Origin: Magnetospirillum sp. ME-1
GTDB lineage: Bacteria; Pseudomonadota; Alphaproteobacteria; Rhodospirillales; Magnetospirillaceae
Direction: 5' to 3'
Length of the DNA stretch: 64,000 nt
NCBI RefSeq assembly: GCF_002105535.1
Contig: NZ_CP015848.1
Coordinates: forward strand, 372,001 to 436,000
In this document: positions 1 through 64,000 of the stretch, in pieces
How the letters are laid out: every line of letters starts with the position of its first letter
Position numbering within the stretch: position 1 is the stretch's first letter
Made by a program: the position numbers and the translations under genes
Notes under the pieces: model-generated
What the model was told of the DNA's origin: nothing
Database searches by the model: none
What the model saw: only the letters and a program-made list of their open reading frames with translations

Positions 1-387
1 CTTCTTGATGATGTTGCGCATCACCTCCTGGTCGTCGATGACCATGATGTGCAGCCCGGCGCCGCCGATCTGCATGGTCAGCGCGGCGCCGTCCTTGAAC
101 TTCTCGATCTGCTTGGCCGAATTCTTGGGCAGCGGCACCTTGCGCTCGCGGCAATACAGCGTCAGCGCCTGGCCCACGTCATCGCGGGAAAAGACGAAAT
201 CCTTGGGCGAACCGCCGGCGAACACCGCCGGAAAGCGGATGGTCAGCGCGATGTCCTGGGAGGGGTCGAAACTGAGCAGATCGGGCGCCGTGTCGGGCAG
301 CATCTTGCCGATCCGCTCGCCGTAGCGACGGATGGCATCAAGGAAATCCGCCCGGGGAAAAACGATGACGCGACGTTCCAGAATCAT
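1..387 (-). CDS. Hypothetical protein, 5' part only (runs off the left edge)
   Basis: The first 129 codons of a minus-strand gene are open from an ATG at 387 to the window edge, with no stop. The protein starts MILERRVIVFPRADFLDAI. I do not recognise the N-terminal part. The last visible residues, HIMVIDDQEVMRNIIKK, resemble the first beta strand and acidic patch of a response-regulator receiver domain, so the gene may continue as a REC domain; this is inference from about 17 residues. It lies 92 bases downstream of the diguanylate cyclase on the same strand and may belong to its operon. Confidence 0.55.
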   Translation of the reverse strand, partial: MILERRVIVFPRADFLDAIRRYGERIGKMLPDTAPDLLSFDPSQDIALTIRFPAVFAGGSPKDFVFSRDDVGQALTLYCRERKVPLPKNSAKQIEKFKDGAALTMQIGGAGLHIMVIDDQEVMRNIIKK

Positions 388-479
388 CTTGGACCACACA
401 CCCGCGATTGCCGCGACCCCACCCGGCCACGCGCTCCAGCAGTAATACAGGCGGCGGCGGCGCGGGTCCAGGGGCGCAT

Positions 480-1538
480 CTATTTGGCAGCGTCGGCTGA
501 CGGATTTTCCAGGTGAGCCTCGCTCTTCACCCGGTTGCGTCCATCGCGCTTGGCCAGATACATGGCCTCGTCGGCGCGATGAACCAGCCCCTCGGGCGCA
601 TCGTCGGGCCGAAGCACCGCGGCGCCGATGGACAGGGTCACCTGTCCCAGGACCTGGCCGGTCCGCCGGTTGGTCAGACGCTTGGTGGACACCTGATTGC
701 GGATGGCTTCGGCCACCTCCACCGACTTATCCAGCGAGGTGGCGGGCAGGATCACCGCGAATTCCTCGCCGCCGTAGCGGGCGGCGGTATCCTTGGCCTG
801 GGCGATTTCGGTCAGCGAGCGCGCCACCAACTTCAGAACCTGATCACCCAGCTGGTGGCCATAGGTGTCGTTGAACTGCTTGAAGTGATCGATGTCGATC
901 ATCAGCAGGGACAGCGGCGCCTCCGAGGCCCGGGCGTCGAGCACGGCCAGATTCAGCGAGTGGTCGAACAGCTTGCGGTTGGCCAGCTGGGTCAGGGCGT
1001 CGGTGGATGCCTCGCGCTTCAGGTCGTCCAGATGGTTGCGCAGGCGGGCGATCTCGTTGGACGAGTTCTCAAGGCGCAATTCCAGCTGACGGTTAAGGTC
1101 GGCCATCACCTTGGTCTCGGCCAGAATGCCCGAGATCAGCTCGGACAGGCCGGCGGCGGTCGGCCCATCGGCCAGCTTGCCGCTGAAATCCTCCAGCGCG
1201 GCGCCGTAATTGGTGGTGCCCTGGTTGGCGTTGCTCAAGAATTCCAGCACGCGCCCCACCGCTTCCTCGACCCTCTGGCCCACCTCGCGCAGTTCAGCGG
1301 TGTCCTGAGGAAAGACGGCGAAGCGTTCGTAAAGCTGGTCGTTGACCTTGGAGGTGAACTTCTTTCCCGACCGCAGGATCTCGTCGATGGCGGCGGTCAG
1401 TTCGGGATTGCGCCCGGCCACATAGGCGTACCAGATGGCGTAGTTCTCGGGATGCGGCGGCACCTTGTGCCGCTCCATCATGGCCAGCGCCGCCCGGGCG
1501 CAATGGGCGGCGACGTCAAGGGTATCCGGACTCTTCAT
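480..1538 (-). CDS. GGDEF-domain diguanylate cyclase
   Basis: Predicted to make cyclic di-GMP from two GTP. The 352-residue protein has an unrecognised helical N-terminal region (about 1-140), a probable coiled coil (about 145-178) and a C-terminal GGDEF domain. The active-site motif is GGEEF at about residues 256-260, preceded by the usual DALTQLANRKLF segment. The position of the inhibitory RxxD site, five residues before GGEEF, reads QAKD, so the arginine is missing and product inhibition through that site is unlikely. No transmembrane segment is evident, so it is probably cytoplasmic. It starts 13 bases after the pentapeptide-repeat gene ends, on the same strand. Confidence 0.9.
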   Translation of the reverse strand: MKSPDTLDVAAHCARAALAMMERHKVPPHPENYAIWYAYVAGRNPELTAAIDEILRSGKKFTSKVNDQLYERFAVFPQDTAELREVGQRVEEAVGRVLEFLSNANQGTTNYGAALEDFSGKLADGPTAAGLSELISGILAETKVMADLNRQLELRLENSSNEIARLRNHLDDLKREASTDALTQLANRKLFDHSLNLAVLDARASEAPLSLLMIDIDHFKQFNDTYGHQLGDQVLKLVARSLTEIAQAKDTAARYGGEEFAVILPATSLDKSVEVAEAIRNQVSTKRLTNRRTGQVLGQVTLSIGAAVLRPDDAPEGLVHRADEAMYLAKRDGRNRVKSEAHLENPSADAAK

Positions 1539-1551
1539 CGTGACCTGAACC

Positions 1552-2046
1552 TCAATTGCACTGGCCGAGGGAGCCCTCGGCGCAAATGGTCTTTCCGTCC
1601 GTCCATCGGGCGCCGGACAGGTCGGCGTTCAATAAATCGGCCCCCAGCGTCTTGGCGCCCGTCAGATCGGCGCCGCGCAGCGAGGCGTGGTAAAAGCGGG
1701 CGCGACGCAGATCGGCCCGCGCCAGGGATGCCCCCGCTAGGTCCGCCTTGGTGAAATCGGCGTCGCTGAACACCCCATCGTCAAGCCGCGCGCCCGTCAT
1801 GACGGCGCTGATGAACTTGCCCCGATAGCCGTCCACCTTCGCCAGAACCGTTTCCGTCAGGCGGGCGCGCTGGAAGCTGGTCTCGCGCAGCCGCGCCCCG
1901 CTCAGGTCGTGCCGGGTCAGGTCGCGTCCGTCCATGTAGCAACGCTGCCAATCCACCCCCGGAGCCGCGGGCTGCGTGCAATCGGCGCCAAACGACGCCG
2001 ATGGGCGGACCAGAACGATGACGGCAAGAATCAGGACCAACCTCAT
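1552..2046 (-). CDS. Secreted pentapeptide-repeat protein
   Basis: The 164-residue protein begins with a signal peptide (MRLVLILAVIVLV, cleavage probably after SFGA) and then has a run of A(D/N)Lxx-type five-residue repeats from about residue 40 to 150, for example DLSGARL, DLAGASL, DLRRARF and DLTGAKT. Such repeats fold as a right-handed quadrilateral beta helix; the family has many roles, so no function is assigned. Cysteines near both ends (DCTQ, QRCYMD, TICAEG, GQCN) could form disulfides in the periplasm. It appears to be the first gene of a minus-strand group with the diguanylate cyclase. Confidence 0.85.
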   Translation of the reverse strand: MRLVLILAVIVLVRPSASFGADCTQPAAPGVDWQRCYMDGRDLTRHDLSGARLRETSFQRARLTETVLAKVDGYRGKFISAVMTGARLDDGVFSDADFTKADLAGASLARADLRRARFYHASLRGADLTGAKTLGADLLNADLSGARWTDGKTICAEGSLGQCN

Positions 2047-2150
2047 ACCCGTTTTTTATTCCCCCCTGCGTCCACATAAAAGGAATATTTGGTAGCGGCC
2101 TGAGAGAAGTTTACCCTGGTTCTGTCGCAATTTCGTCACGGAGGGCAAGC

Positions 2151-2918
2151 ATGAGCCGCAGCGAAGCCGACCGGGTGCTCGACGAGGCGGAAAGCCTGTG
2201 GCTGTCGGGCGAAAAGCAGCGGGCGCGGGAATGCTGTCTGCGGGCGCGCCTTCTGTACCACGAGGCAGGGGACCGGCGGGGCGAAGCCGACGCGCTGACC
2301 CGCATGGGCGATCTCGAGGCGGAGACCGGTCACGGCAATGCCGCCCGCCAGGCCTTTGTCGAGGCGCGCCAGATCCACGCGCGAAACGGCGAACAGCGCG
2401 AGCAGGCCGCCATCCTGGTGCGCCTCGCCCATCTGTCCCTGCGTGAAGACGACAGGCCGGAGGCCCGCTCCATCTACCTTTCCGCCCTGGAACTCTATGA
2501 ATCCGCCGCCGATTTCTCGGGCCTCGGCCATGTCCACCGCGCACTGGGCCACATGGAGCGCGACCAGGGCGACCAGGACCGGGCGCTGGACCGCTACCGC
2601 GAGGCCCTGGCCTGCTACCGCCGCGCCTCGGATACCCTGGGCGAGGCCGGGGCGCTGAAATCCATGGCCGCCATCCAGCGGGCGCTGGGCCACCCCGACC
2701 GGGCGCGGGCCGAGTGCGAGGAGGCGCTGGGCCTGCTGCGGCAAGTGGGCGATATGCTGGGCGAGGCCAAGGCCACCCGCCTGATGGCCCGCATCCTGGC
2801 CGACGAGGGACGCCGGGACGAGGCCCGCAAATCCATGCATGCCGCCGCCAAACTGTTCGGACGGGCGGGCGACGTGGCCGCCCGCGACGAGGCGGAGGCC
2901 GAAGCGAGGGGAATGTAG
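2151..2918 (+). CDS. Tetratricopeptide-repeat protein
   Basis: A 255-residue, almost wholly helical protein with consecutive TPR-like units; the clearest is around RALDRYREALACYRRA. TPR proteins are protein-interaction scaffolds; the partner is unknown. There is no signal peptide or membrane segment. The ATG at 2151 has a good ribosome site (GGAGGG) just upstream. The gene is divergent from the pentapeptide-repeat gene, and the roughly 100-base AT-richer gap between them probably carries both promoters. Confidence 0.85.
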   Translation: MSRSEADRVLDEAESLWLSGEKQRARECCLRARLLYHEAGDRRGEADALTRMGDLEAETGHGNAARQAFVEARQIHARNGEQREQAAILVRLAHLSLREDDRPEARSIYLSALELYESAADFSGLGHVHRALGHMERDQGDQDRALDRYREALACYRRASDTLGEAGALKSMAAIQRALGHPDRARAECEEALGLLRQVGDMLGEAKATRLMARILADEGRRDEARKSMHAAAKLFGRAGDVAARDEAEAEARGM

Positions 2919-2989
2919 GCACCCTCCGGCCATCCACGCGGCCCGACCAGAAAGCCGCGTGACACGATGTACCGGGCGGATGGGCATGG

Positions 2990-3012
2990 ATCACCGGGAC
3001 AAGCCCGGTGAT
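2990..3012. repeat. Short interspersed palindrome
   Basis: Perfect 9-base inverted repeat ATCACCGGG/CCCGGTGAT around a 5-base loop, between the TPR and Nudix genes. The flanking sequence translates as MDHRDKPGDED, the hallmark of a palindromic element scattered widely in alphaproteobacterial genomes. It may also act as a weak transcription terminator between these convergent genes. Confidence 0.6.
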
Positions 3013-3044
3013 GAGGATAATTCTCGGTAGATGCCCCTTGCCGT

Positions 3045-3551
3045 CTACAGCCCGATCGGCGCGAACGCCGCCTTGCCCTTGACCTCGCGCTCGTAGTCGA
3101 GCGCCATGCGGACGTTGGGATAGGCGAGATGGTCCCAGGGGATCTCGTCCCAGGTGAACAGCCCGGCTTCCAGGCTTTCCGGTCCGGCGGCGAATTCGGG
3201 GGTCACCAGGCGGGCACGATAGATCATGTGGACCTGGCCGATCTGGGGAAAGGAGAACACCGCCAGCAGGCCGTCCACCTCGACCACGGCGCGGGCTTCC
3301 TCCCACACCTCGCGCCGCGCGCCCTGCTCGGTGGTTTCGCCCAGTTCCATGTAGCCGATGGGCATGGTCCAATAGCCCAGCCGGGGTTCGATGGCCCGCT
3401 TGACCATCAGGTAGCTGTCGCCCCAGGTGCACACGGCGCCGACGATGATCTTGGGGTTTTCGTACAGCACGAAGCCGCAATCGCCGCAGACCAGACGTTC
3501 GCGGTCATCGCCTTCGGGGATGGATCGAAGGGTCGGCCCTGACGGCTTCAT
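3045..3551 (-). CDS. Nudix hydrolase with N-terminal zinc-ribbon-like CxxC
   Basis: The 168-residue protein carries the Nudix signature G-x5-E-x7-REVWEE at about residues 67-89 (GYMELGE then REVWEEA), which binds the divalent metal for hydrolysis of nucleoside-diphosphate-X substrates. Before it is a CGDCGFVLYENPK segment, seen in the subfamily with a short zinc-ribbon-like N terminus; only one CxxC is visible. Substrate cannot be told from sequence. The gene follows the small ORF at 3558-3800 by 7 bases, so the two are probably cotranscribed. Confidence 0.88.
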   Translation of the reverse strand: MKPSGPTLRSIPEGDDRERLVCGDCGFVLYENPKIIVGAVCTWGDSYLMVKRAIEPRLGYWTMPIGYMELGETTEQGARREVWEEARAVVEVDGLLAVFSFPQIGQVHMIYRARLVTPEFAAGPESLEAGLFTWDEIPWDHLAYPNVRMALDYEREVKGKAAFAPIGL

Positions 3552-3557
3552 GAGACC

Positions 3558-3800
3558 TCAGGCCAGGATATCGAGATAGGTGCCCCGCGGCGCGTTGCGG
3601 TCCAGGCTGTCCACCGAGGTATTGGGCGACAGCATGCGGCGCCCGCGCGGACCGGTGGGAGTGGCGCCATGGATGGCGGTCACCGCCTCGCCGCCGCCGG
3701 CCGCGATGGAGGCGCGCTGGTCGCGGCTGAACGCGTCGCGGATCCCCGAAACCGCGCTGTTCAATGCCGACGAGCCGAAGCCGCGTGTGGATTCAACCAT
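3558..3800 (-). CDS. Conserved-looking small hypothetical protein (80 aa)
   Basis: Starts ATG at 3798-3800, stop at 3558. It is rich in Ser, Gly, Ala and Arg with no membrane segment, and ends in RGTYLDILA. I do not recognise the family. The close 7-base spacing to the Nudix gene supports it being a real cotranscribed gene. Its upstream region is shared with the divergent gene at 3919. Confidence 0.6.
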   Translation of the reverse strand: MVESTRGFGSSALNSAVSGIRDAFSRDQRASIAAGGGEAVTAIHGATPTGPRGRRMLSPNTSVDSLDRNAPRGTYLDILA

Positions 3801-3918
3801 GGTCTTGCCAATTCCCGACGAACCAGATTCCCCATCCTAGCACTTCGACGCCGCCGGGAAAAGATGCTGGAATCCCAATACCCTTGCTCCCCCGCCGGTA
3901 TTGTGGCTGAATGCGACC

Positions 3919-4749
3919 ATGGCTACTACATACGCCCCCATCGCCGATCCTCTTGCCGCCAGGCCATCCGATCTGGCGACGCATTTCATGGAATGCGGGG
4001 CGCTCAACACCAATCTCAGCCTGGCGCCGGGCGAACGGCTGGTGATCACCGACGATCTGTTGAACGGCACGGTGGGCGACGTGGCGGCGCTGTCCATGGC
4101 CGCCATCGTGGCCCGCGATTCCCAGGTGGCCCTGGCCGCCATGCTGCCGCTGTCGGTGGCCGCCTCCAAGGTCAAGCCCCGCCACCGCCCCAAATACGAG
4201 CAGCTGTTCCAGCTGATCGAGGAAACCGCCTTCGACACCGCTGTGCGCGGCTCGGCCGAGGCGATGATCGCCGCCGGCTTCCGCGAGGCCCGCATCCGCG
4301 AGCTGGCCGCCGAGCTGGGCGGCAATGTCGGCCCCGCCCGGGCCCGCTACCGCGCCTTCCTCGACGTGATCAAGCTGCTGATCGAAAAGAAGATCTCCGA
4401 ACCGGGCTTTCTGGACGAGTTCCTGGACTTCACCCGCAGCGTGGCGGGCAAGCTGGATTTCGGCATCTATGCGCTGTGCGTCGACCGGCTGTTCGTCAGC
4501 CCCAACATCCCCCTGATGGTCAAGGTGTCGCTGGTCAGGGAAATGCTGAAATACCCACCGCTGGTGCGCAAGGAATTGCTGACCAACCTTTTGGCCTCCA
4601 ACGCCGCGCCGCTGGAGCTGGTCCAGTTCGCCCAGGGCGAGCTGTCGGCGGGCATGACCCGTGACCAGATCACCGAAATCGTCCTGTTCACCACCCTGAA
4701 GCGTGCCTGGGCCGCCCAGAAGCATGCGCCGGGCCGCCCCTCCATCTGA
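3919..4749 (+). CDS. Helical hypothetical protein
   Basis: A 276-residue protein without signal peptide or membrane segments, predicted mostly alpha-helical. I prefer the ATG at 3919 (MATTYAPIADPL) over an in-frame TTG at 3901, although no strong ribosome site precedes either. It contains repeated helix-pair-like stretches, for example LTNLLASNAAPLELVQFA, but no motif I can name. It stands alone between a divergent operon and an interspersed repeat. Confidence 0.65.
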   Translation: MATTYAPIADPLAARPSDLATHFMECGALNTNLSLAPGERLVITDDLLNGTVGDVAALSMAAIVARDSQVALAAMLPLSVAASKVKPRHRPKYEQLFQLIEETAFDTAVRGSAEAMIAAGFREARIRELAAELGGNVGPARARYRAFLDVIKLLIEKKISEPGFLDEFLDFTRSVAGKLDFGIYALCVDRLFVSPNIPLMVKVSLVREMLKYPPLVRKELLTNLLASNAAPLELVQFAQGELSAGMTRDQITEIVLFTTLKRAWAAQKHAPGRPSI

Positions 4750-4768
4750 CATCTCCATGCCACTCCCT

Positions 4769-4871
4769 GTCATCCTGAGCGAAGCGAAGGATCTCCGCCT
4801 GGAACGGCGGGGCCTATTCGGACACGCTGTTCCAGACGGAGATCCCTCCTCCCGATGGTCGTCGGGATGAC
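4769..4871. repeat. Interspersed palindromic repeat, copy 1
   Basis: About 103 bases starting GTCATCCTGAGC and ending GTCGGGATGAC, with GGATCTCC and GGAGATCC as inner inverted arms. Related copies lie at 11018-11120 and 21653-21756, with a half copy at 25091-25119. All are intergenic or at gene edges. It resembles small palindromic elements common in alphaproteobacterial intergenic DNA. Confidence 0.75.
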
Positions 4872-4907
4872 AAATATTTCCGCAACCCGCCATTCCGGGG
4901 AATTTTA

Positions 4908-5876
4908 ATGAAAGCCGTCGTCTGCCCCGCTTTCGGCCAGGATCTGGTCGTCACCGACTTCCCCGCGCCCGCCATGATCGATGGCGGGGTGCGCATCAAA
5001 GTGCATGCGGCCGGCGTCAACTTCGCCGATTCCCTGATCACCGGCGGCAAGTACCAGGAAAAGATGGAGCCGCCCTTCGTGCCCGGCATGGAACTGGCCG
5101 GCGTAGTCACCGAGGTGGCGCCGGGCGTCACCAACTGCAAACCCGGCGACCGGGTGATGGCCACCGTGACGGGGGGCGCCTTCGCCGAGGAGGCGGTGTG
5201 CGCCTGGACCGACGTCTACGTCCTGCCCGATTCCCTCGACTTCGTCACCGCCGCCGGCTTTCCGGTGGCCTACGGCACCTCGCACCACGGGCTGAAGAAG
5301 GCCGGACTCAAGGCCGGCGAGACCCTGGTGGTCCACGGCGCGGCGGGCGGCGTGGGGCTCACCGCCGTCGAGATCGGCCGCGCCATGGGCGCCACGGTGA
5401 TCGGCTCCGCCGGCGGGCCGGACAAGGTCAAGGTGGCCATGGAGCACGGCTGCCACCACGGCATCGACTACAAGGCCGAGGACATCCGCGACCGGGTCAA
5501 GGCGCTGACCGACGGCAGGGGCGCCGACGTGGTCTACGACCCGGTGGGAGGAGGGGTGTTCGACGCCTCGCTTCGCTCGATCGCCGCCGACGGACGCATC
5601 CTGATCATCGGCTTCGCCGGCGGTACGGTGCAGCAGATTCCCGCCAACATCCTGCTGGTCAAGAACGTCACGGTGATCGGCTATTACTGGGGCGCCTACC
5701 GCAAGCTCGCCCCCCAGTCGGTGCGCGAGTCCATGCAGGAATGCCTGGACTGGTGGGCGGCGGGGAAACTCTCTCCCCACGTCTCAAAGGTCATGGAGCT
5801 CGACCAGGCGGTGGAAGCCATCGGAATGTTGAAGGGCCGCGCCGCCACGGGAAAAATCGTCCTCGTCTGTCGATGA
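4908..5876 (+). CDS. Zinc-independent NADPH:quinone oxidoreductase (MDR family)
   Basis: The 322-residue protein has the GroES-like N-terminal domain (GVNFADSLITGGKY, PGMELAGVV) and a Rossmann fold with AAGGVGLTAVEIG at about residue 143. The cysteines and histidines that bind catalytic and structural zinc in alcohol dehydrogenases are absent, which places it with the quinone-oxidoreductase-like branch. It is predicted to be a cytosolic NADPH-dependent reductase of quinones or other enones; substrate is not determinable. It directly follows repeat copy 1 and seems monocistronic. Confidence 0.88.
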   Translation: MKAVVCPAFGQDLVVTDFPAPAMIDGGVRIKVHAAGVNFADSLITGGKYQEKMEPPFVPGMELAGVVTEVAPGVTNCKPGDRVMATVTGGAFAEEAVCAWTDVYVLPDSLDFVTAAGFPVAYGTSHHGLKKAGLKAGETLVVHGAAGGVGLTAVEIGRAMGATVIGSAGGPDKVKVAMEHGCHHGIDYKAEDIRDRVKALTDGRGADVVYDPVGGGVFDASLRSIAADGRILIIGFAGGTVQQIPANILLVKNVTVIGYYWGAYRKLAPQSVRESMQECLDWWAAGKLSPHVSKVMELDQAVEAIGMLKGRAATGKIVLVCR

Positions 5877-5978
5877 GGGCGAAACAATCTGTTACCTAAT
5901 CGGTAATTTACGCGTGGGGTTATATTAGCTAGCCTGACTGCAAGTTATCTTCCCCCAAAGCCGTTCGGAGACCTCGCC

Positions 5979-6446
5979 ATGACGTTCAAGCTTCTGATCG
6001 CCGCCGCCACCCTCGCCGCCGTCGCCGTCGCCGGCACCGCCAGCGCCCAGATCAAGCCGGAAGACGCCATCAAGTGGCGCCAGTCGGGCTACGCCTTCAT
6101 GGCCTGGAACATGGCCCGCATCAAGATGAACGTCGAAGGCGCCGCCTATAACAAGGAAGAGGTGATCAAGGCCGCCAACGCCATTCAGGCCATCGCCAAT
6201 TCCGGCATGGGCGCGCTGTACCTGCCCGGCACCGACACCGGCACCGGCTGGGAGAAGACCCGCGCCAAGCCGGAAATCTGGACCAACAAGGAAACCCTGG
6301 GCAAGGTGGCCACCGCCTTCAACAAGGAAGCCAACGAGATGGCCAAGGTGGCCGCCGCCGGCGATGCCGCCGCCGCCAAGGAGCAGTTCGGCAAGCTGGC
6401 CGGCACCTGCAAGGGCTGCCACGACGAGTTCAAGATCAAGCAGTAA
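5979..6446 (+). CDS. Cytochrome c' (class II c-type cytochrome)
   Basis: The 155-residue protein has a signal peptide (MTFKLLIAAATLAAVAVAG, cleavage near ASAQ) and a single C-terminal haem-attachment motif CKGCH at residues 144-148, the class II arrangement of a four-helix bundle with the haem near the C terminus. Such periplasmic cytochromes bind NO or CO or carry electrons. A cytochrome b561-type gene follows 74 bases downstream past a hairpin; the pair may be functionally linked, since b561 proteins often exchange electrons with periplasmic cytochromes. Confidence 0.93.
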   Translation: MTFKLLIAAATLAAVAVAGTASAQIKPEDAIKWRQSGYAFMAWNMARIKMNVEGAAYNKEEVIKAANAIQAIANSGMGALYLPGTDTGTGWEKTRAKPEIWTNKETLGKVATAFNKEANEMAKVAAAGDAAAAKEQFGKLAGTCKGCHDEFKIKQ

Positions 6447-6466
6447 GCCTGGACATCTCACCACGG

Positions 6467-6491
6467 CAGGCGCCCCATTTGCGGGCGCCTG
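6467..6491 (+). terminator. Hairpin between cytochrome c' and b561 genes
   Basis: Perfect 9-base arms CAGGCGCCC/GGGCGCCTG with a 7-base loop, followed by TTCCGTTTAT. The weak T tract suggests attenuation rather than full termination, so the b561 gene may receive reduced readthrough. Confidence 0.6.
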
Positions 6492-6520
6492 TTCCGTTTA
6501 TGGCCCAAGCGAGGCGTGCC

Positions 6521-7210
6521 ATGAGCCAACCGAAATTCCGCCTGTGGGACCTGCCCACCCGCCTGTTCCACTGGTCGCTGGCGGCGGCCATCGTCGCCGC
6601 CTCCCTCAGCGGCCAGCTGGGCGGCGGATTGATGACCTGGCACGGCCGCATCGGCCTGGCGGTGGTGGGATTGCTGGCGTTTCGGCTGGTCTGGGGCGTG
6701 GTGGGATCGACCTATGCCCGCTTCGCCCATTTCATCCCGACGCCCGCCAGGATCAGGGCCTATCTCAAGGGCGAATGGCACGGCGAGGGCCATAATCCGC
6801 TGGGCGCCCTGTCGGTGTTCGGCCTGCTGGGCCTGCTGACGGTGCAGGTGGCCACCGGCCTGTTTGCCAACGACGACATCGCGTTTACCGGCCCGCTCTA
6901 CGATCTGGCCGGCAAGGCGCTGTCCAACCGCCTGACCGCCATCCACCACCTGCTGTCCAAGCTGGTCTACCTGCTGGTCGCCCTGCATGTGGGCGCCATC
7001 GTCTTCTATGCCCGGATCAAAAAGCAGAACCTCGTCCTGCCCATGCTGACCGGGGTGAAGGAGGGAGCGGGCGAGCCGGCCCGAGGTGGCGGAATCGTCG
7101 CCCTGGCCGTGGCCCTGGTCATGGCCGCCGCGATGATCTACGGCGCATCCGGCCGGTGGATGCCGCCGCCTCCCCCGCCGCCGCCCGCCGCCTCGACCCC
7201 GGATTTCTAG
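6521..7210 (+). CDS. Cytochrome b561-family membrane protein
   Basis: Predicted four-helix integral membrane protein that binds b-type haem and passes electrons between quinol and periplasmic c-type cytochromes. The N terminus has the family hallmark WDLPTRLFHWSL, and further histidines lie in HGRIGLAVVG and IHHLLSKLVYLLVALHVG as likely haem ligands. I chose the ATG at 6521, which has GAGGCG seven bases upstream, over in-frame starts at 6479 and 6500. The C terminus is unusual: a proline run (WMPPPPPPPP) after the last membrane segment. Confidence 0.88.
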   Translation: MSQPKFRLWDLPTRLFHWSLAAAIVAASLSGQLGGGLMTWHGRIGLAVVGLLAFRLVWGVVGSTYARFAHFIPTPARIRAYLKGEWHGEGHNPLGALSVFGLLGLLTVQVATGLFANDDIAFTGPLYDLAGKALSNRLTAIHHLLSKLVYLLVALHVGAIVFYARIKKQNLVLPMLTGVKEGAGEPARGGGIVALAVALVMAAAMIYGASGRWMPPPPPPPPAASTPDF

Positions 7211-7321
7211 AGCGCGATCGTTAGATTTCCTGATCACACGGCTGAACAAATCTCGTTTGCGCCGATGGGCCGCCGCACATTAGCATCGTTCTGGTCTTAC
7301 CATTGGAAGGCTGACCGGATC

Positions 7322-8536
7322 ATGTCCCGTCCCGCATGGCTATCGCCCGCCGTTCTGCTCGTCTTCATCGGCGGGGCGCTGATGATGAGCGTCTCCATGG
7401 GATCGCGCCAGGCCCAGGGCCTGCTGATTGGGCCGCTGTCGCTGGACCGCCAGTGGCCGCTGGCCACCTTTTCCCTGGCGGTGGCCATTCACAACCTGAT
7501 GTGGGGCTTCTTTCAGCCGTTCACCGGCGCCGCCGCCGACCGCTTCGGCGCGGCCAAGGTCGCCGCCCTGGGCGCGCTGACCTTCGGCATCGGCATGATG
7601 ATGGTGGGAATGGGAGGGGTCTGGTCGACCACCATCGGCCTGGGCGTGGTGTCGGGCTTCGGTCTGGCCGCCACCAGCTTTTCCGTGGTGCTGGGCCCTG
7701 TGGGCCGCGCAGTAAAGCCCGAGCACCGCACCTCGGCCATGGGCATGGGCTCGGCCCTGGGGTCGCTGGGCATGATGGCCATGATTCCGCTGGCCCAATG
7801 GCTGATCGGCGAGTTCGGCCCCACCCGGGCGGTGTGGATTCTGTCGGCCTTTTCCCTGGCCTCCATTCCGCTGGCCCTGGTGCTGGCCAAGGGCGAGAAG
7901 GCGTCCCAGCCCCCGGCCTCCGCCATCGTCCACCAAAGCATCGGCCAGGCGCTGCGCGAGGCCTGGCACCATCCCGGCTATCGCCTGCTGGCCGCCGGGT
8001 TCTTCGTCTGCGGCTTCCAGGTTACCTTCATCGGCGTGCATCTGCCCGGCTATCTGGCCCTGTGCGGCATGAGCAAGGGAGCGGGCGCCACCGCCCTGCT
8101 GGTCATCGGCGGCTTCAACGTGATCGGCACCTGGATGATGGGCCAGCTGTCCCAGAAGTACCGGCCCAAATACGTGCTGTCGGCCATCTATCTCGGCCGC
8201 GCCGTGGTCACCTTCGCCTTCGTCATGGGGCCGAAGAACGAGTGGACCCTGCTGGCCTTCGCCGCCAGCATCGGCCTGTTGTGGCTGTCCACCGTGCCCC
8301 CCACCTCGGGCCTGATCGCCGGCGTGTTCGGCCCCAGGTATCTGGGCATGCTGTTCGGCCTGGTGTTCTTCACCCACCAGGTGGGCAGCTTCCTGGGTTC
8401 GTGGCTGGGCGGCCTGATCTACGACGCCACCCTGTCCTACGACGTGATGTGGGCCGGAACCGCAATCCTGGGGATTTTCGCCGCCCTGGTGCACCTGCCC
8501 ATCCGCGACCAGGCCCTGGCGCGGGCGGCGGCTTAA
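7322..8536 (+). CDS. Major facilitator superfamily transporter
   Basis: A 404-residue protein with about twelve hydrophobic segments and an MFS-like loop between helices 2 and 3 (GAAADRFGAAKVAALG). I start it at ATG 7322 (MSRPAWLSPAVLL), with GGAAGG upstream; an in-frame start at 7265 would add 19 non-hydrophobic residues. The pattern resembles the oxalate/formate and monocarboxylate MFS branch, but substrate is uncertain. It stands alone and is convergent with gmk. Confidence 0.85.
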   Translation: MSRPAWLSPAVLLVFIGGALMMSVSMGSRQAQGLLIGPLSLDRQWPLATFSLAVAIHNLMWGFFQPFTGAAADRFGAAKVAALGALTFGIGMMMVGMGGVWSTTIGLGVVSGFGLAATSFSVVLGPVGRAVKPEHRTSAMGMGSALGSLGMMAMIPLAQWLIGEFGPTRAVWILSAFSLASIPLALVLAKGEKASQPPASAIVHQSIGQALREAWHHPGYRLLAAGFFVCGFQVTFIGVHLPGYLALCGMSKGAGATALLVIGGFNVIGTWMMGQLSQKYRPKYVLSAIYLGRAVVTFAFVMGPKNEWTLLAFAASIGLLWLSTVPPTSGLIAGVFGPRYLGMLFGLVFFTHQVGSFLGSWLGGLIYDATLSYDVMWAGTAILGIFAALVHLPIRDQALARAAA

Positions 8537-8545
8537 GGCGCGCGG

Positions 8546-9193
8546 CTACTCCTCGCCCCGCAGGCGGGTGACGAAGTCGGGCAGGCCCACCTGGCGGTCG
8601 CGCTTCAGGCGTTCGGCGGCCAGGATGGACTGGACGGCGGCGATGGAGTTCTCCAGCTCGACGTTGACCACGATGTAGTCGTATTCGGGCCAGTGGCTCA
8701 TCTCGTCGCCGGCCTTGGCCATGCGCTTGGCCACCACCTCGTCGGAATCCTGGGCGCGGCCCCTGAGGCGGCGCTCCAACTCCTCCACCGAGGGCGGCAG
8801 GATGAACACCGAGACCAGATCGGCCCGGGCGTTCTGGGCCATCTGCTGGGTGCCCTGCCAGTCGATGTCGAACAGCACGTCGCGGCCCGAGCGCAGGATC
8901 TGGTCCACCGGCCCTCTGGGGGTGCCGTAGAAATTGTCGAAGACGCGGGCGTGTTCCAGAAATTCCCGCTTTTCCACCATCTCGTGGAACTTGTCGACGG
9001 TGACGAAGTGATAGTCCTTGCCGTCCACCTCGCCGGGGCGGGGCGCCCGCGTGGTGGCCGAGACCGACATGCCGATGGCCGTGTCGCGCTCGAGCAGGGC
9101 GCGGGAGATGGTGCTCTTGCCCGCGCCCGAGGGCGACGACAGGACGAGCATGAGGCCGCGGCGGCCGATGGTGGGGAGTGTATCGCTCATCAT
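8546..9193 (-). CDS. gmk: Guanylate kinase
   Basis: Phosphorylates GMP to GDP with ATP; an essential cytosolic enzyme of nucleotide synthesis. The 215-residue protein has the P-loop SSPSGAGKST at residues 19-28 and the GMP-binding segment SVSATTRAPRPGE, followed by the conserved GKDYHFV. The start is the ATG at 9191-9193, two bases after the yicC stop, and a second ATG follows immediately. Longer in-frame extension into yicC is an artefact of the reading frame. Linkage to yicC is the common bacterial arrangement. Confidence 0.97.
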   Translation of the reverse strand: MMSDTLPTIGRRGLMLVLSSPSGAGKSTISRALLERDTAIGMSVSATTRAPRPGEVDGKDYHFVTVDKFHEMVEKREFLEHARVFDNFYGTPRGPVDQILRSGRDVLFDIDWQGTQQMAQNARADLVSVFILPPSVEELERRLRGRAQDSDEVVAKRMAKAGDEMSHWPEYDYIVVNVELENSIAAVQSILAAERLKRDRQVGLPDFVTRLRGEE

Positions 9194-9195
9194 TC

Positions 9196-10098
9196 CTACT
9201 CGATGTTCTGGACCTGCTCTTTGAACTGGTCGATGACGGCCTTGAGGTCGAGCCCCACCCGGGTCAGCTCCACGTCCGAGGATTTGGAGCACAGCGTATT
9301 GGCCTCGCGGTTGAACTCCTGGGCCAGGAAATCCAGCTTGCGCCCCACGGCGCCCCCCTGGGCCAGCAGGTCGCGGGCGGCGGCCACGTGGGCGGCGAGG
9401 CGGTCCAGTTCCTCGCGCACATCGGCCTTGACGGCGATCAGCGCCACTTCCTGGGCGATGCGCTCCTCGGGCAGGGTCGGCGCGGCTTCCAGCACCTGGG
9501 CCACCTGGGCGCGCAGGCGCTCGCGCACCGCTTCGGGGCGCAGCACGGCGCAATTGCCCGCCCGGGCGGACAGGGTGGCGATCTCGTCCAGCTGGGCGGC
9601 AAGGACGGCGGCGATGCGCGCCCCTTCCACCCGGCGCATGGCGGCCAACTGGTCGAGCATGGCTTCCAGCGAGGACTTCATGGCCTCGTCACGGGCGGCG
9701 CGCAGCGAATCGGCGTCGCCGGCTTCCGCCGCCTCGGCCACCGGCTCCAGCACGCCCTTGAGGCCCAGCAGCCCGTCCATGCGGGCCGGCTGGATGCCGT
9801 GGGTCTTGGCCTGCCACTGCTCGCAGATGGCGATCAGCTGGCCCAGCAGCGCCTCGTTGACCCGGACCTGGGACTGCTCGGTCTCGGCCCGCACGTTGAG
9901 GGAAATCTGGACGTTGCCGCGCTTCAGCCGCTTGGCCGCCGCTTCGCGGGCGTGGACCTCCAGCCCGTCGTAACCGGGGGCGGACTTGATCCGGAGCTCG
10001 AGGCCGCGGCCGTTGACGCTCTTGCCCTCCCACACCCAGGTCCCCTGGGAATCACGGCCTTCGGCGCGGGCGTAGCCGGTCATGCTGGCGACGGTCAA
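9196..10098 (-). CDS. yicC: YicC-family endoribonuclease
   Basis: The 300-residue protein has the YicC N-terminal signature (MTVASMTGYARAEG, WEGKSVNGRGLELR) and the C-terminal DUF1732-type ending (KLDFLAQEFNREANTL). The E. coli member is known as an endoribonuclease that affects small RNA turnover; that is knowledge of the family, not seen here. It is immediately upstream of gmk, spaced by two bases, so the pair is translationally close or coupled. Confidence 0.95.
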   Translation of the reverse strand: MTVASMTGYARAEGRDSQGTWVWEGKSVNGRGLELRIKSAPGYDGLEVHAREAAAKRLKRGNVQISLNVRAETEQSQVRVNEALLGQLIAICEQWQAKTHGIQPARMDGLLGLKGVLEPVAEAAEAGDADSLRAARDEAMKSSLEAMLDQLAAMRRVEGARIAAVLAAQLDEIATLSARAGNCAVLRPEAVRERLRAQVAQVLEAAPTLPEERIAQEVALIAVKADVREELDRLAAHVAAARDLLAQGGAVGRKLDFLAQEFNREANTLCSKSSDVELTRVGLDLKAVIDQFKEQVQNIE

Positions 10099-10203
10099 GG
10101 CAAAGCCTCCTCAAGTAAGGTCTGGCAGGGTTTATAGCCTTGCCGGGGCGAGGCAACAACCGTGCTCCTTTCCATGGGACGTCACGCGGACTATCCTTTG
10201 GTC

Positions 10204-10647
10204 ATGAAGGAACGCCGACGGCCGGAACGCGGCCGCCCCAACGTCATCGAGATCGTGGTGCGCGTGCCCGCCGACAAGGCCGACGCGGTCAAGGCCTATG
10301 CCGGGCGCATCTCGCGCCGCCGCACGCCCGCCGCCCGCGACGAGGTGATCGGCCGCCTGCAGTCGCGCCCCGACATCATGCAGCGCTTCGGCGTCAAGGC
10401 GCTGTACCTGTTCGGCTCGGTGGTCAGGGACGAGGCGCGCCCCACCTCCGACATCGACCTGATGGTGGACTTCCACCCCGGCAAGCCCGGCGGCCTGTTC
10501 GCCTATGTGGAGATGAAGCACGCCCTGGAGGGGCTGCTGGGCCGCCCGGTGGACCTGATCACCTCGGGCAACATCAAGCCGCGCCTGAAACGGCGCATTT
10601 TGGACGAATGCCTGCCGGTCTACGGCGAGGGAGTGGAACAGACGTGA
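10204..10647 (+). CDS. mntA: MntA-type nucleotidyltransferase (antitoxin)
   Basis: The protein carries the minimal nucleotidyltransferase motif GS-x10-DxD as FGSVVRDEARPTSDIDL at about residues 72-88. In characterised MntA/HepT pairs the nucleotidyltransferase inactivates the HEPN toxin by adding AMP to its conserved tyrosine. The partner gene overlaps by four bases. The N-terminal 45 residues are basic (KERRRPERGRPN). The start is uncertain: ATG 10204 is used here, with in-frame alternatives at 10162 and 10174. Confidence 0.88.
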   Translation: MKERRRPERGRPNVIEIVVRVPADKADAVKAYAGRISRRRTPAARDEVIGRLQSRPDIMQRFGVKALYLFGSVVRDEARPTSDIDLMVDFHPGKPGGLFAYVEMKHALEGLLGRPVDLITSGNIKPRLKRRILDECLPVYGEGVEQT

Positions 10648-11006
10648 CCTTCAAGGATTGGCGGGTCCGCATCGAGGACATGATCGAGGCCATCGAGCGC
10701 ATCCGGCGCTATACCGACGGCATGGACGAGCGCCGCTTCGTCGCCGACGACCGCACGGTGGACGCCGTCATCCGCAACCTGGAGATCGTCGGCGAGGCGG
10801 CCAAGCGCGTCCCCTCCCAGGTGGCCGAGCGCCACCCCGACATCCCGTGGAGCAGGATGACCGAGATGCGCAACATCCTGGTGCACGAATACCATTCGGT
10901 GGACCCCTCCATCGTCTTCGATACGGCCCGCCGCGATCTGCCCCCGCTCTTGGGGCCGCTCAAATCCCTGCTGGCCGAGAAGAACGGCAACGGGAACGGC
11001 GGATGA
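10644..11006 (+). CDS. hepT: HepT-type HEPN ribonuclease toxin
   Basis: A 120-residue DUF86/HEPN protein. The catalytic R-x4-H-x-Y motif is intact as RNILVHEY near residue 74, which also contains the tyrosine that MntA modifies. It starts with GTG at 10644 inside the stop of the upstream gene (GTGA overlap), so translation is coupled and toxin and antitoxin are made together. The C terminus is a short Gly/Asn tail. A functional toxin-antitoxin pair is likely. Confidence 0.9.
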   Translation: MTFKDWRVRIEDMIEAIERIRRYTDGMDERRFVADDRTVDAVIRNLEIVGEAAKRVPSQVAERHPDIPWSRMTEMRNILVHEYHSVDPSIVFDTARRDLPPLLGPLKSLLAEKNGNGNGG

Positions 11007-11017
11007 CCGTGGGAATT

Positions 11018-11120
11018 GTCATTCCGACGACCACCGGGAGGAGGAATCCCCGCCTGGCACGGCTTTACCGACGCGGCCCCCCCCTGCCAAACGGAGATCC
11101 CTCGCCGTGCTCGGGATGAC
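11018..11120. repeat. Interspersed palindromic repeat, copy 2
   Basis: Starts GTCATTCCGACGACC and ends GCTCGGGATGAC, with GGAGATCCCTCGC in the right arm. It is the same family as 4769-4871 but more diverged in the left arm. Its right end runs into the first codons of the SDR gene, so the element may supply that gene's start region. Confidence 0.7.
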
Positions 11121-11874
11121 ACGATTCAAATCCGTCCTGATCACCGGCGCGTCGTCGGGCCTGGGGGCGGGGCTGGCGCGGGCCTTCGCCGCCTCTGGGA
11201 CCATTCTGCACCTGTCGGGACGCCATGGGGGGCGCCTGGACGAGGTCGCCGGGCAATGCCGGGCCAGGGGCGCCGAGGTTCACCTCCGTCAGGTGGACGT
11301 CACCGATTCCGCCGCCTGCGCCGCCTGGGTCCAGGCGGCGGATTCCGTCTCTCCCCTGGATCTGGTCATCGCCAATGCCGGCATCTCGGCGGGAACCGGC
11401 GGTGGCGGAGAAACGGCGGCGCAGACGAAGGCCATCTTCGCCGTCAACGTGGACGGCGTGTTCAACACCGTGATGCCCGCCCTGCCCCTGATGCGGGCAC
11501 GGGGCACAGGGCAGATCGGCATCATGAGCTCGCTGGCAAGCTTCCGCGGATTTCCCGGCGCCCCGGCCTATTGCGCCTCCAAGGCCGCCGTGCGGGTGTG
11601 GGGCGAGGGATTGCGGGGCGAGATGGCGCCGTTCGGCGTCGGAATCTCGGTGATCTGCCCCGGCTTCGTCGAAACGCCCATGACGGCGGTAAACCGCTTT
11701 TCCATGCCCTTCCTGATGGACGTGGAGCGGGCCAGCCGCATCATGGCCGACGGATTGCGGGCCAATCGCGGACGTATCGCCTTTCCCTGGCCCATGCACC
11801 TCATGGCGCGTATGGCCGGCTGCCTGCCGAGCGCGCTCATGGACCGCATCGCGGCCAGAATGCCGAAGAAGTAA
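11116..11874 (+). CDS. Short-chain dehydrogenase/reductase
   Basis: A 252-residue classical SDR: cofactor motif TGASSGLG near residue 10, NAG in VIANAGIS, catalytic Ser in MSSLASF, and YxxxK as YCASK (Tyr about 152, Lys about 156). It probably oxidises or reduces an alcohol/ketone with NAD(P); substrate unknown. I start at ATG 11116 because the fold begins with RFKSVLITG; the in-frame GTG at 11107 is less likely. The start codon lies within repeat copy 2. Confidence 0.9.
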   Translation: MTRFKSVLITGASSGLGAGLARAFAASGTILHLSGRHGGRLDEVAGQCRARGAEVHLRQVDVTDSAACAAWVQAADSVSPLDLVIANAGISAGTGGGGETAAQTKAIFAVNVDGVFNTVMPALPLMRARGTGQIGIMSSLASFRGFPGAPAYCASKAAVRVWGEGLRGEMAPFGVGISVICPGFVETPMTAVNRFSMPFLMDVERASRIMADGLRANRGRIAFPWPMHLMARMAGCLPSALMDRIAARMPKK

Positions 11875-11921
11875 ATCGCCGGGGCTTGCCCCGACTCCGT
11901 TGAAAGGCCATAAGGGAAGGC

Positions 11922-13151
11922 ATGGATAGCTTCGTCGTCACCGTCTTCTTCCTCACCTATCTCGGCATGGCCATCGGCTCGGTGCCGGGGCTGAAGCTCG
12001 ACCGCACCGGCATCGCCCTCTTGGCGGTGGTGGTGCTGTTGGTGTCGGGCAAGGTCGGCGTCAAGGCCATGGGCACCTCCATCGACGTGCCGACCCTTTT
12101 GCTGCTGTTCGCCCTGATGATCATCTCGGCCCAGTTCCAGCTGGCCGGGGTTTATGGCGCGGTGGCGGAAAAGGTGGCGGAATCACCCGGCTCGGCCCGG
12201 CGGCTCCTCGCCCTGGTCATCGCCGTTTCGGGGGGAATGTCGGCGGTGCTGGCCAACGACGTGGTGTGCTTCGCCATGACCCCGATCATCGCCGAGGGCA
12301 TCAGGCGGCGCGGCCTCGATCCCCGCCCCTATCTGCTGGGCCTGGTGGGCGCCGCCAATGCCGGCAGCGCCGCCACCCTGATCGGCAATCCCCAGAACAT
12401 CCTGATCGGCCAGGTGGGCGGGCTGGATTTCTGGAACTTCCTGGCGGCCTGCGCCGCGCCGTCCGCCCTGTCGCTGGTGGCGGTGTATTACTGCATCACC
12501 TGGATCTGGCAGCGCGAGCTGGACGCCGTCCCGGAGCCGGTCGCCTCCCATCCGCCGGCCCAGGGCAACCGCTGGCAAGCGGTCAAGGGCGGCATCGCGC
12601 TGGCCATCCTGGCCTTGCTGTTCGCCGCGCCGCTGCCGCGCGAGGTGGGCGCCATGGTCATCGCCGCCCTGCTGCTCGCCAGCCGCCGCATGAGCTCGCG
12701 CGAGATGATCGGGCTGGTGGACTGGCACCTGCTTTTGCTGTTCGCCTGCCTGTTCGTGGTCACCGGCGCCTTCGCCGACACCGACATGGCGCGGCACTGG
12801 GTCAACTGGCTGGCCGAGCACGGCTGGTTCCCCGACAATCTCAAGTCCATGCTGCCGGTGGCGCTGGTCGCGTCCAACTCCATCGGCAACGTGCCCGCCG
12901 TGATGCTGATCCTGGCGGTGTGGCCCACCCCCGACCCCGGCGCGCTCACCGGCCTCGCCCTTTTGTCCACCCTGGCCGGCAACTTCCTGCTGGTGGGCAG
13001 CATGGCCAACATCATCGTGGCCGAGCGCGCCCAGGCCGCCGGCTGCCGCCTGTCGTTCGGCGATTTCGCCCGGGCCGGCATTCCCATGACCCTGCTGACC
13101 ATGGGGCTGGCCGTCATCTGGCTGCGCCTGGGCGGCTGGATGACCTGGTAG
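11922..13151 (+). CDS. SLC13/ArsB-type membrane permease
   Basis: A 409-residue protein with about eleven membrane segments of the ion-transporter superfamily. Recognisable features include the paired conserved loops SAVLANDVVCFAMTPII and AATLIGNPQNILIG, and in the second half ASNSIGNVPAVMLIL. These hairpin motifs are shared by ArsB, NhaD and SLC13 carboxylate carriers; which ion or acid moves cannot be told. A DUF420 gene follows by seven bases. Confidence 0.85.
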   Translation: MDSFVVTVFFLTYLGMAIGSVPGLKLDRTGIALLAVVVLLVSGKVGVKAMGTSIDVPTLLLLFALMIISAQFQLAGVYGAVAEKVAESPGSARRLLALVIAVSGGMSAVLANDVVCFAMTPIIAEGIRRRGLDPRPYLLGLVGAANAGSAATLIGNPQNILIGQVGGLDFWNFLAACAAPSALSLVAVYYCITWIWQRELDAVPEPVASHPPAQGNRWQAVKGGIALAILALLFAAPLPREVGAMVIAALLLASRRMSSREMIGLVDWHLLLLFACLFVVTGAFADTDMARHWVNWLAEHGWFPDNLKSMLPVALVASNSIGNVPAVMLILAVWPTPDPGALTGLALLSTLAGNFLLVGSMANIIVAERAQAAGCRLSFGDFARAGIPMTLLTMGLAVIWLRLGGWMTW

Positions 13152-13158
13152 GACGAAC

Positions 13159-13581
13159 ATGACCGCAGCGACCACCCTGCCCCATGTCACCGCTTTGCTC
13201 AACGCGGTGTCGCTGGCCTTCCTGGTCATGGGCTTCGTCCATATCCGAAAGGGCAACAAGGACAGCCACCGCAAGGCCATGCTGGGCGCGGTGGGGGCAT
13301 CGGCGCTGTTCCTGGCCTTCTACGTGGTCTATCACTTCGCCGCCCCCATCTTCGTATTCCGGGGGACCGGCATGGTGCGGCCGGTCTATTACGCACTGCT
13401 GATCAGCCATGTGGTGCTGGCGGCTGTGGCCCTGCCCCTGGTGGCGGTGACCCTGCTGCGCGCGCTGAAGGACCGCTTCGACCTGCATCCGAAAATCGCC
13501 CGCTGGACGCTGCCGCTGTGGCTTTACGTTTCTATCACCGGCATCGTTGTGTATCTTATGCTGTATCATCTATACACCTGA
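13159..13581 (+). CDS. DUF420 membrane protein
   Basis: A 140-residue protein with four predicted membrane helices and family residues such as GFVHIRKGNKDSHRKAM and HKVL-like histidines (ISHVVLAAVALPLV). DUF420 proteins often sit beside haem-copper oxidase genes and one member is implicated in oxidase assembly. The neighbouring haem O synthase gene 32 bases downstream supports a role in cytochrome oxidase biogenesis here; that is inference from context. Confidence 0.85.
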   Translation: MTAATTLPHVTALLNAVSLAFLVMGFVHIRKGNKDSHRKAMLGAVGASALFLAFYVVYHFAAPIFVFRGTGMVRPVYYALLISHVVLAAVALPLVAVTLLRALKDRFDLHPKIARWTLPLWLYVSITGIVVYLMLYHLYT

Positions 13582-13613
13582 CCCGCGGAATAACCGCGGG
13601 CGCGGAGGCGGGT

Positions 13614-14465
13614 TTGACGTTCAGGCAATTCATCGAGCTATTGAAGCCGCGCATCGCGTTGATGATCGCGCTGACCGCGATCACCGGCTATGGCGCCGTG
13701 GCGACCAAGGTCGACCCGGTGGCGTTGCTGCTGCTGACGCTCGCCATGATCCTCGGCTCGGCGGCGTCGGCGGTGTTCAATCATGTCTGGGACCGCGACA
13801 TCGACCGGCTGATGCGCCGTACCTCGCGCCGGCCCATGGCCACCGGGGCGGGCACGCCGGCCGTGGGCTTCACCCTGGCCGTCGTGCTGATGGCGGCCGG
13901 CATGGCGCTGGCCAGCACGGTGTTCAACTGGGTGGTGGCTCTGCACCTGTTCCTGGGCGGCTTCGTCTACGTGGCCATCTACACCGTCTGGCTGAAGCGC
14001 CGCCACTGGACCAACATCATCATCGGCGGCGCGGCCGGCAGCTTCGCCGTCCTGGCCGGGGCGGCCGCCGTGGACCAGACCCAGTGGATGCTGCCCATGG
14101 TGCTGGCCCTGGTGCTGTTCCTGTGGACGCCCAGCCATTTCTGGGCCCTGGCCATCCTGCTGGCCGACGACTACCGCCAGGCCGGCGTTCCCATGCTGCC
14201 GGTGGTGGTGGGCAACCAGCGCACCGCCTGGTGGATTCTGGGCAACAGCATCGCCCTGGTGGCGTCGTCGCTGCTGCCCTGGTGGCTGGGGCTGCTGGGC
14301 AGCGCATACGGCATCATCGCCGCGCTGGCGGGCGCCGTGCTGCTGGGCTTCAACGTGGTGCTGGTCAAGGACCCGTCGCGCAAATGGGCGGGATGGAACT
14401 TCGCCGCCTCCATGCCCTATCTGCTGCTGCTGTTCATCGCGGTGTTCGTGGACAAGCACTGGTAA
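13614..14465 (+). CDS. ctaB: Protohaem IX farnesyltransferase (haem O synthase)
   Basis: Adds a farnesyl group to haem b to make haem O for terminal oxidases. The 283-residue protein is a UbiA-family membrane enzyme with the first Asp-rich motif NHVWDRDIDRLMRRT and the second LADDYRQAGVPM. The start is taken as TTG at 13614, preceded by GGAGG at 13604-13608; an upstream ATG at 13518 would overlap the DUF420 gene and add 32 unlikely residues. Oxidase structural genes are not in the window. Confidence 0.92.
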   Translation: MTFRQFIELLKPRIALMIALTAITGYGAVATKVDPVALLLLTLAMILGSAASAVFNHVWDRDIDRLMRRTSRRPMATGAGTPAVGFTLAVVLMAAGMALASTVFNWVVALHLFLGGFVYVAIYTVWLKRRHWTNIIIGGAAGSFAVLAGAAAVDQTQWMLPMVLALVLFLWTPSHFWALAILLADDYRQAGVPMLPVVVGNQRTAWWILGNSIALVASSLLPWWLGLLGSAYGIIAALAGAVLLGFNVVLVKDPSRKWAGWNFAASMPYLLLLFIAVFVDKHW

Positions 14466-14477
14466 AGGAAATGGTCG

Positions 14478-15314
14478 CTACTGCGCCAGTTCCGCCAGGT
14501 TGACGAACAGCGGGCCGAAGACCTTTTCCGGCTCGCTGCCCCACTTCTCCATGAAGGCGGCCTTGCGCTCGGCCGAGAAGGTGTCGGGCCGGCAGCTGGC
14601 GAACAGGGCCTGGAACAGCCGCACCATGTGGGCCTCGCTGAATTCGCGCATGACCTTGTCCTCGGGGCGCTTCGGGATAAAGGCGTTGGACGCGGTGGAG
14701 ACCGAGGACGGGCTGGAATTCATGATGATCAGGAACCAGTCCTTGCGCGGCTCGAAGCGGCGGAAACTCCGCGCCATGGTGACCAGCACCTCCTCGAACA
14801 CGGCGCGCACGTCGTCTTCGGCATAGAAATCCGGCCAGGATACCAGCCCGTCCTCGGTACGGTGACGCTCGGCCGCCTTGTTGGCCCGGTTGCGCAACAG
14901 GTCGAACGGCTCCTCGCCGATGATCATGCGCACCGCCGCGAAGAATTGCGGCAGGTGCTTGCGCTCGATGCCGCTGTTCTTGTCGTCGAAGCAATCCGAG
15001 AACGGCCGGGTGATGATGCGGCCCAGGAAGTCGGTGCGCTGCTGCTCGATGCGGCGCAGTGAAAAGGCCGAGTCGCAGCCGTCTTCCCACAGGGCGTAAT
15101 GCTCGCCCAGCGGACCGCGGGCCGCCAGCACCGCCTTGGCGACACGGCGGACGTCGTCCATGGTGACCGTGCCGTCGACGGCGGATTCCTCCAGGATATC
15201 CGTCAACGCCAGAATGGCGACGGCCGCCACGCTGCGGCATCGCTTGCCCCCCGGCTCCCTTGCGGTTATGGCACCGCCCGGTTCAATGGCCGGCACCGCC
15301 TCCTGCGCTCCCAT
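14478..15314 (-). CDS. Hypothetical protein (278 aa)
   Basis: A soluble, charged protein without signal peptide or membrane segments, convergent with ctaB. Distinct stretches include FSLRRIEQQRTDFLGRIITRPF-like basic helices and KDWFLIIMNSSPSS near the C terminus. I do not recognise the family. The start may lie further in than 15314, because the first 25 residues are low in conserved character. Confidence 0.6.
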   Translation of the reverse strand: MGAQEAVPAIEPGGAITAREPGGKRCRSVAAVAILALTDILEESAVDGTVTMDDVRRVAKAVLAARGPLGEHYALWEDGCDSAFSLRRIEQQRTDFLGRIITRPFSDCFDDKNSGIERKHLPQFFAAVRMIIGEEPFDLLRNRANKAAERHRTEDGLVSWPDFYAEDDVRAVFEEVLVTMARSFRRFEPRKDWFLIIMNSSPSSVSTASNAFIPKRPEDKVMREFSEAHMVRLFQALFASCRPDTFSAERKAAFMEKWGSEPEKVFGPLFVNLAELAQ

Positions 15315-15561
15315 GTCGTCTCACCCGGAGAGCTTGAACACAACAGATGTCCATCCAAAATTACTATACATGGTACATATTTTTCCATGGCCGATAAAGG
15401 TCTTACTTAGGCAACCCTCCTTACGTCTAGGGTATTCACCGTATGCAATACTTATGTTGCATCGCAGTAAACATGGACTTTGCATATTCCGTATTTTTCA
15501 GACCCTAGCTGTTCCAATTTCCCCCCTCCCTGACTTCCGCCTTATGAGCTAAGTTTCCGTC
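15315..15561. promoter_or_regulatory. AT-rich divergent promoter region with an inverted repeat
   Basis: About 247 bases, clearly more AT-rich than the flanks, between the divergent hypothetical gene and the aminopeptidase P gene. It contains the inverted repeat ATGCAA (15443-15448) and TTGCAT (15457-15462) separated by eight bases, a possible regulator site. No protein-coding signal is seen. Confidence 0.4.
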
Positions 15562-17373
15562 ATGACCCGCCAGCCCTCCCCGGCCTCGTCCGCCGACCGC
15601 CTCGCCCTGTTGCGACAGGAACTGCAACGCCGCAACCTGAACGGATTCGTGATTCCGCGCGCCGATCAGCACCAGGGAGAGTACGTGCCCCCCTCGGCTC
15701 AGCGCCTGGGCTGGCTGACCGGCTTCACCGGCTCGGCGGGGGCGGCCGTCGTGCTGGAGAAACAGGCGGCGGTGTTCGTGGACGGCCGCTATACCCTGCA
15801 GGTCAGGAACGAGGTCGACACCACCCTGTTCACCCCCCAGCACCTGATCGATCACCCGCCCCAGCGCTGGCTGGGCGAGGTGCTGGGCAAGGGCGACCGC
15901 CTGGGCTTCGACCCCTGGCTGCACACCTGGGATCAGGTCCAGATCCTGACCGGCGCCTGCGAACGGGTGGGGGCTTCGCTGGTTCCCTGTGCCGACAATC
16001 CCCTCGATTGCGTCTGGACCGACCGGCCGGAGCCGCCCGCCAGTCCGCTAACCGCCCATTCCGAGGATTTCGCCGGCCGCTCCGTCGCCGACAAGCGCCA
16101 GGACATCGCCGCCCAGTTGAAGGCGGACCGGCTGGACGCCGCCATCCTCAGCGCGCCGGAATCCGTGGCCTGGCTGCTGAACATCCGGGCCGGCGACGTG
16201 GCCTTCACGCCGCTGCCGCTGTGCTTCGCCATCCTGCACGCCGATTCCTCGGTGGACCTGTTCATGGCGGAGCACCGCATCGCCGGAGCCATTCGCGCCG
16301 CCTGGGGCGAGTCCGTCAGGGTCGAGGATCCGGACCGGTTCGAAGCGGCGCTCCGCCATCTGGGACGCGGGGCCAGGCGGGTCCGCCTGGATTCGGCCTC
16401 GGCCCCCTTCCAGGTCTGGGAGACCCTGCGGGCGGCGGGCGCCCAGGTGGAGGCGGGGGCCGACCCTTGCGCCCTGCCGCGCGCCTGCAAGAACAGTGTC
16501 GAGATGGCCGGAACCCGGGCCGCCCACCATCGCGACGGCGTCGCCATGGCGCGCTTCCTGGCCTGGCTGGAAGAGGCGACGCGCGGCGGCACGGTGGACG
16601 AGATGGCCGCCGCCCATGCGCTCGAAGCGTTTCGCAGCCGGGGCCTGCACTTCCGGGGCCTGTCCTTCCCCACCATCTCCGGCGCGGGCGCCAACGGCGC
16701 CATCGTCCATTATCATTCGACGCCCAAGACCAACCGGCCGCTGCGACCGGGGGAACTGTACCTGGTGGATTCCGGCGCCCAGTACCTGGACGGCACCACC
16801 GACATCACCCGCACGGTGCTGATCGGCGAGCAGCCGCCCGCCGAAGCGCGCCGCCACTTCACCCTGGTGCTGAAGGGCCACATCGCCCTGGCGCGGGCGG
16901 TCTTTCCGTCGGGAACCACGGGCAGCCAGTTGGATGTCCTGGCCCGCCAGCCGCTGTGGTCGGCCGGGCTCGACTACGACCACGGCACCGGCCACGGCGT
17001 GGGCAGTTTCCTGTCGGTGCATGAAGGCCCCCAGCGCATTTCCAAGGTGGGCAATACCGTGGCGCTGAAGCCGGGCATGATCCTGTCCGTCGAGCCGGGC
17101 TATTACAAGACCGGCGCCTACGGCATCCGCATCGAGAATCTGGTTCTGGTGAGGCCGCTCACGCCACCGGAAGGCGCCGAGCGCGAGTTGCTGGGCTTCG
17201 AGACCCTGACGCTGGCGCCCATCGACCGCGCCCTGGTGGCCCCGCAGATGCTGGATGCGGCGGAGCGCGACTGGCTGAACGCCTATCACGCCCGGGTCAG
17301 GGGCGAGATCATGCCGCTGCTGACTGAGCCGGCGGAGCGCGACTGGCTGGAACGGGCGACGGCGCCGCTTTAG
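15562..17373 (+). CDS. Aminopeptidase P (Xaa-Pro aminopeptidase, M24B)
   Basis: Removes an N-terminal residue preceding proline. The 603-residue protein has the three-domain layout of long aminopeptidases P: two creatinase-like N-terminal domains and a C-terminal pita-bread domain. The five dinuclear-metal ligands are visible as the two Asp in VDSGAQYLDGTTDITRTV, the His of GTGHGVGS, and the two Glu of SVEPGYY and IRIENL. Length matches the larger family members. Its stop codon abuts the stop of the convergent hemerythrin gene. Confidence 0.95.
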   Translation: MTRQPSPASSADRLALLRQELQRRNLNGFVIPRADQHQGEYVPPSAQRLGWLTGFTGSAGAAVVLEKQAAVFVDGRYTLQVRNEVDTTLFTPQHLIDHPPQRWLGEVLGKGDRLGFDPWLHTWDQVQILTGACERVGASLVPCADNPLDCVWTDRPEPPASPLTAHSEDFAGRSVADKRQDIAAQLKADRLDAAILSAPESVAWLLNIRAGDVAFTPLPLCFAILHADSSVDLFMAEHRIAGAIRAAWGESVRVEDPDRFEAALRHLGRGARRVRLDSASAPFQVWETLRAAGAQVEAGADPCALPRACKNSVEMAGTRAAHHRDGVAMARFLAWLEEATRGGTVDEMAAAHALEAFRSRGLHFRGLSFPTISGAGANGAIVHYHSTPKTNRPLRPGELYLVDSGAQYLDGTTDITRTVLIGEQPPAEARRHFTLVLKGHIALARAVFPSGTTGSQLDVLARQPLWSAGLDYDHGTGHGVGSFLSVHEGPQRISKVGNTVALKPGMILSVEPGYYKTGAYGIRIENLVLVRPLTPPEGAERELLGFETLTLAPIDRALVAPQMLDAAERDWLNAYHARVRGEIMPLLTEPAERDWLERATAPL

Positions 17374-17778
17374 CTAATCCGTCCAGCCGTGGTCGAGGGC
17401 ATAGCCCGAGGTGACGTAATCCATGGTCGCCCGGTGCTCCAGGAACCATTGCGGCAGATCCACCGTGAAATATTCGTCGCAGGCCTCGCCGCCTTCCAGC
17501 GCCCGGATCACCTCGTCCAGTTCGGCGATCACCCGCTGGTGCTCGTCGCGGTGGGGATCGAGGGCGAAGAACCCCGTCTTCACCATCATCGCCTCCTCGC
17601 GGGCGAAATGCTCGACGCAGTGCCGGGCGAATATCCGCGCGAGGTCCAGCCGTTCGGCCGGTACCGCCGCCGCCAGCCGGTTGATCATCTCAACCGCCTC
17701 GCAATGATCGTGATCCACGAAGCCAACCCCAAGCAGCAGGGGCTCGCCCCACCGGATGACCGCATGCCGAGGTATCAT
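17374..17778 (-). CDS. Bacteriohemerythrin
   Basis: A 134-residue four-helix protein with the hemerythrin di-iron ligands: His in FVDHDHCEAV, HCVEHFAREE (H-x3-E), DPHRDEH and WFLEHRATMD. It reversibly binds O2, and such proteins are abundant in microaerophilic spirilla, where they may store, deliver or sense oxygen. I start at the ATG at 17776-17778 (MIPRHAVIRW), since the longer open frame upstream has no family resemblance. Three small Cys-rich genes follow upstream on the same strand. Confidence 0.92.
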   Translation of the reverse strand: MIPRHAVIRWGEPLLLGVGFVDHDHCEAVEMINRLAAAVPAERLDLARIFARHCVEHFAREEAMMVKTGFFALDPHRDEHQRVIAELDEVIRALEGGEACDEYFTVDLPQWFLEHRATMDYVTSGYALDHGWTD

Positions 17779-17894
17779 CGCCACGTCTTCCCAAGTCTGA
17801 CGAAACGGCCGCAATGTACGCCTCTGGCTTCCAGACGCAAGCCAAAGCCACACACGCTTTGTGGATATGAGGACTGCCCGCAGGGAATGGGCAC

Positions 17895-18158
17895 TCAACC
17901 GGCCAGCAACTGCGCCCGGTTGCGAAAGAACGAGCAGGCCAGGCAGGGATCGTCGCTGCGCAGCTTTTCGGCATGGCCGATCCGCACCACCCAGCAATTG
18001 TCATGGTCGGAACGGCTGAGATCGTTGCCATGGGCGCCGCGGCTCACCGAAGCGACCGCCTCGGGACAGCCGGCGCAGGGCAGGCCGCACCCGGTGGAGC
18101 AGTGTTCAGCCTGAATATTCAGAACGGCCGCATCCTCTCGCCGCATGTCCACCTCCAT
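17895..18158 (-). CDS. Small Cys-rich hypothetical protein A
   Basis: An 87-residue protein with clustered cysteines: CSTGCGLPCAGC near residue 20-31 and PCLAC near residue 72. The spacing could hold a metal ion or an iron-sulfur cluster; this is inference. It has no signal peptide. It is the nearest of three small Cys-rich genes behind the hemerythrin gene on the minus strand. Confidence 0.6.
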   Translation of the reverse strand: MEVDMRREDAAVLNIQAEHCSTGCGLPCAGCPEAVASVSRGAHGNDLSRSDHDNCWVVRIGHAEKLRSDDPCLACSFFRNRAQLLAG

Positions 18159-18191
18159 GCATGCCGCTGGACCTTGACGATCCCGGAGAAA

Positions 18192-18455
18192 CTAACGAAA
18201 GGCCGTTACCGGCGAAATCAGATGCCGCAGCCGGTCCACCAGACGGGAACGAACCGGAGCCCCCTGGTGCAGATCGCCGGCGCAACGGGCGATTTCGCGG
18301 GCGCAGGCGTCATGGTGGGAGCAGGTGGAATCCTCGGGGCAATGGGCGATATCGCCGAGGATGACCAGTGCATCCACCCAAACCCCGCACGCGATGCAAT
18401 TGGAGGTTGCCGCGAACTTGCGTTGACAGGCGGTTGGAAGGTCACAATTCGTCAT
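18192..18455 (-). CDS. Small Cys-rich hypothetical protein B
   Basis: An 87-residue protein starting at ATG 18453-18455 (MTNCDLPTACQRK). It has eight cysteines, including NCIAC and the set CPEDSTCSHHDACAREIARC, plus paired histidines. The length equals that of protein A and the cysteine layout looks related, suggesting a duplicated family. The gap to protein A is 33 bases, compatible with an operon. Confidence 0.6.
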   Translation of the reverse strand: MTNCDLPTACQRKFAATSNCIACGVWVDALVILGDIAHCPEDSTCSHHDACAREIARCAGDLHQGAPVRSRLVDRLRHLISPVTAFR

Positions 18456-18543
18456 GCGGCGATGATAGGGACGGCGAGGGTGATTCTCAACCACATCTTC
18501 CATGCGGGAATCACGGGGCGATCATGCGCCCCGACCGGACGGA

Positions 18544-18780
18544 CTATGCCGACAGAGCCAGCACCCGGTCATGTTCCGCCGCCGCGATGGCGCTTTCCGA
18601 CAGCCGCGTCGCCACGATCATGGCCATCCACGAGCAGCCCAGCCGGCGCGGGCAGGACAGCAGCGAACTGCACGAACCGGCATTGCGCAGCACCGACAGG
18701 GCATGCTCGGCCGGGTCGGCTTCACCGGCCAGACTCATCAGCCCATCGAATGCGCAACGCCTGTTGTCCTGCTGACCCAT
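18544..18780 (-). CDS. Small Cys-rich hypothetical protein C
   Basis: A 78-residue protein with cysteines at RRCAFDG and in GSCSSLLSCPRRLGCSW. It is the most upstream of the three small Cys-rich genes and probably the first of the operon; an AT-richer stretch with promoter-like character lies just beyond 18780. Function is unknown. Confidence 0.55.
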   Translation of the reverse strand: MGQQDNRRCAFDGLMSLAGEADPAEHALSVLRNAGSCSSLLSCPRRLGCSWMAMIVATRLSESAIAAAEHDRVLALSA

Positions 18781-18854
18781 CGTCGGAATCCCTGGTGGAA
18801 ACCATAAGTGATTTTACCTGGAATAAAGCTAGGGACAATCGGGTGGAGCCCCCA

Positions 18855-18889
18855 TTCATCAAACGATAATATTGACGAAAGTTGATGAA
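18855..18889. promoter_or_regulatory. Inverted repeat, possible operator
   Basis: Perfect 8-base arms TTCATCAA (18855-18862) and TTGATGAA (18882-18889) separated by 19 AT-rich bases. It lies between the divergent Cys-rich gene C and the glycosyltransferase gene, so it could regulate either. Confidence 0.4.
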
Positions 18890-19005
18890 GGAATACGCGC
18901 CCTCACCGTCCCCGTCCATGGCCGGCCCGCAAGTTTAACCGAGCTGTCACTTGAGCCGGGCGGCAGCGCGGCCTAGGCCTTCTCCCCAAACATCGGGAGA
19001 ACATC

Positions 19006-20022
19006 ATGCGCATTGCCCTGGTCACCGACGCCTGGACACCCCAGCGCAACGGCGTGGTGCGGGTGCTGACCACCCTGACCGCCATGCTGGGTGATCTCGG
19101 CCATCTGGTGCGGGTGATCGAGCCTTCGGCCTTTGCCACCATGGCCTGCCCGTCCTATCCTGAAATCCCCCTGGCCCTGCTGCCGGGCCGCAAGGTGGCC
19201 CGCCAGCTGGACGAATTCGCCCCCGACGCCGTCCACATCGCCACCGAGGGGCCGCTGGGATGGGCGGCGCGGGCCTGGTGCCTGCGCCACCACTTGCCCT
19301 TCACCACCGCCTACCACACCAAGTTCCCGGAATACATCCACGCCCGCACCGGTGTGCCGCTGGCCTGGCCCTACGCCCTGATGCGGCGGTTTCACAATCC
19401 GGCGGCGGCGGTGCTGTGCCCGTCGCCCTCGGTCCACCGGGAACTGCGCGCCCAAGGCTTCGCCGGGGCGGTTCCCTGGTCGCACGGAGTCGATACGGGG
19501 GTGTTCCGGCCCGGCCCCAAGGATTTCCTCGATCTGCCGCGCCCCATCTTCATGTATGTGGGGCGGGTGGCGGTGGAGAAAAACCTGCCCGATTTCCTGG
19601 GCCTCGACCTGCCGGGCTCCAAGGTGGTGGTGGGCGACGGCCCCGCCCGAGCCCAACTGATGGAGCGCCACACCCAGGCCCACTTCCGCATCGTCGACGG
19701 CGACGAGGAATTGGCCCGCGCCTATCGCGCCGCCGACGTCTTCGTCTTCCCGTCGCGCACCGACACCTTCGGCCTGGTGATGCTCGAAGCCCTGGCCTCG
19801 GGGGTGCCGGTGGCCGCCTACCCGGTGACCGGTCCCCTCGACGTGGTGGGCGGCGCGCCGGTGGGCGTGCTGGACGAGGATCTGCGGGCGGCGGCGCTGC
19901 GCGCGCTGGCCATCCCGTCCGAGGATTGCCGCCGCCATGCCGGCCGCTTTTCCTGGACGCGGGTGACGGCGGAATTCCTCAGTCATCTGCGGCCGTTTCA
20001 TCGGCGCGCACAGGCCGGTTGA
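19006..20022 (+). CDS. Family 4 (GT-B) glycosyltransferase
   Basis: A 338-residue GT-B-fold enzyme related to the alpha-mannosyl/sulfoquinovosyl transferases. The N terminus MRIALVTDAWTPQRNGVVR is typical of that branch, and the C-terminal nucleotide-sugar site has the E-x7-E form in FGLVMLEALASG. It likely transfers a sugar to a lipid or surface glycan at the inner face of the membrane; donor and acceptor cannot be told. The ATG at 19006 follows a leader with GGGAG. Confidence 0.88.
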   Translation: MRIALVTDAWTPQRNGVVRVLTTLTAMLGDLGHLVRVIEPSAFATMACPSYPEIPLALLPGRKVARQLDEFAPDAVHIATEGPLGWAARAWCLRHHLPFTTAYHTKFPEYIHARTGVPLAWPYALMRRFHNPAAAVLCPSPSVHRELRAQGFAGAVPWSHGVDTGVFRPGPKDFLDLPRPIFMYVGRVAVEKNLPDFLGLDLPGSKVVVGDGPARAQLMERHTQAHFRIVDGDEELARAYRAADVFVFPSRTDTFGLVMLEALASGVPVAAYPVTGPLDVVGGAPVGVLDEDLRAAALRALAIPSEDCRRHAGRFSWTRVTAEFLSHLRPFHRRAQAG

Positions 20023-20071
20023 TCTTTGCATGGCCAGGAGGGCACACTGCGCCCCTCCTTTCCTGACGTGG

Positions 20072-20596
20072 ATGGCCGCCTTGTCCTATCGCTCCGCCGC
20101 CCTTGCCCTCGCCCTCAGCCTCGCCGCCCTGCCCGCCCTGGGAGGCACCTGCGGCACCCCCGAGGAGGTCAAGGCGGCGCAGCTGCGCCAGTTCCACTAC
20201 CAGCTTCAGGTCGCCGCCCTCAATTGCCGCGGCGACGATCCCTCGCTTCCGGCCAAGTGGAGCAGCTACGTCCATCGCCATGGCGGCACCATGAGCGTCA
20301 ACGCCAACGTCATGCGCGGCTACTTCACCCGCACCGGCAAGGGCGTCGCCGGCTTCGACCGCTACAACACGGTGCTGACCAACCGGGAATCGGTCCGGGT
20401 GCACGAGACCGAGGGCTATTGCGAGATCAACCAGCCGCTGTTCGAGAAGGCCATCGCCGCCAACGGCCAGCAACTGGCCACCCTGGCCAGCGAAACCATC
20501 GGCAAGCCGATGGACATCGCCGCCTGCGCCGAGCCGAAGAAGGCCGAGGCGGCGAGCGAGAAAAAGTCCAAGAAAGTCGCCACCCGGGCCGAGTAG
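20072..20596 (+). CDS. Secreted hypothetical protein
   Basis: A 174-residue protein starting at ATG 20072 with a signal peptide (MAALSYRSAALALALSLAA, cleavage near ALGG). The mature part has three to four cysteines (GTCGTP, LNCRGDD, GYCEIN, AACAEP) that could form disulfides, and ends in a Lys/Glu-rich tail. The family is unrecognised. It is convergent with the nuclease-like gene, six bases apart. Confidence 0.7.
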   Translation: MAALSYRSAALALALSLAALPALGGTCGTPEEVKAAQLRQFHYQLQVAALNCRGDDPSLPAKWSSYVHRHGGTMSVNANVMRGYFTRTGKGVAGFDRYNTVLTNRESVRVHETEGYCEINQPLFEKAIAANGQQLATLASETIGKPMDIAACAEPKKAEAASEKKSKKVATRAE

Positions 20597-20601
20597 CCGA
20601 C

Positions 20602-21153
20602 TTAATCCTCGTCCTCGGCCTTGCGCCGGGCGGTTTCCCAGTCCCGCGGCAGCACCATGTCGGCGGCCCACAACCCGCGCCGGGCGGCGATGGCCTGTTT
20701 CTGCGCCTCGGCATAGGGACCGTCCTTGGCGGCGCGGGCCAGACCGCCCGCCACCAGCAGGCGGCCGAGATCCCCATCCGCCACCTTGCAGCGGCCCCAT
20801 AGCTGGCCCGAGGCCACGTCGACGATCTCGCAGGCCACGCCCTTGGACAGCAATTCGCCCATGCGCTTCCTGGCCGGGCGGGCGCAGTCGAATTCATCCC
20901 GGGCGGATTTGGAGCCGCACAGGTCCTTGCGCCCCGGGGCGGTGATGCCGGCCAGCGCGATATGCAGGCCGCGCACCTGAAGGGCGCCGGCGTCGAAGCC
21001 CTCGGCCCTGCCCCACACGCAGGCGCCGCCCTCCCCGTCCTCGGCGCAGCGAAGCGGCGGGGGAGCGGCCGGCGTGGCGGCGGGGGGCGGCCCGGCGGCC
21101 AAGGCCGGAGCCGACAGAAGCAGCAGGGTCAGGGCGAACGCGATTGCATGCAT
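20602..21153 (-). CDS. Secreted SNase-like (thermonuclease-fold) protein
   Basis: A 183-residue protein with a signal peptide (MHAIAFALTLLLLSAPALA) and a staphylococcal-nuclease-like OB-fold, seen in VRGLHIALAGITAPG, KGVACEIV, RCKVADGDLGRLLVAGGLAR and the C-terminal AARRGLW. The catalytic Arg/Glu positions of true nucleases are not convincingly present, so it may be a non-catalytic binding version, as is common among secreted alphaproteobacterial members. Confidence 0.8.
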   Translation of the reverse strand: MHAIAFALTLLLLSAPALAAGPPPAATPAAPPPLRCAEDGEGGACVWGRAEGFDAGALQVRGLHIALAGITAPGRKDLCGSKSARDEFDCARPARKRMGELLSKGVACEIVDVASGQLWGRCKVADGDLGRLLVAGGLARAAKDGPYAEAQKQAIAARRGLWAADMVLPRDWETARRKAEDED

Positions 21154-21171
21154 TCGCCCAATCTACGGCAC

Positions 21172-21633
21172 TTATTGCGCGACGTCGATGCGGAACCCGG
21201 CATGGCAGGTGGTGCAGCGGTCCAGCTGCTCGATCAGACGGCGGTTCAGTTGGGAGAGGCTTTCGCCCTTGGCTGCCGCGTCGGCCATCTCGTCGAAGCC
21301 GCCGTGCAGGCCCATGGCCAGACGCTTGAAGTCCAGCGGCAGCTTCAGCAGCAGGTCGGGGGCCTTGTCGTGGGCCTCGCCCATGCCCATGGACCGGGCG
21401 ATCCTGCCCACCTTGGCGGTATCGCCCTCGGCCAGGGCGGCGGTGATGTCGCGGACCGCCACCAGCAGGCCGCGCATCTCGGAGAACACCATCTCGCGCT
21501 CGGGCCCGCTCATCAGCACGGCGGTGCGACCGTCCGGGGCCTTCTCCGTCCGTCCATGGACGAACAGCACGCCCAGGCCGACGGCCGAAACCAGCCACAG
21601 CACCAGGGCGACCAGCCCCAAACGGTTCATCAT
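21172..21633 (-). CDS. Membrane-anchored c-type cytochrome
   Basis: A 153-residue protein with an N-terminal membrane anchor or uncleaved signal (LGLVALVLWLVSAVGLGVLFV) and one haem-binding motif, CTTCH, close to the C terminus. The helical body and C-terminal haem resemble cytochrome c' relatives, so class II is likely. It would face the periplasm. It shares strand and 18-base spacing with the nuclease-like gene downstream. Confidence 0.85.
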   Translation of the reverse strand: MMNRLGLVALVLWLVSAVGLGVLFVHGRTEKAPDGRTAVLMSGPEREMVFSEMRGLLVAVRDITAALAEGDTAKVGRIARSMGMGEAHDKAPDLLLKLPLDFKRLAMGLHGGFDEMADAAAKGESLSQLNRRLIEQLDRCTTCHAGFRIDVAQ

Positions 21634-21652
21634 GTGGATACTCCCCTAATAT

Positions 21653-21756
21653 GTCATCCCGAGCACAGGCGAGGGATCTCATTCTGGAACGATATTTCCG
21701 AGACGGCACCGATGCTCCAGACGGAGATCCCTCCTCCCGATGGTCGTCGGGATGAC
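21653..21756. repeat. Interspersed palindromic repeat, copy 3
   Basis: Begins GTCATCCCGAGCACAGG and ends GGTCGTCGGGATGAC. Outer arms GTCATCCCGA and TCGGGATGAC and inner arms GAGGGATCTC and GAGATCCCTC are near-perfect inverted repeats. The right half is almost identical to copy 1. Confidence 0.8.
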
Positions 21757-21772
21757 GGAAACAGCGAAGGAC

Positions 21773-22003
21773 TCAAACAGTGCGCGAGATGCGCACCCGC
21801 CAGACCTCGGGGCCTTCCTCCAGGTATTCCCAGCCGAAGGTGCCGGCCCGCTCGGCGTTGAAGTGATAATAGAGCGGCTTGGGGTCATGGTCATTGACCA
21901 GAATGAAGGCGCCGCCCACGGCCAGGGATTCGAAGGTGCCGAAGATCTGCGGATGGCGGTCGCGGGGCTGGATGGCGCGAACGTCGAGCTGGGGGTCGGA
22001 CAT
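21773..22003 (-). CDS. DUF2249-type small protein
   Basis: A 76-residue protein (MSDPQLDVRAIQPRDRHPQ) with the DUF2249 pattern: the FESLAVGGAFILVNDHDPKPLYYHF segment and the C-terminal GTFGWEYLEEGP. Family members are often found with denitrification or hemerythrin genes. The start at 22001-22003 has AGGAGC upstream on the minus strand. A DNR/FNR-like site lies about 120 bases upstream. Confidence 0.85.
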   Translation of the reverse strand: MSDPQLDVRAIQPRDRHPQIFGTFESLAVGGAFILVNDHDPKPLYYHFNAERAGTFGWEYLEEGPEVWRVRISRTV

Positions 22004-22122
22004 GGAAGTCGTTGCTCCTGGGGAATGGGGAGGCCCCGACACGGCGGGAGGGGGATGGGGAGGGGAGGGCCTGCCGCACCGGGGCACGGACAAATACATA
22101 AGCGCCACGCTGCGTCTTTACC

Positions 22123-22136
22123 TTGAGCCTGGTCAA
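22123..22136. promoter_or_regulatory. FNR/DNR-type site
   Basis: TTGAGCCTGGTCAA is a TTG-N8-CAA palindrome matching the core recognised by FNR, DNR and NnrR regulators. It lies in the intergenic region upstream of the DUF2249 gene and about 145 bases before alaS. Its link to low-oxygen control of the DUF2249 gene is inference. Confidence 0.45.
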
Positions 22137-22280
22137 GCGATCCCATCCACGGTGCTTTACAAAACCACAATCCCATATGAGGTATTGATCCAGCCTCCCT
22201 TCCCCGGCATCGGGCCACCCCTGGACAGCCCGTCCCCCCACGGGTTAAAACCGCCCGTTACGCCGCCCCCCTAGCCCACG

Positions 22281-24926
<2,646 letters not shown>

Positions 24927-24995
24927 GAGAGTACCGGGGCTGCCGCCCCGTACCCCGCCTGGGGGCGCAGCCTCCAGACCGCCGGTGTTTTTCAC

Positions 24996-25031
24996 AAAAT
25001 CCCCTCGGCCCGGCTGGGCGGGGGGATTTTT
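24996..25031 (+). terminator. Rho-independent terminator after alaS
   Basis: Arms AAAATCCCC and GGGGATTTT flank a GC-rich loop and the right arm runs into a T-rich tail. It lies 70 bases after the alaS stop. Confidence 0.75.
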
Positions 25032-25090
25032 CATTTCCCTCCGCCCGCCCACAGGAGGGGCGGAGTGAGGGCCGGCGCAGCCCCCTTCCC

Positions 25091-25172
25091 GTCATCCCGA
25101 GCGTATGCGAGGGATCTCAGGCCGGTTTGCTTTTCCTCTGTGCCTTCTCTGTGTCTCTGTGCCTCTGTGGTT
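25091..25172. repeat. Half copy of the interspersed repeat plus CTCTGTG repeats
   Basis: Positions 25091-25119 (GTCATCCCGAGC to GGGATCTC) match the left arm of the repeat at 21653; the right arm is missing. From about 25138 to 25172 follow four imperfect copies of CTCTGTG. Confidence 0.6.
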
Positions 25173-25219
25173 TATCCCCCACCCCACCTTGCCCAAAAGC
25201 CGGCCTGTGGCATCACGGC

Positions 25220-25501
25220 TCAGTTCCAGTGGCTGCCGATGAAGGTTTCCACTTCGGGGCGCAGGTGGCGGAGTTCCAGTTGGGCGCCCGCCATGCTGGC
25301 GTGCAGCCGCAGCAGGCCGAGCAGCGCCACCAGTGACGCGCTGAGGCTTTGCAGTTCGGCGAAGTCGAAGATCACGACCGCATCCGGCCTTTCGATGATG
25401 GTCTCGAACTGGATTTCGATCTGGTCGAAATCCAGGTCATCCAGCGGACCGACCAGACGGAAGACCGCCTTGGCGTCTTCCTGCACGACAATGCAACCCA
25501 T
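25220..25501 (-). CDS. STAS-like (anti-anti-sigma type) protein
   Basis: A 93-residue protein with the STAS fold pattern: strands MGCIVVQEDAKAVFRLVG and DAVVIFDFAELQSLSASLVALLGLL, followed by helices. The serine in the SLSAS loop sits where STAS proteins are phosphorylated. Such proteins take part in partner-switching regulation. It is on its own transcript; a full partner-switching set lies about 3 kb away at 28.6-31.1 kb, which is a possible partner. Confidence 0.7.
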   Translation of the reverse strand: MGCIVVQEDAKAVFRLVGPLDDLDFDQIEIQFETIIERPDAVVIFDFAELQSLSASLVALLGLLRLHASMAGAQLELRHLRPEVETFIGSHWN

Positions 25502-25801
25502 GGCGCAATACCCCCCCTGCCCATCTCCCAGCCCGGCCCCTTGACCACGGCGCCCCGATGAGATGGGCCATGCTTAGGTTGTAATGCCAAAATATAGATT
25601 GCATATACTTTGGTTTTAATCGGGGTGTGACATTCTTGTGTCCGGATTATGAATGCGCGCTTTGGCTGCGCCGAAACGGCCGGCGGTTGCCGCCCTTGCG
25701 GGGCCATGCCCGCCCCTCGCCCAACGGCGCCATCATCGCCGTGATCGGGTGTGCCCCTCCCTTTTCCCAAAGGAAGGAGAGGGGTGCCCCGAGTCGTCGT
25801 G
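25502..25801. other. Intergenic region without a recognisable gene
   Basis: About 300 bases between two minus-strand genes. The part at 25575-25640 is AT-rich (ATGCCAAAATATAGATTGCATATAC) and may hold the promoter of the STAS gene. The remainder is GC-rich with no convincing reading frame. Confidence 0.4.
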
Positions 25802-26056
25802 CTACGCCTTGGCCGGCGCGGCGCCGCCCTGGGGCTCGTTGCGCTTGAGCACGCCGGCTTCCACCAGCTTGGTGACCAGATCGCCCATGGTGTTGAGCGA
25901 GTGCAGGAAGCCGTCCACCGGCATGGCGATACGCTGGCGGACCTCCATCTTGCCCTGGCCGGATTCGGTGGGTTCCAGCGACACCAGTTCGATGCGGACC
26001 ACACCACTGACGAAATCGACCCGGCCGACGCCATCGGCGAAAATCTCGGAAACCAT
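25802..26056 (-). CDS. Small hypothetical protein
   Basis: An 84-residue protein (MVSEIFADGVGRVDFVSGV), soluble, starting at 26054-26056 with GGGAGGGG upstream on the minus strand. Its beta-rich N-terminal half (VVRIELVSLEP) followed by a helical half resembles small DUF3467-like proteins, but I am not sure of the family. It lies 66 bases downstream of the histidine kinase on the same strand and may be its cotranscribed partner. Confidence 0.65.
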   Translation of the reverse strand: MVSEIFADGVGRVDFVSGVVRIELVSLEPTESGQGKMEVRQRIAMPVDGFLHSLNTMGDLVTKLVEAGVLKRNEPQGGAAPAKA

Positions 26057-26122
26057 GGGCAACGCCCCTCCCGTTGTTGAACAGCCGGGATGGTGGGCCA
26101 TGCCCGGCCCGAGGTCAATCGG

Positions 26123-27856
26123 TCAAAGGCCGGATGAAGGGCTGGACGATATCTTGGGAATGGCCGCCAGGAAGGTACTGCCCTCGCCCAGTTCGGATTC
26201 GACCCAGATGCGGCCGCCATGGCGTTCGACGATCTTGCGGCACACCGCCAGGCCGATGCCGGTGCCTTCGTACTGCTCGCGGGCGACCAGGCGCTGGAAG
26301 ATGCCGAACACCCGCTTCAGGTCGTCGGGGGGAATGCCGATGCCGTTGTCCTTGACGCCCAGCACCCATTCGCCGCCGCCATCGCGGCACAGCACCTCGA
26401 TACGCGGCGCGCGGCCGGCGGGCATGTACTTGATGGCGTTGCCGATCAGGTTCTGGAACAGACGGATCAGTTCGTTGGCATCGCCCGAGATCGCCGGCAG
26501 GATTTCCGGCACGGTGATCTCGGCCCCGGATTCGGCCGCCGCCACCTCCAGATGGCGGATGGCGTCGGCCACCACCCCCGCAAGCTCCACAGGCGCCATG
26601 GGCGCGCCGATGCGGCCGATGCGCGAGTATTCCAAGAGGTCGACGATCATACGGTCCAGGCGCTTGGCCCCGTCCAGGGCGAAACCGAAGAAGTCGCGGG
26701 AATCCTGGTCGAAGTTGGCGCCCAGCTTCTTTTCCAGCAGCCCCAGATAGGCGGTGATCATGCGCAGCGGCTGGCGCAGATCGTGGGAGGCCACATAGGC
26801 GAACTGCTCCAGTTCCTCGTTGGAGCGGCGCAGTTCCTCCACCAGTTCCGCCAGTTTGGCGTCGGCATGCTTCTGTTCGGTGATGTCGGCCTTGACCGCC
26901 AGGTAATTGGTGATCTCGCCTTCGATGTTCTGGATGGGCTGGATCGTCGCCAGTTCCCAGTAAAGATCGCCGTTCTTGCGCCGGTTGACCAGTTCGCCTT
27001 CCCACTTCTCGCCCATGGACAGTGCCGCCCACATGGCGTGATAGGTCTCGGGCGGGGTCATTTCGGATCGCAGGATGCGGGGATTGCGGCCGATCACCTC
27101 GTCCATGGAATAGCCGGTGACCTTGAGGAAGGCTCCGTTGACGTACTGGATGTCGGCCTTCAGGTCGGTGATGACGATGGACACCGGGCTCTGCTCCACC
27201 GCGCGGTTGAGCATATGCATGCGATGGGCGTTCTCCACCGCCGCCGTGATGTCGGTGCCGGTGCCGCGATAGCCGATGAAGGCGCCGTCGTCGTCGAAAC
27301 GGGGCAGTCCGTTGACCTTGATCCAGCGGGCACGGCCGCCGCGGTCCTCCAGCCAGTACTTGAAGTCGCGGAATGGGCGTTGGGCGCTCAGGTCGGCGAT
27401 GTGGGCCTGCCACTGGTCGGAATCGATCTCCATGCGCTCGCTGACGATGTCCCACGACCGCTTGCCCAGCAGGTCGTCGGACGACACGTTCATCGCCGCG
27501 TCGAACGAGGACGAAAAGAAGGTGAAGCGCTGCTCGGCATCGCTTTCCCAGAACCAGTCGGCGGCCGCCTCGGAATACTCGCGATACCGCTCGGAGCTCT
27601 CCTTGGCCACCTCGGACAGCAGGCTGAGGCGGTCGCGCTCGACACGGAGCGAGGCCATCTGCCCTTGCAGCCTTCGCGCGGCCTCCGCCTCGTCGCGGCC
27701 AAGACGCGACGCCAGCCACAGGGTCGCCGCCCCGGCCGCCGCCAAAACCGCCAGCCCTCCGGCGGACTGCCCGGACGGCAACGCCGCCACGGCCGCAAGC
27801 CCCGTCGCCTGGATCGCCGCGATCGCAATGAGATTACGCCTGCGCCCGTTCATCAC
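26123..27856 (-). CDS. PAS-PAS sensor histidine kinase
   Basis: A 577-residue kinase: short membrane-like N terminus (about residues 8-50), a coiled coil, two PAS domains with PAC tails (about 65-190 and 195-320), a HisKA with the acceptor His in VASHDLRQPLRM, and an HATPase with GNAIKYM, DNGIGIP and GTGIGLAVCRK. No receiver domain is attached and no response regulator is adjacent. It is strikingly similar in its PAS and kinase regions to the kinase at 39459-42116, so the two are probably paralogues. Confidence 0.92.
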   Translation of the reverse strand: MMNGRRRNLIAIAAIQATGLAAVAALPSGQSAGGLAVLAAAGAATLWLASRLGRDEAEAARRLQGQMASLRVERDRLSLLSEVAKESSERYREYSEAAADWFWESDAEQRFTFFSSSFDAAMNVSSDDLLGKRSWDIVSERMEIDSDQWQAHIADLSAQRPFRDFKYWLEDRGGRARWIKVNGLPRFDDDGAFIGYRGTGTDITAAVENAHRMHMLNRAVEQSPVSIVITDLKADIQYVNGAFLKVTGYSMDEVIGRNPRILRSEMTPPETYHAMWAALSMGEKWEGELVNRRKNGDLYWELATIQPIQNIEGEITNYLAVKADITEQKHADAKLAELVEELRRSNEELEQFAYVASHDLRQPLRMITAYLGLLEKKLGANFDQDSRDFFGFALDGAKRLDRMIVDLLEYSRIGRIGAPMAPVELAGVVADAIRHLEVAAAESGAEITVPEILPAISGDANELIRLFQNLIGNAIKYMPAGRAPRIEVLCRDGGGEWVLGVKDNGIGIPPDDLKRVFGIFQRLVAREQYEGTGIGLAVCRKIVERHGGRIWVESELGEGSTFLAAIPKISSSPSSGL

Positions 27857-28004
27857 CGCCGCACAGGCCGCCCGATTTCAATGAGCATCCGTCTGGTTCC
27901 GCCCCATCTTGCTCCGCCCCGAAGAGGCGGCGCATCCAATCTGGACTTGCGTCCGATCCCCATGATAACCAACTTGAATCATCATGACATCAGGGATGAT
28001 TGCC

Positions 28005-28436
28005 ATGGTCCGAGCGACCCATAAACTGGCGGCTGCCGCCCTGCTGCTCAGCCTGCTCTCCGCCTGCGTGCCACCCCCGGACCAGCCGGCCTATTTCAGC
28101 CGCATGGGGCGGTTCATGGGACTGATCGCCAATTGCGGCTGCTCCGACATCACCCCCGCCCGCATGCTGGCGGAATACCCCAAGGCGCTGGGTGACCGCT
28201 ACCCCGCCAACGAAGTGACGGCCATGAAAGGCTATATCGATTACGCCTCCATGGAGCGCTGGGAGAATCAGTATCTCATCTGCGCCGAGACCTGTGCGCA
28301 ACGCTGCATGGTCCAATCGGTCGTCGAACCGCTGGGGGGAAAGGGTACCGGCGAGGCAGCCTGCCTGGTCAGCGAACGCGACCTGCACCTCACCGACGGC
28401 CTCAAATATCACTCCGGCGACCCGGGCAACAACTGA
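28005..28436 (+). CDS. Putative lipoprotein
   Basis: A 143-residue protein with a lipoprotein signal: a hydrophobic stretch (LAAAALLLSLL) ending in the lipobox LLSAC, so Cys would be acylated. The mature part has several cysteines (NCGCSD, CAETCAQRC, AACLVS) suitable for disulfides. ATG 28005 is chosen for its AGGGATG leader; the frame is open from 27984. The family is not recognised. Confidence 0.7.
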   Translation: MVRATHKLAAAALLLSLLSACVPPPDQPAYFSRMGRFMGLIANCGCSDITPARMLAEYPKALGDRYPANEVTAMKGYIDYASMERWENQYLICAETCAQRCMVQSVVEPLGGKGTGEAACLVSERDLHLTDGLKYHSGDPGNN

Positions 28437-28581
28437 GCCTTGGCGACAGGCCACGGAAATACGGCATGTTACGGATGTTTGCATATCCATTTACATTGCG
28501 TTGACCACACGCAAGAATGCTCGACACATACATCCATTAGTCTAAGCTATGGGTTATACCAAGGGGTCGGAGAGCGGGACG

Positions 28582-29889
28582 ATGAACGTGGCGAGCCGGG
28601 GGGGGCGATTGATCCGTCTGCCCAGCCGAACCAGCGGCTGGCGAACCGACCCTGAAAGCGGCGAGACCGGTGGCGCCGCCTCCGGAACCGGCGCCACCCG
28701 GGTGGTGAAGGACGTTCTTCACGTCCTGCTGGTCGAGGACGAACCGGGCGACGCCCGCCTGGTGGAATACGCGCTCAGGATGTCGAGCACCCCCACCTTC
28801 GTGGTCAAGCACGTGACCACCTTGGCGGCCGCCATCGCCCATGTGGGCGGAGACGAACCGGTCGACGTGGTTCTGCTGGACTTGAGCCTGCCCGATTCCA
28901 CCGGCATCGCCACGGTCTCGCGCATGCAGGAAGCCACCTCCAGGACCCCCATCGTCATCATGACGGGCCTGGACGACCCGCGCTTCGCCTCCTATGCCCT
29001 GGAGGCCGGCGCCCAGGACTACCTGATCAAGAGCGACGACCCCGAACGGACGGTGGGCCGCGCCATCCGCTACGCCATCACACGCATGGCCGGCCAACTG
29101 GAACGCCAGGCGCTGCTCGAGCGCATCGCCCAGCAGCAGCGCCACCTGGTCGAGGAGGTCAACGCCGCCCGCGCCATGCAGTTCGACCTGCTGCCCCGGC
29201 CCGAGCGCCTGGACGAGCGGCTGGCCGCCCTTGGCGTCGAAGTGGAATCCTTTTTCGAGCCGTCGTCCGGCATCGGCGGCGATCTCTGGGGCTGCCTGGA
29301 TTGCGGCGGCCCGCGCATGAGCTTCTACTGCTTCGACTTCACCGGCCACGGCATCGGCGCGGCGATGAACGTCTTTCGCCTGCACGCCCTGATTTCCGAC
29401 CATTGGGACCCCCGGCGGCAGCCGGCGGAGACGCTCAGCGTCCTCAGCGGCGCGCTGAAGTCCCTGCTGGGCCGCGGGCAGTTCGCCACCATGTTCCTGT
29501 GCACCATCGACACCGAGGCCGGCGAAATCGAATGGGCGTCGGCCGGCGCCCCCGCCCCGGTGATCATGCAGGGCCAGGATTACCGCTTCCTGGATGCCAA
29601 GGGCATCCCGCTGGGCCTGTCCAAGGCCCCCGAATACCGCGACCACCGCGAGGCGTTTCCGCCCGGTGCCGCCTTGTTCATGTATTCCGACGCCATCACC
29701 GATTCGCCGACCGGCGACGAGCAATTGTTCGGCGAGAGCGGCCTGGGCGGGTCCATTCAGGGATTGCTGCGCCGCCATGGCGAATTGCGGGTGGATCATC
29801 TGCTCGACGACGTCTGTCGCCAGGTCCGGATGCCGTTCGAAGACGACCTGACCGCCGTGTGCATCCGCCGCCTGGCTGGGGAGGGCTGA
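28582..29889 (+). CDS. Response regulator with PP2C (RsbU/SpoIIE-type) phosphatase output
   Basis: The first 135 or so residues form a receiver domain (VLLVEDEPGDARLV; phospho-acceptor Asp in VVLLDLSLPDS; TG in IVIMTGLDD; Lys in DYLIKSDD). A coiled linker leads to a PPM-family phosphatase (FDFTGHGIGAAMN, MYSDAITDS). By analogy with RsbU it would dephosphorylate a STAS protein when the receiver is activated. I use ATG 28582; an in-frame ATG at 28549 is an alternative. The next gene encodes an anti-sigma-like ATPase two bases downstream. Confidence 0.92.
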   Translation: MNVASRGGRLIRLPSRTSGWRTDPESGETGGAASGTGATRVVKDVLHVLLVEDEPGDARLVEYALRMSSTPTFVVKHVTTLAAAIAHVGGDEPVDVVLLDLSLPDSTGIATVSRMQEATSRTPIVIMTGLDDPRFASYALEAGAQDYLIKSDDPERTVGRAIRYAITRMAGQLERQALLERIAQQQRHLVEEVNAARAMQFDLLPRPERLDERLAALGVEVESFFEPSSGIGGDLWGCLDCGGPRMSFYCFDFTGHGIGAAMNVFRLHALISDHWDPRRQPAETLSVLSGALKSLLGRGQFATMFLCTIDTEAGEIEWASAGAPAPVIMQGQDYRFLDAKGIPLGLSKAPEYRDHREAFPPGAALFMYSDAITDSPTGDEQLFGESGLGGSIQGLLRRHGELRVDHLLDDVCRQVRMPFEDDLTAVCIRRLAGEG

Positions 29890-29891
29890 GC

Positions 29892-30665
29892 ATGGCCTCG
29901 GTAATGACCCCGCCCTCTCCCGGCTGCCACGCCTCGGAACGGCGCCCCTGTCTGGTGGTCGCGGCCCCGCCCTCCGAGGATCTGGCCGCCCAGTGCCGGG
30001 CCCTGGGTATCGACCTGCGGCGCGACGCCCCCGGCCCCGACCTGCCCGCCGCGCCGATCCTGTGCGGCGAGGGATCGACGGAATCGGTCCGCGCCGGCCT
30101 TGCCGCCCCCTATTGCGGCTTCATGGAGCTCGGGGTGGAGGGGGTTCTGGGGATCGGCCTGCGCTGCTTCGAGATCGCGCGCGGCGGCGGCATGACCCTG
30201 TCACTGCAGACGGCCACCGTCTATCGCCTGGAGACACTGGAACTGGTGGCCCAGGCCATCCGCAACCGGTTCGGCGAGATGATCGGGAATTGCGCGGACC
30301 TCATCGAGATTTCCCTGGCCGAGGCCCTGTCCAACGCAGTGATCCACGGCAATCTCGGCATCCCCAACCATCTGCGCACCACCGCCGAGGGCTTCGTCGA
30401 GTTCCAGAGGATCATGCACGCCCGCATGGCCGATCCGGCCCTGGCGTCACGCCGCATCGAAATCAACGTCCAGGCACGAAGCGCCGATTTCCTGTGCGTC
30501 TCGGTCTCCGACCAGGGCAACGGCTTCGACCTGAGCGAGAAGCTGGCCCATACCGCCGAATCGACCGCCAAGAATGGCCGCGGCCTCGCCCTGATCCGCA
30601 AGGCCGTCCACGCCTTGCACGGCGAAGACGGCGGCCGGACCCTGGTCATGACCTTTTGCCGCTAG
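29892..30665 (+). CDS. Anti-sigma-type serine kinase (HATPase, RsbW-like)
   Basis: A 257-residue protein. The C-terminal half is a GHKL ATPase with the N box ISLAEALSNAVIHGN, the G1 box DQGNGFDL and GRGLALIRKAV. This is the layout of RsbW/SpoIIAB anti-sigma kinases that phosphorylate STAS proteins. The N-terminal 110 residues are not recognised and may be a regulatory domain. It follows the phosphatase gene by two bases, so translation is likely coupled. Confidence 0.88.
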   Translation: MASVMTPPSPGCHASERRPCLVVAAPPSEDLAAQCRALGIDLRRDAPGPDLPAAPILCGEGSTESVRAGLAAPYCGFMELGVEGVLGIGLRCFEIARGGGMTLSLQTATVYRLETLELVAQAIRNRFGEMIGNCADLIEISLAEALSNAVIHGNLGIPNHLRTTAEGFVEFQRIMHARMADPALASRRIEINVQARSADFLCVSVSDQGNGFDLSEKLAHTAESTAKNGRGLALIRKAVHALHGEDGGRTLVMTFCR

Positions 30666-30821
30666 GAGAAGGCGTCACAAACCGACTTTTTTCGCCCGAT
30701 CCCGACACTCACCTCTTGCATTCGCCCCGGCGCCGGAGGTAAGGCTTTCACCCTAATACTCGACTTAAGCGACAGGCCGGCGGCGGGAATAGCCACAAGT
30801 CGAGACGAGGAGGACCGCAGC

Positions 30822-31127
30822 ATGCAGTTTCGTGTCAAGGATGATGGATCCGCTGTCCACGTGTCGCTCGAAGGACAGCTCAACTTCGCCGCCAACGAGG
30901 ATTTCCAGTCCCTGCTGACCCAGTTGAGCGGGATCAAGAACCGCAAGGTGACGTTCGAGATGTCGGGCCTCAGCCATATCGACTCGGTCGGGCTCGGCCT
31001 GCTTTACATCGCCCGCGAAGATCTGGCCGAAGGCGGCTCCTCCATCAGCCTGGCCAATCCGCGCGACAACGTGTTCCGCATGCTGGAATTGACCGAGGCC
31101 CACAAGACCTTCGAGATCAAGCGCTGA
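30822..31127 (+). CDS. STAS-domain anti-anti-sigma factor
   Basis: A 101-residue STAS protein with the phospho-site loop SHIDSVGLGLL; the Ser of DSVG would be phosphorylated by the upstream ATPase and dephosphorylated by the PP2C regulator. Together with the two preceding genes it makes a complete partner-switching set. An AT-richer gap of about 150 bases precedes it, so it may also have its own promoter. Confidence 0.92.
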   Translation: MQFRVKDDGSAVHVSLEGQLNFAANEDFQSLLTQLSGIKNRKVTFEMSGLSHIDSVGLGLLYIAREDLAEGGSSISLANPRDNVFRMLELTEAHKTFEIKR

Positions 31128-31189
31128 TTCCGGCCGCCTAAGGGGAGGCGGCGTTTCATCAGGCGGAAGGCGCGAGGGGGAACTATCCA

Positions 31190-32899
31190 ATGTCCGATGG
31201 TGTCTGGCAGAATTTGAGGCTGCGCCAGCGTTTCATGATCGTGGTCGGCCTGGGCGTCATCGTCATGGCCGCCGTGATCGTGATCTTCATCGCCCGGTTC
31301 GAGGAACGCGCCATGGAGCGCAAGCTCCACGAGCTCAGCGTCAACGAGATGACCTCGCTGCACGCCCTGATCCTCAACGTCATGGCCACCCGCCCCGAGG
31401 ATGCCGACAACATCGGCATCAAGGTCTTCAACAAGTGGTTCGATTCGCGCAACGTCCACTACGCCGGCAAGGTGTGGAGCGTCTGGGGCCCCAAGGTTGC
31501 CGCCCACATGAAGGACGTGGAGCCCGAGCGCGCCCCCAAGCTCGCCCAGGACGACATCGACCGCGAGGCCCTGGCCACCGGCAAGGCGGTCGGCCGGCTG
31601 GTGGGCGATTCCTACCGCTACGCCATGCCCATCGTGCTGGGCGTCACCGATGGCGCCAAGGACGAGGTCTGCCATTCCTGCCACGGCGGCATGGGCATGG
31701 GCGATGGCGAAGTCATCGCCGTGTTGTCGTCGTCGCTGTCCACCGCCGCGGAAAAGGCCGAACTGCACAATGTCCTGATCGGATTGTTCGCCTTCGGCAT
31801 CATCGCCACCCTGGTGTCGGTGTTCGGCGTCCGCTGGATTCTGACCCGCGTCATCACCAAGCCCATCGGCCGCATGACCACCCTGATGGGGCGCCTGGCC
31901 GACGGCGACACCTCGGTGGAGATCGAAGCCATCGAGCGCAAGGACGAGGTGGGCGACATGGCCCGCACCGTCCAGGTGTTCAAGGAGCATATGCTGGAGG
32001 CCGAACACCTGCGCGCCACCCAGGAACAGGAGCGCCTCAAGGCCGCCGAGGAACGGGCCCGGACCATGCGCGACATGGCCGACCATTTCGAGGCCACGGT
32101 CAAGGCCAAGGTGGCCGAGGTCGAGGTGTCCACCACCGGCATTCAGAAAACCGCCCACGCCATGGCCAACCGTTCGGGCCAGAGCGGCTCGCGCTCGCTG
32201 GACGTCTCGGAAGCCGCCAACATCACCACCGAGCGCGCCGCCACGGTGTCCGAGGCCACGCGCCAGCTGGCGCTGTCCATCAACGAGATCGCCCAACAGG
32301 TGGGCGAATCCAGCCGCATCGCCCAGCAGGCGGTGGAGAACGTCAACACCACCGCCAGCCAGATGAGCGGCCTGTCCGATTCCGTCCAGGCCATCGGCAA
32401 TGTGGTGCAGCTGATCAACGACATCGCGGCGCAGACCAACCTGCTGGCCTTGAACGCCACCATCGAGGCGGCTCGGGCGGGTGAGGCCGGAAAAGGTTTT
32501 GCCGTCGTCGCCAACGAGGTCAAGAACCTCGCCAACCAGACCGCCAAGGCCACCGAGGAGATTTCCAATCAGGTGGCGGCGGTGCAGACCTCCACCCGCG
32601 AGATGACCTCGTCCATCGAAGGCGTGGTGGAGACCATCCGCACCATCGACAACATCTCCACCGCCATCGCCGGCGCCGTGCAGCAGCAGGAAGCCACCAC
32701 GCGCGACATCGCCAGCAATATCGACGAGGTCGCCACCCAGGCGGGCGAGGTCTCGGGCAGCGTCTCGACCCTGTCGCGCTCCTCGGCCCGATCCTGTGCC
32801 GGCGCCGTTCGGGTGATCTGGAGCGCCAAATCCCTGTCCGAGGCGGTCAGCGACCTCAAGACCGAGGCCGAGGACTTCCTGCGCTCGGTCCGGGGATAG
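31190..32899 (+). CDS. Chemoreceptor (MCP) with a periplasmic c-haem motif
   Basis: A 569-residue receptor: membrane segment at about 14-34, periplasmic domain about 35-185 of the DUF3365 (Tll0287-like) type, second membrane segment about 190-215, HAMP about 216-270, and a signalling domain with the conserved hairpin [18 protein letters not shown]. The periplasmic domain carries CHSCH at residues 161-165, a c-type haem attachment motif, so it may sense redox state or a gas. The extreme C terminus ([17 protein letters not shown]) departs from the usual MCP pattern. It follows the STAS gene by 62 bases. Confidence 0.9.
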
Positions 32900-32904
32900 G
32901 CGGA

Positions 32905-32958
32905 GGTCTCTAGGCGAGTCGGCCTATTACTACTTTGCGCGAGACTCGCCCCTAGACC
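32905..32958. terminator. Imperfect hairpin after the chemoreceptor gene
   Basis: Arms GGTCTCTAGGCGAGTC (32905-32920) and GACTCGCCCCTAGACC (32943-32958) pair at 13 of 16 positions. It lies six bases after the MCP stop. No T tract follows, so a terminator role is uncertain. Confidence 0.5.
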
Positions 32959-32999
32959 GAAGGTATGATCCCAAACCATGGGATGGGAGGGATCAACCT

Positions 33000-33266
33000 A
33001 TGGACGATTGGCGCAAGAGTTTGAAGCGGGCCTTTGGCGACACCATCGGCCCCTCGACGGTGGGGATGGAGGACCTCCTGTCCGCCACCCGCCAGATTTC
33101 CAGGTTCAACCGCCTGTCCCAGTACGTCCAGGACCTGGACACCATGGCCGCCGCCAAGAAGGGCGTCGGACCGGCCGAACTGGAAGCGCTGCGCGGCCTG
33201 CGCGTTTCGGAAATTCCGCCCAAGCGCCTCAACGAGCTGTGCGAGAGCCTGCTCGACGACAAGTGA
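33000..33266 (+). CDS. Small hypothetical protein
   Basis: An 88-residue soluble helical protein (MDDWRKSLKRAFGDTIG) starting at ATG 33000, with GGGAGGG upstream (33-34 base region GATGGGAGGGATC). Composition and codon use match neighbours. I do not recognise it; it stands downstream of the chemoreceptor and may share its transcript if the hairpin is leaky. Confidence 0.65.
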   Translation: MDDWRKSLKRAFGDTIGPSTVGMEDLLSATRQISRFNRLSQYVQDLDTMAAAKKGVGPAELEALRGLRVSEIPPKRLNELCESLLDDK

Positions 33267-33305
33267 TCTTCGAATCGCACGTGACGTCTTATACCAAGAT
33301 GCGCT

Positions 33306-33453
33306 GTCATGCTGAGGCGTAAGCCGAAGCATCTTTCAGCCTGAGACGGTTGCCGCCTGTGCCTGAAGACCCTTCGGTGTCGCCTCAGGGTGACAATCCG
33401 TCTCTGATTTAACGTTCGATGCGTTACGCCGCGCGAAGTGATGCTTCGCGCGG
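33306..33453. repeat. Second repeat type and a GC-rich hairpin
   Basis: A 90-base element at 33306-33395 starts GTCATGCTGAGGCG and ends CGCCTCAGGGTGAC, forming inverted ends, and includes GAAGCATC/GAAGACCCTTC inner segments. At 33429-33453 is a separate perfect hairpin CCGCGCGAAG/CTTCGCGCGG. The rest of the 335-base gap (33267-33601) shows no gene. Confidence 0.6.
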
Positions 33454-33601
33454 TTCATTGTCGTCCGTCTTGTCCGGATTTATCGCCGCCTCGACCCGCA
33501 CGCCAAAGGCAGCGGATCGAGGGGCGGCCCATCCCTCCCCAGGGATCTCGGAACCGCCCCATCGTAGACCTACGTATGGGATTGTAAATCGGGTTCCGAC
33601 C

Positions 33602-34498
33602 CTATTTGGGCAGCCGATAGAAGTCGGCGATGCAGTTCCACGCTTCCTCGGCGGTCTCGACGAAGGTGAAGATGTCCTTGTCCTCGGGCGCCACCATGCC
33701 TTCGTTGATCATGGCGTCGATGTTGATCACCCGCTCCCAGTACTCGCGTCCGAACAGCAGGATGGGGATCGGCTCGATCTTGCCGGTCTGAATCAGGGTC
33801 GCCGCCTCGAACAGTTCGTCCAGGGTGCCGAAACCGCCGGGAAACACCACCAGCGCCTTGGACCGCGTCAGGAAGTGCATCTTGCGGATGGCGAAGTAGT
33901 GGAAGCGGAAGCACAGATCGGGGGTGATGTAGGAATTGGGCTCCTGCTCCATGGGCAGGACGATGTTCAGGCCGATGGACTTGCCGCCGATATCGTCGGC
34001 ACCGCGATTGGCCGCCTCCATGATGCCCGGCCCGCCGCCGGTCTTGACCACGAAATCGCAGACGTGCTCGCCGGCGCAGGTGCCGGTGACGATGCGGGCG
34101 AAGCGCCGGGCCTCCTCATAATAGCGGCTGTTGGCCACCATGCGCCGCGCCACCGCCAGACGCCGGGCGGCCTCCCTGTCCTTGGGGTGGTTGCGCGCCT
34201 CCTCCTCGGCCTGCCCCAGCACGGACTGGGCGCGTTCGGGCGAGGGAATGCGGGCCGAACCGAACACCGCCACCGTCGACTTGATGCCGTGCTGCTGCTG
34301 CAGCAGTTCCGGCTTCAGCAATTCCAGTTGCAGCCGCACCGGCCGCAGATCCTGGCGCAGCAGGAAATCCACATCCTCGAAAGCCAGGCGATAGGCGGGC
34401 GACGCGGTCTGCGCCGACGAAGCGCCGGGCACGTCGGATTCGGAAATCTCACGCCGGGCCGAGACGAACGGTCCGCGCTTGCGGGGCGGCTTTCGCAT
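33602..34498 (-). CDS. LOG-family (lysine decarboxylase-like) protein
   Basis: A 298-residue protein with the two family motifs: GGGPGIMEAANRGA and PGGFGTLDELFE. Members hydrolyse nucleoside monophosphates (cytokinin-activating phosphoribohydrolase) or are uncharacterised nucleotide-binding proteins; it is not a lysine decarboxylase. An N-terminal extension of about 75 residues, basic and low in complexity, precedes the fold. Start taken at ATG 34496-34498 (MRKPPRKRG). Confidence 0.9.
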   Translation of the reverse strand: MRKPPRKRGPFVSARREISESDVPGASSAQTASPAYRLAFEDVDFLLRQDLRPVRLQLELLKPELLQQQHGIKSTVAVFGSARIPSPERAQSVLGQAEEEARNHPKDREAARRLAVARRMVANSRYYEEARRFARIVTGTCAGEHVCDFVVKTGGGPGIMEAANRGADDIGGKSIGLNIVLPMEQEPNSYITPDLCFRFHYFAIRKMHFLTRSKALVVFPGGFGTLDELFEAATLIQTGKIEPIPILLFGREYWERVINIDAMINEGMVAPEDKDIFTFVETAEEAWNCIADFYRLPK

Positions 34499-34647
34499 GA
34501 AACGGCAACTCCTCAACCCATCCTATGACCAAGGGTCAGTGTCCGCCATGCACCGTTACCATGGCGTAAAGGCGAAAGCATTGCTTGGAAACCGCGTCCG
34601 CCTTCGCTATAGGGGAGGGAATTCACCGTGGACGAGAACAGGCAGTC

Positions 34648-35304
34648 ATGACCCATCAGCAGTTCGGCGATTTCGGCGATTTCTCCCTGTCGGTCCTGGT
34701 GACCAGCCCGCCCTGGTACGAGAACTGCTACCTGGTGGTGCACAAGCCCACCAACACCCTGGCGATCATTGATCCCGGCGGGGACGGCGAGCGCATCTTA
34801 GAGGCGGTGGCCGCCACCGGGGCCAAGGCCGAGGTCATCTGGCTGACCCACGGCCATCCCGACCATCTGGGCGCCGCCCATCAGCTGGAAACGGCCCTGG
34901 GCATTCCCACCCGCGCCCATGTGGACGAGGCCCAGGTCATCTCCACCTCCAGCGACCTCAACCGCACCTTCACCGGCCAGCCGCAGAAGGGACCGGGCAG
35001 CCTGGAGACCTTCGCCGGCGAGCCCACGGAAAGCCTGGGCGGCGCTCCGGTCCGCGTCATCCACACCCCCGGCCACACCCCGGGCGGTGTCTGCCTGGAT
35101 TTCGGCGGCTTCGTGCTGACCGGCGACACCTTGTTCCGCAACGGCGTCGGACGCACCGACCTGCCCGGCGGCAGCGAGCAGCAATTGTGGGCCTCCATCA
35201 ACCGCCTGCTCGGCCTGCTCGACGACGACGTCATGCTGTTCTCGGGCCATGGCCCGGAATGGGCCGTGCGCGAGGCGCGCCGCTGGTGGCGGATGGTGGG
35301 GTGA
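34648..35304 (+). CDS. MBL-fold metallohydrolase (glyoxalase II-like)
   Basis: A 218-residue metallo-beta-lactamase-fold hydrolase with the metal-binding HxHxDH motif in THGHPDHLG, a later His in IHTPGHTPGG, the bridging Asp in LTGDTLFRNG, and a final His in FSGHGPEW. Substrate is probably a thioester, but this is a guess from family. Start ATG 34648; an in-frame TTG at 34585 adds 21 poorly conserved residues. Confidence 0.9.
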   Translation: MTHQQFGDFGDFSLSVLVTSPPWYENCYLVVHKPTNTLAIIDPGGDGERILEAVAATGAKAEVIWLTHGHPDHLGAAHQLETALGIPTRAHVDEAQVISTSSDLNRTFTGQPQKGPGSLETFAGEPTESLGGAPVRVIHTPGHTPGGVCLDFGGFVLTGDTLFRNGVGRTDLPGGSEQQLWASINRLLGLLDDDVMLFSGHGPEWAVREARRWWRMVG

Positions 35305-35346
35305 GTCTTTTCGCCGCCATAAGGCGCGCGGCCCCTTGGGCCTAAC

Positions 35347-35379
35347 CAAATCCCGATGAGTCAGTCTCATCGGGATTTG
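35347..35379. terminator. Bidirectional terminator
   Basis: Perfect 14-base arms CAAATCCCGATGAG/CTCATCGGGATTTG with a 5-base loop, between the convergent MBL-fold and minus-strand genes. AT bases at the stem bases serve both directions. Confidence 0.8.
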
Positions 35380-35381
35380 GC

Positions 35382-36221
35382 CTATCCCCAGATCTGAATC
35401 GGCACCAGCCGCATGCCGGGCGGCACCACCGCCCGGCGGATGTCCATATCGTTGGGCGTGACGGGAATGCGCACCGCGCCCGAGCCCAGGGGCAATTCCA
35501 CCACCCGTCCGCCCAAGGCCTCGTCGGTATAGGTCACCAGCCTGGTGGCCGACAGGGTGGCGCGCAGCATGCCGGCCCGGATGGGGTCGTCGACCACCAG
35601 CACCATCCGCTTCAGCACCCGGCCGGGCGCGGCATAGGTGAACACCGCCACGCCGCCCTTGGAGGCATATTCCTCGTCCGCCTGGGACAGGGCGGCCATG
35701 CGCCGCGTCTCGGCCTCGAAGGAGAAGGTGGCCAGCGGCAAATCGGCGTCGAACAGCCAGTCGCCGTTGGCCAGGGAATAGGCGGTGCGCCGCCCGCCCT
35801 TCTCGGTCCAGAACAGGAAATCGTCGCCCAGGCTGGCGGAATGGGCGACCACGCTCAAGTGGAACAGCGGCGGCTTGCGCAATTCCGACGGCGCCCCCAC
35901 CAGCCAGGCGGACAGGCTGGCCCGGCCCTCGCCGTTGTCGCCCAGCGTGACGCGCTGGCGCAGCAGGGTCCGGCGGGGCCGGGGCTCACCGGTGATGGGA
36001 ACCGAGACGACGCTGTAGGTGGTGTTGACCAGCTTCGAGGTGATGCGCCCGCGCTCGTCGCGCATGGAATAGGCCGAACCGCCGGACAAGGTGGCCTCGT
36101 TACGGCCGAACGATCCCGCGGCCATCATGATGAGACCGGTCGCAACCAGGATAGGCAGGGTGAAAAGCGTCACCAGACCGGCAACGATCGCTCCCGCGAT
36201 GAACGGCCAAGTACTGCGCAT
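35382..36221 (-). CDS. Membrane-anchored hypothetical protein
   Basis: A 279-residue protein with one N-terminal membrane segment (PFIAGAIVAGLVTLFTLPILV) and a large, beta-rich periplasmic portion. I see no known motif. Its stop lies two bases after the terminator hairpin, and it is the last backbone gene before the tRNA-Ser. Confidence 0.7.
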   Translation of the reverse strand: MRSTWPFIAGAIVAGLVTLFTLPILVATGLIMMAAGSFGRNEATLSGGSAYSMRDERGRITSKLVNTTYSVVSVPITGEPRPRRTLLRQRVTLGDNGEGRASLSAWLVGAPSELRKPPLFHLSVVAHSASLGDDFLFWTEKGGRRTAYSLANGDWLFDADLPLATFSFEAETRRMAALSQADEEYASKGGVAVFTYAAPGRVLKRMVLVVDDPIRAGMLRATLSATRLVTYTDEALGGRVVELPLGSGAVRIPVTPNDMDIRRAVVPPGMRLVPIQIWG

Positions 36222-36423
36222 TCCTCCTCCCCATTGGAGCGGCCGGCTCCCCGAACACCCGCCACCTTACGACGGCCTCGCCTTTGCCGCAACCCAGGGG
36301 CTGCCCCCTTCCCCGGTGGCCATCGCGATTCCATTGCGGATTAGCGGAAAGGAAGCGTTGACGCCCGCATTCGCTTTGGTTAGAAACGTCGCTCCGGCCA
36401 ATGCGGTAAGCAACCGCCTCTGC

Positions 36424-36515
36424 GGAGGGGTGGGTGAGTGGCTGAAACCAACGGTTTGCTAAATCGTCCAGGGACCTAAATCCCTGCGCGGGTTCGAATC
36501 CCGCCCCCTCCGCCA
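36424..36515 (+). tRNA. tRNA-Ser (anticodon GCT)
   Basis: Acceptor arms GGAGGGG (36424-36430) and CCCCTCC (36505-36511) pair fully; the anticodon stem ACGGT/ATCGT closes the loop TTGCTAA; there is a long variable arm (CAGGGACCTAAATCCCTG) and a T loop GGTTCGAATCC. CCA is encoded at 36513-36515. It is the point after which backbone gene order breaks into debris, so it may be an island attachment site. Confidence 0.96.
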
Positions 36516-36663
36516 CCTTCTCCAAACGTCTGAAAAGCGAATATTTTCAATGAGTTGTGATGAGGCTTGCGCCCACCGTCCACACACGTTTTCCACACAC
36601 GCTTGAAGCGAAAAAAGCCTCGCCAGCCGAAGCCAGCGGGGCACATCATGGCCCGCAAGGAAC

Positions 36664-36998
36664 TCACAACAGCCGCCCTTCGCGCCGGATGTTGGCCAGC
36701 AGGCGGGGATTGGAATGGCGCTCCGGGTGATCCCACAGGTCCTGGCGCACCGGCACCGGCTGGATCAGCACCCCGGTGTCCAGCAGGACGTCATAGGCGA
36801 TCTCGCTATGACGGCGTCGAGGTCATCCCCCGGCCGGCCGTCGAGCACAACCGCCACATCCACGTCGCTGTCACGACCGCCATCTCCGCGCGCGTGGCTG
36901 CCGAACAGGATGGCCGAACGAAACCATTCACCCTCGCGGCGAGCCACGGCGGCGGTGAAGGCTTCCAGAGCCTGGGGCAGCATCGATGGATCGGCCAT
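36664..36998 (-). pseudogene. Frameshifted MNT-type nucleotidyltransferase
   Basis: Starts ATG 36996-36998 (MADPSMLPQALEAFTAAV) and has the intact GS-x10-DxD motif in FGSHARGDGGRDSDVDV. The annotated frame stops early at 36765. A one-base shift near 36820 restores a good continuation (SEIAYDVLLDTGVLIQPV through to LLANIRREGRLL and a stop at 36664), so a single-base deletion has broken the gene. It belongs to the same broad family as mntA at 10.2 kb. Confidence 0.75.
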
Positions 36999-37061
36999 GC
37001 CAAGTCCCTCTTGTTCCTGTCATGAGGATAGGCGTTCGACCAGGGGAGAACAACAACCGGG

Positions 37062-37300
37062 TTAGCGTTCGACTCCATCCCGCCGCGCCTGCGCCGACAG
37101 GTTGTCGCCGTCAGGCTCCAGCCCCCAGGACTCCAACACCTTGAAGGTCTGGTCTCCGGCCAGTTCCCGCCCGAATTCGTCGAATAGCGGAACCTGATCA
37201 CGATCACCATCCCGCAGGCGAGCGACATAGCGGAGGCTAGCCCGTAGGTCCGGGCTTGCTCCTTCCTTGATCTCCTGCTTTGAGCAAGCGTGACCTCCAA
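37062..37300 (-). pseudogene. Orphan coding fragment of unknown family
   Basis: One minus-strand frame ends at TAA (37062-37064) and reads protein-like for about 75 residues (SLRYVARLRDGDRDQVPLF; FKVLESWGLEP), but it has no start codon and is interrupted upstream by stops. It sits directly upstream of the broken nucleotidyltransferase and may be the remnant of its partner gene. The family is not recognised. Confidence 0.35.
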
Positions 37301-37353
37301 CCCATCACGCACATTTCCGTGAAGCGGCCGAGGAAATAGGCCCAACGGAGGCA

Positions 37354-37391
37354 TTGACACGAATAGTCTATTATCTATTAGATTATAGATA
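37354..37391 (+). promoter_or_regulatory. Promoter and operator-like palindrome before the radical SAM gene
   Basis: A perfect TTGACA -35 box (37354-37359) is followed after 16-17 bases by TATTAG/ATTAGA as a possible -10. Overlapping it is an inverted repeat TATCTA-N8-TAGATA at 37372-37391, a candidate repressor site. The start codon of the truncated radical SAM gene lies 23 bases beyond. Confidence 0.5.
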
Positions 37392-37413
37392 TTTAATCCT
37401 GTGGAGCCCCCCG

Positions 37414-37935
37414 ATGACCGTCCTACTGCCCTCTCGCTACCGCGATGAACCCGTCTTCGAGGACGTTCTGGCACGCCACCCCGGCTTTCCCCGGCTGGTC
37501 GCCCTGAAGATCGACGTCCAGCGGCGCGGCGTCCACTACACCGAGCGGGCGGAGAAGGCGGTCGATCCGGCGATCCACCAGCTGCGCAGCCCCTACATCT
37601 TCGGCTCGCGCGACGGAGCCATCAAACCGCTGCCGGAATCGCTGCTGCTGCGTGACGGCGGAACCATCCTGGTGGACCCGACGCCCCTGGCCCAGGACCC
37701 GTATGTGGTGGATTTCATCGATGGCCGCTTCGTGCTGCTGGACGGCGGCCGGCAGGTGGAAGAGGTCGAGCTGTGGCCCAAGCCGGCCTATTACGACAAG
37801 ACCACCAGTTCCGGCATCAAGATGAGCCTGCTGGTCACCGCGCGGCCGCAGCGCCTCAACGTCTTCCAGTCCAGCTACTGCTATTTCTGGGCCGACGACA
37901 AGGGCTGCAAGTTCTGCGACATCGTCACCCATGCG
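37414..37935 (+). pseudogene. Radical SAM protein, truncated
   Basis: The first about 174 residues are intact (MTVLLPSRYRDEPVFEDVL) and end in YCYFWADDKGCKFCDI, a cysteine cluster like those binding the radical SAM iron-sulfur centre. After about 37930 the frame stays open by chance to 38331 but turns into unrelated sequence that is antisense to the hemerythrin-kinase gene and includes a terminator. The catalytic core is therefore missing. The cut marks a recombination junction. Confidence 0.75.
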
Positions 37936-38003
37936 TGCGCTTGCGCCCTACTGCTTACCCTGTGCTTACCCGCGTTGGCGGGACGTAGCGAAGCCCACAA
38001 ACG

Positions 38004-38040
38004 AAAACGCCGCCAACCTTTTGAGTTAGCGGCGTTTTTT
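38004..38040. terminator. Terminator at the island junction
   Basis: Arms AAAACGCCGC and GCGGCGTTTT with a 15-base loop, followed by T residues on the plus strand and with AT ends on the other. It lies about 30 bases past the stop of the minus-strand hemerythrin-kinase gene and probably ends that operon. Confidence 0.8.
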
Positions 38041-38072
38041 ATTGGTTGCGGGGGCCTGAATCGTCAGACAGT

Positions 38073-39443
38073 TTACTCGTCTCCGGTGGGTTTCTCTTTT
38101 CCGGAAGAGTGGGAGGGAATGGTAAAGCATACCCGGGTCCCCCTGGGATTTGCCGCTTCAATCCAGACCCGACCTCCAGCTGATTCTATAATCTTGCGAA
38201 CGACCGCCAATCCAATCCCGGTGCCGGATGGTGCATCCTGCGGATTAAGGCGTTCAAACACACCGAACACTCGCTCCCTCATGTCCTCAGCAATCCCAAC
38301 CCCGTTATCCTCGACGCGAAATTCCAATTGATCTGTTTTCGCCTCACAGGTGATCCCGACGGATGGGGTTGACGCCTTGTGACTGAACGTCATGCTGTTG
38401 TCGATCAGAGCGGTAAAGACATCGGACAGTCGTTCCAGATCGACTCTCGCGGTCGGCAATTCCCCATGATCAATGACGGCACCAGACTGTCGGATTTTTC
38501 TGGCAAGCCGCTGCAATGCCTTATCCACAGCATTTTTCGTGGCGCAACGTTTCGGGTTCCATGGTGAATGTGACAGGGCCATATGGGCTTGCATGTCAGC
38601 CAGCAACTTCCTAAGTCTTTCGCCACCATGGACAATATGATTCACGGTATTCGCCACGTCATCGTCAGTTTTCATTTCATGGCTGAAAGTTTTCTTCAGC
38701 TTTGAGGTATAGAGCAACTGTTCACGGACTGGCTCTTGGAGGTGGTGGGCCAGGACATAGGCAAAATTCTTGATCTCGTGAACAGTCCTTCGCTCACCCT
38801 CCACCGCCTCATCCTTCAATCGGACAAGCTCGGCCTGGGATGCCTTGAGAGCGGCCTCGCTTTTGATCCGGGCATTGATTTCCCGAGTCAACTGGATCGT
38901 CTTGTGGGCTAAGTTATCGTACATGCCCATGACGGTCTCGATCAGGACCCGCGTGGCTCCGGACATTTCCTTGTTGGCGAGTTCCTTTGCCCGCTCAAGG
39001 GAAACTCCCGTCGGCATCGCCAGAACGACCTTCGCCATTCGCTTGTCGGACTCGATAATGTGAAGGGCGAGCCAGTGAGTCAGAAACCTGACGACCTGCT
39101 CGATCACCTCATCATAGGGTTTTCCCTCAACTTCACGGCTCATCTCGATAATTTGGCCAACGAAGTCGGAATGGGCGCTCCGGTGCCACTCTTCCCAGGA
39201 ATCTCCGGCAAAGTGCGTGCTCCAGATCGCCTCCTCAGTGGCAAAGTGGATCGCGGCATAGTCCTTCAAATCGCTGATGACTTGATCGATGGCGGGGGCA
39301 TTGCGCTGGAAGGCCAGATGACCAACCAAGACGTTCAACAGTTCAATCAGCCGCTTATGCTGAGTGTCGATAATGTCGATCCCGGTAGCGAAATTTTCAT
39401 CCCAAGGAAATATCTCGACTGTATTTTCGGCATGAATGGTCAT
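38073..39443 (-). CDS. Hemerythrin-histidine kinase fusion
   Basis: Residues about 1-140 are a hemerythrin domain (FPWDENFATGIDIIDTQH; AAIHFATEEAIW; WEEWHRSAHSDF; HWLALHIIESDKRM) with the expected di-iron His and acidic ligands. A helical linker leads to a HisKA-like region with AHHLQEPVREQL, where one His is the likely acceptor, and an HATPase (DNSMTFSH, DNGVGIAEDM, GTGIGLAVVRK). It is predicted to be a soluble O2- or redox-responsive kinase. It lies 15 bases downstream of another kinase on the same strand, so the operon carries two kinases and no response regulator. Confidence 0.92.
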   Translation of the reverse strand: MTIHAENTVEIFPWDENFATGIDIIDTQHKRLIELLNVLVGHLAFQRNAPAIDQVISDLKDYAAIHFATEEAIWSTHFAGDSWEEWHRSAHSDFVGQIIEMSREVEGKPYDEVIEQVVRFLTHWLALHIIESDKRMAKVVLAMPTGVSLERAKELANKEMSGATRVLIETVMGMYDNLAHKTIQLTREINARIKSEAALKASQAELVRLKDEAVEGERRTVHEIKNFAYVLAHHLQEPVREQLLYTSKLKKTFSHEMKTDDDVANTVNHIVHGGERLRKLLADMQAHMALSHSPWNPKRCATKNAVDKALQRLARKIRQSGAVIDHGELPTARVDLERLSDVFTALIDNSMTFSHKASTPSVGITCEAKTDQLEFRVEDNGVGIAEDMRERVFGVFERLNPQDAPSGTGIGLAVVRKIIESAGGRVWIEAANPRGTRVCFTIPSHSSGKEKPTGDE

Positions 39444-39458
39444 ATCTGGGTTCCAACA

Positions 39459-42116
39459 TCAGGTCTTAGGCAGAGAGAAGCAGACCGAAGTCCCGCCATC
39501 CAAACCATCTTCGATCCATATATGCCCGCCATGGCTCTCGACGATCTTCTTGCAAACAGCGAGGCCGATGCCTGTCCCTTCATAGGCATCTTGGGCAACC
39601 AGCCGCTGAAAAATCATGAACGCACGCTCGCGATCTTCTAGAGCAATGCCGATGCCGTTGTCGCAGACGGCTACAATCCAATCGGGACCATCGGGCCTAC
39701 AGTTTACCTGAACACGTATGGGGCGATCCTTGACGCGGTACTTGATGGCGTTACCGATAAGGTTCTGGAACAGGCGTTCGAGCTCTGTCGGTGATCCCAG
39801 GACGGAGGGCATATCATTCATTATCTCGATTGTGGCCTCGGCATCGGCAACCGCGACCTCGAGGTTGGTAAGGGCGTTGGTGATGGCATCGGACAACTGC
39901 ACCTGCCCGAATGAAGCTTCATGCCGTCCAGTGCGGGAGTACTCGAGCAAGTCGAGAATCATCCGGTCCATCCGCTTGGCACCGTCAACTGCAAAGCCAA
40001 AGAACGCTTTCAGGTCGTCATCTGAACCAATATCCAATCGCTTTTGGATCAGCCCAAGATAGCTGCTGACCATCCGCAGTGGTTGACGCAGGTCATGGGA
40101 GGCAACGTAGGCGAACTGTTCCAACTCGCGATTGATCTCAGCAAGCTTCCTGGCTTGGATCGCTAGGCTTCGTTGCGCCGCTTCCGCCACATCCTTGGCT
40201 GCCAGGATGTCTTGATTCGAAAGATCACGCTCCAAGACGGCACCGACCCATCGTGCCAGAAGGCGCACGAACTCGATGTCGCCATCGTCGAACTCGCGTC
40301 CACATTGTTCGGGTGAACTGAAATTTACCGTCCCAAAGTCAAGTCCCCGAACAGTGACCGGCGCTCCTATGTAGGCTTCAAGGCCGAATGCTTTGTAACA
40401 AGGGTGTCCTGCATACCTTGACTCTGCCATGTGGGATACAGCCACGACATCATTGGCGCTTATGGTGAGGGCGCAATAGGTGTCACCAAGCTCAAACACT
40501 TGGCCGTCGTGCAGAGATGCCTCCGGCGGAGTCTTATGGTGGAGGACGGTGTACGTGTTCTCGTCGATCCGGCTGATAATCCCGATAGGCAGCCCCAGAT
40601 GCTTTGCCCCGAGCGCAAGTGCCTCGGCCAATTGCTCGGACGCTTCGACGCGGGGAAGAGCCGCAATATCGCTCAATGCACGGAGGCTCTCATAGTGACG
40701 CTGCACCATGCGTGTCCGCTCAGAGAGCACGATCTCGACATCCTTACGGACGGTAATGTCTTCCTTGATCCCGACAAAATGGGCGATCTCTCCGTGGTCA
40801 TCGAGAATGGGAAAGATGATAGCCTGTTCCCAGTAGTGCTCACCGGACTTTCGCTTATTGCGAAGTTCACCCTGCCAGTGACGCTTGTCCCTGATCGCCG
40901 CCCATAACTCCTCGTAGACTGTAATTGGCGTTTCGCCCGAAGCCACCAGTCGAGGATTCATTCCAATCGCTTCTGCCGGGGTAAAGCCAGTTACCTCGGT
41001 GAATCTTGGGTTGACGTATTTAATCGTTCCATTGGGGGCGGTGACCACCACGGAAACCGGAGACTGATCGACGATGCGTGAGAACAGCCTGAGTTGAATC
41101 GCGACATCGGCTTGGCTTGTGATGTTGGTGCCACTGCCACAATACCCGATGAAGTTGCCGCCATCGTCATAGCGCGGGCCGCCGCTGATGCTGATCCATT
41201 GAGCTGTTTTACCCTTACCTATCCAATACCGATAGTCGCGGAATTTTCGGTGTGCTGCCAGGTCATCGCGATGCGTCTGCCAGGACGCCTGGTCCTCTTC
41301 AATTCCGCGTGCCGAAAGCTCCCACCGAAGCTTCCCGATAGCGATAGAGGGATCAATTTGTGCTGCCTCGGCAAAGCTAGGGGAAAGCCACGTAATGCGG
41401 TGAGCCTCATCCGTTTCCCAATACCAGTCACTGGATGCTTCCGAGAAAATTTTCAGGCTGGCCTCGTTCTCAGACAGCGTCCCCACTACCTCTTGCAGCT
41501 TTTCCGCCATACGGTTGAACGCCTTGGCGGTATCGGCTAGTTCATCGTTGCTGGTTATGGGGACTCGAGTATCAAGCTCACCTGCTGCAAGTCGCGCTCC
41601 GGCCAATCGCAGTGCTTCGAGTTGCTGGGTCAAATACGATCCAAGGAACCATGAAAACAAGGCCGTAAGAGCGAGGCCGAGAGCGGCAATCGAGGAGGAA
41701 AGACGCCCGGCGGCGAAAATTGCATCGTCAAGGGCCTGGCTATCGATGCCGAGCCGCACTGTCCCAAAATTGTTCCCAGCGACGACCACCTGCTGTAGGC
41801 GCTCGGTCACAACGTTTGAGGCGGAGTTTGCCTTGGATTCTGCCAAAACATTTCCGTCCTCATCCAGAAAGCGGAGATAGGCGACGCTGCCCGCTGTCAG
41901 CGTTTCAGCTACGATAGCGTCCAGTGTCGCAAAGTCTTTGGAGATCAGGGCGTCCCTGGCGCTGGCAGAGATAAGACGCAGGGTCACATCGGCGCGCCGA
42001 TCAACCTCTTCGCGACCAGATCGCTTCATGGCTCCAACCGTGATGAACAGGAGGATGCCTAGAATGACGATTTGAAGCAGGGCAACACCCGCAATTGTCT
42101 TTGAACGAAAGGTCAT
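39459..42116 (-). CDS. HAMP-PAS-PAS-GAF sensor histidine kinase
   Basis: An 885-residue membrane kinase: membrane segments at about 10-30 and 137-160 around a periplasmic domain, HAMP (about 165-215), two PAS domains with PAC tails (about 220-345 and 350-470), a GAF domain (about 480-640), HisKA with VASHDLRQPLRM, and HATPase with GNAIKYR, DNGIGIA and GTGIGLAVCKK. The kinase end is very like that at 26123-27856. Its ATG overlaps the stop of the binding-protein gene (ATGA, 42113-42116), so the two are translated together and the binding protein may feed its periplasmic domain. Confidence 0.93.
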   Translation of the reverse strand: MTFRSKTIAGVALLQIVILGILLFITVGAMKRSGREEVDRRADVTLRLISASARDALISKDFATLDAIVAETLTAGSVAYLRFLDEDGNVLAESKANSASNVVTERLQQVVVAGNNFGTVRLGIDSQALDDAIFAAGRLSSSIAALGLALTALFSWFLGSYLTQQLEALRLAGARLAAGELDTRVPITSNDELADTAKAFNRMAEKLQEVVGTLSENEASLKIFSEASSDWYWETDEAHRITWLSPSFAEAAQIDPSIAIGKLRWELSARGIEEDQASWQTHRDDLAAHRKFRDYRYWIGKGKTAQWISISGGPRYDDGGNFIGYCGSGTNITSQADVAIQLRLFSRIVDQSPVSVVVTAPNGTIKYVNPRFTEVTGFTPAEAIGMNPRLVASGETPITVYEELWAAIRDKRHWQGELRNKRKSGEHYWEQAIIFPILDDHGEIAHFVGIKEDITVRKDVEIVLSERTRMVQRHYESLRALSDIAALPRVEASEQLAEALALGAKHLGLPIGIISRIDENTYTVLHHKTPPEASLHDGQVFELGDTYCALTISANDVVAVSHMAESRYAGHPCYKAFGLEAYIGAPVTVRGLDFGTVNFSSPEQCGREFDDGDIEFVRLLARWVGAVLERDLSNQDILAAKDVAEAAQRSLAIQARKLAEINRELEQFAYVASHDLRQPLRMVSSYLGLIQKRLDIGSDDDLKAFFGFAVDGAKRMDRMILDLLEYSRTGRHEASFGQVQLSDAITNALTNLEVAVADAEATIEIMNDMPSVLGSPTELERLFQNLIGNAIKYRVKDRPIRVQVNCRPDGPDWIVAVCDNGIGIALEDRERAFMIFQRLVAQDAYEGTGIGLAVCKKIVESHGGHIWIEDGLDGGTSVCFSLPKT

Positions 42117-42982
42117 TCAACCTTCTGCTTCTGCCATTGTTCCAATAGACGAATGTCCAAGGCGCGAACATCGTTCCAGTCTTGGTCAGCTCCGGCCTCA
42201 ATGCCCTTCATCGTGACGCCCTCGAGAACATGACGGCCTACATCGTCGCCTTGAAGCGACCTCATGGCGTCCAGTACCCGCTTAACCACCTCGGAGGGGA
42301 CGCGGGGATGGGCTGCAAAGGGATGAGGCGTGTAGTCCTTGGTAGTCGCCAAAACGCGAAGTTCCATGCGCTGCTCGGTCGGCAAGGCGTCCAGCGTGCG
42401 GGTGATGCCGCCACCTGCGGCAAAGTTTCCGGCTGAAACGCCCCGATATACCGAATCATGGGACGACACATATTTGGGAATGATCCTGACGCCGTGGCTA
42501 GAGAACTCAGCCTGGGCCAGGATGCTGGCTGCAAAAGCAGCCGGAGCCGGGAAGATCACAGGCTTATCTGCGAGATCGTTGATGGTTCGATAGGGGGCGT
42601 CTTGGCGCACGACAACGATACCGACCAATCGACGATCCTTCTCCTTGGCAAAGGCCACGTAGCCGGTGTGATGGTGGAAGACCGAATAGTGGTAGGGGTT
42701 CATATAGGCGAAGTCATACGCGCCCGCGCCAAGCTCGGCTTCAAAAGCAGGTATATCCTTGGGGGTGCGAAACGTAAATTTGACACCGGCACGTTGCCCG
42801 ACCTCATTGAGAAGCGGCACCCATTGCTCCGCCAGGCGAGACGCCGCTGCCTGGGGAACGATGCCGAAGCTCAAGGTTTGGGGCTCAGCACGGACGCTGG
42901 CGGACGACAATAGTACAAGCATCGCCACCGGGACGCCTGAGCTCCAACGGAAAAAACTTCCCAGCACGAAGACCTCCCCCAT
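42113..42982 (-). CDS. PhnD-like periplasmic binding protein
   Basis: A 289-residue type 2 periplasmic binding protein of the phosphate/phosphonate/oxyanion PhnD-like family. It has a signal peptide (SGVPVAMLVLLSSASVRA) and family segments LSFGIVPQAAASRLAEQW, FEAELGAGAYDFAYMNP and YRGVSAGNFAAGGG. There is no ABC permease or ATPase nearby. Four-base overlap with a membrane kinase suggests a sensor role rather than transport. The ligand may be phosphite, phosphonate or another anion; unknown. Confidence 0.9.
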   Translation of the reverse strand: MGEVFVLGSFFRWSSGVPVAMLVLLSSASVRAEPQTLSFGIVPQAAASRLAEQWVPLLNEVGQRAGVKFTFRTPKDIPAFEAELGAGAYDFAYMNPYHYSVFHHHTGYVAFAKEKDRRLVGIVVVRQDAPYRTINDLADKPVIFPAPAAFAASILAQAEFSSHGVRIIPKYVSSHDSVYRGVSAGNFAAGGGITRTLDALPTEQRMELRVLATTKDYTPHPFAAHPRVPSEVVKRVLDAMRSLQGDDVGRHVLEGVTMKGIEAGADQDWNDVRALDIRLLEQWQKQKVE

Positions 42983-43022
42983 CGCCCACCCTTTGGATTA
43001 GTGCGATTCTAACCCAAAAGGA

Positions 43023-43415
43023 TTAATGCCGTATATGGCGGAGGTAAATGCTAATTAAACAGTGAGACTTCGACCAACATCCGCTTTCATATTCGCATTT
43101 TCCACGACGCACACGCTCATCAAACCCACCTAAGCTGAGCAGAGACTGAGTTTCCCACCCGTCATATCTATCATATTTATCAGAATCGGCTCTGGGACAA
43201 GAACGCGCTTCATACACTTCAACACCTTGCTCTTTGGCTTTCATTAAGCACCAGCCAGCAAGTAACGCGTTACCGTGAACTACGAAAAAAGTAACGCCGT
43301 TGCTATCTGAAAATGCCCAGTGTTGGCGCAGCCACGGTTCCCCAAAGTTTAGATTGCTGAGGCTGATCACCAAAACCTGACGGGCGTCTCTCCCAGAATC
43401 TTGGTCAAGGCCCAC
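43023..43415 (-). CDS. Hypothetical protein (doubtful)
   Basis: A 130-residue open frame with six cysteines and segments such as TFFVVHGNALLAGWCLMKAK that look protein-like. Base composition is lower in GC than the backbone. No family is recognised, the start is uncertain, and it lies between a kinase operon and an HsdR remnant. It may be a real acquired gene or debris. Confidence 0.35.
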   Translation of the reverse strand: MGLDQDSGRDARQVLVISLSNLNFGEPWLRQHWAFSDSNGVTFFVVHGNALLAGWCLMKAKEQGVEVYEARSCPRADSDKYDRYDGWETQSLLSLGGFDERVRRGKCEYESGCWSKSHCLISIYLRHIRH

Positions 43416-43439
43416 ATGACCGTGACCTCAAATCAGCCA

Positions 43440-43690
43440 AAGTTGCTGTTCAGTTCGGTGCCCAGGGTGCACCCCGACCCGTCATCGTAATCGAGCGTCT
43501 CCACCGTGGCCTTGGCCTCGGGGGCCAGCCCCTTCCAGGCGCAATACCGCTTCTACAACTCCAAAGGCGGCGGGAACTTGGTCAGGGCCAGTTCGGTCTC
43601 GACCTTGCCGCCGGTGCCGGTGCGGTCATGGAACAGGAAACCATCACCATTGCTGGAGAAGGCGAACGGCAAGTCGACGAAGGTCTGCTA
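43440..43690 (-). pseudogene. Remnant of a type I restriction HsdR subunit
   Basis: Translating the minus strand gives FAFSSNGDGFLFHDRTG, then KVETELALTKFPPPLEL, a stop, and KRYCAWKGLAPEAKATVE, followed by YYDDGSG-like LDYDDGSGCTLG. These match the N-terminal part of type I restriction endonuclease HsdR. The in-frame stop and the loss of the rest show it is dead. No HsdM or HsdS remains nearby. Confidence 0.65.
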
Positions 43691-43734
43691 TGGCCCTTGA
43701 GTGCCAAATTGAGCCGCTGGACATGATGGGGTCG

Positions 43735-46290
43735 TTACTGCCGAACCGAAGGAAATCCGCTACCATCCACAACGGACTTTACGGCCTTCAGCACCGACGC
43801 CCACGCGACCTCCAAACTGTCTATCAGCTGTATGCTCCGCTCAATATCGCCCTCTGTCAGCACCGCCTCAAGTTCGGCAGCAAGGCGATGCACCTCACCT
43901 GCATCGGCCATTCCGGCAGCTCCCTTCATGGTATGGGCTTCGCGGGTCGCCAGCTCGATATCTCGCTCAGCGACGGCCCTCCGTATGTCGCCGATGACAT
44001 CCCCCCGGTCCAAGAGGGTCTTCAATGTCTGGATATACAGCACCCTCATCCCCGCCACCCTCCGCAATCCAGCACGGATGTCGAGACCATCGATATGGCT
44101 CGGGAGATGGATGCCCTCGCCGAGCAGTGCTTCGCCAGCCGTACCGAGCATTTGTGCGTCCCCCAAGCCGGTCACCCACTTGTGTATGATGGCGTAGAAC
44201 TCGCTAGGGTCGAATGGCTTGCCGATGAAGTCATTCATCCCGGCGGCAAGGCACTCCTCTTTCTGTGCATTTAAGACATTGGCGGTCATGGCGATGATGG
44301 GCAGGTCAGCTAGAGCCTCCCGTTCACGGATCAGGCGGGTCGCGGTGACGCCGTCCATGCTGGGCATTCTCATGTCCATCAGGACGATTTCGTAGTCCTT
44401 CTCCACAGCTTTTTCGACGGCCTCCTTGCCGTCACCGGCGACATCCACCTCCATTCCCATGGCCGACAACAATCCGACAGCCACCGTCCGATTGGTGGGA
44501 TCGTCTTCAGCGAGAAGCACGTGCGTACCCCGCAAAATGGAATAGTCCTTCTCCTCTGAACCGGGTTGGGTAACCGATGTCCGCCGATCCGGGACTTCCG
44601 TCGGCGAGATCGATCCGTTCTCGGCGGATCGCCCAGTCAGCGCGGTAAACCAGAAGGTACTTCCGCAGCCAACAGCACTTTCAACCCCCACCTCACCGTC
44701 CATCAGCTCCGCCAGTCGCTTGGCGATGGCCAGCCCAAGCCCCGTTCCTCCGAACTTGCGAGTTATCGAGATATCCGCCTGTTGAAACGGCTTGAACAGA
44801 TCGGCCTGCTGCTCCGGCGTCAGGCCGATGCCTGTGTCGGTGACGGAGATGCGCAACAGCACGTCATCATGCTCGGCGGCTTCCGCTTCTACCCTGACCG
44901 TGACCCCACCCTGCTGCGTGAACTTGATTGCATTGCCCAGATAATTGAGCAGCACCTGCTCAATCCGCAGCGGGTCACCGACCAGCTTTCGGGGAACCGC
45001 AGGACCGAACTGGACGCAAACACTCAACTCCTTTGCAGTCGCATCATTCTTGACCTGTGCCACCGTGTCATCGACGACCTGAGGCAGGTCGAATGGCACA
45101 TTCTCAAGTTCTATCCTCTCGGCCTCGATCTTCGAGAGATCCAGGATATCGTTGATGATGGCGAGTAGATGATGCGCCGATTGCCCGACGCCCTCAATGT
45201 ACTCGCGCTGCTTGGGGGCCAGATCGCCCATCAAGGCCAAATGCGTCAGGCCGATGATACCGTTCATCGGAGTACGGATTTCATGGCTCATGGTTGCCAG
45301 GAAGTCGCTTTTGGCCCTATTTGCGGCCTCCGCCATCAACTTGCTGTGTTCGAGTTCAACCCTGTACTTTTGAATGCGCCAAAGAAGAACAAACAGTGCG
45401 CTGATTACAAAAAAGGTGGCGAGACTCAGCTTGGCGACAAACGCCTGCCATTCATTTAGAACTTCACTGGATATCTTACTGACAGCCACCGCCAGGGGAT
45501 AGTTGGGGACGGCGGCAAAGCTGTACAGCCGAACGAGACCATCGACTGAGCCGGCCACTTCTTGTGATCCATAGGGATCATGGGCAATAAAAGTCAGGAT
45601 CGGAGCACCGGGAAATTTCTGCCCCACCTGGATCGGCGGGTTGCGCGCCAGCAGAGTTCCGTCTAGGTGAAATATCGCCGCAGTCGCGATGGGGTCCGGC
45701 GATGCCGTCCGCAGCACCTCGTCGATTACTTTGGTCTCCACGCCGACCACCAACACCCCGGCGAAGCCGCCATCGGCATCATGCAGCTTCCGCGAAATGG
45801 TAATGACACTCTTGCCGGTTAGGCGACCAACTACTGGAGCGCCGATTATAAATTCTGCACCGGCCTTGTGGAGTGTAAAATAATCGCGATCCGCAACATC
45901 AATAGATGGTTGTTTTTTGTCTATGGTTGAAGCAATGCCATGGCCATTGCGATCAAACGCCAGAACATAGCCAATTTGTGGAAATTTTGAAACAATCCCC
46001 CGGATGCTATCGACTGCCTTTACAGGGCCACCTCCCTCGGCGATCTCCGAAGCGAAGTGGATCAGGATTGCATCGCTCTCGCGGATGATCGCGCTTATCT
46101 GCTCGGCCAGAAGACGGGCGGCGATCAGGTTGGCGGATTGAGCTTTTTCGACGCTACGTTGCCTCTCGACCCAAGCCGTATGGGTAACGCCGATGATCAG
46201 CAGAACCATGACGATCAGGCTAGAAAACAGGAGTGTCAGTGATGGTCGGCTTAACGCAACGGAGTTCGCCAACTCCCCCCCCCTACGCAC
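43735..46290 (-). CDS. Hybrid sensor kinase with Cache, HK, REC and Hpt domains
   Basis: An 851-residue protein: membrane segment ([19 protein letters not shown]), a periplasmic double-Cache-like domain (about 45-285), a second membrane segment (about 290-310), HisKA with [14 protein letters not shown], HATPase with GNAIKFT and [11 protein letters not shown], a receiver ([11 protein letters not shown], phospho-Asp in [13 protein letters not shown]) and a C-terminal Hpt with the His of HTMKGAAG. It is a full phosphorelay in one chain without an obvious output regulator. The GTG start at 46288-46290 is close to insertion-sequence debris. Confidence 0.92.
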
Positions 46291-46299
46291 GCGCTATCC

Positions 46300-46490
46300 A
46301 AGAACACCGAGCAAGCATACCTTAGTATGGCCTGCTGAGCGAGAGCGTCGATAGTAGGACCGGTTTGGGTCATGTCCCGCCGATTGGCCCCAGTGACGCG
46401 TCTGCCGAGCACTTGACGCCCCTCGGCATCCGCCCCGTGCAGTTGGAACACGCTCTTCGCCAGGTCGATACCCATGCATGTGATCGTCAT
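46300..46490 (-). mobile_element. Remnant of an IS110-family transposase
   Basis: An ATG at 46488-46490 starts MTITCMGIDLAKSVFQLHG followed by ADAEGRQVLGRRVT, the N-terminal signature of IS110/IS1111 transposases (GIDLAK-VFQ-HG). After about 40 residues the similarity stops, so only the first tenth of the transposase remains. Confidence 0.75.
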
Positions 46491-46551
46491 GATCTCCTCC
46501 AACATCTGATGCGCCCCTTTGCAAGCGTTGCCGCTTGGGGGGTGAGACGTC

Positions 46552-47640
46552 CATCCCATTAAGTGGAAGGCTAAGTACGGCGGCCTGGACGTGTCGGAGG
46601 CCCGGCGCCTGAAGGCACTTGAGGACGAAAATGCCCGGCTGAAGAAGCTGTTGGCGGAGTCCATGCTGAACGAGGCGGCGCTGCGCGATCTTCTGGGAAA
46701 AAATGGTGAGGCCCGCCGCCAAGCGGGAGGCTGTCGCCCATCTCCAGGCCGAGCATGGAATGAGCGAGCGTCGGGCCTGTGCCGTGATTGCCGCCGACCG
46801 TATGACGATCCGCTACCGGTCGCGCCGCCCCAGGGACGAGGCGCTGCGTGCCCGCCTGCGGGACTTGGTCAACCTCCGGCGGCGTTTCGGCTATCGTCGG
46901 CTGTTCATCCTGCTGCACGAGACGGGGGAGCCATCGGGACTGAGCCGTATCTATCGGCTTTATCGCGAGGAGGGCTTGGCGGTGCGCAAGCGTAAGACCC
47001 GGCGCAAGGCCATTGGCAGCCGTGCCCCGATCCTGGTCGAGGCCCGCGCCAACGCCCGCTGGTCGCTGGACTTCGTCCATGACCAATTGGCCTGTGGACG
47101 GCGGTTCCGCATCCTCAACGTGGTCGACGACGTGACGCGGGAGTGCCTGGCCGCCATTCCCGACACCTCGATCTCGGGGGCCAGGGTGACCCGTGAACTG
47201 TCGGCGCTGATTGCTCGGCGAGGGCGACCAGAGATGATCGTCTCGGACAACGGCACCGAGCTGACGTCCAATGCCGTCCTGGCCTGGAAACAGCAGCAGC
47301 GGATCGACTGGCATTACATCGCGCCGGGAAAGCCCATGCAGAACGGCTTCGTCGAAAGCTTCAATGGCCGCATGCGCGACGAGTTGCTCAACGAGACGGT
47401 CTTCACCAGCCTGCCCCAGGCCCGGGCCGTCATCGCCGCCTGGGCGGACGACTACAACACCGCCAGACCACACTCATCCCTGGGATACCAGACCCCGGCG
47501 GCGCACGACGCCAAACTCAAGGCAATGGGGCCATCCTCTCCGCCCCTCCGGGGCTCCGAGCCCGGCCCCATTGCCCACACCGCGCCAGACGGCGTAACTT
47601 TGCCAAAGGCTCTACTTTTCGCCGGAGGAAAGTTCCCGAG
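46552..47640 (+). mobile_element. IS3-family element, 5' truncated
   Basis: The tail of OrfA is present (KWKAKYGGLDVSEARRLKAL then LAESMLNEAALRDLLGK) without its N-terminal half. It is joined to a nearly whole OrfB. Between them is GGGAAAAAATGG, a run of six A that is a typical programmed frameshift site. The left end of the element has been lost, probably by recombination with the IS110 remnant. Confidence 0.8.
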
Positions 47641-48055
47641 CAGGTCAGCTCGACGGCGAGATTTTCACCACCATGCCCACGACGAACCCGTCCGGAATCG
47701 CCATCAAAATCGACATCCTATGCCCATCTGGCGACAGGATGTCGATTTTCGGATCTTCATCACCATGCTGACACCAAGTGTGAAGCGATCTCCCAGATCA
47801 AAATTCCATTGTGTACGCGAGGCGACGACCAACTCACTGGTAACAGGTTTCGATTCCGCATTAATTAGCGCCGGGTTAGCCCATAAATCTGCCAATTCAC
47901 AAACAACGTTCGATCTGTTTGCAGAAAAAATAGACCACCACTTCACTTTTTATAGTGACTTTCGCCACCATGATTCAATGCAACATGGAGCACGACATGG
48001 ATCACCTCATTACCCCCGGAGAGCTTATGACGATTCTGAGGCTTCCAAGCCTTAA
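46703..48055 (+). CDS. IS3-family transposase OrfB
   Basis: Catalytic part with the DDE motif visible: WSLDFVHDQL (first Asp), IVSDNGTELTS (second Asp) and FVESFNGRMRDELLNE (Glu). It starts with MVRPAAKREAVAHLQ in the frame reached by slippage on the A run. The authentic protein should end at about 47640 (DGVTLPKALLFAG); the frame then continues by readthrough into unrelated DNA up to 48055. Activity is doubtful because OrfA is truncated. Confidence 0.8.
   Translation: MVRPAAKREAVAHLQAEHGMSERRACAVIAADRMTIRYRSRRPRDEALRARLRDLVNLRRRFGYRRLFILLHETGEPSGLSRIYRLYREEGLAVRKRKTRRKAIGSRAPILVEARANARWSLDFVHDQLACGRRFRILNVVDDVTRECLAAIPDTSISGARVTRELSALIARRGRPEMIVSDNGTELTSNAVLAWKQQQRIDWHYIAPGKPMQNGFVESFNGRMRDELLNETVFTSLPQARAVIAAWADDYNTARPHSSLGYQTPAAHDAKLKAMGPSSPPLRGSEPGPIAHTAPDGVTLPKALLFAGGKFPSRSARRRDFHHHAHDEPVRNRHQNRHPMPIWRQDVDFRIFITMLTPSVKRSPRSKFHCVREATTNSLVTGFDSALISAGLAHKSANSQTTFDLFAEKIDHHFTFYSDFRHHDSMQHGARHGSPHYPRRAYDDSEASKP
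47641..47996. other. Gap with a perfect 14-base inverted repeat
   Basis: No convincing gene. At 47706-47749 the arms AAAATCGACATCCT and AGGATGTCGATTTT pair perfectly across 16 bases. The rest is lower in GC than the backbone. The inverted repeat could be a terminus of a mobile element or a terminator-like structure. Confidence 0.45.
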
Positions 48056-48170
48056 ATCGCTTTATTGCTTTCTTTCGGCCAATCCTGATGCTGTCCCGCC
48101 TCCGATCAGGATTGGCCGCCTTCTTCGCTGGAAAAGTTCGGCCGTCCAAGCCTGGATCGAATCACAATGA
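47997..48170 (+). CDS. AlpA-type HTH DNA-binding protein
   Basis: A 57-residue protein (MDHLITPGELMTILRLPSL) with the MerR/AlpA-like helix-turn-helix pattern ending in IRIGRLLRWKSSAVQAWI. Such proteins act as excisionase-like or regulatory proteins in phages and integrated plasmids. ATG 47997 is preceded by GGAG at a good distance; earlier in-frame ATGs exist. Its TGA overlaps the start of the next gene (ATGA, 48167-48170). Confidence 0.75.
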   Translation: MDHLITPGELMTILRLPSLKSLYCFLSANPDAVPPPIRIGRLLRWKSSAVQAWIESQ

Positions 48171-48751
48171 CAGAGGCGCAAAAGCCGTACTCATTGGCCG
48201 CTCGAATGAGTGTGCTGTCACAAATCATCAAGGACCCTCGACTGAATGATAGCTCACGCAGAGTCGGCTTTGCGCTTATCAACCGAATAAACAGCCAAAA
48301 CGGGCAATGCTTTCCAAGCTACGAGCGGATTGCATCGGATGTCGGGCTGTCGAGGGCGGCCGTTGCTACTGCGATCAAGACACTGCTTCTGTGCGGCTAC
48401 TTTACCTACACCGCTGGTGGCGGTAACAAAAACAGTCAATTCCCTGGGGAGCGACGGGGAAGATCAAATGTCTACCAGTTACAGCTAAATCAAAACCATC
48501 CACCACGCGCACAAGAACCGTCCAACTCTGCCAGGAACAACCGTCTTGAGCAGGGGGTGAAACAGTCCAGCGCGCCAGACTCTAACCTATCTTTAATAAC
48601 CGATTCAAAACAAAGCCAAACAAACCTAATGGAAAATACCGCCAATTTTATCGCTCACGATTTCGATTCGCCAGCCATCATCCTGCAGGGGCTTCTTGAA
48701 GATCTCCTTGATGAGCTAAATACTAATGCCACGCCGAACTCGTACGAATAG
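48167..48751 (+). CDS. HTH_36-type replication/phage-like protein
   Basis: A 194-residue protein with a winged helix-turn-helix near residues 35-85 (CFPSYERIASDVGLSRAAV), as in replication initiators and phage proteins that start with SRRVGFALINRIN-like segments. The C-terminal half is Asn/Ser-rich and acidic. It is translationally coupled to the AlpA-like gene. Base composition is clearly lower in GC than the backbone, supporting acquisition by transfer. Confidence 0.7.
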   Translation: MTEAQKPYSLAARMSVLSQIIKDPRLNDSSRRVGFALINRINSQNGQCFPSYERIASDVGLSRAAVATAIKTLLLCGYFTYTAGGGNKNSQFPGERRGRSNVYQLQLNQNHPPRAQEPSNSARNNRLEQGVKQSSAPDSNLSLITDSKQSQTNLMENTANFIAHDFDSPAIILQGLLEDLLDELNTNATPNSYE

Positions 48752-48780
48752 TCTGAGCCAGTCTGTAGGCAGCAGCTTTT

Positions 48781-49080
48781 CGACCTCCTCCCCTCGCTAT
48801 CCGGTGTGGATAGTGCTGGGACAGCCCCCGCTCGACGCAGCGACGTGAGCTACAGGATCGGGATGATGAAGAGGCACTGACCGCCGACGTCATCACCCTG
48901 GCTCGCCAGTATGGCCGCTATGGCTACCGCCGGATTACGGCCCTGCTGCGTGACGCAGGTTGGACCGTCAATCCCAAGCGGGTCGAGCGGATCTGGCGGC
49001 GGGAGGGGCTTAAAGTGCCACCAAAGCAGCCCAAGCGGAGCCGTCTTTGGCTCAACGATGAGGCATGCATGCGGCTAAAG
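48781..49080 (+). mobile_element. IS3-family OrfB fragment
   Basis: One frame reads QRRELQDRDDEEALTADVI, then RQYGRYGYRRITALLRDAG, KRVERIWRREGLKVPPKQP and KRSRLWLND, a piece of an IS3-group transposase just before its catalytic domain. Both sides are cut. A different subgroup from the element at 46.6 kb. Confidence 0.75.
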
Positions 49081-49829
49081 CTGCGCCTGCCTCAATGCCG
49101 GCGCCTCGACCTGCTGTCGATATCGCCAGCATGACCAGCGATGAATTGCTTGCCGCCATCACGCAAGTCGGGATCTCCGATGTCGAGGCTGTCATGCAGG
49201 AAGCTGGTCGCCGGAAACTGGCTGCTGCCGTGCCCGCATTGGCGGAGGTAATTCGCCGGTTCACCGGGTTCGCCGCCGCCCGCCCCAGTGCGAGAGCAGG
49301 TCGCCGCCCTGGGCGCTCTGGTGGCGATTGGCGGAGCGGAAGCGGGTGCTGCGGTTGCACGCATTATAGAGCGGCGGGAAGTCCAAGGTCCGACCTTGGC
49401 GACAGCAGTATGGGCGGCGGCTCAATTGGCCGCCACCCTGCCGACGACCACGGTCACGGACTTGCTGCGGCACGCCGACCCAGCCATTCGTGCCGACGCC
49501 TGCCACTGCGCGCGTCCAAGCCCGGTGGTGATCAACGGCCTGATCGAGCTACTGGGCGATCTCAATGCTGGTGTACACGGTGCTGCAGCCTGCGCGCTGG
49601 GACATATGGGCCGTGCTGAGGCCCTGCCTGTCCTGATGCGGATGCTTGAAAAGCCCCGACCGTCGAGGTTATAGAGGCGATCGCCGGGGTGCTGGATGAC
49701 ACTGCCATCGTGCAGCTAGGCCGCGTGGCCCGCGACAGAGCGGAATTAGCAGATGCTGTCCTGGAGGTGCTGGATGGTTGCGAATTGCCGCTGGCGGCAA
49801 AGGTGGCCGGTGGGTTTCCCACTCGGTAG
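49065..49829 (+). pseudogene. HEAT-repeat protein, broken paralogue
   Basis: Three frames together make a relative of the intact protein at 50137-51141: DIASMTSDELLAAITQVG to VIRRFTGF; then REQVAALGALVAIGGAEAG to MGRAEALPVLMRM; then EVIEAIAGVLDDTAIVQLG to ELPLAAKVAGG, stopping at 49829. Two frameshifts (near 49285 and 49660) separate them. The 5' end is fused to the IS3 fragment. Tandem duplication followed by decay of one copy is the simplest reading. Confidence 0.75.
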
Positions 49830-50136
49830 AGGCAGGGCGGTGGTTGTTATCTAAACAACGCTATGTCCCGTTGCCAACGGGAAGTGGAAGGTTCGTAAGT
49901 CCAATGACTGCCCGTACTTCACGCAACAGCTGATTATGGTTCCGGCAGATAAGCCTTGATCCTCACTTTAGGCCGAGTCGGCATTAAGCATGACCAGCCT
50001 CTCGCCCATTGGGCATCCATCTTCATTCTTGATGTCGAGAAAGGAGATTGCGCTCTACTTTTGAGTGTTGCCAACAGTTTTGGTCGGCGAACTTCACACC
50101 TTCTCTCTTTTGCAGAAAATTGGCATCATCACCGCC
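49830..50136. other. Intergenic region between HEAT-repeat copies
   Basis: About 307 bases with intermediate GC content. No gene is seen; it probably contains the promoter of the intact HEAT-repeat gene, but I cannot point to a clear box. Confidence 0.35.
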
Positions 50137-51141
50137 ATGTCGAAAAGCCAGCTCCATCTCTTTGAACAGCGAGCCCCATCGGCGAAGCCTTCATCGCGGG
50201 CCGATGGCCGCGCGCCTGCCGATCTCAGCTCGTTACCAGATCAAGAATTGGTGGCAGGAATCGCAACCGCTGGGATTGCGGAAATCTTCGCCCGGATGAC
50301 CGAATGTGGGCGGCGTAAATTGACGGCGGCTGTGCCAGCCCTTGAGGGTATCTGCAAGAGGTTCTCTGGCTTTGGCCTCAGTGCCTTGATCCGCGAGCAA
50401 GCCGTGGCACTTGAAGTCTTGGTTGAAATCGGCGGCCCAGAGGCGGCGACTGCGGTGGAGCGGATCATCACACGAGATATGGTTCAGGGGCCTGGGTTGG
50501 TACTTGCTGTTGCCGCAGCAGCTCGAACCGGCGTCACCCTGCCTGCCGCCGTGACGATGCGGTTGCTGCGCCATGACGAACCCGATGTCCGTGCCGATGC
50601 CTGTCGCAGCGCACGCTTAGATCCTGATGTTGTCGCTATCTTGTTGGATCTTCAAGATGATCTGCACCCCAGCGTTCGCATTGCCGCGGCCTGCGCCCTT
50701 GGGCGATTTGGGAAGGTTGATGCCCTAGAGGCGCTGAGCGAAGCGTTAGCATCGGCGCCCAACCACGAAGTAATCGATGCCTTAGCCGACATTGCCGACG
50801 ACGCCGCCGTCGTGCTGCTTGGTCGGGTGGCACAAGATCGGCCCGACTTGGCCGAAGCAGTGTTATCGGCTCTTGATGAGTGTGGCTCAGCGTTGTCCGC
50901 AAAGGTGTCCGATCGGGTTCGGAGATTGTCGAGAGCTACAACCGCCATGATTGGCCCGCACGATATTGTCGTTGAGATCGATGAAATCCCCTATATCGGC
51001 AGATGCGAGTTGAAAGGGGAGACGGTGGTGGTTACCTCCGAGTTTGGCTCCAAGGCGCTGGAGGTTGGCGAATTACCGCCTGACGTCGTGGCCAAGCGCC
51101 TGCTGGCTGCACTCGTTCGTGAGGCCGAGGGCCATGTCTGA
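50137..51141 (+). CDS. HEAT-repeat protein
   Basis: A 334-residue soluble protein made of helical HEAT-like repeats, for example REQAVALEVLVEIGGPEAA, RADACRSARLDPDVVAILL, SVRIAAACALGRFGKVDAL and EVIDALADIADDAAV. The last 60 residues switch to a beta-rich tail (HDIVVEIDEIPYIGRCELKG). HEAT proteins bind other proteins or nucleic acids; the partner is unknown. The start is ATG 50137. The next small gene overlaps its end by eight bases. Confidence 0.75.
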   Translation: MSKSQLHLFEQRAPSAKPSSRADGRAPADLSSLPDQELVAGIATAGIAEIFARMTECGRRKLTAAVPALEGICKRFSGFGLSALIREQAVALEVLVEIGGPEAATAVERIITRDMVQGPGLVLAVAAAARTGVTLPAAVTMRLLRHDEPDVRADACRSARLDPDVVAILLDLQDDLHPSVRIAAACALGRFGKVDALEALSEALASAPNHEVIDALADIADDAAVVLLGRVAQDRPDLAEAVLSALDECGSALSAKVSDRVRRLSRATTAMIGPHDIVVEIDEIPYIGRCELKGETVVVTSEFGSKALEVGELPPDVVAKRLLAALVREAEGHV

Positions 51142-51265
51142 CCTCCGGCCCCGTCCCTCCCGTGTTCTTCAGCGGCGCGCCCGCCGTGCGCGGCTGATCC
51201 TGATGGCGATCCTCGTCATTGGGCTCGGCGTGGCCTACTATGTTGGAGCGGTCGTGCTCGGTTAA
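51134..51265 (+). CDS. Tiny single-span membrane protein
   Basis: 43 residues: a very basic N terminus (RPRPSRVLQRRARRARL) and one membrane helix (ILMAILVIGLGVAYYVGAVV). The ATG at 51134 lies inside the HEAT-repeat gene, whose stop it overlaps, so translation is probably coupled. Positive-inside rule puts the N terminus in the cytoplasm. Function unknown. Confidence 0.55.
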   Translation: MSDLRPRPSRVLQRRARRARLILMAILVIGLGVAYYVGAVVLG

Positions 51266-51376
51266 TGTCGTCGTCGTCACTCGGTTCCCTTCAATCGAAA
51301 CCAGCAGTGCTGGGGATAGGTCACAACCTTCCGCGGCACGAAAGGCGAGCGGGACAGACAGTGGAAAGATTGCCCC

Positions 51377-52330
51377 ATGTGCGCCGATTACACTCCGCCC
51401 ACACACTCAAGCAGCCGACGAAGCTGGGAGGATCTCCGCACACTCGAGCGTGACTATTTTCTGCTGGCGGCATTCGGTGGCCCGTCCGAATGGCAGCCCG
51501 TCATGGAAAACCTTGGTCTTGACCGGGTAGAGGCCGCTCGCATCGCCAATGCCATGTCTCCCCTAGCCCTGCCACCGAAGTCAATTGAGGAGCGCAGTCA
51601 GCGAGAGCAAGACGCGTTGACATTCCTAGCCAATCGCCCTTTGGGCTCTGCATTGAAGGAGGCCATTGGGCGGCGTGACGGAAGTCTGGATATGCCCATA
51701 GAAGAGCCTGCGGCACAGTTCCGGGCGAGAGATGGGGCGCCACCTGATGTTCGAACAGGTGTTTTCTATCACCCCACCAATGAGATGCGGCCTCGATACG
51801 GACATGAAGGCCAGAGTCCGCGCGGCGGCGTCATGGCGACCTTGGGAGCGGTACTTAAATCCGCACGAAATACCAGCTATCACATGTTACGCGCCCTTTC
51901 CGGGATTTCGAAAAGACATCTCCTGCCTCGCATCAAAGCTATTGGCGGTGCCATTCGGACGGGCGCTGGGGAAACGTTCAGCGCCGTAGCGACCCGCATG
52001 GGAATCACGAGGTCGATCCCGCTCACGAGTATGGCTGCCGAGAACAGCGACGGCATTCCGCCCACTTCAGATCAAGATCTACGGGAAGCATCGGTCGAAC
52101 GCTGGCGCCAAATGGGAGAAACCATTAAGGCCATGACCGTTGCTTCTGCTCTACGCGGCTACCCACCCGCTCTCGAATTCATCCGGATCATCGCACCGGA
52201 CATAGGGCCTTTCGATGATTCGAAGATACGGGTTTCTCCGAGACGCTATCGCCATATCCAAGGGGCACTTAAGCGCGGCGATTCTCTATTCTACAGGGCC
52301 TATCGATGGGCTTTTCCGCCCGAAGGCTAG
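51377..52330 (+). CDS. Hypothetical protein (317 aa)
   Basis: A soluble protein starting at ATG 51377 (MCADYTPPTHSSSRRSWED). Basic patches alternate with helical stretches and no membrane segment or known motif is seen. It is flanked by small genes of unknown function in the scrap zone. Base composition is slightly lower in GC than the backbone. Confidence 0.55.
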   Translation: MCADYTPPTHSSSRRSWEDLRTLERDYFLLAAFGGPSEWQPVMENLGLDRVEAARIANAMSPLALPPKSIEERSQREQDALTFLANRPLGSALKEAIGRRDGSLDMPIEEPAAQFRARDGAPPDVRTGVFYHPTNEMRPRYGHEGQSPRGGVMATLGAVLKSARNTSYHMLRALSGISKRHLLPRIKAIGGAIRTGAGETFSAVATRMGITRSIPLTSMAAENSDGIPPTSDQDLREASVERWRQMGETIKAMTVASALRGYPPALEFIRIIAPDIGPFDDSKIRVSPRRYRHIQGALKRGDSLFYRAYRWAFPPEG

Positions 52331-52383
52331 TGATGGAACCAATACGGAAAGTCGCCCCGGTGCCGGGGGCAGATGCCGACTGA

Positions 52384-52497
52384 CTATCGTTTGCGCAAGA
52401 CGTGCCTGCGGAGACGCGCATAGGTCATCCAATGGCAGAAGTTGCGAATCTCGCTCGCGAGCATGCGAAGAAAGTCATCTTTCAGACACAGAGGCAT
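52384..52497 (-). CDS. Possible 37-residue basic peptide
   Basis: A short frame (MPLCLKDDFLRMLASEIRN, ending LRRHVLRKR) has a very strong ribosome site, GGGGAGGGAG, about five bases before its ATG at 52495-52497. It lies between the unknown gene and the kinase operon. It may be a real small protein; without comparative data this rests on the ribosome site alone. Confidence 0.4.
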   Translation of the reverse strand: MPLCLKDDFLRMLASEIRNFCHWMTYARLRRHVLRKR

Positions 52498-52630
52498 GGA
52501 ACTCCCTCCCCGAGATATGCATTCAGCCATAGGTTTCATTGCCACAATAATATCAGACGATACCGCAAGTGAAGAGCCAGTTCCTCCCCCGTCATTCTGA
52601 CGGACCGGAGTGGCAGGATAGTTGGATCAC

Positions 52631-53794
52631 TCAGAAATTTTCCATGATCTTGGCCTTCTGTCCGTCGTAGTCGGCCTGGCTGATCAGGCCCTCGTCGAGA
52701 GCGGTCTTCAGCTTTCTCAGGCGATTGATCGGATCGTCGCCTCGGCTGGCAACCACCGGCTTGGAGCGATCAGAAGGAATGGGAACGGCAGGCTTCGGCC
52801 GGGCATTGGGAGTGATATTTGGCGCTCCACTGGACACCCGATAGAGAAGCCACCTCAGACCTCCGGTTACCGGACTCATGTCCAGCCCTGCGGCCGCGGA
52901 CAGGATCGCCTTGATCGACGGTATGCGGATGGAATTCGATCCACAGGCCAGCGCAAGCCGTGCCGCCCAATCGCGAACGTAAAGGTCATCGAAGGCTGAA
53001 AGCCGCTGGAACAGTTCCGAGCCATGCGGATTGAGGAAATCCGATCGGGTGAAGATGAGGTTCTCGCCACTGTGGCAGTGCTTGAGCAATCCGGGTTTGA
53101 ACACCAAGGCCCGCAACGACAGTTGCATCACCAGCATGGAGAAGTGATCCAGCGTCGCATCGAAATGCGTCTCGTTGCGTTCGGGGTGCTGGAAATTGAT
53201 GCTGCCGAGCAAGGTGCAGGGCAGCCCGCTCAGTTCAGGAAGATACATGGAATCGTAATCGATCAGCTTCAGTCGACCATCAGGTCCGATCAGGATGTTG
53301 TCGTGTTTAAGGTCGCCATGGGCCACGCCACGGTTCAGCAGATCCAGGCAAAGCCGCGCCCAGGCCCGGCTCAGGCCAGCGATGCCACCGCGCTTGTCGC
53401 TATCACACAGGGTCTGGACCAAGGCGCCAATGGTGCGGCCAGGGACCCAAGGCATGCTGATGACCGGATATTCACCGTGCTTGGCGATGGACGACGTCAC
53501 GTAGAGTTCGTCGCGGTGAAACCGGAGCGGAACCACATAGGGCGAGCCGCTGGCGCCGACGAAGCCTGCGATGGCTTGGTAGCGGCGCTCCAGATCGGGA
53601 AGATCACGGATGAAGCACTTGATCGCCAAGAGCGATCCCTCGGAATCGGTGACCCGGAATACCCCGGCGAAGTTTCCGGCGAGAAACTGCGGGTGGCCTC
53701 GGGCATCCTTGAACGGTGTCACCTGTAGAGTGGCGAACCGGGCCTTGGCGTTGGAGAGTGCCGCCTTGTAGTCCGCCAATACCGGGAACGTCAC
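52631..53794 (-). CDS. TerY-P-type Ser/Thr kinase with C-terminal SHOCT domain (copy 1)
   Basis: A 387-residue protein kinase-like enzyme. Nucleotide-binding Lys in LLAIKCF, catalytic loop HGDLKHDNILIG, metal-binding IDYDSMY instead of DFG, and a second-lobe HFSMLVMQLSLRAL. The tail DDPINRLRKLKTALDEGLI then SQADYDGQKAKIMENF is a SHOCT domain. The ATG overlaps the stop of the vWA gene (ATGA, 53791-53794). No PP2C gene is in this copy, unlike copy 2 at 59.8-62.7 kb. Confidence 0.88.
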   Translation of the reverse strand: MTFPVLADYKAALSNAKARFATLQVTPFKDARGHPQFLAGNFAGVFRVTDSEGSLLAIKCFIRDLPDLERRYQAIAGFVGASGSPYVVPLRFHRDELYVTSSIAKHGEYPVISMPWVPGRTIGALVQTLCDSDKRGGIAGLSRAWARLCLDLLNRGVAHGDLKHDNILIGPDGRLKLIDYDSMYLPELSGLPCTLLGSINFQHPERNETHFDATLDHFSMLVMQLSLRALVFKPGLLKHCHSGENLIFTRSDFLNPHGSELFQRLSAFDDLYVRDWAARLALACGSNSIRIPSIKAILSAAAGLDMSPVTGGLRWLLYRVSSGAPNITPNARPKPAVPIPSDRSKPVVASRGDDPINRLRKLKTALDEGLISQADYDGQKAKIMENF

Positions 53795-54711
53795 TGTTCG
53801 AACTCCGTTGCCCGATCCCGCGAAGAAGCCTCGGCGGCTTGGTTAAAAACGATGGCTGGCCGGGTGCCGATATCGAGCAGTTTGACCAGTGCGATGGCAT
53901 CGGCATTGAACGCCATGCCGCGCAGGGTCGGCGTAGTTTTCAGGTCGCGCTCGAACAGTTCGCAGATGATGGCGCGATGGCGGCCCGACAACTCGCTCGA
54001 CATCTCGAACAGCAGGCGGGCATAGGTGTCGTCGGGCAACTGGCCGGCGCTGGACGGGAACACCACCGGCGCGTCGTCGCCGCCGGAAATATGGCAGTTC
54101 ATCAGCAGGACGTGGCCGTCATTGGTCTTCAGCCCGGTCAGCCGCCGGGCGGTCGCCAGAAGTTCTTCGTCACTGTCAACATCGTTGGCCATGCCGTCAG
54201 TAATGTTGATGACGGCCGGGGGGAATGACCCTGGATTCGCGGAAATCCAGGGTTCCAGGATCGATTGCGCCAAGCGCAGCGCTCCGTTCATCGGGGTGCT
54301 TTCCACCGCCACCGGCGCCACCCAACGCGAAACGGCGACCCGTTCGACCACCGGCTGGCCGCGAACCATGATGGTGGTTTCTTCCTCGATGGTATCGGCG
54401 TTTTCCGCCACCTCGGAGATGGGCACCAAGCTGCGCCCGGCAAGGTTCCCCAGCCAGCAGAACTCGGCGCGGTTAGTGCGCCCATAGCCGATGACGCCGA
54501 TGTCGAAATAGTCCCGGACACCTTCATCACGCATACAGCGGTTGATCAACTCGTCGAGGGTTCGGTTGAGCGCATCCGCCACCACCTGGGCCCGGCTGAT
54601 CGTCTGGCCGTTATCATCGACACCGAAGGTGGTGTTCATGGATTTGGATTGATCCACCAGAAAGATAAAGGCGCCGCGCTGGTCGCGGCTGATTTCCTGT
54701 GAATAGGCCAC
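53791..54711 (-). CDS. TerY-like von Willebrand factor A protein (copy 1)
   Basis: A 306-residue vWA protein. The metal-ion-dependent adhesion site is intact: DQSKS (DxSxS) at about residues 19-23 and TDGMAND later. It lacks a signal peptide, so it is cytoplasmic, as in the TerY-P systems of tellurite and stress operons, where vWA protein, kinase and PP2C phosphatase work together. A GTG start at 54711 has AGGAG upstream. The sequence is closely similar to copy 2 along its length. Confidence 0.9.
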   Translation of the reverse strand: MAYSQEISRDQRGAFIFLVDQSKSMNTTFGVDDNGQTISRAQVVADALNRTLDELINRCMRDEGVRDYFDIGVIGYGRTNRAEFCWLGNLAGRSLVPISEVAENADTIEEETTIMVRGQPVVERVAVSRWVAPVAVESTPMNGALRLAQSILEPWISANPGSFPPAVINITDGMANDVDSDEELLATARRLTGLKTNDGHVLLMNCHISGGDDAPVVFPSSAGQLPDDTYARLLFEMSSELSGRHRAIICELFERDLKTTPTLRGMAFNADAIALVKLLDIGTRPAIVFNQAAEASSRDRATEFEQ

Positions 54712-55038
54712 GGATCACGTCTCCTGTGGTTGAACAACGGTAGGATTTACGCTGGAGGGGATCTCTGCCGACGAAATCAGTTCATATCCGGAGCCTTGAT
54801 CATGGAACAACCGGAGGCCCTGAATCTCACGCGCCATCACTTTAGCAAAGACTATGGCTCCATCAAATTTTTGGGCAAAACAGCAGGAAGTGCTGACGGC
54901 AAAAGCGCGAAGATGAGAGTGATTATTAAGATCTTTTGTTGGCAAGATATTGTTATGCTCTTGCCGACTATTGTCGAGCAGGCGAATTTGTGCAACAAGA
55001 CATGTATGTATTTTTCTCTTTCCCAGAGGAGTTAGGTT
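54712..55038. promoter_or_regulatory. Divergent promoter region between the vWA and Mms6-like genes
   Basis: About 327 bases with a marked AT-rich section at 54900-55020, unlike the flanking coding DNA. It should contain the promoters of both directions. A 101-codon frame across it (54730-55035) has no protein-like character. AGAGGAG at 55025-55031 is the ribosome site for the Mms6-like gene. Confidence 0.5.
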
Positions 55039-55665
55039 ATGGCTGCACAGATGGCAACAGGTATGGCTGGTGGCGCCGCCGCGAACGCCGCCGCTCCCGC
55101 AGCTGGCGGCGCGGCCATGGCTGCAGCGGCGGCTCCGGAAATCGAACGTGAGGGCGCCGCCCAGGCTGCCGGCATGAAGGCCGGTGGGGCCAAGGCCGGC
55201 GCCGCCAATGGCGCCGCCGCCAAGACCGGGGCGGCTAAGGCTGCCGCGGCAGAGGTTGAGCGCGAGGCGGTGACCGCCAAGGCTGCGGGCATGAAAGCCG
55301 CTGGAACCAAGGCGGCGGCTGGTGGTGCCAATCAGGCCGCTATGGCCGCCAAGGGAACCGGCGCAGCCACCAAGGTCGCCGCGACCGGCGTCAAGGGCAA
55401 GGCCTTGGTTGCCGCCGGTGGAGCCGGTGCTGCCGGTGCCGCGGCGGGTGCCGCCACGGGTGCTTCCGTCACTGCCAGCCCCATCGCCGCCGCAACCAGC
55501 AGCAGCGCCATGCTGTCCGCCAAGGGCGTCAGCTTGGGCCTCGGCCTGGGGCTGGGCGCCTGGGGGCCGGTGCTGCTGGGCGTGGTCGGAGTGGCGGGCG
55601 CCATCGCCCTCTATGGATATTACAAGAACCGCAATGCCGAGCCGGCTGCGGCCGAAGCCGTCTGA
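55039..55665 (+). CDS. Mms6/MamD-type magnetosome crystal-binding protein
   Basis: A 208-residue, Ala/Gly/Lys-rich protein. The C-terminal part has the signature Leu-Gly repeat and membrane helix [13 protein letters not shown] followed by [18 protein letters not shown], as in the magnetosome proteins Mms6 and MamD, which bind magnetite and affect crystal growth. The N-terminal 150 residues contain two tandem copies of an EREG/EREA-type unit with [16 protein letters not shown], which I have not seen described for Mms6. The acidic iron-binding tail of Mms6 is short here (AEPAAAEAV). The next gene, a MamF/MmsF type, follows by 11 bases. Confidence 0.85.
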
Positions 55666-55676
55666 AGGAGGACGAA

Positions 55677-56012
55677 ATGACCGCACAGACTATCGGGTTG
55701 TCGCAAGAAACCGGAACCAGTTACAAGCCGCTGGTGATGGCTGCCCTCAGCTATCTCGGCATTCTTTGTTTTGTGCCTTTGATGCGCAACAAGGATGACG
55801 AATACGTTCAGTTCCATGCCAAGCAAGGGCTGGTGCTGTGGATGATCGCGGTCCTTTCCATGTTCGTGCTGGAAATTCCCGGCATCGGAAAGTGGTTCTT
55901 CGGCTTCTCGTCCATGCTGGTTCTCGTGCTGTCGGTGGCCGGGCTGGCCTCGGTGGCATTCCGCCGCGCCTGGAAGCTGCCGCTGGTCGGGTATATCGCC
56001 GACCGCATCTGA
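55677..56012 (+). CDS. MamF/MmsF-type magnetosome membrane protein (DUF4870)
   Basis: A 111-residue protein with three predicted membrane helices. Conserved features include [11 protein letters not shown], the [16 protein letters not shown] loop and [13 protein letters not shown]. MmsF controls crystal size and shape in magnetotactic bacteria and MamF is a close relative; which paralogue this is cannot be settled by eye. Ribosome site AAGGAGG precedes the ATG. The order Mms6-like then MmsF-like resembles the known mms6-mmsF arrangement. Confidence 0.88.
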
Positions 56013-56033
56013 GACTGCTGAACGGATCCGCCG

Positions 56034-56065
56034 CGCCGAGATGACTCCATGGGGTCATCTCGGCG
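56034..56065. terminator. Hairpin after the magnetosome-type pair
   Basis: Perfect 12-base arms CGCCGAGATGAC/GTCATCTCGGCG with an 8-base loop, 21 bases after the MamF-type stop. A weak T-containing tail follows. It separates this pair from the convergent feo operon. Confidence 0.65.
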
Positions 56066-56091
56066 TTGGCGTTATTGTGGGGCGTTTCTGG

Positions 56092-56241
56092 TCACATACG
56101 GCGCCACCAATCGAGGGTGCCGCGCAGCAAGGCGGGGCCGCTATCGACAATTTCGATGATGCCCATGGCCATTGCGGCCAGCCCCAGCAGAATGCCTATC
56201 TTCAGCCAGCCGTTCCGAGGCAGTTGATCGCGAGAGATCAT
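56092..56241 (-). CDS. Small membrane protein at the end of the feo operon
   Basis: 49 residues (MISRDQLPRNGWLKIGILLG), one membrane helix (IGILLGLAAMAMGIIEIV) and a short tail. Start at 56239-56241 with GGGGAT upstream. It lies 22 bases after the Cys-rich peptide gene on the same strand and may be the last gene of the feoA-feoB operon. Function unknown. Confidence 0.5.
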   Translation of the reverse strand: MISRDQLPRNGWLKIGILLGLAAMAMGIIEIVDSGPALLRGTLDWWRRM

Positions 56242-56263
56242 TGCCGCATCCCCACGGCGGGGG

Positions 56264-56437
56264 TCAGCCACAATCGGTGCGGCCGCCGTTTCGCTTGGCG
56301 CCGCAACTGCATCCACCGCCACACGACGCTCCGTCGGACGGCCGCCACATCCGCCACAGATGACGGATGACCACGAAGGCCGCCCCCGCTCCCACGACGG
56401 TGATGGCGCCCAAATCCCAGAGTGATCCCCAAGCCAT
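56264..56437 (-). CDS. FeoB-associated Cys-rich membrane peptide
   Basis: 57 residues: a membrane helix (LGAITVVGAGAAFVVIRHLW) then a Cys-rich tail SCGGGCSCGAKRNGG and a final Cys. This is the layout of the small FeoB-associated Cys-rich proteins found after feoB in many bacteria. It begins 56 bases after the feoB stop. The tail probably binds metal; direct evidence is lacking. Confidence 0.75.
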   Translation of the reverse strand: MAWGSLWDLGAITVVGAGAAFVVIRHLWRMWRPSDGASCGGGCSCGAKRNGGRTDCG

Positions 56438-56493
56438 GGCGCAACGCTTCTTTTATCAGGAGGTGGCGGAGCAACTCCGCCACCCGAACAAGC

Positions 56494-58608
56494 CTACAGG
56501 AAAGTCCCGCCGATGCGGCTGGCGGCCAGGGCCAGCAACCAGGCAAAGGTCAGGGAATAGGCCACCGAGAACCCGGCCCACCGCCAGCTCTGCGCCTCCT
56601 TGCCGATGATGGCGATGGTGGACAGGCAAGGCGCGTAGAGCAAGGTGAAGATCATGAAGGCGATGGCCGTGGCGGGCGGCATGGCGCCCCTCAAGGTCTC
56701 GGTCAGCTGGTCCGACCCCTTCTCCTGGGCATAGATGACGGCATAGGTCGCCACCACCACTTCCTTGGCGACAAAGCCGGTCATGATGGCCGCCGAATCC
56801 CGCCAGGAAAAGCCCAGCGGCTGGAATAGCGGCGTCACCGCGATGGCCGAACGCCCCAGATAGCTCTTTTCCAGTTTCTCCTGCGCCTGGGCACTTTTCA
56901 GCGTCTTCAGCGCTGTTTCCTTTTCCGGGCTGTCGGGAAGCGCGGTCTGTTCGGCGATGACGGTCTCGAAATCCTGGGAATAGGTGATGTCGCGGGGGAA
57001 TTCCTGGAGGAACCAGATCACGATGGAGCCCACCAGGATAACGCCGGTGACCTTGGCGACGAAGCCCTGAGCGCTGTCCCACATATGGTGCAGCACCGAA
57101 TGCAGGGTCGGCAGACGATAGGGCGGTAGCTCCATCACGAAGGCGTCGCCACCGCTGCCGGGAATGATGCGATTGAGCAAAACCGCCGACAACATGGCGG
57201 CGGCGAGGGATAGCATATAGATGCCGAAGACCACGGTCCCGGCGATATCGGCGAAGAAAGCTCCGGCGAACAGGATGAAAACCGGCAGGCGGGCTGAGCA
57301 GTTCATGAACGGCGCGATCAGCATGGCGATCAACCGTGCCCGCTTGTTGGTGATGACGCGGGTGGCCATGACGGCGGGGACATTACAGCCGAACCCGGCC
57401 ACCATGGGGATCAGGGTGGTGCCGTGCAGGCCGAAATGGTGCATCACCCGGTCCATCAGGAAGCTGGCGCGGGCCAGATAGCCGGTGCCGCTGAGGATGG
57501 CCATGAAGAAGAACAGGATGACGATATTGGGCAGGAACACAATGGTTCCGCCAACGCCGGCCATGACGCCGTTGACAACGAGATCATGGAACATGCCCTC
57601 GGGCAGCGTCTTGTCCACCAGATCGGTGGCCAGTTGCACCCCGGCCTTGATCCAGTCGGTGGGAATGGCGCCCAGGGTGAACGTAGCCTCGAACATGACC
57701 CACAGGATGCCCAGCAGCAAGGGAAGGCCCAGAGTGCGGTTCAGGAAGAAATCGTCGAGGATACGGGTCAGCTTGAACCCGGCGGTGGGATCGCCATCCT
57801 GCTGGCGGACTTCTCGCAGCAGGCCGTTGGAAAAGGCGAACCGCGCCGAGGCCAACAGGCTGGCGGTGTCTTCATCATGCTCGTGGGCCAGGGCCGATTG
57901 CTCGCCCTTGATCTCCTCGACCAGTTCGACATGGTTGCTTTCGTGGCGCAACACCTCGTCATCGCCTTCCAGCATCTTGATCGCCAGCCAGCGCGAGCGC
58001 ACCGGGCTCAGCTCCTGGGGGTGCAGCTTGGACAGATGCTGCTGGACGCGCTCGATGGCCGCCTCCAGGTGGCTGTCATAGTGCAGCCGCAGCGGGGCGG
58101 CGGCGGGAGTTGTCGAGGCCATGGCCGCCACCGCGTCCAGCAGGGCATCGATGCCCTCCTTCTTCAGGGCGCAGGTCTCCACCACCGGCGATCCGAGGGC
58201 CGAGGCCAATAGGGCGGTGTCGATGCGAATACCGGCCCGCCGGACCTCGTCCATCATGTTCAGCACGGTGATGCGGGGCAGCCCGGTCTCGATCAGCTGG
58301 GTGGTCAGGAACAGGCTGCGGTCCAGATGGCCGGCATCCAGCACGTTGACGATGATGTCGGGTTCCTCGCCGTGAATATAGTCGCAGCCGACCTTCTCCT
58401 CCGGCGATTGCGACGAGGTGGAAAAAATGCCCGGCACATCGACGATGCGTAAGGGAACCCCGCCATGGGTAATCTCGCGCACATTCAAAGAGGTCGTCAC
58501 CCGCTGATAGTTGGCGACGGCGGATTGGGCGCCCGTCAGGGCATTGAACAAGCTGGTGGAACCGGCATTGGGGTTACCCACCAGTGCCACGGTGACGGGG
58601 GATTTCAT
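56494..58608 (-). CDS. feoB: Ferrous iron transporter FeoB, P-loop variant
   Basis: A 704-residue Fe(II) permease with an N-terminal G-protein domain and about eight or more membrane helices with Gly-rich gate segments (PMVAGFGCNVPAVMATR). G2-G4 motifs are present: TTSLNV, DVPG and NMMDE. The G1 P-loop reads GNPNAGSTS, with Ser-17 in place of the invariant Lys of GxxxxGK(S/T); the codon is TCC, so it is not a one-base error. GTP hydrolysis may be weak. In magnetotactic bacteria a magnetosome-linked FeoB1 supplies iron for magnetite; position beside Mms6-like genes suggests the same. Confidence 0.93.
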   Translation of the reverse strand: MKSPVTVALVGNPNAGSTSLFNALTGAQSAVANYQRVTTSLNVREITHGGVPLRIVDVPGIFSTSSQSPEEKVGCDYIHGEEPDIIVNVLDAGHLDRSLFLTTQLIETGLPRITVLNMMDEVRRAGIRIDTALLASALGSPVVETCALKKEGIDALLDAVAAMASTTPAAAPLRLHYDSHLEAAIERVQQHLSKLHPQELSPVRSRWLAIKMLEGDDEVLRHESNHVELVEEIKGEQSALAHEHDEDTASLLASARFAFSNGLLREVRQQDGDPTAGFKLTRILDDFFLNRTLGLPLLLGILWVMFEATFTLGAIPTDWIKAGVQLATDLVDKTLPEGMFHDLVVNGVMAGVGGTIVFLPNIVILFFFMAILSGTGYLARASFLMDRVMHHFGLHGTTLIPMVAGFGCNVPAVMATRVITNKRARLIAMLIAPFMNCSARLPVFILFAGAFFADIAGTVVFGIYMLSLAAAMLSAVLLNRIIPGSGGDAFVMELPPYRLPTLHSVLHHMWDSAQGFVAKVTGVILVGSIVIWFLQEFPRDITYSQDFETVIAEQTALPDSPEKETALKTLKSAQAQEKLEKSYLGRSAIAVTPLFQPLGFSWRDSAAIMTGFVAKEVVVATYAVIYAQEKGSDQLTETLRGAMPPATAIAFMIFTLLYAPCLSTIAIIGKEAQSWRWAGFSVAYSLTFAWLLALAASRIGGTFL

Positions 58609-58643
58609 GTGCGGCTACCCTTGGATCGAGGTCGGTGGGGTGA

Positions 58644-58886
58644 TTATTTGACGCGGATGCGGATCTGCCGGGCCTCGGCATTGCGCAGGCCCAGGCTGTA
58701 GCCCATCAGGCTGTAGATGCGCGGATCACCTAAAGGGGCAGAACGATCCAGCGTAACGGGAGTGCCGGCCACGACGCCAAGAGACTGCATACGGCGCTTG
58801 AAAACGCCGTCCTCGGTTTCGATCTTGACGATCTCACCCTGCTGCTCGGGACGAAGGTCGGCAAGGCTGAGAGTGTCGGAATTCAT
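58644..58886 (-). CDS. feoA: FeoA ferrous iron transport protein
   Basis: An 80-residue SH3-like protein (MNSDTLSLADLRPEQQGEI) with the family segments RRMQSLGVVAGTPVTLDRSAP and GLRNAEARQIRI. It is thought to interact with FeoB as an accessory. It is 35 bases upstream of feoB in the same operon. I start at the ATG at 58884-58886; the longer open frame upstream adds unlikely residues. Confidence 0.9.
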   Translation of the reverse strand: MNSDTLSLADLRPEQQGEIVKIETEDGVFKRRMQSLGVVAGTPVTLDRSAPLGDPRIYSLMGYSLGLRNAEARQIRIRVK

Positions 58887-58972
58887 CTGCTGCGCCACGG
58901 GACGGCTCCTCTGAAATATGGCATCGCGGCCCTGGATGATTTTCTGGCTGTCCAGGGCCGGCACGAAAGCGG

Positions 58973-59437
58973 TTAGAGCTTGAAAGTCGCAGGAATGCCT
59001 GGCGAGTCCTTGTCCTGGTTGATGGAATAGGCAGCCTCACCGAACCATACCGGGGGAGAATCGAAGGAGAAATCCGTGCAGCTGCGATCGCGCTTCTGGG
59101 CATCGTTGCCGGAGAATACAGCGGCCGTCAGGCTGATCTCTTCGGTGGGCTTGACCTTCAGGCGGGTGCCCGTGTCAGCCAGGGGGTAGCCACCACCGCC
59201 CGATGGCGTGTTGGCGGCATGGATGGCTGGCCAGCCGAGAGCGCGCCGATTGATGCCGTCCGAGGGATTGCCAAGAGTTTCTGCGGTGCAGGTGGCGGTC
59301 AGCTTCTCACGATCCCAGAACCCCTTTTCTACCTCAGCAGCGACTTCATTTGCAGCGGCCGGTAAAACGGCAAGGAAGAGGGAGGGAAGGACAAGGGCTC
59401 CAGCCAATACATTCGATAAACTGGCGATCTTCTTCAT
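58973..59437 (-). pseudogene. Truncated OprB-type porin with intact signal peptide
   Basis: The 154-residue frame has a clear signal peptide (MKKIASLSNVLAGALVLPSL, cleavage near AAANEV) followed by segments typical of carbohydrate-selective OprB porins (GNPSDGINRRALGW, SGGGGYPLADTG, DFSFDSPPVWFGEAAYSIN), then stops at ATFKL. OprB porins are about three times longer, so both the N-terminal S-layer-like part and most of the barrel are absent. It may be a decaying copy or a repurposed secreted piece. Confidence 0.7.
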
Positions 59438-59529
59438 TGGGAACCCAGCAGAATTATGCAGTGCGACTGGCTCGCATCTTCAATAGCGCAGATCCCCCCT
59501 CCTGACAAGACTCTATATGGGAGGTCATG

Positions 59530-59815
59530 CCCCGCCCAACAGCATGCCGCTGGGGGTAAAAAGGGGGCACGGATATCGCCATCAGCCGTTCTCGTGGAGG
59601 ACGGAGCACCAAAATTCATACCATCGTGGACGTGCGTGGATTGCCGGTGAAATTGCTGCTAACGCCGAGCAAAACCTCCGACAAGGCGGCGGCCCCGACC
59701 ATGCTTGAGGGCTTACCGACGGCTCAGGCATTTGTCGGCGACCGAGGTTATGACTGGCAGGCCCTCGTCGATCCGGTCAAATCCAATGGCTGCCGCGCCC
59801 TCAGGAAAAAAATGA
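59530..59815 (+). mobile_element. IS5-family transposase remnant
   Basis: One frame reads IHTIVDVRGLPVKLLLTPS then AFVGDRGYDWQALVDPVKS and CRALRKK, the middle of an IS5-group transposase, with a HAAGGKKGA segment upstream in another frame. Both ends are lost. It ends exactly where the copy 2 kinase gene ends (59801-59815). Confidence 0.75.
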
Positions 59816-60766
59816 GAGGAGTCGTTTGGTGGGTGGCTTGGCCGGAACGGCCTCGACTTTTGCCGCCGCCTTCAATAGGGCTTCCATGGCGGCGATCCCG
59901 ATCATAGGAGCCTTGGCAGCCTTGATCAGATGTTCCGTCCAGTCGCGGACATGGAAGTCCGGGCTGAGCGCCCATTGCCGCAACAGATCCGAACTGTCCG
60001 GCCGGGTGAAATCGCTTTTGGTCAGGACGAGATTCTCGCCGTTGTGATGACGCTTCAGCAAATCGGGCTGGAAGGTCAAGGCCCGCAGGGACAGCAAAAT
60101 CACCAGCATGGAAAAATGGTCGATGGTCCCGTCGAAATGCCGGACCTCACGCCGGGGGTGCTGGAAATTGACGCCCCCCAGCATGGTCGAGGCCAGCCCC
60201 TTCAACTCCGGCAGATACATGGAATCATAGTCGATCAGCTTCAGGGCGCCATCCTGTCCGACCAGGACGTTGTCGTGCTTCAGATCGCCATGGGCGACGC
60301 CCCGTTGCAGCAAATCCAGGCACAGACGACTCCACGCCCGGGTCAATCCGGCCAGGGCGGGAGCGTTTTCCCGCTGACACAGGATCTGGACGACGGCCCC
60401 CAGGCCCCGACCCTCGACCCAGGGCATGGTCACCACCGCGTAATCGGCATGGGGGGCGACGCTGGAGGTCACGAAGACCTCCGCCGGAAGAAACCGCAGG
60501 GGCACCACATAGGGGCATTGGGCGGTCCGGCAGAACTTAGCCACGGCGGCATAGCGGCGCGGCAGATCCGAGACTTCGCGGGTGAAGCATTTGACCGCCA
60601 CATGCTCCCCCTCCGGGGTCACCATCTTGAACACCCCGGCGAAGTTTCCCGCCAGGAAGACCGGACTGCAGCGGGCATCCAGATGTGGCCGGACGTCCAG
60701 GGTCGCGAAACGCCCTTTGGCGTTGGCGATGGCTGCCTTGTAATCGTTGATCAGGGGAAGCGGCAT
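59801..60766 (-). CDS. TerY-P-type Ser/Thr kinase (copy 2), SHOCT domain lost
   Basis: A 321-residue kinase related to copy 1: VAVKCF lysine, catalytic loop HGDLKHDNVLVG, IDYDSMYLP, HFSMLVILLSLRAL. It ends KRLLSFFS at the edge of an IS5 remnant and lacks the SHOCT domain present in copy 1 (66 residues shorter). It starts six bases after the phosphatase gene. The kinase fold itself looks intact. Confidence 0.88.
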   Translation of the reverse strand: MPLPLINDYKAAIANAKGRFATLDVRPHLDARCSPVFLAGNFAGVFKMVTPEGEHVAVKCFTREVSDLPRRYAAVAKFCRTAQCPYVVPLRFLPAEVFVTSSVAPHADYAVVTMPWVEGRGLGAVVQILCQRENAPALAGLTRAWSRLCLDLLQRGVAHGDLKHDNVLVGQDGALKLIDYDSMYLPELKGLASTMLGGVNFQHPRREVRHFDGTIDHFSMLVILLSLRALTFQPDLLKRHHNGENLVLTKSDFTRPDSSDLLRQWALSPDFHVRDWTEHLIKAAKAPMIGIAAMEALLKAAAKVEAVPAKPPTKRLLSFFS

Positions 60767-60772
60767 GGCGAA

Positions 60773-61726
60773 TTACCGGGGCCGGGCAAGATCGACGTCG
60801 ATCATGATCAACGTGCAATCGTCATTGGCCAGCAGCCCCTTGCCGCACAGGGCGCGGACCCGATCGGCGAAGGCTTGATCGGATTTGAGGCAATCGCGCA
60901 GGTCCGTCAGCTCGGCGGACAGGCCGGGCCCCGGCGTGGCGCGATGGGCACGGGCGGCCGTGGCAAGCTTGCTCTCGCCGGTGCCGGACAGCCGCTGGAA
61001 TTCTCCCGCCAGCCCCGCCGCCGCCGCGGGGCGGGGCTGACCGGCCAGGGTCCGCAGCAGCAGATACTGGCCGATCCCGTCCGACGCCAGCACCACCGTC
61101 GCCCGATCCGGCAATACCATTTCCCCGGCATGGAATCCGGAATCGTGTGGCAGATCCTTCCAGTTGAGCAAGAAGGGCGCTCGATCCAGCGCCGATAAAC
61201 TGGCGGGATAACAGGTCGCCAGGACAGGCTGGCGCCCGGTGCGGTCGAACACCATCATCTGGCTGTCGCCATAGCCCATCCATCGCAGCCGGACCCGGCC
61301 CTGACGATGGACGAGCCAGCCGGCCGCCAGCGTGGCGAACGAGCCTTCCCGGATGAACTTGCTGTACCGGGCGGGAGTGGCCTTGGACAAGGCGGCGTAT
61401 TCCGAGCGAAAGCCCAGGCAGAACCCGTCCATCCACTGGTTCAGCGCATTCACCCCGGCGATGGGGGTCTTGGGCAGGCGGCTCACCAGCGTTTCGGCCC
61501 AGGGGCCGCAGAACAGCCCCGCCCCTCCGGCTCCGTCGGAGACGGCGGCCAGCAGGCCGTTGGGAATCCGAGCCAGCCGCAGCCGGTCTTCGTTTTGCCG
61601 CCACCGCAGCCTGTCGCCATCGGCGTAGCTGTCGTTGCGGGGCTTGACGATCGAGCGGCCCTGGGCCGTCCAAGTGAGCATGGGGGTAGCGCGCCGAATC
61701 AAGGGCGGATCAGCCTTGATCGCCAT
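60773..61726 (-). CDS. TerY-P-type PP2C phosphatase
   Basis: A 317-residue PPM/PP2C-family phosphatase. Metal-binding Asp residues appear in AAVSDGAGGAG, VVLASDGIGQY and LANDDCTLIMI. It should remove phosphate from the partners of the neighbouring kinase. The start at 61724-61726 overlaps the end of the vWA gene by 17 bases; an internal ATG at about 61681 is an alternative. Copy 1 of the module has no equivalent gene. Confidence 0.88.
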   Translation of the reverse strand: MAIKADPPLIRRATPMLTWTAQGRSIVKPRNDSYADGDRLRWRQNEDRLRLARIPNGLLAAVSDGAGGAGLFCGPWAETLVSRLPKTPIAGVNALNQWMDGFCLGFRSEYAALSKATPARYSKFIREGSFATLAAGWLVHRQGRVRLRWMGYGDSQMMVFDRTGRQPVLATCYPASLSALDRAPFLLNWKDLPHDSGFHAGEMVLPDRATVVLASDGIGQYLLLRTLAGQPRPAAAAGLAGEFQRLSGTGESKLATAARAHRATPGPGLSAELTDLRDCLKSDQAFADRVRALCGKGLLANDDCTLIMIDVDLARPR

Positions 61727-62690
61727 ATTCGATCCGCACGGACGGTTCTTCCAGCACGAAGGAATCCTCGATCAGGGATGCGGCCTCAATTCCCGGCGGC
61801 GTGAAGGGCTCCATGGCCACCGACAGGCCGATGGCCTGACGGGTGCCGATATCCAGCAGCTTGAGCAACGCCACGGCATCGGCGTTGAAAGCCATGCCCT
61901 TGATGGAAGGGGTGCGGCCGGGGTCACGGTCGAAGATTTCGCAGATGACGGCGCGATGGCGATTGGACAATTCGCTCGACATCTCGAACAGCAGCTTGGC
62001 ATAGGGGTCGCGGGGCAGTTCCGCCGCCGAAGCGGGGAACACCACCGATGCATCGCTGCCGCCCGCGATATGGCAGTTGATGAGCAAGACATTGCCGTCG
62101 CCGGTCGTCAGCCCGGTCAGCTTGCGCGCCGTGGCCAGAAGCTCGGCATCGGAATTGACGTCGTTGGCCATGCCGTCGGTAATGTTGATGACCACCGGCG
62201 GGAACGAATCCGGATTGTTGCGCACCCATTCCGCCAAGGTGGCATGGGCCAGACCGAACGCGGCGTTCATGGGGGTGCTGTCCACTCCCACCGGATCGAT
62301 CCAGCGCGACAAGGTGATGCGCTCGATCAGCACCTGCCCGCGCATCTCAGTTTCGATCTCCACTTCCTCGATCTCGGCCTTGGCCGCCACTTCCGGAATG
62401 GGAACCAGCCGACGACCCGCCAAGCCGCCGCGCCAGCAGAATTCCGGGCGATTGGTGCGGCCGTAGCCGATGATCCCGATGTCGAAATAATCGCGCACGC
62501 CTTCATCGCGCATGCAGCGGTTGACCAGTTCCTCCAAGGTGCCGTTCAAGGCATTGGCCACCACCTCGGCGCGGCTGACCATCTTTCCCGACCGATCGGG
62601 ACCGAAGGGCTTGTTCATGGATCGGGACTGATCGACCATGAACAAGAAGACTCCCTTGCACTCCCTGCTGATTTCCTGGGAATAGCTCAT
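61710..62690 (-). CDS. TerY-like von Willebrand factor A protein (copy 2)
   Basis: A 326-residue cytoplasmic vWA protein with MIDAS motif DQSRS at about residues 19-23 and TDGMAND. The start at 62688-62690 (MSYSQEISRECKG) has GGAGG five bases upstream on the minus strand; the longer frame from 62765 is rejected. The sequence matches copy 1 closely, except for a C-terminal extension (about 25 residues). Together with the phosphatase and kinase downstream it makes the complete TerY-P triad. Confidence 0.92.
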   Translation of the reverse strand: MSYSQEISRECKGVFLFMVDQSRSMNKPFGPDRSGKMVSRAEVVANALNGTLEELVNRCMRDEGVRDYFDIGIIGYGRTNRPEFCWRGGLAGRRLVPIPEVAAKAEIEEVEIETEMRGQVLIERITLSRWIDPVGVDSTPMNAAFGLAHATLAEWVRNNPDSFPPVVINITDGMANDVNSDAELLATARKLTGLTTGDGNVLLINCHIAGGSDASVVFPASAAELPRDPYAKLLFEMSSELSNRHRAVICEIFDRDPGRTPSIKGMAFNADAVALLKLLDIGTRQAIGLSVAMEPFTPPGIEAASLIEDSFVLEEPSVRIEYGDQG

Positions 62691-62994
62691 GCTTGCCTCC
62701 TGCCCGCCGATCACCGTCGCTGGCCCATCAAGGACCGGACAAACCCTGATTTCGGGCGATAGCATAATGCCGCCGCCATGTACACCGCCATGTTCAACAA
62801 TGCAGCATCGTGTTGACGAAGCATAGGATTGTGATAATCATACGCAATTTCAGTCATTGACGCATCGACGCCCAACCCATATCAATGGATTGTTTCGAAG
62901 GTATCCCGCCGTTCGCCTTGCTGTTACTATAAGGGGAACGCCTGCGGGGCGGCGCATTGGGATGGCGATTGCGGCCATCATGGGAGATGTCCTT
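62691..62994. promoter_or_regulatory. Divergent promoter region
   Basis: About 304 bases with no gene. A promoter-like pair TTGACG (62813-62818) and TAATCA (62835-62840), spaced by 16 bases, faces the right-hand membrane protein. GGGAGA before 62995 is its ribosome site. Confidence 0.45.
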
Positions 62995-64000
62995 ATGTTG
63001 ATGGGGTTTAACAAGGCAGCCTTCGGCAAGTTGAATTCCGCCTCCCGCGCGGCCTTGATCGGCGCGGTCATTTGGGCTGTCCTGTCCATCGTCTATCTGA
63101 CCATTTTCAATGGTTGGAAAAATCTCTTCACCATGCTTCCCCATGAATTCTTCATCGTGCTGCTGTCCATCGCCTTGCCGATCGGACTGACCGTCCTGAT
63201 TCTCATGCTCTCGCGGATCGTGAAAAGCGTGGACACCTTGAAATCCGAGGTGACAACCCTGTCCCGGAACGATGTGTCGTCGGAGGGCTCCGTGGCCATG
63301 CTGGCCGACCTGTTCCGCGAGCATCGCGCCGCCATCGTCGCCCAGGTGGAGGCCCAGGTGGAAGCGACCACCCAGCTGATCCGGCTGAACCAGGAGGGCC
63401 GCGCCCTTGCCGCGCCCGCGCAGGCATCCGGCACCGACGAGGCCATGACCTTGCTGGCCCAGCTGTTCCGCGAGCATCGCGAGGCGGTGGCCGCCCAGTT
63501 GGAGGCCCAGGCATCGGCCACCGCCCAGCTGGTCCAGGTGACCCGCGACAGCCGCGACGGCATCGTCGATGAGCTGCGCTCCCAGCGGGTGCTGTCGCAA
63601 GAGATCACCCAGGAATTGTCCCAGATCACCCAAAGCCGCACCGTCGCGCCAGCGCCCCCCGGCCTCGACCCGTCGCAGCGGATCGACCGCATGCGGGCCT
63701 TGGCCGAGGTTCTGGGGCTGGCCCTCAACGATCTGTCCATGACCGCCACCCAGGTGCTGACCGAACATCTGAACGCCGCCCATGGCGACCGGGACGGAAC
63801 GCGGAAATTCATCTCGACCCTGACCACCGCCTATTTCGCCGGCGACAAGAACGTCTTTTTCCGCAGCTTGGTCCAAGAAGCAGTCAACCGCTCGGAACAG
63901 CTGCGCCGTTGCGCCGAGGACACCGAAAGCGTCCGCCAGCAGATTTCCAAAATCTTGCGCGAAGCCCGCGAGATCCGCTCCCTGGTGGCCGCCTGCGATC
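62995..64000 (+). CDS. Membrane protein with long coiled coil, 5' part
   Basis: At least 335 residues, open to the window edge. Two membrane helices near the N terminus (ALIGAVIWAVLSIVYLTIF and FFIVLLSIALPIGLTVLIL) are followed by a helical, probably coiled-coil cytoplasmic region with repeated LADLFREHR and LAQLFREHR segments, then KFISTLTTAYFAGD. I do not recognise the family. It is divergent from the TerY-P triad and may belong to the same system. Confidence 0.7.
   Translation, partial: MLMGFNKAAFGKLNSASRAALIGAVIWAVLSIVYLTIFNGWKNLFTMLPHEFFIVLLSIALPIGLTVLILMLSRIVKSVDTLKSEVTTLSRNDVSSEGSVAMLADLFREHRAAIVAQVEAQVEATTQLIRLNQEGRALAAPAQASGTDEAMTLLAQLFREHREAVAAQLEAQASATAQLVQVTRDSRDGIVDELRSQRVLSQEITQELSQITQSRTVAPAPPGLDPSQRIDRMRALAEVLGLALNDLSMTATQVLTEHLNAAHGDRDGTRKFISTLTTAYFAGDKNVFFRSLVQEAVNRSEQLRRCAEDTESVRQQISKILREAREIRSLVAACD

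Follow-up and report, generated by a model that had tools for sequence, protein, structure and literature searches.

The window analyzed here, the whole stretch of 64,000 nucleotides from Magnetospirillum sp. ME-1, carries two paralogous modules on the minus strand, vWA1-kinase1 (52631–54711) and vWA2-PP2C-kinase2 (59801–62690), which flank magnetosome-type and feo genes as the first-pass annotation had described. The triad genes are identifiable, retain their conserved motifs, are co-inherited with and recurrently linked to magnetosome genes, and are under purifying selection. We hold it somewhat probable that the triad of vWA, PP2C and kinase is a phospho-switch dedicated to magnetosomes, one that acts in their assembly or maturation without being essential; in this reading the phosphorylation itself, the targets and the signal are what we infer.

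Two modules of a TerY-P variant

The features of the region are as follows.

52631..53794, minus strand: kinase1, a TerY-P-type Ser/Thr kinase of 387 aa with a C-terminal SHOCT; HGDLKHDN and DYDS motifs intact
53791..54711, minus strand: vWA1, a TerY-like vWA of 306 aa; MIDAS motif DxSxS...T...D intact
54712..55038, no strand: 327-bp spacer separating the divergent genes vWA1 and mms5, aligned in nine genomes
55039..55665, plus strand: mms5-type gene, 208 aa with a Gly-Leu-rich C-terminal helix; MamG model NF040985 at 112 bits (cut-off 100)
55677..56012, plus strand: mmxF, a MamF-like protein of 111 aa (available text of PMC11628618)
56092..56322, minus strand: peptide of 76 aa with a single hydrophobic segment; in related Magnetospirillum it also lies next to feoB
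56494..58608, minus strand: feoB1, TIGR00437 at 560 bits
58644..58964, minus strand: feoA1, PF04023 at 65 bits, start uncertain
58973..59437, minus strand: OprB porin remnant (PF04966), outside the system
59801..60766, minus strand: kinase2, 321 aa, with neither SHOCT nor an OB match
60773..61726, minus strand: PP2C phosphatase, 317 aa; DGAG, SDG and NDD motifs intact
61710..62690, minus strand: vWA2, a TerY-like vWA; a longer ORF reaches 62765, with the conserved start (MSYSQ) at 62690
62857..64000, plus strand: mamY, the opening gene of mamYXZ-ftsZ, incomplete because the window ends within it; MamY model NF040997 at 702 bits

Kinase1 and vWA1 overlap by 4 bp and PP2C and vWA2 by 17 bp, while 6 bp separate kinase2 from PP2C. 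The two kinases are 56% identical to each other and the two vWAs 66–68%. Module 1 is divergent from mms5-mmxF across the 327-bp region, and module 2, from vWA2, is divergent from mamYXZ-ftsZ. The mamY gene at the right window edge was absent from the first-pass description; the MamY model matches from ~63133, and downstream of the gene MamX and MamZ scored above their cut-offs and FtsZ (TIGR00065) 383 bits.

TerY-P signaling triads are known from tellurite and anti-phage systems. The earlier assignment of the modules to TerY-P is borne out by PADLOC models, namely TerY for vWA1 (E = 2e-69) and vWA2 (5e-60), STK_OB for kinase1 (1e-56) and kinase2 (7e-51), in both cases over the kinase part only, and PP2C for the phosphatase (3.6e-6). 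The Pfam matches comprised Pkinase for kinase1 (1.5e-7; 31.5 bits, slightly below the cut-off of 31.7) and kinase2 (5.7e-9), SHOCT for kinase1 (4e-5, under the SHOCT cut-off), and marginal matches for vWA1 (0.031) and PP2C (0.048); vWA2 had no Pfam vWA match. The PADLOC PP2C model matched all 13 aligned triad phosphatases, of which only six were matched by Pfam PP2C_2 at 0.01. The MIDAS motif was conserved in 12 of 12 aligned vWAs and HGDLKHDN in 13 of 13 aligned kinases. The predicted structure of PP2C (pLDDT 87) had PstP as its best Foldseek match (1.7e-8; TM 0.38/0.49), and that of the vWA was weak (pLDDT 68), its matches to Ku, integrin I and other vWA domains supporting the fold only. Sequence searches of solved structures gave no matches with the vWA or PP2C profile and, among the best 60 matches listed for the kinase profile, general protein kinases only.

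The clade kinases are mostly of 307–345 aa, and the STK_OB match ends near position ~298 of 562 in all six of them that were scanned. This end is not unique to the clade, as the match also stops at 294 in distant outgroup kinases of two genomes (G004 and G006). On the other hand, a kinase on contig 15 of G102 is matched over the full length (1–560); with this kinase goes a defense-type TerY, which the genome has in addition to its clade triad on a different contig. Judged by the extent of the STK_OB match and the protein lengths, no fusion to a C-terminal OB fold or zinc ribbon was seen on the clade kinases, and we therefore speak of a variant of TerY-P. Long, supported branches set the clade apart from six outgroup vWAs and kinases in the tree. 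Thus, from their sequences, the vWA-PP2C-kinase set is assigned to the TerY-P triads, but to a distinct clade.

The suggestion that copy 1 lost PP2C is supported, since mms5-linked triads at three other loci (L142, L145 and L146) still have PP2C. The SHOCT extension, formerly read as lost from copy 2, looks instead like a gain in Magnetospirillum copy 1, because the other kinases among the 13 aligned have none. Strain BB-1 (L080) has an extra, truncated vWA1.

Among the genes between the modules, feoA and feoB were correctly called, as the PF04023 and TIGR00437 matches attest. The putative Mms6-like gene is of magnetosome type, but the Mms6 (41.8 bits) and MamD (51.9 bits) matches each fell under their own cut-offs and MamG passed; we name it Mms5 on the basis of synteny with mmxF and the available text of PMC9549626. 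The neighboring ORF is MmxF-like, in agreement with the MamF/MmsF-like call, with a DUF4870 match below the cut-off (E = 0.005) and 97% identity to the gene of G041. One of two proposed small membrane peptides was seen (56092–56322), and a second was not found among ORFs of at least 60 aa. The OprB gene adjoining the module is in two pieces in some relatives, and an Rfam scan gave no matches.

Co-inheritance and linkage with magnetosome genes

Clade vWA and MamD matches were scored in 317 genomes of the host's order. Both were present in 31 genomes, vWA alone in one, MamD alone in six, and neither in 279 (Fisher p = 8e-36, a test that ignores phylogeny). The sole vWA genome lacking a MamD match (G588) has full MamZ, and all 32 genomes with the clade vWA therefore have MamD (31) or MamZ (1). 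The clade vWA is restricted to genomes with magnetosome genes in this sample, and the random occurrence of triads in non-magnetotactic relatives, which would have spoken against the link, was not observed among the sampled genomes. Distant TerY was found in three of the 279 genomes negative for both. The two traits change together in three genera (g1, g5 and g14), and in another (g55) one genome has MamD without vWA (G104) and one has both (G500). Some of the six genomes with MamD only (G019, G078, G089, G104, G503 and G645) are incomplete, and G078 is 99% complete. Among 84,980 species genomes, 32 vWA loci were detected, 31 of them at 62–100% identity. Fourteen of these 31 are from named strains, which we take to be magnetotactic, and 17 from MAGs; the 32nd (42% identity) belongs to an Abditibacteriales MAG without a MamD match.

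In 30 of the 32 vWA genomes, a triad gene had mam/mms-type genes in its vicinity, a tally in which two genomes (G049 and G695) rest on MamD-family matches under the cut-off; by one script rule, 23 of 32 loci on genome contigs were linked to such genes. The arrangements varied: the triad divergent from mamY; mms5-mmxF/mamF-vWA-(PP2C)-kinase; mamX-mamZ-vWA-PP2C-kinase; vWA-PP2C-kinase-mamX-mamZ in MV-1; and vWA adjoining mamZ. Two sets of neighbors recur, mms5/mmxF and mamX-mamZ, the latter joined by mamY in Magnetospirillum and LM-1 types. The triads of two MAGs (L143 and L147) had no queried mam gene in flanks of 8.5/3.0 and 2.4/10 kb. FeoAB adjoins the triad in Magnetospirillum, G017 and G020 and lies at a distance of ~10–12 kb in G046 and G057; around the triads of MV-1 (on a 10-kb contig) and G070 it was not seen. 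A feo-specific role was rejected because feoAB is not a constant neighbor, and the proposal of iron loading via FeoB or Mms6 is not supported, as feoAB is adjacent in only some lineages and the recurring neighbors are others. A TerY-P phospho-switch linked to magnetosomes is supported by co-inheritance across the 317 genomes and by linkage despite reshuffled gene order; its iron-specific part is not.

The dN/dS values of the triad genes (0.065–0.186) are similar to those of mamX, mamZ and ftsZ (0.094–0.174), and the triad genes are under purifying selection. None of the 40 kinase matches examined contained an internal stop.

By locus numbering in AMB-1, mamXY presumably lies at ~amb1015-1018 and the triad after it. 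On this numbering, the transposon hits amb1008, amb1009 and amb1022 (available text of PMC8788322) are not taken as triad genes. In MSR-1, deletion A5 (mgr4151-4174) left Cmag, crystal size and crystal number at wild type (PMC3197154, Table 1). Judging from gene order, copy 2 was probably removed in this strain and copy 1 presumably retained. The magnetosome defect predicted upon kinase loss thus leans negative for copy 2 alone; a double loss of both modules was not found in the available texts.

Proposed role and its alternatives

We propose that the magnetotactic lineage of the order co-opted a TerY-P triad at an early stage, and that the triad was then duplicated. The kinase would phosphorylate, and PP2C dephosphorylate, at least one magnetosome assembly or maturation protein, with the MIDAS-bearing vWA acting as a metal-dependent adaptor that docks the kinase/phosphatase pair on the target. 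From the recurring neighbors, candidate targets would be MamX/MamZ (and MamY) for copy 2 and Mms5/MmxF for copy 1. Such a switch may tune the process under particular conditions (oxygen, iron or redox) and would not be essential. A further proposal, possible but short of probable, is that defense-type TerY-P was exapted early into organelle-dedicated Ser/Thr signaling, the copies steering mamXY (redox, chain positioning) versus mms5/mmxF (targeting, crystal size). Expression of most magnetosome genes is nearly constitutive (PMC9549626), which raises the question of how the organelle is adjusted to oxygen and iron. With a kinase-phosphatase pair co-inherited with organelle genes, post-translational control becomes directly testable in two tractable species; if true, a defense-type signaling module has been turned to organelle control. 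Neither a paper describing a link between TerY-P and magnetosomes nor phosphorylation data were found in our searches of open-access papers, consistent with the first-pass annotation, which knew of no such description.

A general switch against metal, redox or oxidative stress, aiding iron-loaded cells and selected in magnetotactic bacteria with magnetosome proteins not being its targets, appears unlikely to us. For TerY-P, a role as a phosphorylation switch that senses metals has been hypothesized (cited in PMC11090510), and MSR-1 with the 100-kb deletion M13 plus five operons grew ~70% less under H2O2 (PMC7908775), copy 2 not necessarily lying within M13. Nevertheless, the triads adjoin structural magnetosome genes in several arrangements, beyond what a cell-wide role needs, and the available text of PMC3197154 reports no phenotype of its deletion strains beyond magnetosomes.

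Defense systems are usually patchy in distribution. An anti-phage TerY-P system, linked to magnetosome genes merely by sharing a genomic island, is improbable: no member was detected in the 279 genomes negative for vWA and MamD, and those with magnetosome genes hold one single clade. The closest family matches are indeed the PADLOC TerY-P models, and stand-alone TerY-P-like modules whose kinase carries an OB fusion protect against phage (Gao 2020, cited in PMC11090510), but the STK_OB match of the six clade kinases stops halfway, unlike that of the contig-15 kinase of G102 (though like those of G004 and G006), and no match to phage was obtained for kinase1 at 1e-5. Plain phage defense was rejected because of the restriction of the clade in our sample and the separate defense-type copy that G102 keeps on another contig. 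An equally poor candidate is a passive passenger of the magnetosome island with no present function, for which the probable dispensability of copy 2 in MSR-1, the six MamD-positive genomes without vWA and the truncated vWA1 of BB-1 may be cited; against it, the kinases are free of stops while the neighboring OprB is fragmented in several relatives, dN/dS is low, and the linkage persists while the neighborhood is reshuffled.

Comparison with known systems

The triad shares with TerY-P (Anantharaman 2012 and Gao 2020, cited in PMC11090510) the same three proteins in adjacent genes, a TerY vWA with MIDAS and the same kinase family; it differs in that the clade kinase lacks an OB match, the clade is its own and tied to magnetosome genes, and Magnetospirillum copy 1 has no PP2C. 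The operons adjoining the triad, mms5op (mms5-mmxF) and mamXY, have been described in MSR-1 as contributing to crystal size, to the formation of the chain and to the targeting of proteins; the available texts (PMC9549626, PMC11628618 and PMC3197154) do not name the triad genes as such. A vWA with MIDAS also occurs in magnetosome biology in McaA of AMB-1, whose MIDAS is essential for localization and function; McaA is on the other hand a membrane protein with a periplasmic vWA, and the word "kinase" is absent from the available main text (PMC9512821). FtsZl1 operons with vWA and kinase (PMC2875224) were considered as kin and are read as a different system. In the ArnA-ArnB network of Sulfolobus (PMC6509490), a vWA protein phosphorylated by Ser/Thr kinases likewise acts with a phosphatase in the control of a cell structure, although this network is archaeal, includes an FHA protein, acts on archaellum expression and uses PP2A as its phosphatase.

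Layout of the two modules in Magnetospirillum sp. ME-1

The first-pass annotation had placed two TerY-P-type modules on either side of magnetosome-type and feoAB genes, and an ORF check of the window recovered both where they had been placed.

52631-53794, minus strand, Ser/Thr kinase of module 1 (kinase1)
53791-54711, minus strand, vWA of module 1 (vWA1)
59801-60766, minus strand, Ser/Thr kinase of module 2 (kinase2)
60773-61726, minus strand, PP2C phosphatase of module 2
61710-62690, minus strand, vWA of module 2 (vWA2)
Beyond the window edge: mamY (702 bits, cut-off 600), mamX (442, cut-off 400), mamZ (1057, cut-off 650) and ftsZ (383, cut-off 295)

On the single contig of this genome (G000:C1, 4,551,873 bp; window at 372001-436000), the genes are ordered as kinase1-vWA1, mms5-mmxF, a 76-aa peptide, feoBA, an OprB remnant, kinase2-PP2C-vWA2 and mamY-X-Z-ftsZ. 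A magnetosome operon is divergent from each module, namely mms5-mmxF for module 1 and mamY-X-Z-ftsZ, which is the mamXY operon, for module 2. The mamAB-type genes, mms6 and mamD were found further along, within ~70 kb; several mamAB-type genes are present in two near-identical copies in the island (G000:C1:445340-453597 and 482835-488297). Between feoA and kinase2 lie the OprB porin remnant (58973-59437) and, by eye, transposase-like ORF remnants (59456-59907). OprB is split into two pieces in the loci L069 and L070.

Co-occurrence and linkage with magnetosome genes

The triad of vWA, PP2C and kinase is a real, conserved TerY-P variant and, among the genomes sampled, is confined to those with magnetosome genes, magnetotactic status being deduced from mam families and not from phenotype. 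Kinase2 matched 29 of 119 relatives at an E-value of 1e-10, 26 strongly (8.2e-88 or better) and three weakly (G004, G006 and G015; 1.7e-35 to 1.4e-34). MamD was matched in all of the 26 but none of the three, and occurred without the kinase in four relatives. The vWA profile matched 35 of the 317 genomes of the order, 32 strongly (best E-value 7.3e-120 or better) and the same three weakly (8e-47 to 3e-46), with the boundary placed post hoc in the E-value gap. MamD was matched at 1e-6 in 37 of the 317, so that 31 genomes had both, one (G588) vWA only, six MamD only and 279, including the three weak ones, neither (Fisher p 8e-36, kinship among the genomes ignored). The six are G019, G078, G089, G104, G503 and G645, the MamD match being weak in the last two; G588 possesses a complete MamZ above the cut-off (search of 14 chosen genomes). 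The vWA and MamD vary in step within genera g1, g5 and g14; genus g55 is out of step, with both in G500 and MamD only in G104. Among 385 genomes of the class, vWA was found only in ME-1 and as one distant TerY (G155, 37%), and MamD gave five matches at 1e-3, of which only that of ME-1 was above the cut-off.

A scan of 84,980 species genomes, seeded by two short peptide patterns and thus liable to miss distant relatives (e.g., in Magnetococcia), yielded 32 loci, 31 of them at 62-100% identity. Fourteen are of named strains (SO-1, SP-1, SS-4, LBB-42, PR1, BB-1, UT-4, LM-1 and MV-1, several twice), which we take to be magnetotactic, 17 are of MAGs titled Magnetospirillum, Telmatospirillum, Rhodospirillaceae, Rhodospirillales or Alphaproteobacteria, and the remaining one is of an Abditibacteriales MAG (42% identity). 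Of ten genomes from which such loci come, nine gave MamD-family matches at 1e-3, six of them above the cut-off and one weak (8.5e-5), and the tenth, the Abditibacteriales MAG, gave none at this threshold.

By the script rule (a mam/mms match at 1e-8 on the stretch available around a locus), 23 of 32 named loci were linked to magnetosome genes. The other nine are L132, L143, L147, L148, L151, L156, L158, L159 and the outgroup L160; the contig ends near the triad in some of them, and in L143 and L147 none of the queried mam/mms genes is present over 8.5 and 10 kb, respectively, on one side. In a hand tally, 30 of 32 genomes of the order had a triad gene at most ~10 kb from a mam/mms-type gene on the same contig, linkage in G049 and G695 being based on below-cut-off MamD-family matches; no linked mam/mms-type gene was found in G587 and G588. 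The arrangements vary among lineages:

Triad divergent from mamY: Magnetospirillum, LM-1 type
mms5-mmxF/mamF-vWA-(PP2C)-kinase on a single strand: L140, L142, L145, L146
mamX-mamZ-vWA-PP2C-kinase: L149
vWA-PP2C-kinase, then mamX-mamZ: L155 (MV-1), L097 (G070)
vWA adjoining mamZ: L144, G565

The linkage thus persists despite changed gene order, which speaks against mere inheritance as one block. In L097 (8095-16786), two near-identical inverted vWA genes enclose PP2C, kinase, mamX and mamZ. In BB-1, a truncated vWA1 adjoins mms5 (L080:3615-3983), and the full vWA1-kinase1 is on another contig.

Conserved motifs and history of the copies

In PADLOC, the two vWAs matched TerY, the two kinases matched the kinase part of STK_OB, and the phosphatase matched PP2C; the Pfam and NCBIfam matches were weaker. 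The MIDAS residues are kept in all 12 aligned vWAs, HGDLKHDN in all 13 kinases, and DGAG and NDD in all 13 PP2Cs. In the PP2C SDG motif the Asp is retained throughout, and four of the 13 sequences have SDA or TDA there. The predicted PP2C model (pLDDT 87) matches solved PP2C phosphatases at modest TM-scores. The vWA is the best conserved of the three proteins, with a mean column identity of 70% (12 rows) versus 56% and 52% for the other two (13 rows each), which would fit a surface that binds a conserved partner. The STK_OB match ends near position 298 of 562 in all six clade kinases scanned, and likewise at 294 in two distant kinases, from G004 and G006; one G102 kinase spans 1-560. Besides its magnetosome-linked triad, G102 carries a defence-type TerY (4e-132) with a full-length STK_OB kinase (7e-194) at L087 (G102:C15).

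In midpoint-rooted trees (rows <200 aa or with inner stops left out), long branches with supports of 100/100 and 100/99, respectively, set the 44 vWA rows and the 42 kinase rows of the clade apart from six outgroup rows. In the vWA tree, the mamY-linked copy of Magnetospirillum clustered with the LM-1 type (100/98), and the duplication is thus probably old; the mms5-linked vWAs formed no single resolved clade, and the kinase tree does not date the duplication. The mms5-linked copy of Magnetospirillum lacks PP2C, and in L088 (G040) and L148 this gene is not at its usual position between the vWA and kinase genes. SHOCT in kinase1 is probably a gain.

Between ME-1 and G041, presumably MSR-1, dN/dS was 0.098 (kinase1), 0.065 (vWA1), 0.148 (kinase2), 0.186 (PP2C) and 0.173 (vWA2), and 0.096, 0.094 and 0.174 for the neighbours mamX, mamZ and ftsZ. 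The dS was 0.52-0.86 for module 2, mamX, mamZ and ftsZ, and 0.09-0.22 for six genes from 50065 up to feoB (50065-58608). From the low dS, the segment comprising copy 1, mms5, mmxF and feoB has probably moved between lineages recently as a unit. In MSR-1, a ~10-kb transposase-flanked region with feoAB1 and mmxF varies in location among assemblies (PMC5920173).

Published mutants and the predicted role

In G041, vWA2, PP2C and kinase2 directly follow mamY with no gene between. PMC3197154 assigns mamXY of MSR-1 to mgr4147-4150 and reports wild-type Cmag, crystal size and crystal number for the deletion A5 (mgr4151-4174). By gene order, mgr4151-4153 are probably these three genes, with Mgr4152 as PP2C. 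Copy 1 lies in another segment than copy 2, which A5 probably deletes, and would thus still be present in A5; copy 2 alone is probably dispensable in the laboratory. Two further sources state that anoxia raises mms5op (PMC9549626) and that the targeting of Mms5, MamD and MamR is restored by MmxF, MmsF or MamF, each singly (PMC11628618).

A functional link between the triad and the magnetosome is likely but unproved. The conserved active sites and MIDAS point to a predicted switch, in which the kinase and PP2C would act by reversible phosphorylation and the vWA may be a metal-dependent docking subunit; the best candidate targets would be the recurring neighbours MamX/MamZ and Mms5/MmxF. An iron-specific role of the phospho-switch, first proposed for iron loading or crystal growth, was not supported. 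Two ORFs of 358 and 317 aa (50065-52330) co-travel with module 1 in Magnetospirillum, and a 35% relative of the latter adjoins mamD in L102.
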